Assembly (NCBI GenBank): GCA_030685015.1
Contig: JAUXWS010000032.1
Location: 1-20,119, forward strand
Direction: 5' to 3'
Length of the DNA: 20,119 bases
From: a bacterium
GTDB taxonomy: Bacteria; CAIWAD01
The translations under genes and the position numbers were made by a program. Numbering within the stretch: position 1 is the first letter of the stretch; the number at the start of each line of letters is the position of its first letter. The notes beneath the pieces are model-generated. The model saw only the letters and a program-made list of their open reading frames with translations. It was not told the DNA's origin and ran no database searches. Of this stretch, positions 1 to 20,119 are shown piece by piece.

Positions 1-140
1 CGGTCTTCATCGCCCCAATCGGTCCGGATTTTCCGCAATTTTCTTGAACAGACCACCAGTATGCCCTGCGAAAATTCCGAAAACCCGGCCTCGATTTGGA
101 CGCGAATCCCATCCAAGGCCCAAGCCCGACAGGCTGCTAG
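1..140 (-). mobile_element. Palindromic in-frame element, copy 1 (cut by window edge)
   Basis: Positions 1-140 are the reverse complement of 3523-3662 with three substitutions and no indels. The terminal CTAG lies at 137-140 and the inverted-repeat end CCGACAGGCTG just inside it. The other end lies left of the window, so a target duplication cannot be checked here. On the minus strand the element is read by the small membrane-protein gene from its codon 113 (CTA), the same phase used in the second copy. The three differences are GTC/GCC (Val/Ala) and two synonymous third-position changes. No transposase is encoded, so it would be non-autonomous. Confidence 0.85.
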
Positions 141-476
141 GGAAGAGCAAACGCCTCTGGAACTGAAACCGCCCGCAACATTTCCGGGGAGTAGCCCCAA
201 GAACAGTATGACGAAGAATCCTCCGAGGGCTATCCCCCCAAGGCATGAGCCCAGGCACTCCCATTTAAACGCCAGCAGCATGGATATAGTATAGATCCCC
301 ATCAGGGCTAGCCCGACTGCTGCAAACGGCTCAATTGACTTAAATGGCAGACCAGACTCCAGGGACTCCCCGATGAACATCAGCAGGAGGAAACCCGCGA
401 AGATCAACCCCAGTACGCGAGCAGACCATCTCATAACTACTACTGCACCATTTTTCCTTTCTCGGACCGTCTTCAT
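1..476 (-). CDS. Small multi-pass membrane protein, 3'-partial, C-terminus formed by inserted element
   Basis: The ATG at 476 is preceded by AAGGAG with six bases of spacing. The frame stays open for 158 codons to the window edge. The first 112 residues are a small integral membrane protein with about three hydrophobic segments (roughly residues 21-38, 58-76 and 84-102), an FIGE motif after the first and a charged KWE turn after the second. I cannot name a family. From codon 113 the sequence is the palindromic element, read in-frame and beginning LAACRAWALDG. The true end of the protein lies outside the window. The gene sits 88 bp downstream of the lipoprotein gene on the same strand and may share its promoter. 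Its codons (AGG, ATA, GTA) are less GC-rich than those of the other genes, which may mean foreign origin or relaxed selection. Confidence 0.75.
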   Translation of the reverse strand, partial: MKTVRERKNGAVVVMRWSARVLGLIFAGFLLLMFIGESLESGLPFKSIEPFAAVGLALMGIYTISMLLAFKWECLGSCLGGIALGGFFVILFLGLLPGNVAGGFSSRGVCSSLAACRAWALDGIRVQIEAGFSEFSQGILVVCSRKLRKIRTDWGDED

Positions 477-564
477 AGGATTCTCCTTTCGTGCAGGACG
501 GCCATGCCCGTTCGGCCGTGCACCTCATAGCGCATGATAGAACAAGCAAGAAGTCTGTCGTGGT

Positions 565-1137
565 TCAGCGGTCCAGCCAAATCCGCTTGATCATCCGGGT
601 CAGGACCTCGCCGCCGCCGCGGCGATCAACGGGCTTGACGTCATGGAACTCCTCCCAGTGTGAATTGGTGAGTCCACCGCTGGCAAGCAGGCCCTCGCGG
701 TCCGCCAGGAAGTAGTGCACACCGACCACAAGGCTCTCATCAGGAACACACAGGATCTCCCCCAGCAGCGCATAGTCGGTCTGGATCCCCTGCTCCTTCA
801 CCTTGGCCGCGAAAGCGAGAGCGCTCTCCTGGGCCATCTTGGACTGATCGATCCGCCAGTGAACGGGAATCTCAATCACGGTGGGGTCCAGGGTGGGATC
901 GGCCAGATTTTCCGCCCGGAGGAATTCCGCCACGTGGCGGGCCAGCTCCACATCATGTTCTCGAGTTCCGCCCTTGACCACATGCACGGGAAAGACCGTC
1001 ACCGAGACGACTCCATCCCTCGCCTGGAAGCTGCGCGCCGCATTTTTCGCGATGTAGGACGAGCACGAGCAGAACACCAAAGTCGGAAGCAGCATCAAGC
1101 CGGCCCCACAACGGATTTGCATGCCAAATCTGTTCAT
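565..1137 (-). CDS. Hypothetical lipoprotein
   Basis: A 190-residue protein. The start at 1137 is chosen over upstream in-frame codons because GAAGGAG lies six bases before it and a lipoprotein signal begins directly there. The signal is a hydrophobic stretch (residues 11-22) ending in Cys-Ser-Cys, with Cys25 (after Ser24) the likely lipidation site. The mature part has no family I recognise with confidence. It has an alpha/beta look, with a VTVFPVHVV strand near residue 45 and a conserved-looking TDYALLGEI segment near residue 120. That pattern recalls lipoproteins of the CsgG/LpoB-like fold, but this is a guess. It would be anchored in the outer or inner membrane facing the periplasm. It is the first gene of a likely two-gene unit driven by the promoter at 1222-1250. 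Confidence 0.8.
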   Translation of the reverse strand: MNRFGMQIRCGAGLMLLPTLVFCSCSSYIAKNAARSFQARDGVVSVTVFPVHVVKGGTREHDVELARHVAEFLRAENLADPTLDPTVIEIPVHWRIDQSKMAQESALAFAAKVKEQGIQTDYALLGEILCVPDESLVVGVHYFLADREGLLASGGLTNSHWEEFHDVKPVDRRGGGEVLTRMIKRIWLDR

Positions 1138-1221
1138 GACCATCTCCTTCCGCTCTAGGAACAATGTGAGTCAGGGGGAAGCTATCACCACAGGCAAGTC
1201 GTCGAGGTCTGGATGCGGACG

Positions 1222-1250
1222 AGCTTAGGTCATTCGGTTACGACTGTCAA
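1222..1250 (-). promoter_or_regulatory. Sigma70-like promoter for lipoprotein gene
   Basis: On the minus strand a perfect TTGACA (1250-1245) is followed by a 17-base spacer and TAAGCT (1227-1222). The predicted start is near 1215, giving a leader of about 78 nt before the ATG at 1137. An AT-richer stretch lies just upstream (1251-1285), which could be an UP-like region. Confidence 0.55.
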
Positions 1251-1336
1251 GTCATTTTTGCGGATAGTAATAGCTTTTTACTGAGACTGCTCAATCGAAC
1301 AACCCTTACTCATAACCGAAGAACTTGCCTGATTCA

Positions 1337-1389
1337 TGAACAGGCTCCTCCCTGTTCAAAATCCGACAAGCCCAGCAGGCTGGACTTGT
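1337..1389. repeat. Two adjacent hairpins in a gene-free stretch
   Basis: The 388-base gap 1138-1525 holds no convincing gene. It contains the promoter at 1222-1250 and two hairpins: TGAACAGG/CCTGTTCA (1337-1358, loop of six) and ACAAG-CCAGC/GCTGG-CTTGT (1366-1389, short loop, one bulge on each side). They may be a terminator for transcription entering from the left or part of the leader region of the following gene. Neither has a U-run strong enough to call it an intrinsic terminator. Confidence 0.5.
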
Positions 1390-1525
1390 TCACTGCTCAC
1401 CTGCGCAAGAAGTTGCATTTACCCATCAACAGGTTAGCCGCGGACTTGCCTTCCTCCAGGTGAGGCCCAATAGTTGCAGTAGCCAAAGCTCGCACACATA
1501 CCCACCCTATCATCCGGAACCGAAT

Positions 1526-1690
1526 ATGAAACAACCATCGCTTTCTCTCATTCTGACTTTGGCATTGGCGCTGTGGGCTAGGCCGGCCGATGCCTTTGTC
1601 ACCAAATCAGGCGCCGTCGGCGGGCAAACCTGGACGGCGGACACCTACCAGGTCACCGGTGACCTGCGGTCAACTCCGGGGACAGCTTGA
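1526..1690 (+). CDS. N-terminal signal-peptide fragment of frameshifted beta-helix protein
   Basis: The ATG at 1526 opens a typical signal peptide: two polar residues and an N-terminal lysine, a hydrophobic core near residues 6-15, and an ARPADA cleavage region. About 30 mature residues follow (FVTKSGAVGGQTW...VTGDLR), then a stop at 1688-1690. The sequence after VTGDL continues sensibly in another frame: reading GTC AAC TCC GGG GAC AGC TTG gives VNSGDSLTLEPG, matching the start of the later modules. One base, probably a G, appears to be missing at about 1668-1669. This is therefore the 5' end of the next entry and not a separate gene. No good ribosome site is visible before 1526. Confidence 0.65.
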   Translation: MKQPSLSLILTLALALWARPADAFVTKSGAVGGQTWTADTYQVTGDLRSTPGTA

Positions 1691-4491
1691 CCCTGGAACC
1701 CGGCTGCGTCGTCAAGTTCAATTTCAACACGGGCTTGCGCGTCAACGGCACCTTGATCGCCCCCGGCACGGCGGAGCACGGCATTGTCTTCACCAGCCGC
1801 GACGACGACACGCTGGGCGAGATCCTCCCTTCGTCGGACGGAGTGCCGACCCCGGGGGATTGGGACGGTGTCCAGCTCTACGGCTACGTGGGCAATCAGG
1901 GCAGCGCGACGCTGGACCATGTGCTGCTGCGCCACGGGGTAGGCAGCGCCGCCGCCTACCAGGGCGGCCTCTACTGCTACTACAGCGACTGGGCCACAAT
2001 CCAGGACTGCGTGTTCGAGCGCTGCCTGGGCAACGGTGTGCGCGCCTACAACTGCGGCCCGGTGTTCCGTCGCTGCCGGTTCCAGGACAACGGCGCCCAC
2101 GGCCTGGCCGGCTCCAATGGCGGCCGGGTGGAGGCCTGGGATTGCACCTTCACCGGCAACACCCAGTACGCAGCCTGGTTGAGCGGCGTCAATCCCGCCT
2201 CTTATGGCGGCAACAGCGGCAGCGGCAATGGGACCGACGTCCTTGCTGTGAGCGGCAGCCTCAGCGGGTCCGCCCGCTGGCAGATCCAGGCTCCCGGATT
2301 CGCCCTGGGTCTGCTGGGAGGAGTGAGCGTCCCCGTGGCCGACACCCTGACACTGGATGCCGGTGTGGTGGTCAAGTGCCTGGCCGGCAGTTCCCTCACC
2401 ATGAACGGCGTGCTGCGCCTGCTGGGAACGAGTGACAGCCCGGTGGTACTCACCTCCATCCATGACGACAGCTGGGCGGGGGATTCCAACAACAACGGCG
2501 CGGGCACGGCGCCGGCGCCCGGCGACTGGCTCGGCATTGATGCCTACGGCTACCTGTCCAATCGCGGGGTGTTGGAGGCCGAACATTGCCGGGTGCGCTA
2601 CGGCGGCAACGCCGCCAGCGCCTGGGACGCCAACGTGCGCACGAGCTACTCCGACCAGGCCACCTTCCGCCACAGCATCAGCGAATTCAGCGCCACGGCG
2701 GGATACAAGGCGAACAACTGCGGCGCGCTGCTGGAGCACAGCACCTTTCGCGGCAACCTGGGTCATGGCGTGGAGGGCGGCAGCGGCAACCAGATCAGCG
2801 CCATGGACTGCCAGTTCATCGACAATGGCGGCCACGGCGCCTGGCTGGCGGCTGGCTCCTTGCCGTCCCTGGGAGGCAACGGCGGCAGCGGCAATGGCGT
2901 CAACGGCTTCGGACTCAGCGGCGGCACGGGCGGCTCCATCCATTGGTCCGCCAATCAGCCGGGCTTCCCATATGTCCTCACGGGCGCCCTGACGGTCTCC
3001 ACGAGTGATTCCTTGACCATCGGCCCAGGAACGGTCATCAAGGGCGCTCCCGGCTCGTCCCTGACGGCCAGCGGCGCCCTCCTGCTCCGCGGCGAGGAGG
3101 GCGGAGCCATCGTCTTCACCTCCCTCAAGGACGACGACTGGGGCGGTGACACCAACATGGACGGGGCGGCCACCGCGCCGGCCCCGGGGGACTGGCGCGG
3201 CATCGACACCTACGGCTACTTGTCCAGTCGGGGCATCCTCGAGGCCGACCACTGCCTGCTGCGCTACGGCGGGGACGCCGCCAGCTCCTTCGACGCCAAC
3301 CTGCACTTCAACTACTCGGACACGGGCAATCTTCGCCACTGCGCCATCGAGCACAGCGCCACCGCCGGGGTGCGAGTCCACTCCGCGACCCCCCGCATCG
3401 AGCATTGCACCTTCCATGGCAACCTGGGGTCGGGGGTGGTGTCGACCACCAGCGGCGTGCCTGATATCATCGCCTGCACCTTCACCGGGCATCCGGGCTA
3501 TGCCGGCCAGCTGACCGGAGCGCTAGCAGCCTGTCGGGCTTGGGCCTTGGATGGGATTCGCGCCCAAATTGAGGCCGGTTTTTCGGAATTTTCGCAGGGC
3601 ATACTGGTGGTCTGTTCAAGAAAATTGCGGAAAATCCGGACCGATTGGGGCGATGAAGACCGCCAAGTGGCCAAGTCCGACAGGCTGCTAGGTTCTTTCA
3701 GCGGCAATGGCGGCAGCGGCAACGGCATCAACGGCCTGAGTCTTAGCGGCACGGTGGCCAACCAGGTCTGGGGCGAGTGCCTGGGAAGCTTCGCCTATGT
3801 CCTCACGGGCACGGTGACCGTGTCCGCCCCCGACACCCTGCGTCTGGAAGCCGGCGCCCAGGTGAAGGGCGGGGCGGGCCAGCAGCTGCGCGCCGAGGGC
3901 GTGCTGATCGCCACCGGCACGCCCGAGGCGCCGGTTCGAATGACCTCCCTCACGGACGATGAGTGGGGCGGCGACACCAACGGCGACGGCGACGCCACGA
4001 CCGCGCTGCCCGGGGATTGGTATGGATTGAATGCCCATGGCTACCTGAGCTTGAATGGAGAATTGTGGCTGGAACACTGCCAGGTGCGCTACGGCGGCAG
4101 CGGCAGCAACGCCGCCAACATCCTGCTGGCCTACTCCGACCGGGCTGAGCTGCGTCATTGCCTGGTCGAACGCAGCTCAAGTTCCGGCATTCGCTGCTTC
4201 ATCTCCAGTCCCGACATCAGCCACAGCCGCATCGTGGACAACTCCTACACCGGCTTGCGCATCGAAAGCGGTCAGCCACGCTTCGGGGCCGCGGACCACA
4301 GCGCCAGAGGCTACAACACCTTCCTGGGCAACGGCGGCGGCGCCGGTTTCCAGGTGCGCAACGAAACCAGCAACACGATCGAGGGCTGCTACAACGACTG
4401 GGGCGTCTACACGGCGGCGGCCATCGACGCGCTGATCTACGATGACAACGAGGCATCCAGCCGCGGTCCCGTCATCTTCGACCCCTTCATC
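1681..4491 (+). repeat. Four tandem ~660-bp coding modules
   Basis: Module starts, defined by the codon for Asp in D-[ST]-L-x-L, are at 1681, 2341, 3007 and 3832. Spacings are 660, 666 and 825 bp. The third falls to 660 when the 165-bp element is removed. Modules 2 and 3 are the most alike, sharing long runs around GAPAPGDW and AYGYLS. The regular spacing indicates duplication of a whole beta-helix domain. Module 4 ends less regularly and leads into the C-terminal part, so the right boundary is approximate. Confidence 0.8.
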
Positions 4492-4719
4492 ATCGACGCG
4501 CCGCCCAGCCGCATCACGCTCATCCGCGCCGACCCGCTGGCGGGCACCGTGCTGGTCTGCTGGAGGCCCGTCAAGGAGGCCCTGGGCTATCGCGTTTACT
4601 CCGGCATGACCGCTTACGAGCTGACCCTGGACGAGAGCGGCCAGTTCGACGACGCCAGTTGGACGGCGCCCTGGCCCGGCAACAAGCGCTTCTACCAGGT
4701 GCGCGTCCTCACGGAGTGA
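1687..4719 (+). CDS. Secreted right-handed parallel beta-helix protein, four tandem modules, FN3-like C-terminus (frameshifted 5' end)
   Basis: The open frame from TTG 1687 gives 1010 residues. The real start is probably ATG 1526, one lost base away, so TTG 1687 is only the formal start. The protein is four homologous modules beginning at 1681, 2341, 3007 and 3832. Each opens with D-[TS]-L-x-L-x-x-G, carries a GDW-x-G-(x)4-GY segment, then short Cys-, Asn- and Gly-rich coils typical of PbH1 beta-helix repeats, and (modules 1-3) closes with SGNG. Residues ~613-667 of module 3 are a 55-codon insertion from the palindromic element. After module 4 comes a YNDWG-YT-IDALIYDDNE segment and a last ~75 residues resembling a fibronectin-type III domain (GYRVYSG, RFYQVRV). 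No sortase or T9SS tail is evident. A surface or extracellular structural or carbohydrate-binding role is likely, and no catalytic motif was recognised. If the frameshift is real and uncorrected, the gene is non-functional. Confidence 0.85.
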   Translation: MTLEPGCVVKFNFNTGLRVNGTLIAPGTAEHGIVFTSRDDDTLGEILPSSDGVPTPGDWDGVQLYGYVGNQGSATLDHVLLRHGVGSAAAYQGGLYCYYSDWATIQDCVFERCLGNGVRAYNCGPVFRRCRFQDNGAHGLAGSNGGRVEAWDCTFTGNTQYAAWLSGVNPASYGGNSGSGNGTDVLAVSGSLSGSARWQIQAPGFALGLLGGVSVPVADTLTLDAGVVVKCLAGSSLTMNGVLRLLGTSDSPVVLTSIHDDSWAGDSNNNGAGTAPAPGDWLGIDAYGYLSNRGVLEAEHCRVRYGGNAASAWDANVRTSYSDQATFRHSISEFSATAGYKANNCGALLEHSTFRGNLGHGVEGGSGNQISAMDCQFIDNGGHGAWLAAGSLPSLGGNGGSGNGVNGFGLSGGTGGSIHWSANQPGFPYVLTGALTVSTSDSLTIGPGTVIKGAPGSSLTASGALLLRGEEGGAIVFTSLKDDDWGGDTNMDGAATAPAPGDWRGIDTYGYLSSRGILEADHCLLRYGGDAASSFDANLHFNYSDTGNLRHCAIEHSATAGVRVHSATPRIEHCTFHGNLGSGVVSTTSGVPDIIACTFTGHPGYAGQLTGALAACRAWALDGIRAQIEAGFSEFSQGILVVCSRKLRKIRTDWGDEDRQVAKSDRLLGSFSGNGGSGNGINGLSLSGTVANQVWGECLGSFAYVLTGTVTVSAPDTLRLEAGAQVKGGAGQQLRAEGVLIATGTPEAPVRMTSLTDDEWGGDTNGDGDATTALPGDWYGLNAHGYLSLNGELWLEHCQVRYGGSGSNAANILLAYSDRAELRHCLVERSSSSGIRCFISSPDISHSRIVDNSYTGLRIESGQPRFGAADHSARGYNTFLGNGGGAGFQVRNETSNTIEGCYNDWGVYTAAAIDALIYDDNEASSRGPVIFDPFIIDAPPSRITLIRADPLAGTVLVCWRPVKEALGYRVYSGMTAYELTLDESGQFDDASWTAPWPGNKRFYQVRVLTE
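3523..3691 (+). mobile_element. Palindromic in-frame element, copy 2 (complete, with CTAG duplication)
   Basis: CTAG occurs at 3523-3526 and 3688-3691, flanking a 161-bp core. The core ends are inverted repeats of 17 bp with one mismatch (3527-3543 against 3671-3687; CAGCCTGTCGG-x-CTTGG). A second inverted pair lies inside (3577-3594 against 3620-3637), and the arms between them are also partly complementary. The whole unit could therefore fold as one long imperfect hairpin with a ~25-nt loop (3595-3619). Core plus one CTAG is 165 bp, exactly 55 codons, and the frame used by the host gene has no stop, whereas the other two plus-strand frames do. No transposase is present. A CTAG target is reminiscent of some IS5-group elements, which is only a hint to parentage. 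Confidence 0.88.
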
Positions 4720-4743
4720 GGGTGGCGGCATCGTGTGAGACAG

Positions 4744-4773
4744 GCGAAGGCCCGGCATCAGCCGGGCCTTCGC
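4744..4773. terminator. Bidirectional terminator-like hairpin
   Basis: A perfect 13-bp stem (GCGAAGGCCCGGC and its complement) with an ATCA loop lies 24 bases after the beta-helix stop, between convergent genes. There is no clear U-tract on either strand, so it may be a terminator of non-canonical type or an mRNA 3'-end stabiliser for one or both genes. Confidence 0.65.
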
Positions 4774-4800
4774 ACCTTGACGGGGGGCAGATTCATCCAG

Positions 4801-4825
4801 GGTGTCCGACCCTTGGTCGGACACC
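4801..4825. repeat. Extragenic palindrome, copy A
   Basis: GGTGTCCGAC and GTCGGACACC pair as a perfect 10-bp stem around a CCTTG loop. The flanking CCA and TGG extend the stem past one bulged G at 4800. It shares its whole stem with the palindrome at 5004-5030, 203 bases away. The 356-base gap 4720-5075 holds no credible gene: apart from the hairpin at 4744-4773 it contains these two palindromes and GC-rich sequence between them. Confidence 0.7.
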
Positions 4826-5003
4826 TGGCCAAGGAACTGGACACCGCCACCTGCGGGAAGGGCCGCGCTCGGGCACCGGTGCGGGGAACCTCGGCCCGGT
4901 CCTGTCCCAAGGTCCAGACCTGCGGACATCGGGTGGCCATTTGTCCACGCTTGGAGCGGGATTTCGGAGCCTGGGCGCCAGGACGATGGGCAGATCCTGC
5001 CCA

Positions 5004-5030
5004 GGTGTCCGACGAAGGGTCGGACACCTG
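5004..5030. repeat. Extragenic palindrome, copy B
   Basis: AGGTGTCCGAC and GTCGGACACCT form a perfect 11-bp stem around GAAGG. The stem matches copy A at 4801-4825 while the loop differs, the pattern expected if base pairing is conserved. A smaller hairpin, GGGCAG/CTGCCC (4989-5003), abuts it on the left. It lies 46 bases from the stop of the TonB receptor gene and could be a REP-like unit or part of a 3' end. Confidence 0.7.
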
Positions 5031-5075
5031 TCCAAATGGTCGCCCACCCGTGCGCCGGCTCCTTCGCTCAAGCCC

Positions 5076-7241
5076 TCACATGTCCAATGCCGCGCGCAGT
5101 CGGAAGCGCCGCCCGATGAGCGGTCCGTAGATGAGGGCCGCGTCCAGCATCCCCTCATGGCCGGCGTCGATCACCAGGGGATTGTCCGGTTGCACATAGT
5201 CCAGCAGGTTCTCCACATCCAGACCCAGGGTCCAAGAGCCCAGGCCATGCTCCAGGCCCAGGTCCAGCACGGACCAGGCCGGCGTCTTGTCGCGGCCGCG
5301 GCCGACGGGCATCTCCTGGGGACCCGTGGCCCGCAGGCGCAGCTCCGCGCCCAGGCCCGGCAGACCCGCCAGGCCGCGCTTGCCCACCAAGGCGGAGGCC
5401 GTCCACGAGCCGGCCAGCTCCTCGGCTCGCCAGCCTTCGTCGAGCAGCAGTTGCACGCGGCTCACGGTGCCGCCCGCGGCGAGATGCCAACCCGCCATGC
5501 CGAGCCAGTCCGCCCGCGCCTCCACCCCGCGGCTGAATGCCTCCCGGGCGTTGCCGTAGCGCAAGGTGCCCACCTCCTCCGTGTAGCGCAGGATGGCCTT
5601 CTCGCGGAACTCCACGGCGAAGAGGGAGACATTGCCCTGCCAGCGGCCCCAGCTTCCCACCCGCTGGTGCTGCAAGCCCAGGTTGAGGCTGAGGGAGCGC
5701 TCCGGCTTGAGACGGTCGGGCAGCTCCACGTTGTCGAAGCCGGCGTGGACGGCCTTGTCCAGGCTGAAGAGGGTCACCTGACGGTAGCCCTGGCCCAGGC
5801 TCACGCGCAGCAGCAGATCAGGGTGAGCCTGCAGGGCCACGCTGCCGCGACCCAGGGGAATCCAGCCCTCCTCCTGCTTCTCGGCCCGCAAGCCGCCCTC
5901 CCAAATCCAGCGCCCGGCAGTTGTCAAGCGGCTGTAGGAGAAGCTGGGCACGCGGTCGTGGCGGTCCGTGGGGAGGGGCAGGCCATCTTCATAGAGATCG
6001 TCCGTCCAGCCCGCCTGCAGGCGGTTGAGGGCGCCGCCCGCCCCGCGCAGGTCCAGGCCGGCCTGCAGCAACAGCCGTCGCTGCGTGGCGTCGAAGGCAG
6101 TGGGGCCGTACCAGGAGTCCTGATGATGCTGCACGATGGCAGCGGCCATCGACCAGCTCCGCCGCTCGTCAAGGACGCCCTCCATCGACGCGCGCAGTTC
6201 CGCCCGGCGGATGGCGATGTCGCGGCCATAGACCTGGCTGCTGCCCCGGTCGCTCGCCTCCCAGCCGGTGTCCCCGGCGAAGCGCTGCTCCCTCAAGCCC
6301 GAGCCATGCACGTTCCAGGCGAAGGCATGGGAGCTGCGGCCCAGCGACAGCTGGCCGCCCAGACGCTTCACCTGTGGCGTGTCGGTCAGCTGGTCGCCGT
6401 TGCGATCCAGGCGCTGCGGATCGGCCTGCCAGTCGGCGTTGAGCAGCAGGGGCAGTCCCGCCAGGGTGCGCCCCGCCGAAAAGCCGGCCCCGTGGCGCCA
6501 GCCGTCCCCCAGCGCGAGACGCAGCTGGAAGGTGTCCTCGCCGTCCGGACGCCGGCTGCTCAGACTCACGCCGCCGGCCACTGCCCCCGATCCCTCGGCG
6601 GCGGTCACGGCGCCCCGCGTCACGGCCAGTGAGGAGAGGGTGCTGACACCCACGGCGTCCATGCCATAAAGGGCGCCCACGCCGCTCATCACCGCCAGGC
6701 CGTCCAGCCGCACCTCGGTGTAGTTCGGATCCAGCCCCTGCAGCCCCACGCCGGCGCTGCCGCACAGGCCGCAGGGCCGCGTGTCGACGCCGGAGAGGCT
6801 GCCCAGGGCGCCGCGCGCCGTGCCGTCCAGGGAGCGGGCCGCCGCTTCATCCACGGACAGCACCTCGGTGGCCCGTTCGGCGCCCAGGTCGATCCCGCTG
6901 CCGCGGCGGGCGGTGATCGTGAGGTCCTGCAACTCGACCTCGGTGGGCCGCAACACGACATGGTGAGTGATGTGGCCTTCGTCGGGCAGGTCCAGGTGCA
7001 GGGTGAGGGGCGCGAAACCCACGCACGTGATGGTGAGGCCCAAGCGCCCGGCCACGCCGTGCAGCACGGCCATTCCCTCGAGATCACTGGCGGCGCCGCG
7101 GCCGTCGGGGAGCACGACGTTGGCGCCGGGCACGGGCGCCCCGGTGGGATCGGCCAAGCTCAGGTGGAGCATGGCGGCCCAAGCGGGCGTCGCCACAGCG
7201 GCGGCCATCAGCATGGCGCCGCGAAGCATCTTGACAAACAT
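5076..7241 (-). CDS. TonB-dependent outer-membrane receptor with CGLCG plug motif
   Basis: A 721-residue protein whose start at 7241 is preceded by AAAGGA and followed by a signal peptide cleaved near AWA22. Residues ~24-100 form a carboxypeptidase-regulatory-like beta domain (PTGAPVPGANV, the DLEG turn). Residues ~105-225 are the plug, with RLDGLAVMSG and LYGMDAVG, and the rest is a beta-barrel ending in the aromatic/hydrophobic strand RFRLRAALDM. The plug carries Cys157 and Cys160 in PCGLCGS followed by GLQGLDPNYTEVRLDG. I associate CxxC plugs of this shape with a receptor subfamily whose cargo may be a metal chelate, but the substrate cannot be read from sequence. The gene follows a Cys-rich exported protein on the same strand, which supports a metal-related role by context. 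Length is normal for the family and no lesion is seen. Confidence 0.9.
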   Translation of the reverse strand: MFVKMLRGAMLMAAAVATPAWAAMLHLSLADPTGAPVPGANVVLPDGRGAASDLEGMAVLHGVAGRLGLTITCVGFAPLTLHLDLPDEGHITHHVVLRPTEVELQDLTITARRGSGIDLGAERATEVLSVDEAAARSLDGTARGALGSLSGVDTRPCGLCGSAGVGLQGLDPNYTEVRLDGLAVMSGVGALYGMDAVGVSTLSSLAVTRGAVTAAEGSGAVAGGVSLSSRRPDGEDTFQLRLALGDGWRHGAGFSAGRTLAGLPLLLNADWQADPQRLDRNGDQLTDTPQVKRLGGQLSLGRSSHAFAWNVHGSGLREQRFAGDTGWEASDRGSSQVYGRDIAIRRAELRASMEGVLDERRSWSMAAAIVQHHQDSWYGPTAFDATQRRLLLQAGLDLRGAGGALNRLQAGWTDDLYEDGLPLPTDRHDRVPSFSYSRLTTAGRWIWEGGLRAEKQEEGWIPLGRGSVALQAHPDLLLRVSLGQGYRQVTLFSLDKAVHAGFDNVELPDRLKPERSLSLNLGLQHQRVGSWGRWQGNVSLFAVEFREKAILRYTEEVGTLRYGNAREAFSRGVEARADWLGMAGWHLAAGGTVSRVQLLLDEGWRAEELAGSWTASALVGKRGLAGLPGLGAELRLRATGPQEMPVGRGRDKTPAWSVLDLGLEHGLGSWTLGLDVENLLDYVQPDNPLVIDAGHEGMLDAALIYGPLIGRRFRLRAALDM

Positions 7242-7356
7242 GGTTCATCCTTTCGCTGGGTCCGCGCGCGGGCGGGCTTCCGCTGCCGCCGCCGGGAGCC
7301 GCACAAAGGGCCGCGGACTACCGTGGGTGACAGGTTCAGGGTGTCTGACGGAATGC

Positions 7357-7383
7357 GGCCGGGGCATGAAAGCACGCCCGGCC
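7357..7383. terminator. Hairpin between Cys-rich gene and TonB receptor gene
   Basis: Eleven bases after the stop of the Cys-rich gene (minus strand), GGCC-GGGCGT pairs with ATGCCC-GGCC around a small loop, with one bulged C. It sits in the 152-base gap before the TonB receptor. It could terminate most transcripts of the first gene or act as an attenuator setting the ratio of the two proteins. There is no U-tract. Confidence 0.45.
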
Positions 7384-7393
7384 GGCGAAAGGA

Positions 7394-7894
7394 TCAGGTC
7401 TTGGGCGGCTGTTCGGGCGGGGCCAAGCCGCCGTCGCGCACGTGGTCTTGGCCGCGGTGGCCAATGATGCTCCAGGCCAGCGGAAGCGGCAGGCTGGTCG
7501 CCACGGGCAGCCATGCCACGCCGCCGGGCGTGGCGCGGTAGCAGGCGCACTTGGAACCGGAGGAATCACAGCAGCTGTCATCGTGGTCCGTGCCGGCGGG
7601 AGCATCCTCCTGGGGGGCCGCCGGCCCGCGGCACGAGGAGGCGGTGGACGGACTCCGGCACTCGGTCGGCCCCCCGCCCTCCGCCTCCCCGGCAAGCGCG
7701 GGGGCGGAGCTTGTGCAGCAGCAGGCGCAGGATCCCGAGATGTGCAAATCCTGGAGGACATCGACGGTTGGGCGGGCCTGGGCCTGCAGCAACAAGAGGT
7801 AGGGCAGGACGAGGACGAAGGCCAAGCGGGCGCGCCACTCCCCTTGACGCCGTTGGCGGCGCGGCTGGAAGGACGACCGGTTCCGCTCGCTCAT
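7394..7894 (-). CDS. Cys-rich exported protein, possible metal-binding
   Basis: A 166-residue protein. The start at 7894 is preferred because an Arg-rich n-region leads straight into a hydrophobic stretch (LAFVLVLPYLLLL, residues 24-36) and a possible AQA40 cleavage site. Longer starts would add a polar tail before it, and the SD (GGAAAGAGG) fits 7894. The mature part has ten cysteines, clustered as CACCC (residues 56-60), two single ones, then DDSCC and KCAC, with adjacent Asp and His residues. Such clusters suggest binding of copper, zinc or another thiophilic metal in the periplasm. No named family was recognised. A weakly hydrophobic segment (VAWLPVATSLPLPLAW) near the C-terminus could touch the membrane. 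It lies upstream of and co-directional with the TonB receptor, so the two may be one uptake or sensing unit. Confidence 0.65.
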   Translation of the reverse strand: MSERNRSSFQPRRQRRQGEWRARLAFVLVLPYLLLLQAQARPTVDVLQDLHISGSCACCCTSSAPALAGEAEGGGPTECRSPSTASSCRGPAAPQEDAPAGTDHDDSCCDSSGSKCACYRATPGGVAWLPVATSLPLPLAWSIIGHRGQDHVRDGGLAPPEQPPKT

Positions 7895-7988
7895 GAGCCT
7901 CTTTCCTGAACTAGTCCTGACGGGGTGGGAAGCAAGCACACTTGCGCGAACTAATCAAGTCCGGGCTTGCCTCCCACGCTCGGGGCGG

Positions 7989-8435
7989 TCACTCCTCGCC
8001 CAGGGCGGCCAGATCCGCCAGATCCTGCAGCCGGCCTGTCGCCCGTTTGTTCGCCAGGTATTGGTCCCGTCCAAGAAAATGGACCGGTATTCCGCCCAGC
8101 TGCCCCGTCGACCTGCCGGCAAAGGCCTCGGACCACGTGACGCCAGTAATGGAGGTCAGCAGGTCCACGCGGGCCGGCACCCTCCCCAGTTGCACAACCT
8201 GGTCCAGCCTGGTGAAATCCTCCCAGGTCAAGCCCAGCCCGCCGAAGCCGAACTCCGTCAGGGCCTCCATCACGCGATGGGCGTTCTCCGGGGTCGGGTT
8301 GACCAGAAGATCGATGTCACCCGTGTTGCGCGGGCAGCCGTGCAGCGCCAAGGCATAGGCGCCCACCACGATGAACTCAACCTGGTGCGAGCGGAACAAC
8401 CCGAGCAACTCGAGCCAATCGGATGTCAGGTCCAT
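7989..8435 (-). CDS. Nucleotidyltransferase-fold protein, putative toxin-like partner
   Basis: A 148-residue protein with the start at 8435 supported by GGAGGG six bases upstream. Residues 21-45 read FIVVGAYALALHGCPRNTGDIDLLV, with the G-x-x-A-L and D-x-D (Asp40, Asp42) signatures of the polymerase-beta/AbiEii-like nucleotidyltransferase fold. The rest (DLLTSITGV, LGRDQYLANKRATGRLQDLADL) matches the C-terminal part of the same small stand-alone family. Such proteins usually sit beside a ~60-80-residue partner. Here the partner gene at 8377-8547 overlaps its 5' end by 59 bases, as is common for this pair. Some relatives modify tRNA or proteins as toxins, but activity and target are unproven here. 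The pair follows the transporter genes on the same strand and may be transcribed with them. Confidence 0.82.
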   Translation of the reverse strand: MDLTSDWLELLGLFRSHQVEFIVVGAYALALHGCPRNTGDIDLLVNPTPENAHRVMEALTEFGFGGLGLTWEDFTRLDQVVQLGRVPARVDLLTSITGVTWSEAFAGRSTGQLGGIPVHFLGRDQYLANKRATGRLQDLADLAALGEE

Positions 8436-8547
8436 GGAATTCCCTCCGCAGACGCTCCACTTCGGCCAGCCGCTCCTCGGGCGGGCGGCCCAGCCACCAC
8501 GCCCGGTCCCGGGCCCGGTCCTCGTCCCCCAGGCGGCGGATGGTCAC
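8377..8547 (-). CDS. Small partner of nucleotidyltransferase, antitoxin-like
   Basis: A 56-residue protein from GTG 8547, chosen because GGAG lies six bases upstream. An in-frame GTG at 8559 is possible. The sequence VTIRRLGDEDRARDRAWWLG leads into RPPEERLAEVERLRREF and ends in RLARVARVVPLAPG. A tryptophan or tyrosine before a PEERL helix, then ELRR and a final R-x-x-RV-x-RV, is the usual pattern of the small gene that precedes nucleotidyltransferases of the neighbouring type. It starts 14 bases after the ATPase stop at 8562 and overlaps the nucleotidyltransferase gene. It may neutralise or position its partner; this is known only by analogy. It is easily missed because of its length and GTG start. 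Confidence 0.65.
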   Translation of the reverse strand: MTIRRLGDEDRARDRAWWLGRPPEERLAEVERLRREFHGPDIRLARVARVVPLAPG

Positions 8548-8561
8548 GCAGCGCTCCACGA

Positions 8562-9593
8562 CTAATCCACGTAGGGGCAGGCCACCTGGCGGCCGTCGGC
8601 CAGGGTGCGGTACTCGGGCACGTCCCGGGCGCACTCCGGCCTCGCCACCGGGCAGCGGGTGCGGAAGGCGCAGCCGCTGGGTTTGGCGATGGGGTTGGGC
8701 ACGTCGCCCTGCAGCAACTTGCGGTCCTTGGTCTTGACGCGGTCCGGGTCGGGCAGGGGTACCGCCTCGAGCAGGGCCTTGGTGTAGGGATGCTTGGGAT
8801 TGCGGTAGATGTCCTGCGCCTTGCCCAGCTCCACCATGCAGCCCAGGTACATGACGGCGATGCGGTCGCTGATGTGCTCCACCACGGAAAGGTCGTGGGC
8901 GATGAAGATGTAGGTGAGGCTGAACTCCTCCTGCAGGTCCTGCAGGAGGTTGATGACCTGGGCCTGGATCGAGACGTCCAGGGCGCTGACCGGCTCGTCG
9001 GCCACGATCAGCTGCGGATTGGTGGCCAGGGCGCGGGCGAAGCCCACGCGCTGGCGCTGGCCGCCGGAGAACTCATGAGGGTAGCGGTAGGCCTGCTCCC
9101 GCGAGAGGCCCACTTTCTCCAGCAGCCAGAAGACGCGCTCGTCCACATCGGAGGTCTTCATGTCCGGCTGCGTGATCTGGAGCGGTTCGGCGATGATGTC
9201 CCGCACCAGCATGCGCGGGTTGAGGCTGGAGAAGGGATCCTGGAAGATCATCTGGATGTCGCTCCGGTACTTGCGCATGCCCTTGCGCTTGAGCGACGCG
9301 AAATCCACCCAGCCGTCGGCGTGATGGTTGTAGAGGATCTTGCCGTAGACCTCCACGTCCGGCGAACCGGAGTGAAGAATGTTGACGATGGCGCGGCCCA
9401 CCGTCGTCTTGCCGCAGCCGGACTCGCCCACCAGCCCCAGGGTCTCGCCCCGCTTCAGCTCGAAGCTCACGCCGTCGACCGCCTTCACCTCCGCCACTTT
9501 GCGCAGCATGAGGCCGCCATGGATGGGGAAATGGACGCGCAGATCCTCCAGCTTCAGCAGCAATTGCTTGTCCGGGGCCATCGACGTGCTCAT
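8562..9593 (-). CDS. Oligopeptide ABC transporter ATPase (OppF/DppF type)
   Basis: A 343-residue cytoplasmic ATPase. Walker A is GESGCGKT (residues 56-63), the signature is FSGGQRQRV, Walker B with the D-loop reads [12 protein letters not shown], and the H-loop is in [12 protein letters not shown]. The C-terminal oligopeptide-type extension is present ([11 protein letters not shown]...C...VACPYVD), with the cysteines typical of Opp/Dpp ATPases. Together with the OppD-type ATPase it would form the heterodimer that powers peptide import. Its ATG overlaps the stop of that gene by four bases (ATGA), a sign of translational coupling. YejF of enterobacteria fuses the two ATPases, whereas here they are separate genes. 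Confidence 0.94.
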
Positions 9594-10627
9594 GCGGTCT
9601 CTCCACGCATCTTGGGGTCATTGGAGTATAGGTGGCAGCGCACCTGGTGGCCCGGGGCCAGCTCCACGATGTCGGGCACGATCGTTTCGCAGTGGGGCAT
9701 CACGTTGTCGCAGCGGGTGCAGAATCGGCAGCCCACCGGCATGTCCAGCATGGAGGGCACCACGCCGCGGATGGTCTGCAGCCGGGATTTCTTCTCCTTG
9801 TCCGGGCGGGGCAGGCTGCCCAGCAGGCCGCTGGTGTAGGGGTGGGCCGGCGTGTTGAAGAGGACCTGGCTGCTCGCCACCTCCTGGATGTGTCCGCCAT
9901 ACATGACGATGACCCGCTCGCAGGTCTCGGCCACCACCGCCAGGTCGTGGGTGATGAGCACGATGCTGGCCTCCTGGCGCTTCTCCTTCATCTGCAGCAT
10001 GAGCTGGAGGATTTGGGCCTGGATGGTGACGTCCAGCGCGGTGGTGGGCTCGTCGGCGATGAGCAGGGCCGGGTTGCAGACCAGGGCCATGGCGATCATG
10101 ACCCGCTGCCGCATGCCGCCGCTGAACTGGTGCGGGTAGTCCTTCATCCGCTTCTCGGGCGCCGGGATGCCCACCAGCTTGAGCATGTCCACGCCCAGGT
10201 CGAAGGCTTCCTTCTTCGAGATGTCGCGATGGTAGCGCACGGCCTCCGTCATCTGCATGCCGATCGTGAAGACCGGGTTGAGGCTGGTCATGGGCTCCTG
10301 GAAGATCATGCCGATGTCCTGGCCGCGGAAGGCGCGCATCTCCTCGTAAGAAAGCTTGAGCAGGTCGATGGCGCGGCCGTTCTTGTGGTAGAGGATCTCC
10401 CCGCCCACGATGCGGCCGGGCGGGTCCGGGATGAGCCGATTGATGGACAGGCAGGTGACGGATTTGCCGCTGCCCGACTCCCCGACGATGCCCAGCACCT
10501 CTCCCCGGCGGATCTCGAAGCTGACGCCGTCCACGGCCCGCACCGTGCCCGCCTCCGTGTAGAAGTGGGTCTGCAGGTTGCGGATCTCGAAGAGCACCTC
10601 GGGTGCGGCGTGCTCGGTTGCACTCAT
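9590..10627 (-). CDS. Oligopeptide ABC transporter ATPase (OppD/DppD type)
   Basis: A 345-residue ATPase with start at 10627 behind AAGGAG. Walker A is GESGSGKS (residues 49-56), the Q-loop region is [12 protein letters not shown], the signature is FSGGMRQRV, and Walker B is [12 protein letters not shown]. The H-loop histidine lies in [11 protein letters not shown]. The C-terminal oligopeptide domain has five cysteines, in [13 protein letters not shown] and VRC, which in Opp/Dpp ATPases can hold an iron-sulfur cluster; that is family knowledge and not shown here. It is followed by the OppF-type ATPase with a four-base overlap and lies 55 bases after the second permease gene. Confidence 0.94.
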
Positions 10628-10682
10628 GTCGTCGACTCCTTGCGAGGTTCTGCCAACACTCCGGCCGTGACGGGTCCAGCCC

Positions 10683-11744
10683 TCACCGCAGCCGCGAATA
10701 GACCTTGGGATCGAAGGCCTCGCGGATCCCCTCCCCGATGAAGACCACCAGCAGCAGCGTGATGAAGAGCGCGCTGAGCGGCGCCAGCACCAGCCACCAA
10801 TCGGTGATGTTGGCCATGCCCACCTTCACCATGTTGCCCCAGGAGGGTTCCTCGGGCGGCAGGCCGAAGCCCAGGAAGTCCAGCGTCACCAGCGAACCGA
10901 TGTAGCCCACCACGGCGAAGGGGCCGAAACTGATGATGGGCGTCAGGCTGTTGGGCAGGATGTGCTTGAATATGACGCGCCGGTCGCTGGAGCCCATGGA
11001 AATGGCGGCCTGGACGTAGTCCTTGGTCTTCTCCCGGTAGAACTCGCCGCGCACGTAGTAGGTCAGGCCCATCCACCCCCACATCACCATGAGCAGCACC
11101 AGGAGGGCGAAGCTGGGCTTCACCAGCGAGACGATGATCATGATCATGTAGAGGAAGGGCACGGCGCTCCATAGTTCGACGAAGCGCTGCACAAGGATGT
11201 CGAAGAGGCCGCCGTAGTAGCCCAGCAATCCGCCGATGCTCATGCCGATCAAATAGGAAAAGGCCGTCACGATGAGGGCGAAGCTGATGGACACGCGGTA
11301 GCCGTAAAGCAGGCGGGACAGCACGTCGCGGGCGCGGTCGTCCGTGCCCAGCCAGTGCCCGCGGCCGGGGGCGTGGGGCGGCGTGCCGGGCAGATCGAGC
11401 AGGCTTTCCTTGGGGCCATAGGGATAGAGCGGCATGATGACGAAGTCGCCCTTGCCCTCCTCCTTGTACTGCTCCTGCAGCAGGCGGTAGTTGGGATCCC
11501 CGATGCGCGCCTGGCCCAGTTGCTCGGCGGCGATGTAGTTGCTGAGCAAGGGGAAGTAATAGTCGCCGTCATGGCGCACCACCAAGGCCTGGTTGCCCAC
11601 CGCCAACGGCAGCAGGAAGGAGAGGAGGTAGGTGCTGAAGAAGATGTAGAGCGAGATATAGCCGCGCTTCATCGACTTGAACTTCCGCCAGCGCTTGGCC
11701 AGCAGGGAGGTGCCTTTGACGAGTTGGTCTTTTCCTGCCATCAT
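10683..11744 (-). CDS. Peptide ABC transporter permease (YejE/OppC type)
   Basis: A 353-residue inner-membrane permease. Two adjacent ATGs (11744 and 11741) follow GGAG. Spacing favours the second slightly, so the protein may be one residue shorter. The N-terminus has [12 protein letters not shown] and, after the first membrane segment, [13 protein letters not shown]. That N-terminal extension with a Tyr-Phe-Pro segment is characteristic of YejE, the partner of YejB in peptide and microcin C uptake, and unlike short OppC proteins. A periplasmic loop with [13 protein letters not shown] follows, then five further membrane segments with the EAA loop ([20 protein letters not shown]) that contacts the ATPases. 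It is 15 bases downstream of the first permease gene. Confidence 0.92.
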
Positions 11745-11759
11745 GTTGCTCCTGGTCGC

Positions 11760-13259
11760 CTACTTGAAGCGGATGCGCGGATCGATCGCGGCGTAGATCA
11801 TGTCGGACAGGATGTTGCCCATCAGGCCGATCACGGCTCCGATGACGAGCGAGGCCAGCACCACCGGATAGTCGCGATGGATGAGGCTGTTGAAGCCCAG
11901 GAGGCCGAAGCCGTCGATGTTGAACACCTTCTCGATCAGATAGCTGCCCGCGAAGATGAAGCTGATGAGGTGGCCCAGGCCCGTCGCCAGCGGGATGAGG
12001 CTGTTGCGCAGGGCGTGCAGGAAGACGACGCGCCGCTCGGACAGCCCCTTGGCGAAGGCCGTGCGCACATAGTCGCTGCTCAGGTTCTCCATCAGACTGT
12101 TCTTCATGAGGATGGTCATGCGGGCGAAGGAGGCGATCTCCCAGGCGATGATGGGCAGGATGGTGTGGTGGACCTGGTCCCAGATCTTGTCCCACCAGTT
12201 CATGAATTCCCAGTCCTCGCTGCGGAAGCCACCCAGCGGGAAGACGTCCCAGAAGGAGCCGCCGCCCAGCAGCACCAGCAGCACGGCGCCCAGCGCCCAG
12301 CCGGGGATGGAGTAGCCGATGAAGACGATCACCGAGCTGGCCGTGTCGAAGGTGCTGCCATGCTTGACGGCCTTCCACACGCCCAGCGGAATGCACACGC
12401 TGTAGACAAGGATGAGGCCGATGGCGCCGAAATAGATGGACACGGGGAACTTGGTCTTCATCACCTCCCAGACCGGCCGGCTGTAGCGGTGGGACTTGCC
12501 CAGGTCCAGCTGGAAGATGCGGACCAGCCAGGCGCCATAGCGGCCGTAGCTGAAGGTCTTCCACACCTTGGCGTAGACGGGTGTCCCCTTCGCTTCGTTG
12601 GCGGCGGCCCACTGCTCCACCTGCGCCAGCTTGGTGCCCAGATCCTGGCTGGTCCAGACCGGCAGGTTGAGCCGCTTGACGAGCAGGTCGATCGCCTTCT
12701 CGCGCTGATCCTCGGTGTAGCGCGTGGTGCCGTCCAGGGCCACCTCGAGCAGGGCCGGCACGGCGATCTCGGCGCAGGCGATGACGTTGGAGCGCATGCG
12801 GTCGACCTGGTCGCGCAAGCCCTTGATCTCCTCCCGCAGAAGGCTGATCTGGGCGCGGACGGGCGTGGTGTCCTCCCCATCGCGGACCCGCTCCAGGAGG
12901 GCAGCCAGAGTGGCCGTGCGCTCGGCGATCACCTGCTCGTGGGTGAGGGCCTCCATGTAGCGGTCGACGTGCTTCTGGGGATTCCAGATGCGAAAGTTGA
13001 GGATGACCGGCTTGTCGTACCCGTAATAGGCCTTCATCTCCTCCAGGGCCTCGGCCGGGATCGAGGACCCGCCGGCAGCCACATCGCTGCTGGAGCCAGC
13101 GCCGGCCTCGCCCATCTGGCTCATGCCCATCTTGAGGGCGATGATCTCCTGCTCCAGGGGCCCGCCCGGCACGAACTGGATGATCGTGAAGGCGATGAGG
13201 GTGATGCCGATGAAAGTGGGAAAGGCCAGCAGGAAGCGGCGAATGAAGTAGGTGGTCAT
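11760..13259 (-). CDS. Peptide ABC transporter permease (YejB/OppB type) with large periplasmic insertion
   Basis: A 499-residue permease behind AGGAAG; usual YejB/OppB length is about 310-370. Residues 1-31 are the standard first membrane segment ending FVPGGP, and 67-92 (AEALEEMKAYYGYDKPV) the usual following loop. Residues ~92-242, a charged helical segment with likely coiled coil (LLREEIKGLRDQVDRM, 139-155), separate that loop from GAWLVRIFQLDLGKSHRYSRPV, where the family sequence resumes. The EAA loop (SSDYVRTAFAKGLSERRVV) and five more membrane segments follow, ending YAAIDPRIRFK. The insertion lies on the periplasmic side and could contact the binding lipoprotein. No frameshift is involved. 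The gene follows the binding-protein gene across a 70-base spacer that holds a strong hairpin. Confidence 0.92.
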   Translation of the reverse strand: MTTYFIRRFLLAFPTFIGITLIAFTIIQFVPGGPLEQEIIALKMGMSQMGEAGAGSSSDVAAGGSSIPAEALEEMKAYYGYDKPVILNFRIWNPQKHVDRYMEALTHEQVIAERTATLAALLERVRDGEDTTPVRAQISLLREEIKGLRDQVDRMRSNVIACAEIAVPALLEVALDGTTRYTEDQREKAIDLLVKRLNLPVWTSQDLGTKLAQVEQWAAANEAKGTPVYAKVWKTFSYGRYGAWLVRIFQLDLGKSHRYSRPVWEVMKTKFPVSIYFGAIGLILVYSVCIPLGVWKAVKHGSTFDTASSVIVFIGYSIPGWALGAVLLVLLGGGSFWDVFPLGGFRSEDWEFMNWWDKIWDQVHHTILPIIAWEIASFARMTILMKNSLMENLSSDYVRTAFAKGLSERRVVFLHALRNSLIPLATGLGHLISFIFAGSYLIEKVFNIDGFGLLGFNSLIHRDYPVVLASLVIGAVIGLMGNILSDMIYAAIDPRIRFK

Positions 13260-13291
13260 GGGACCTTCCTGATTGTCCTGCGGGGATGGAC

Positions 13292-13319
13292 GGCCCCGCC
13301 GGCCGCGGCCGGCGGGGCC
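13292..13319. promoter_or_regulatory. Intercistronic 28-bp perfect palindrome
   Basis: GGCCCCGCCGGCCG and its exact reverse complement are adjacent, making a 28-bp perfect palindrome of G and C only. It lies 10 bases after the binding-protein stop and 32 bases before the permease start. As RNA it gives a 12-bp stem with a four-base loop. With no U-tract, it is better placed as a processing or 3'-end stabilising hairpin that keeps binding-protein mRNA more abundant than permease mRNA, as in the malE-malF arrangement. That role is inferred. Confidence 0.65.
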
Positions 13320-13329
13320 CTCGTGTGGT

Positions 13330-15324
13330 CTAGCGGGTGAGGGTAGCCGGGTCGTAACCCTTCCAATAATCGATCTCGACCTCTTCGATTGGCATGGCTT
13401 CGTCCTTCTTGATGGCCTTCACCAGAGCCCTGTGCTTCTCCTGGTCATACCACCACAGGCCGACGAGGGAACGCCAGTCGCCGGTGCGGGAAAGGCCCCA
13501 TTCGGGCATGCCGAACTTGTTCCAGTAGCCCAGGCGGGTGAAGGGCCCGTACCAGCCCAGGGCGTACTGGTAGCTCTCCATCAGGAGCTTGTCCGTGCGG
13601 CGGATGAGCTTGATGCGCTCGGTCTGTTCGAAGGTCTTGTTGTAGACTTCGCAGATGCTGTCCAGTTCCTGGCTCTTGAAGCCGGCCAGGTTGTTGGTGT
13701 TGGGCACGTCGGCCATGTCGGACTTGAAGGACGACTCGGGGTTGGGGAAGTAGAGGCCGCCCCAGTTCTGCCAGTGGATCTTGAACTTGCGGTCCATCAC
13801 CATCTGGAACTGGGTGGCACCGGTGGTGGGCTTCAGGTTCAGCTTGATGCCGGCCTGCTTGTAGTCTTCCTGGATGACCGTGATGATGCGCTCCCAGGTG
13901 GGGCTCTCGTCGATCATGAGATCCAACTCGAGCAGCTGGCCGCGGGAGTTGGTGAGGTAGCCCTGGGAGTTGCGCTCGGAGTAGCCTGCCTCGGCCAGCA
14001 GGCGCAGGGCCGTGTCCGGGTCGTACTTGATCTTCTCATTGTCAGGGTTCTCGTAGACGCTGCCTGGGTAATAGCTGTGGATGGGCAGGTATTCGTTGTA
14101 GAAGAGCTTGTCGATCAGCTTCTCGCGGTTGAGCAGGTAGGCGAAGGCGCGGCGGATGCGGATGTCGTTGAAGGGTTCCTCGCGCATGTTGAAAGCAAAG
14201 CCGCTGGTGCCGTTGGGACTCTGGGTGAAGATCTTCTTGCGCTGGATCCAGCCCTTGCCCAGCTGGTCGATCTGGTCGGGCAGGAACTCCTTCACCCAGT
14301 ACTTGGCCTGACCCACCACGTAGATGTCCAGCTCGCCCTTCTTGAACATCTCGCGCTGCAAGGTCTCGTCCTGGACGATGCGGAACTTCACCTTGTAGAA
14401 GTTGCTGCCGCCCTTGCCGGCGGGATTGTCCTTGTCCCAGTAGTTGTTGATGCGCGTCATGGTCAGGCTGTTGCCCTGGCTGATGTCCTCGTCGCGCAGC
14501 AGGTAGGCGCCGGAACCGGGCATGGTCTGGTTCTGGAAGCGCTCCATGTACTCCTTGCCCGTGATGTTCCCGATGATGTGGGCCGGGTAGATGGTCATGG
14601 AGGCGCCGAAGTAGAGGAAATGGCGCCAGTTGAGATCCTTGGTGGAGGTGCGGACCAGATAGGGGCTGAGGATCTCTGGTTCGCTGTATTGGCGGTAGAG
14701 CACGCCGTTGTAGGGCTGCAGCAGACCGTCGTCCACCATCAGCTTCCAGGTGGCCAGCACGTCGTCGGCCGTGAAGCGGTGGCCGGTCTGCCAGCGGGCG
14801 TTGGGATTGAGGCGGAAGGTGAAGGTCTGGCCGCCGCCCGGGTTGTCCTCCACTTTCCAATGGCTGGCCAGGCTGGGGATGAATTCGTCCGTCCAGTTGT
14901 CCAGGCTCATCATGGACTCGTACATCATGCCCGAAACGAGGGCCATGAAGGTGGTGTTGGCGTCCTTGCCCTCGCTGCGCAGGGTGGCCGGGAACTCGGC
15001 GAGGGGGATGCGAAGCATGCCGCCGGGCACGCCGCGGGGATCGGCCATCGACTTGTAGGTCGTGTTGGTCTGGAAGCCCAGGCCGGCGGATATCTCGTCG
15101 AAGCCCTGGCCGCCCAGCTCGGCGGGCACGTCCGGCAGGGCGCCGGCCGGATTGTTCTGCGTTTCAAAGCCCTTGGACGCCCAATAATCATTGGAATTGA
15201 CGCCTTCCTCGGGGTCCATCACCGGCCCGGTGTCGAAGCGGGACGTGCCGCCTCCACAACCCGTCATCAGACCAAGCGAGAAGAGGCAGACCGTGAAAAG
15301 CTGGGCGGTTTGGCCGGGCTTCAT
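13330..15324 (-). CDS. Peptide-binding lipoprotein of ABC transporter (SBP family 5, YejA/OppA type)
   Basis: A 664-residue solute-binding protein. The start at 15324 is chosen because AGGAGG lies four to five bases upstream and the product begins with a lipoprotein signal (hydrophobic residues 9-20, MTGC with Cys23 lipidated). The SBP_bac_5 fold is clear: FTFRLNPNARWQTGHRFTADD early, DIRIRRAFAYLLNREKLIDKLF in the middle, and YDPDTALRLLAEAGY followed by IQEDYKQAGIKL. The length exceeds typical OppA (~540) and is nearer YejA-type proteins (~600). It delivers peptides to the two permeases encoded downstream. It is the first gene of the transporter unit, with 245 bases between it and the preceding lipoprotein gene. 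Confidence 0.93.
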   Translation of the reverse strand: MKPGQTAQLFTVCLFSLGLMTGCGGGTSRFDTGPVMDPEEGVNSNDYWASKGFETQNNPAGALPDVPAELGGQGFDEISAGLGFQTNTTYKSMADPRGVPGGMLRIPLAEFPATLRSEGKDANTTFMALVSGMMYESMMSLDNWTDEFIPSLASHWKVEDNPGGGQTFTFRLNPNARWQTGHRFTADDVLATWKLMVDDGLLQPYNGVLYRQYSEPEILSPYLVRTSTKDLNWRHFLYFGASMTIYPAHIIGNITGKEYMERFQNQTMPGSGAYLLRDEDISQGNSLTMTRINNYWDKDNPAGKGGSNFYKVKFRIVQDETLQREMFKKGELDIYVVGQAKYWVKEFLPDQIDQLGKGWIQRKKIFTQSPNGTSGFAFNMREEPFNDIRIRRAFAYLLNREKLIDKLFYNEYLPIHSYYPGSVYENPDNEKIKYDPDTALRLLAEAGYSERNSQGYLTNSRGQLLELDLMIDESPTWERIITVIQEDYKQAGIKLNLKPTTGATQFQMVMDRKFKIHWQNWGGLYFPNPESSFKSDMADVPNTNNLAGFKSQELDSICEVYNKTFEQTERIKLIRRTDKLLMESYQYALGWYGPFTRLGYWNKFGMPEWGLSRTGDWRSLVGLWWYDQEKHRALVKAIKKDEAMPIEEVEIDYWKGYDPATLTR

Positions 15325-15356
15325 GATTCCTCCTGTTTCCACATGCGCCATGCCGG

Positions 15357-15385
15357 TTGTGGTCAACCAGGCGAGGCCTTGTCAA
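15357..15385 (-). promoter_or_regulatory. Possible promoter of peptide transporter operon
   Basis: A perfect TTGACA (15385-15380, minus strand) lies 55 bases before the ATG of the binding-protein gene. The hexamer 17 bases downstream is CCACAA, a poor -10. Either the promoter needs an activator or the -35 match is chance. I see no better candidate in 15325-15569, which otherwise holds nothing recognisable. Confidence 0.3.
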
Positions 15386-15569
15386 AATGTTGCCCGCGCG
15401 AGCCACAAGGCAACAGGTTAAGTTGCAAACATACCAGTCACCCACCCTACTTCCAACGAAGCTGGGCTTGGGTGCAAGAAGCGGGCCGGATTTGGGAGCG
15501 TTTCCATGCCCGTGCCCGGGCCGACTTGCAGGTCATGCCACCAAGCGTACGGGCGCGCGGCACGCATGT

Positions 15570-16310
15570 TCAGGGCTGGCCGCTCAAGTCGAACTCCAGC
15601 GAGAAGGAACCGATGCGGCTGGTGATGCGGGCCAAGCGGTGGTTGTCCAGATAAGTTGCGCCAAAACTCATCGCCGCCTTGCTCCCCGCGGTTCCGGCGA
15701 GGCGGTAGCGATAGATGAACTTGGGTTCGTGGGGCTTCAGCTCCACTTCGCGGACCAGGCTCTCCTTGCCGAAGAGGGCGTGGACATCGGCCTGGGTGAG
15801 AGGACGGAAGCGGGCCAGCTCCCGGGTCGGCACCTTGCACACCACCCGCTTGCTGAACAAGTCCAGCTCCGTGTCGCGCCCCACGAACTGACGAACCAGC
15901 ATTTCAATGCGATCATCGCCCAGATGATCACTGAAGCGCTTGTCCACCCTCACCCTCGTGAGCAGGTCGCCCTGGAACTCCAGCTCCAGATGAATGGCCT
16001 TGCCCCTCATGGGCGGACGCCGCAGATAGCGGAAGACCCAGACCTCGCCGCCCTTCCGCTGGGTCACCGTGCTGGGTTCCCGTCCGCTCACCAGGGCGCG
16101 CACATCCTCCCGGGTCAGTTTCGGCGCAAGGAAGTGCAAGGCGGGACCCTTGTCCCCGGCGGCCCGCTCGAAGTGGAAATGCGTGTCAAACTTGAGCAAT
16201 TGGTTTCGCGTGGCCCACAAGTGGTTGATGGTCTTCACCAGACAACCACCTGACAGCAAGGCCGTCAAGACAAGCAGCAGGATCAAGTGGCGGCGTGGCG
16301 CTCGCACCAT
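15570..16310 (-). CDS. Hypothetical lipoprotein, possibly two BamE/SmpA-like domains
   Basis: A 246-residue protein starting at 16310 behind GGAAGAG. The signal is Arg-rich, then LILLLVLTALL, then SGGC with Cys23 as lipidation site. The mature part seems to hold two similar halves. The first has LTREDVRALVSG, then GEVWVFRYL and AIHLELEFQGDLLTRVRV. The second has LTQADVHALFGK, then PKFIYRYRL and AMSFGATYLDNHRLARI. An alpha helix with an [LT]-x-x-DV-x-AL motif followed by W/Y-rich and F-rich strands ending in an L-x-R-[IV] strand is the pattern of SmpA/OmlA (BamE-like) domains. That assignment is my inference and no database was searched. It would be membrane-anchored in the periplasm, and it diverges from the helicase-like gene. 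Confidence 0.75.
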   Translation of the reverse strand: MVRAPRRHLILLLVLTALLSGGCLVKTINHLWATRNQLLKFDTHFHFERAAGDKGPALHFLAPKLTREDVRALVSGREPSTVTQRKGGEVWVFRYLRRPPMRGKAIHLELEFQGDLLTRVRVDKRFSDHLGDDRIEMLVRQFVGRDTELDLFSKRVVCKVPTRELARFRPLTQADVHALFGKESLVREVELKPHEPKFIYRYRLAGTAGSKAAMSFGATYLDNHRLARITSRIGSFSLEFDLSGQP

Positions 16311-16339
16311 CGTGTTCTCTTCCCTTGCAACGGGTCGTC

Positions 16340-16374
16340 GTCAACTTGACAAGGCTTGAACGAACTGCTAGACT
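16340..16374 (+). promoter_or_regulatory. Sigma70-like promoter for helicase-like gene
   Basis: TTGACA (16346-16351), a 17-base spacer and TAGACT (16369-16374) form a good promoter pointing to the gene at 16475, with a start near 16381 and a leader of about 94 nt. The -35 is part of an 11-base palindrome GTCAA-C-TTGAC (16340-16350), a possible operator in this 164-base divergent region. Confidence 0.55.
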
Positions 16375-16474
16375 CACAAGCCTTTAACAGGCGAGGCGGG
16401 CGGCCCCCTCAGACGGCTACAACAGGCCGCGTTCCCGGGCCAATCTATTGTTCAGGAACGATCCTTCACACCCT

Positions 16475-18697
16475 ATGATGGCTTTCCACATCCCATCCGA
16501 CTTCCTGCGCGCCCTGCGCCACTTGGCCACCTTCCAGGAAAGCCAGCACCAGCACCTGGAGATCATCTACTACCTGGCCGCCGAGGGCGGATCCGTGCCG
16601 CTGGCCGAGATGCAGACCTTGCTGCGCGGCAGGGGCGACGAAAAGCCGGACGACCTGCTGGCGACCCTGGGCAAATCCGATCTGATCCGCCTGCACCGCG
16701 CCGTGCGGCCGGAGGAGGAGGAAGCCCTGCCCGAGGGGCCGGAACTGGTCAGCCTGGTCGACCACCTCGAACCCCTCTTCCGCCTGCCCACCTTCTACCG
16801 CAACCGCTTGCGGCGCAAGCTGGCCGGCCGGGACCCCCAGGAGTTGCGCCGCATGGCGGACGGCTTCTACGCCGGCAGTCCGCAGCCGGCGGCGGAGGGC
16901 TGCCTGGACCGGGCCGTGCTGCTTGCTTCCTTCAAAGCCCTGCTGCTGGACAGCGACTCCTTTCGTCGCGCGGTGGAAGAACAGCTGACCTGGACCGGCC
17001 GCGTCATCCTCAAGATCCTGTCCATGCACGCCGAGGGCCTGACCCTGCGCGATCTGCGCAAGCAGGTCGGCCTCTTCGGCATCAAGGTGGACTCCGATGA
17101 GCTGAAGCGGGAGCTGATCACCCTCTTCCGCTCCACGGGCCTGGTGTGGACCAGCGACGGCAGCGCCCTGCTCAAGCACGACCAGTATTTCCCGGCCGAG
17201 GGCAGGATCCTGCTCGTGACCGACGCCGTCGTCATGGTGCGCGCCAACTTCCAACTGCAGGAGGCGCCGACCCAGCTGGTGCCCGCCTTCGCCGGACGCC
17301 TTTCGCCGGAGGCCTGGAAGGTGCGCCACGAGCCGGTGCAGCTCTTCCACAACGCCCTCATCCTGCTCATCCATCTGGTCAACCACCGCATCCTGCGCAT
17401 CCAGAAGGGCGGCATGCACAAGACGGAAGTGAAGCGCGTCTGCTCTCTCTTCCAGCCCGCCCAGGACGACCAGCATCTCTTCAATTTCCTGTTCGACTTT
17501 TTCGAGCAGCACAGCATCGTGCAGCTGCAGCACGAGGTGTGGGCCGTCAACGTGGCCGCCACCGCCGCCTTCTTCCGCCAGCCCGCGGAAAGCCTGCGCC
17601 TGATGATGTGCGACGCCTTCGGGGCGGACCTGCTGGAGAAGGGCCGCCTCGAGGACAGCCTTGGCAAGGCCGAGGGCGCCGGCCTGGATCCCCTGCGACT
17701 GCTGTGGCTGTTGCGCCAGGTCAGTCCCGCCGCCTGGATCGGGCTGGAGGAGATCGCCTACCTCTACGGCCAGATGGAGGGCGGCACGCGCAACGATTCC
17801 CAGCGCGCCGCCATCGACAAGTTCGTCACGCACCAGCTGGTCAAGCCGCTCTTCTGGTTCGGCCTGGTGGAGCTGTCCAACCACCCCGAACAGGGCGGCC
17901 TCGTCTTCCGCCTCTCCGGCAGGGGCCGGCGCATCCTGCAGGAGGGTCTGCCGGCGGAGGATCTGGACACCTGGTTCGATCCCGCCGAGAAGCTGCTCGT
18001 CCAGGCCAATCTCGAGATCTGGGTGCCGGCCCGCTTCCTGCCGGAACGCACCCTCTTCCTGGCCCGTTTCGCCGATTATGAGCGGGGCCGCTACCGGATC
18101 AGCGCCCAGTCCCTTTCCCGCGGCCTGGACAGCGGCCTGGACCTGGAGGGGATCCGCAGTTTCCTGACCGCCAACAGCGCCCAGGCCATCCCCCAGAACG
18201 TCAGTTACCTGCTGGAGGAGGTGACCAGCCGCCACGGCCACATCCTGGTCGATCCGCAACTGATGGTCTTGAAGACAGAGGATGCCCGCCTCATGCAGGA
18301 GCTGTGCCTCCTGCCCGGATTGCGCAAGTCCTGGCTGGCCCTGTTCGAGGAGCAGCTGCTGCTGCTGTCACCGGCGACCCGTGTCCAGAAAATGGTAGAG
18401 GACCTGCGCCGGCTGGGCTACATGCCCCGCGTGCGCTGGGAAGCGGTCATTGACGACCACGGCGAGCAGCTGGAGTTGTCGCGCACGGAGCGCCTCCATC
18501 TGCTGGCCATGCTCAAGGCCTATGAGTACGCGGATCGCGTCCACCCCGAGCTGGCCGAGCTGCTCAAACTGGTCGGCACGCAGCTGACAAGCGAGGATCA
18601 CAAGGAGATGGCGGCCATTCCCCAGCGCCGCCTGGGGGATTCCTACGCCCGGCTGGACGCCATGACCACGGCCATCGCCGCCGGGCGCCTGGACTGA
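16475..18697 (+). CDS. Helicase-associated (XPB/Ssl2-type C-terminal) domain protein without ATPase motor
   Basis: A 740-residue protein. The frame is open from TTG 16448, but the ATG at 16475 (or the next codon, 16478) is the more plausible start, although its ribosome site is weak. Residues ~505-610 show the Helicase_C_3 pattern: LLVQANLEIWVPARFLPERTL, RYRISAQSLSRGLDSGLDLEGIRSFL, IPQNVSYLLEEVTSRHG and ILVDPQLMVLKTED. This domain occurs in bacterial helicase-associated proteins related to the XPB region. No Walker A, DEAD-box or other helicase motif is visible. The remainder is mostly helical, with winged-helix-like pieces (LTLRDLRKQVGLFGIKVDSDELKREL). It may partner a separate XPB-like helicase in repair or transcription, but its function is unknown. 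It diverges from the lipoprotein gene and precedes adenosine deaminase by 141 bases. Confidence 0.85.
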   Translation: MMAFHIPSDFLRALRHLATFQESQHQHLEIIYYLAAEGGSVPLAEMQTLLRGRGDEKPDDLLATLGKSDLIRLHRAVRPEEEEALPEGPELVSLVDHLEPLFRLPTFYRNRLRRKLAGRDPQELRRMADGFYAGSPQPAAEGCLDRAVLLASFKALLLDSDSFRRAVEEQLTWTGRVILKILSMHAEGLTLRDLRKQVGLFGIKVDSDELKRELITLFRSTGLVWTSDGSALLKHDQYFPAEGRILLVTDAVVMVRANFQLQEAPTQLVPAFAGRLSPEAWKVRHEPVQLFHNALILLIHLVNHRILRIQKGGMHKTEVKRVCSLFQPAQDDQHLFNFLFDFFEQHSIVQLQHEVWAVNVAATAAFFRQPAESLRLMMCDAFGADLLEKGRLEDSLGKAEGAGLDPLRLLWLLRQVSPAAWIGLEEIAYLYGQMEGGTRNDSQRAAIDKFVTHQLVKPLFWFGLVELSNHPEQGGLVFRLSGRGRRILQEGLPAEDLDTWFDPAEKLLVQANLEIWVPARFLPERTLFLARFADYERGRYRISAQSLSRGLDSGLDLEGIRSFLTANSAQAIPQNVSYLLEEVTSRHGHILVDPQLMVLKTEDARLMQELCLLPGLRKSWLALFEEQLLLLSPATRVQKMVEDLRRLGYMPRVRWEAVIDDHGEQLELSRTERLHLLAMLKAYEYADRVHPELAELLKLVGTQLTSEDHKEMAAIPQRRLGDSYARLDAMTTAIAAGRLD

Positions 18698-18740
18698 GTC
18701 GGCCATTCGCCCGGGATCGGGTTCCCAGGGCGCGGGGCGC

Positions 18741-18820
18741 TATATTCACCCACCGTGGGTGCGGAGACGATTCCGCCATCCGGCGCCGGAAGTGAGGGCC
18801 GTCCTTCGGGAGCGGCCCTC
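18741..18820 (+). promoter_or_regulatory. Leader of adenosine deaminase gene with two hairpins
   Basis: TATATT (18741-18746) is a possible -10 without a good -35. Next come CACCCAC-C-GTGGGTG (18747-18761), a 15-base palindrome, and GAGGGCCG/CGGCCCTC (18794-18820, 8-bp stem, loop of 11) ending in CTCTTGT, 18 bases before the adenosine deaminase ATG. The second hairpin could be the terminator of the helicase-like gene or an attenuator in the leader. Confidence 0.4.
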
Positions 18821-18838
18821 TTGTCAACCGGAGGGGCG

Positions 18839-19885
18839 ATGAGCCTGACCCGTGAGAAGATCCTCTCCATGCCCAAGGCGGAACTGCACTGCCACCTGGA
18901 CGGCTCCCTCCGCCTGGCCACCATGATCGAGCTGGCCCGCGAGCGCCGCGTCGAGCTGCCCAGCATGGACGTGGCGGACCTCTTCCAGCTGCTGCGCCTG
19001 GGCCAGAACTACGAGAGCCTGGTGGACTACCTGGCCGTCTTCCGCTACACCCTGGCCGTCATGCAGGATGTGGAGTCCCTGGAGCGGACCTCCTTCGAAC
19101 TGGCCGAGGACTGCGCCCGCGAGAACGTGCGCTGGCTGGAAGTGCGCTACTCGCCCATCCTCCATGTGGAGCGGGGCCTCAGCCTGGCCCAGGTGATGGA
19201 CGCCGTGCTGGCCGGCCTGCGCCGGGCCGAGCGGCAGTACCCAATCCGCTGCGGGGTGATCGTCTGCGGCATCCGCAACATCAACCCCGCCACCTCGCTG
19301 CGGCTGGCGGAACTGGCCGTGGCCTACAAGAGCGCGGGCGTCGTCGGTTTCGACCTGGCGGGCGCCGAGGCCAACTTCCCGGCCAAGGACCACCGCGAGG
19401 CCTTCTACCTCATCCGCAAGAACAACGTCAACTGCACGGTCCACGCCGGCGAGGCCTACGGCCCCGAGAGCATCCACCAGGCCCTCCACCACCTTCACGC
19501 CCAGCGCATCGGCCATTCCACGCGCCTGAAGGAGGACGGCAGCCTGCTCAACTACATGAACGACCTGCGCGTGCCCATCGAGGCCTGTCCCACCAGCAAC
19601 GTGCAAACCCGCGTGGTGACGGACCTCGCCTCCCACCCGCTCAAGTTCTACCTGGATTACGGCCTGCGCATCACGGTCAACACCGACAACCGGCTCATCA
19701 GCGACACCACCGTCACCGAAGAGCTGTGGCGCATCACCCAGGTCTTCCGCCTGACGGAGCAGGAAGTGGCGAAGATCATCACCAACGGCTTCAAGAGCGC
19801 CTTCCTGCCCTACCGGGAGAAGCGGGCCATGCTTCACGGCGCCCTCACGGAGATGGGCTACGATGGCGTCCTTGTGGGTTACTGA
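18839..19885 (+). CDS. add: Adenosine deaminase
   Basis: A 348-residue cytoplasmic metalloenzyme converting adenosine (or deoxyadenosine) to inosine and ammonia in purine salvage. The start at 18839 follows GGAGG; an earlier in-frame start would add 28 low-complexity residues. Zinc ligands and active-site residues are in place: His17 and His19 (ELHCHLDGS), His202 with catalytic Glu205 (VHAGE), His226 (RIGHSTR) and Asp283 (NTDNRLIS). The second Asp of the classic TDDP is Asn284, as in a common bacterial subgroup, so substrate range could differ slightly (for example adenosine-like compounds or adenine). Length matches bacterial Add. A hairpin lies 20 bases past the stop. The gene is 141 bases from the helicase-like gene and may have its own promoter. 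Confidence 0.95.
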   Translation: MSLTREKILSMPKAELHCHLDGSLRLATMIELARERRVELPSMDVADLFQLLRLGQNYESLVDYLAVFRYTLAVMQDVESLERTSFELAEDCARENVRWLEVRYSPILHVERGLSLAQVMDAVLAGLRRAERQYPIRCGVIVCGIRNINPATSLRLAELAVAYKSAGVVGFDLAGAEANFPAKDHREAFYLIRKNNVNCTVHAGEAYGPESIHQALHHLHAQRIGHSTRLKEDGSLLNYMNDLRVPIEACPTSNVQTRVVTDLASHPLKFYLDYGLRITVNTDNRLISDTTVTEELWRITQVFRLTEQEVAKIITNGFKSAFLPYREKRAMLHGALTEMGYDGVLVGY

Positions 19886-19905
19886 GGTGCCGCGAGCATG
19901 CTTCA

Positions 19906-19934
19906 CGCCTTCGCCCGCGGAGCGGGTGAAGGCG
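19906..19934 (+). terminator. Terminator-like hairpin after adenosine deaminase
   Basis: CGCCTTCGCCCGC pairs with GCGGGTGAAGGCG as a 13-bp stem (one G-U wobble on this strand) around a GGA loop, 20 bases after the stop. There is no U-tract. Confidence 0.6.
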
Positions 19935-19958
19935 GCAGGCGGCAAACCCCCATCCGGG

Positions 19959-20118
19959 CCTTCCCCCTGGCAGGGGGAAGGTGGTCTCCTGCGGTGAAGG
20001 CCGCAGGCCTGAACCAATTGCCACGGCAGGCGCACCAGGTGATAGGGCCCTCGTCCGACAAGACATTGCGGCGCAAGCGCCGCCTCTTCCCGCTTTCTTT
20101 TCGCGAAAAGAAAGCGGG
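19959..20118. repeat. Cluster of four extragenic hairpins ending in a 30-bp perfect palindrome
   Basis: The hairpins are CCTTCCCCC/GGGGGAAGG (19959-19981), CCTGCGG/CCGCAGG (19988-20007), GCGGCGC/GCGCCGC (20068-20083) and a perfect 30-bp palindrome CCCGCTTTCTTTTCG plus its complement (20089-20118). The last touches the window edge. With the hairpin at 19906-19934 they fill most of the 234-base tail, which holds no credible gene. They look like bacterial extragenic palindromic sequences and may recur elsewhere in the genome. Confidence 0.65.
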
Positions 20119-20119
20119 G

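Follow-up and report, generated by a model that had tools for sequence, protein, structure and literature searches.

A hairpin repeat with IS1182-family ends, its probable CTAG target and its in-frame copies in bacterial genes

Palindromic repeats of the REP/BIME and ERIC types often lie near the 3' ends of genes, as does the element described here, from which they differ in their ends, lengths and mobilising enzymes. Rickettsia palindromic elements (RPEs) have so far stood out as selfish DNA whose entry into a protein does not destroy it. They are palindromic, about 150 bp long and dispersed in frame in unrelated metabolic genes whose proteins are apparently kept (PMC10969869), and the present element resembles them in its palindrome, its approximate size and its open, in-frame copies in unrelated genes with apparently retained products. 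A preliminary description of this locus drew the RPE analogy, and the behaviour of the element bears it out in part; the element differs, however, in occurring in unrelated host groups, in having an identified target (a CTAG rule) and the ends of an identified insertion-sequence family (IS1182), in having most of its home-genome copies at stop codons or outside genes, and in showing no sign of peptide selection. The hairpin MITEs QMITE1 and QMITE2 of Coxiella burnetii likewise give genes stop codons or C-terminal residues, sometimes in frame, but the available text of that report describes no IS1182 ends or CTAG rule and no widespread in-frame insertion into conserved enzymes (PMC5896051). Another palindromic coding DNA is also scattered across distant microbes but consists of 25-residue tandem repeats in surface proteins rather than single-copy transposon insertions (PMC2996958). 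IS1272, a member of the IS1182 family with the same type of transposase, inserts by replacing inverted repeats, with no duplication (PMC5678879).

We consider it probable (about 0.83 for the explanation as a whole) that the repeat is MITE-like and non-autonomous, deriving from an IS1182-family (ISAzo1-like) insertion sequence, that it inserts at CTAG, and that its RPE-like protein insertions arise incidentally from this target, its length and its one open strand, with no selection acting on the peptide.

A conserved hairpin with IS1182-family ends

The window, the whole stretch of 20,119 nucleotides that was analysed, contains two copies of the repeat (Table 1), and their previously noted identity of 137/140 was confirmed on re-measurement (97.9%). 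They are not the only two, as had been thought: the home genome, a metagenome-assembled genome in which no SSU rRNA gene was found, holds about 43 copies, of which 21 are near-identical and older ones fall to 66-68% identity, and further copies occur in a sister species. Chance, which had been left open as an explanation, is rejected by this copy number and by three matches to the end motif in the window against 0 expected.

Table 1. Positions of the repeat, its ends and its host reading frames in the window
Feature	Position	Strand	Remarks
Complete hairpin element	3523..3691	+	169 bp, of which 165 bp (55 codons) are net insertion; each end CTAG; in frame within beta-helix protein gene
Left terminal inverted repeat, CTAGCAGCCTGTCGGGCTT	3523..3541	+	common to IS1182-family (ISAzo1-like) elements
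Right terminal inverted repeat, CTAGCAGCCTGTCGGACTT on minus strand	3673..3691	-	
Left copy of the putative 4-bp target CTAG	3523..3526	.	
Right copy of the putative 4-bp target CTAG	3688..3691	.	
Second copy	1..140	-	truncated by contig end
Host ORF of complete copy, right-handed beta-helix protein	1687..4719	+	Pfam PF13229
ORF, small putative membrane protein	3..476	-	reads into truncated copy in CTA phase

The complete repeat forms one full-length imperfect hairpin. Full-length homologues of 167-169 bp were found in the home lineage and also in several proteobacterial genomes, each genome having from tens to more than 100 of them, and they form the same hairpin with strong covariation. In an alignment of 22 sequences and 59 pairs, 90.4% of cells were paired, two-sided changes occurred in 41 of the 59 pairs, and covariation was 0.515, compared with 0.170 for shuffled alignments (0/500) and 0.09-0.13 for slid ones. 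The best homologues were related beyond their ends (z = 8-9 against shuffled interiors). Length and pairing, rather than sequence, are thus what is conserved across distant bacteria. A known structured RNA was rejected as the identity of the repeat, since positions 1-5000 of the window had no match among curated Rfam structured RNAs up to E = 1. An Extensimonas copy had no match in plasmid records, and a literature search with the end sequence returned one unrelated paper and nothing relevant.

The ends of the repeat, CTAGCAGCCTGTCGG, are those of IS1182-family (ISAzo1-like) insertion sequences and bound elements of 1535-1552 bp that code for IS1182 transposases (356-382 bits, at an assignment cut-off of 270 bits). 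One of these, from Thauera, shares 83.6% identity with an annotated ISAzo1-like element, and in a genome of the same class an IS1182 transposase begins behind CTAGGAGTCTGTCGGACTTT, near the ends CTAGGAGCCTGTCGG of that genome's own 168-bp element. The repeat therefore resembles a MITE in sharing its terminal inverted repeats and terminal CTAG with an autonomous insertion sequence and in being short and dispersed in many copies. It differs from the insertion sequences in its conserved-hairpin interior, which has no visible resemblance to theirs, and in encoding no transposase, the mark of IS1182 membership that only these relatives carry. An ISAzo1-like transposase would be the enzyme that moves it. 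The intact IS1182 transposase of the home genome had no matching ends nearby and was rejected as the mover. Same-scoring and apparently recent copies in Rhodoferax suggest recent movement.

CTAG sites and host genes in the home genome

The element appears to enter at CTAG and to leave CTAG at each end, probably as a 4-bp target duplication; because CTAG is left at both ends, a 169-bp copy would add only 165 bp. Partner ends carried CTAG in 49 of 67 pairings, a count that includes chance matches, and adjacent copies overlap by exactly CTAG. Identical flanks other than CTAG were also seen (CTGG/CTGG, CTCG/CTCG, CAAG/CAAG, and CCAG/CCAG), and several copies had unequal left and right 4-mers (CTAG/CTGG), so a 4-bp duplication fits only with later mutation.

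In these GC-rich genomes CTAG sites are few, and most of them fall outside coding sequence, on stop codons (C-TAG) or, within genes, in the CTA-G phase. With genes called by a purpose-built codon-usage model, about 12 of the roughly 43 home-genome copies were at TAG stop codons, one was clearly and two or three were possibly in frame within a gene, and the rest were intergenic, many of them between divergent genes and with the element on either strand. These site classes match those of background CTAG sites (at stops, 12/43 vs. 11/51, P = 0.63), which account for the share at stops without a specific stop-codon preference. Copies at stop codons share the TAG of the element with the gene's stop, and orthologs lacking the element end at the same codon in 8/8 comparisons; insertion there does no harm, as the TAG of the gene is retained.

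The only clear in-frame insertion in the home genome is the beta-helix copy of the window. A signal-peptide ORF begins in a different frame at position 1526, and an apparent one-base frameshift near position 1668 means that this host may be a pseudogene or reflect an assembly error. A PADLOC scan of the host protein gave no match. Contigs C28, C29 and C35 also break within the repeat; joined to C28, the small putative membrane protein ORF stops three codons after the element, and joined to C29 it continues, apparently in a different frame from the gene on that contig. Copy 1-140 is therefore a C-terminal tail at most rather than a demonstrated internal insertion. As originally described, both copies are read from codon CTA in an open frame, but of the two proposed insertions within host genes that of the beta-helix copy alone is clear. 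Common phase and orientation is not a universal rule, since a second in-frame case, sister-species locus L274, is read on the opposite strand and in a different phase.

In-gene copies in Extensimonas perlucida

The element model had 139 matches in Extensimonas. In E. perlucida 14 of 69 copies lay inside otherwise intact genes, including murD, pdxA, mpl, serB and ybaL, and none of the 14 was disruptive. All 14 were open, 13 of them in the single open orientation and in the CTA phase (P about 4e-5); frame 0 was open in 65/67 copies. Insertion in frame into many unrelated coding genes, by which RPEs are recognised, was thus found here and only weakly in the home genome. The preliminary description had expected intragenic copies to be mostly in the CTA phase and had counted a mostly intergenic distribution against its proposal; Extensimonas agrees with the expectation, whereas the home genome shows the adverse distribution. 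The predicted insert-encoded peptides in Extensimonas include SENAPQR and TLGVESENAPQR.

A natural control was provided by lineages in which a copy adds 163 or 164 bp or has no open frame: in-gene copies numbered 0/57 there vs. 16/85 elsewhere (P = 2e-4), and copies in intact genes occurred only where the element was in frame and open. An in-gene insertion would survive only if the element is open and of length 3n, and the ribosome would then translate the insert and add about 55 residues (LAACR...SDRLL in the window copy). With exactly 55 codons added, the element can sit in working genes and make the protein longer without breaking it. A CTAG target, a net length of 165 bp and one open strand account for phase and orientation, rather than peptide function. 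The insert is present at the only Extensimonas locus that scores above the murD cut-off, so murD, apparently present once, would allow a direct test at the protein level.

Alternative explanations and significance

One alternative is a coding module that spreads between proteins as a functional domain may do, under selection for its 55-residue peptide; the prevalence of open frames in Extensimonas and the similar frame-0 peptides there and in two other proteobacterial genomes would agree with it. Substitution tests give it no support: among 15 young home-genome copies 11/50 changes were synonymous vs. 12.3 expected (P = 0.71), which also removes the signal once seen in two synonymous differences out of three between the window copies, and in Extensimonas synonymous changes numbered 96 vs. 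101.8 expected. Moreover, an open frame is also seen in 47/49 Extensimonas copies that lie outside genes and is hence inherited, many homologues elsewhere stop soon after LAACRT, and the sister-species copy is read on the other strand; we regard peptide selection as very improbable. Splicing or bypass of the hairpin between repeated CTA codons, by which the insert would be absent from the product, is barely credible. Bypassed elements do have the layout seen here, a large hairpin flanked by identical repeats, and the insert occurs in the genes of conserved enzymes, MurD and PdxA among them; but stops and orientation would then not matter, contrary to the uniformly open and almost uniformly oriented Extensimonas copies, and closed or non-3n variants would not be missing from intact genes.

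The covarying hairpin and its frequent placement directly at stop codons could instead reflect an RNA role as terminator or mRNA stabiliser, with in-frame copies being accidental. We find this unlikely, given that the home-genome share at stops equals that of background CTAG sites and that many copies lie between divergent genes and on either strand, although a share above background in Extensimonas (6/69 vs. 4/212, P = 0.016) makes a minor role of this kind possible. Nor do we favour replacement of a pre-existing inverted repeat in the manner of IS1272, with CTAG belonging to the element's ends rather than to its target: it fits the unequal end 4-mers, but in the corresponding empty regions of orthologs no inverted repeat is obvious at the stop codon, neighbouring copies have one CTAG in common, and placement tracks the genomic distribution of CTAG, so that it seems quite unlikely.

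Under the preferred reading, a MITE-like element of IS1182 type inserting at CTAG, the family arrives in other bacteria at the same outcome as RPEs; its insertion-sequence family can be identified, its target is short and its length follows a rule, all of which makes the phenomenon testable. The CTAG rule accounts for the exact coincidence of such elements with stop codons, and the length rule predicts that open 165-bp copies are tolerated in genes and that 164-bp or closed copies are not. More tentatively, a net length of 3n and one stop-free strand may be kept in some lineages because coding CTAG sites thereby become habitat, a gene-tolerant transposon strategy. If so, dozens of in-frame insertions would accumulate in conserved enzymes per genome, and RPE-like insertion would be a recurrent and predictable process in free-living bacteria rather than a peculiarity of Rickettsia.

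Element copies in the window and the home genome

The preliminary description had claimed two near-identical copies read from CTA, and this was borne out: the complete element and the shorter piece on the opposite strand share 97.9% identity, and an ORF reads through each in the CTA frame. These two copies are a small part of the family, as the home genome (3.61 Mb in 105 contigs) carries about 43, of which 21 are near-identical; the older ones show 66-87% identity, and some are 190-203 bp long. The repeat forms the contig end in four home-genome contigs (C28, C29, C32, and C35), and the copy at the start of the window therefore cannot be judged as an insertion. If joined to C28, the membrane-protein ORF meets a stop three codons past the element; if joined to C29, it continues in a frame differing from that of the C29 gene. 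The beta-helix gene carries its copy in frame; an apparent one-base frameshift parts the signal-peptide frame from the mature-protein frame. Two short palindromes lie between this gene and the downstream receptor gene. Elsewhere, one element copy is interrupted by what is probably another insertion sequence, which has TGCAGAATCCGGGTT at its ends and is flanked by a repeat a few bases long.

Coordinates of the element copies, their hosts and associated features
Feature	Location	Strand
Complete element, 169 bp	window 3523-3691	+
Truncated element, 140 bp	window 1-140	-
Small putative membrane-protein ORF	window 3..476	-
Beta-helix protein ORF	window 1687..4719	+
Apparent one-base frameshift	near 1668 (window 1526-1700)	
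Short palindromes, GGTGTCCGAC...GTCGGACACC	window 4801-4825 and 5009-5032	
Element copy interrupted by ~1.55-kb insertion	L208:14713-16432 (G000 contig 28)	
Variants of 235-370 bp	L086:872-1241, L054:4987-5221, L100:3875-4115	

CTAG sites and the ends of the element

CTAG is rare in the home genome (51 sites in 411 kb, elements excluded) and in Extensimonas, where 800 kb held 324 sites, those in elements included, vs. about 2473 expected from base composition. Thirty-three of the 51 home-genome sites were intergenic, 11 were at stop codons and seven were genic, five of these in the CTA-G phase. Intragenic placement is not the rule for the home-genome elements, which mirror this mostly intergenic background; 12 of the 43 have their TAG in common with a gene's stop codon, a share not different from that of CTAG sites (P = 0.63). 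Eight genes with an element at the stop (metK, glgC, lexA, gcvH, and DUF2400, DsrE-like, Gate-domain and dihydrolipoamide dehydrogenase-type genes) end at the same codon in element-free orthologs, whose stops vary: some are CTAG, and the rest are TGA, TAA or a TAG with different surroundings.

Neighboring Extensimonas copies share exactly four bases, CTAG. Identical non-CTAG end pairs (CTCG, CTGG, CAAG, and CCAG) also occur and support a 4-bp duplication. The main mechanistic rival is the route published for IS1272, in which an inverted repeat is replaced without duplication (PMC5678879). Judged from these end sequences, target duplication at insertion is likely rather than proven because unequal pairs such as CTAG/CTGG exist. 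In two genomes (G000 and G060) CTAG is strongly depleted and the terminal CTAG of elements is frequently CCAG or CTGG, which suggests that mutation or repair is biased against CTAG. At two loci (L197 and L201), the left side of the element adjoins a second inverted-repeat end without a gap, the two having one CTAG in common, which suggests nested or end-to-end insertion.

The element encodes no transposase. Contigs with its end sequence, CTAGCAGCCTGTCGG, number well over 100 and span many bacterial groups, and the sequence frequently forms inverted pairs. In Thiocystis, Zoogloea, and Thauera, pairs spaced by 1535-1552 bp bracket transposases scoring 356-382 bits with the IS1182 model (cut-off, 270 bits), and an element annotated as ISAzo1-like shares 83.6% identity with the one in Thauera. 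In a genome of the same class, CTAGGAGTCTGTCGGACTTT precedes the start of an IS1182 transposase and resembles CTAGGAGCCTGTCGG, the ends of that genome's own 168-bp elements. No description of the end sequence or the element was found in a literature search with few subscription papers, and its novelty is to be taken as provisional. The element has some features in common with the Coxiella QMITEs (PMC5896051).

A conserved hairpin in other bacteria

The element is predicted to fold as a single hairpin along its entire length. In an alignment of 22 sequences, its 59 pairs were 90.4% paired with two-sided changes at 41, and the covariation score was 0.515, compared with 0.170 for shuffles and 0.09-0.13 for slid structures. 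Full-length homologues (167-169 bp) were detected in Extensimonas, Rhodoferax, Thiohalomonas, Halothiobacillus, a Desulfuromonadales MAG and others, and likeness of the best beyond the common ends reached z = 8-9 relative to shuffled interiors. Organism names are as labeled; several genomes are MAGs, and the assignment of some metagenome bins may be wrong. The Extensimonas genome is listed as a strain rather than a MAG. With a covariance model, Extensimonas perlucida gave 139 matches, a Deltaproteobacteria MAG 117 and a Rhodoferax MAG 97; the counts are partly double, as the palindrome is sometimes matched on both strands. Many Rhodoferax copies have equal scores and look recent. The CTAG...CTAG ends also bound far shorter hairpins, of 50-125 bp, at L047, L059, L076, L088, L109, and L136, in Planctomycetota (one genome with 71 weak model matches), Anaerolineae, Pseudomonadaceae, and Opitutaceae; the 235-370 bp variants have the same ends and different interiors.

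In-frame copies within genes

Excision of the element down to one CTAG removes 165 bp, or 55 codons. When the collapsed site had to be flanked by coding sequence of one gene on either side, with gene calls from a codon-usage model that we built, 13 (first run) or 14 (re-run) of 69 Extensimonas copies in 800 kb lay in genes, all open and in frame and none disruptive. The expected CTA phase and single orientation were found in 13 of the 14 (P ~4e-5, from local CTAG phases and random strand). The single orientation is explained by the opposite strand, which in the same phase carries a stop in 64 of 67 copies. Strand and phase are not universal, as an in-frame copy in a sister species (L274) uses the other strand and another phase. 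Hosts include MurD, PdxA, Mpl, SerB, a CysN-like GTPase, a YbaL-type transporter, an NAD(P)H-hydrate repair enzyme, a transaminase, and phosphoglycolate phosphatase (in-gene by the first method only). Mapped onto a solved MurD, the insert in this protein lies between residues 342 and 346. MurD is generally essential and the insert-bearing murD is the sole locus above the murD cut-off in this genome; Extensimonas therefore probably makes a working MurD despite the insert.

Genomes differing in element length and openness provide a natural control. Where the element is 169 bp and open, intact in-gene copies numbered 14/67 in Extensimonas, 2/18 in a second proteobacterial bin and 3/17 in the home genome (one clear, two possible). 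Genomes with 167-168 bp copies, or 169 bp copies with stops, had 0/57 and one disrupted gene (Fisher P = 2e-4, home genome left out).

Selection on the encoded peptide left no sign: synonymous changes were at expectation in home-genome copies (11 vs. 12.3 expected) and Extensimonas copies (96 vs. 101.8), and Extensimonas copies outside genes were equally open (47/49). Stop counts in Extensimonas were also low in an already closed frame and are therefore not informative. The proposed likeness to Rickettsia palindromic elements (reviewed in PMC10969869) stands for the manner of working, in-frame open insertion in genes. From the sequences compared, the best reading is that an open element with a net length divisible by three inserts at CTAG and that the copies now within genes are those that survived.
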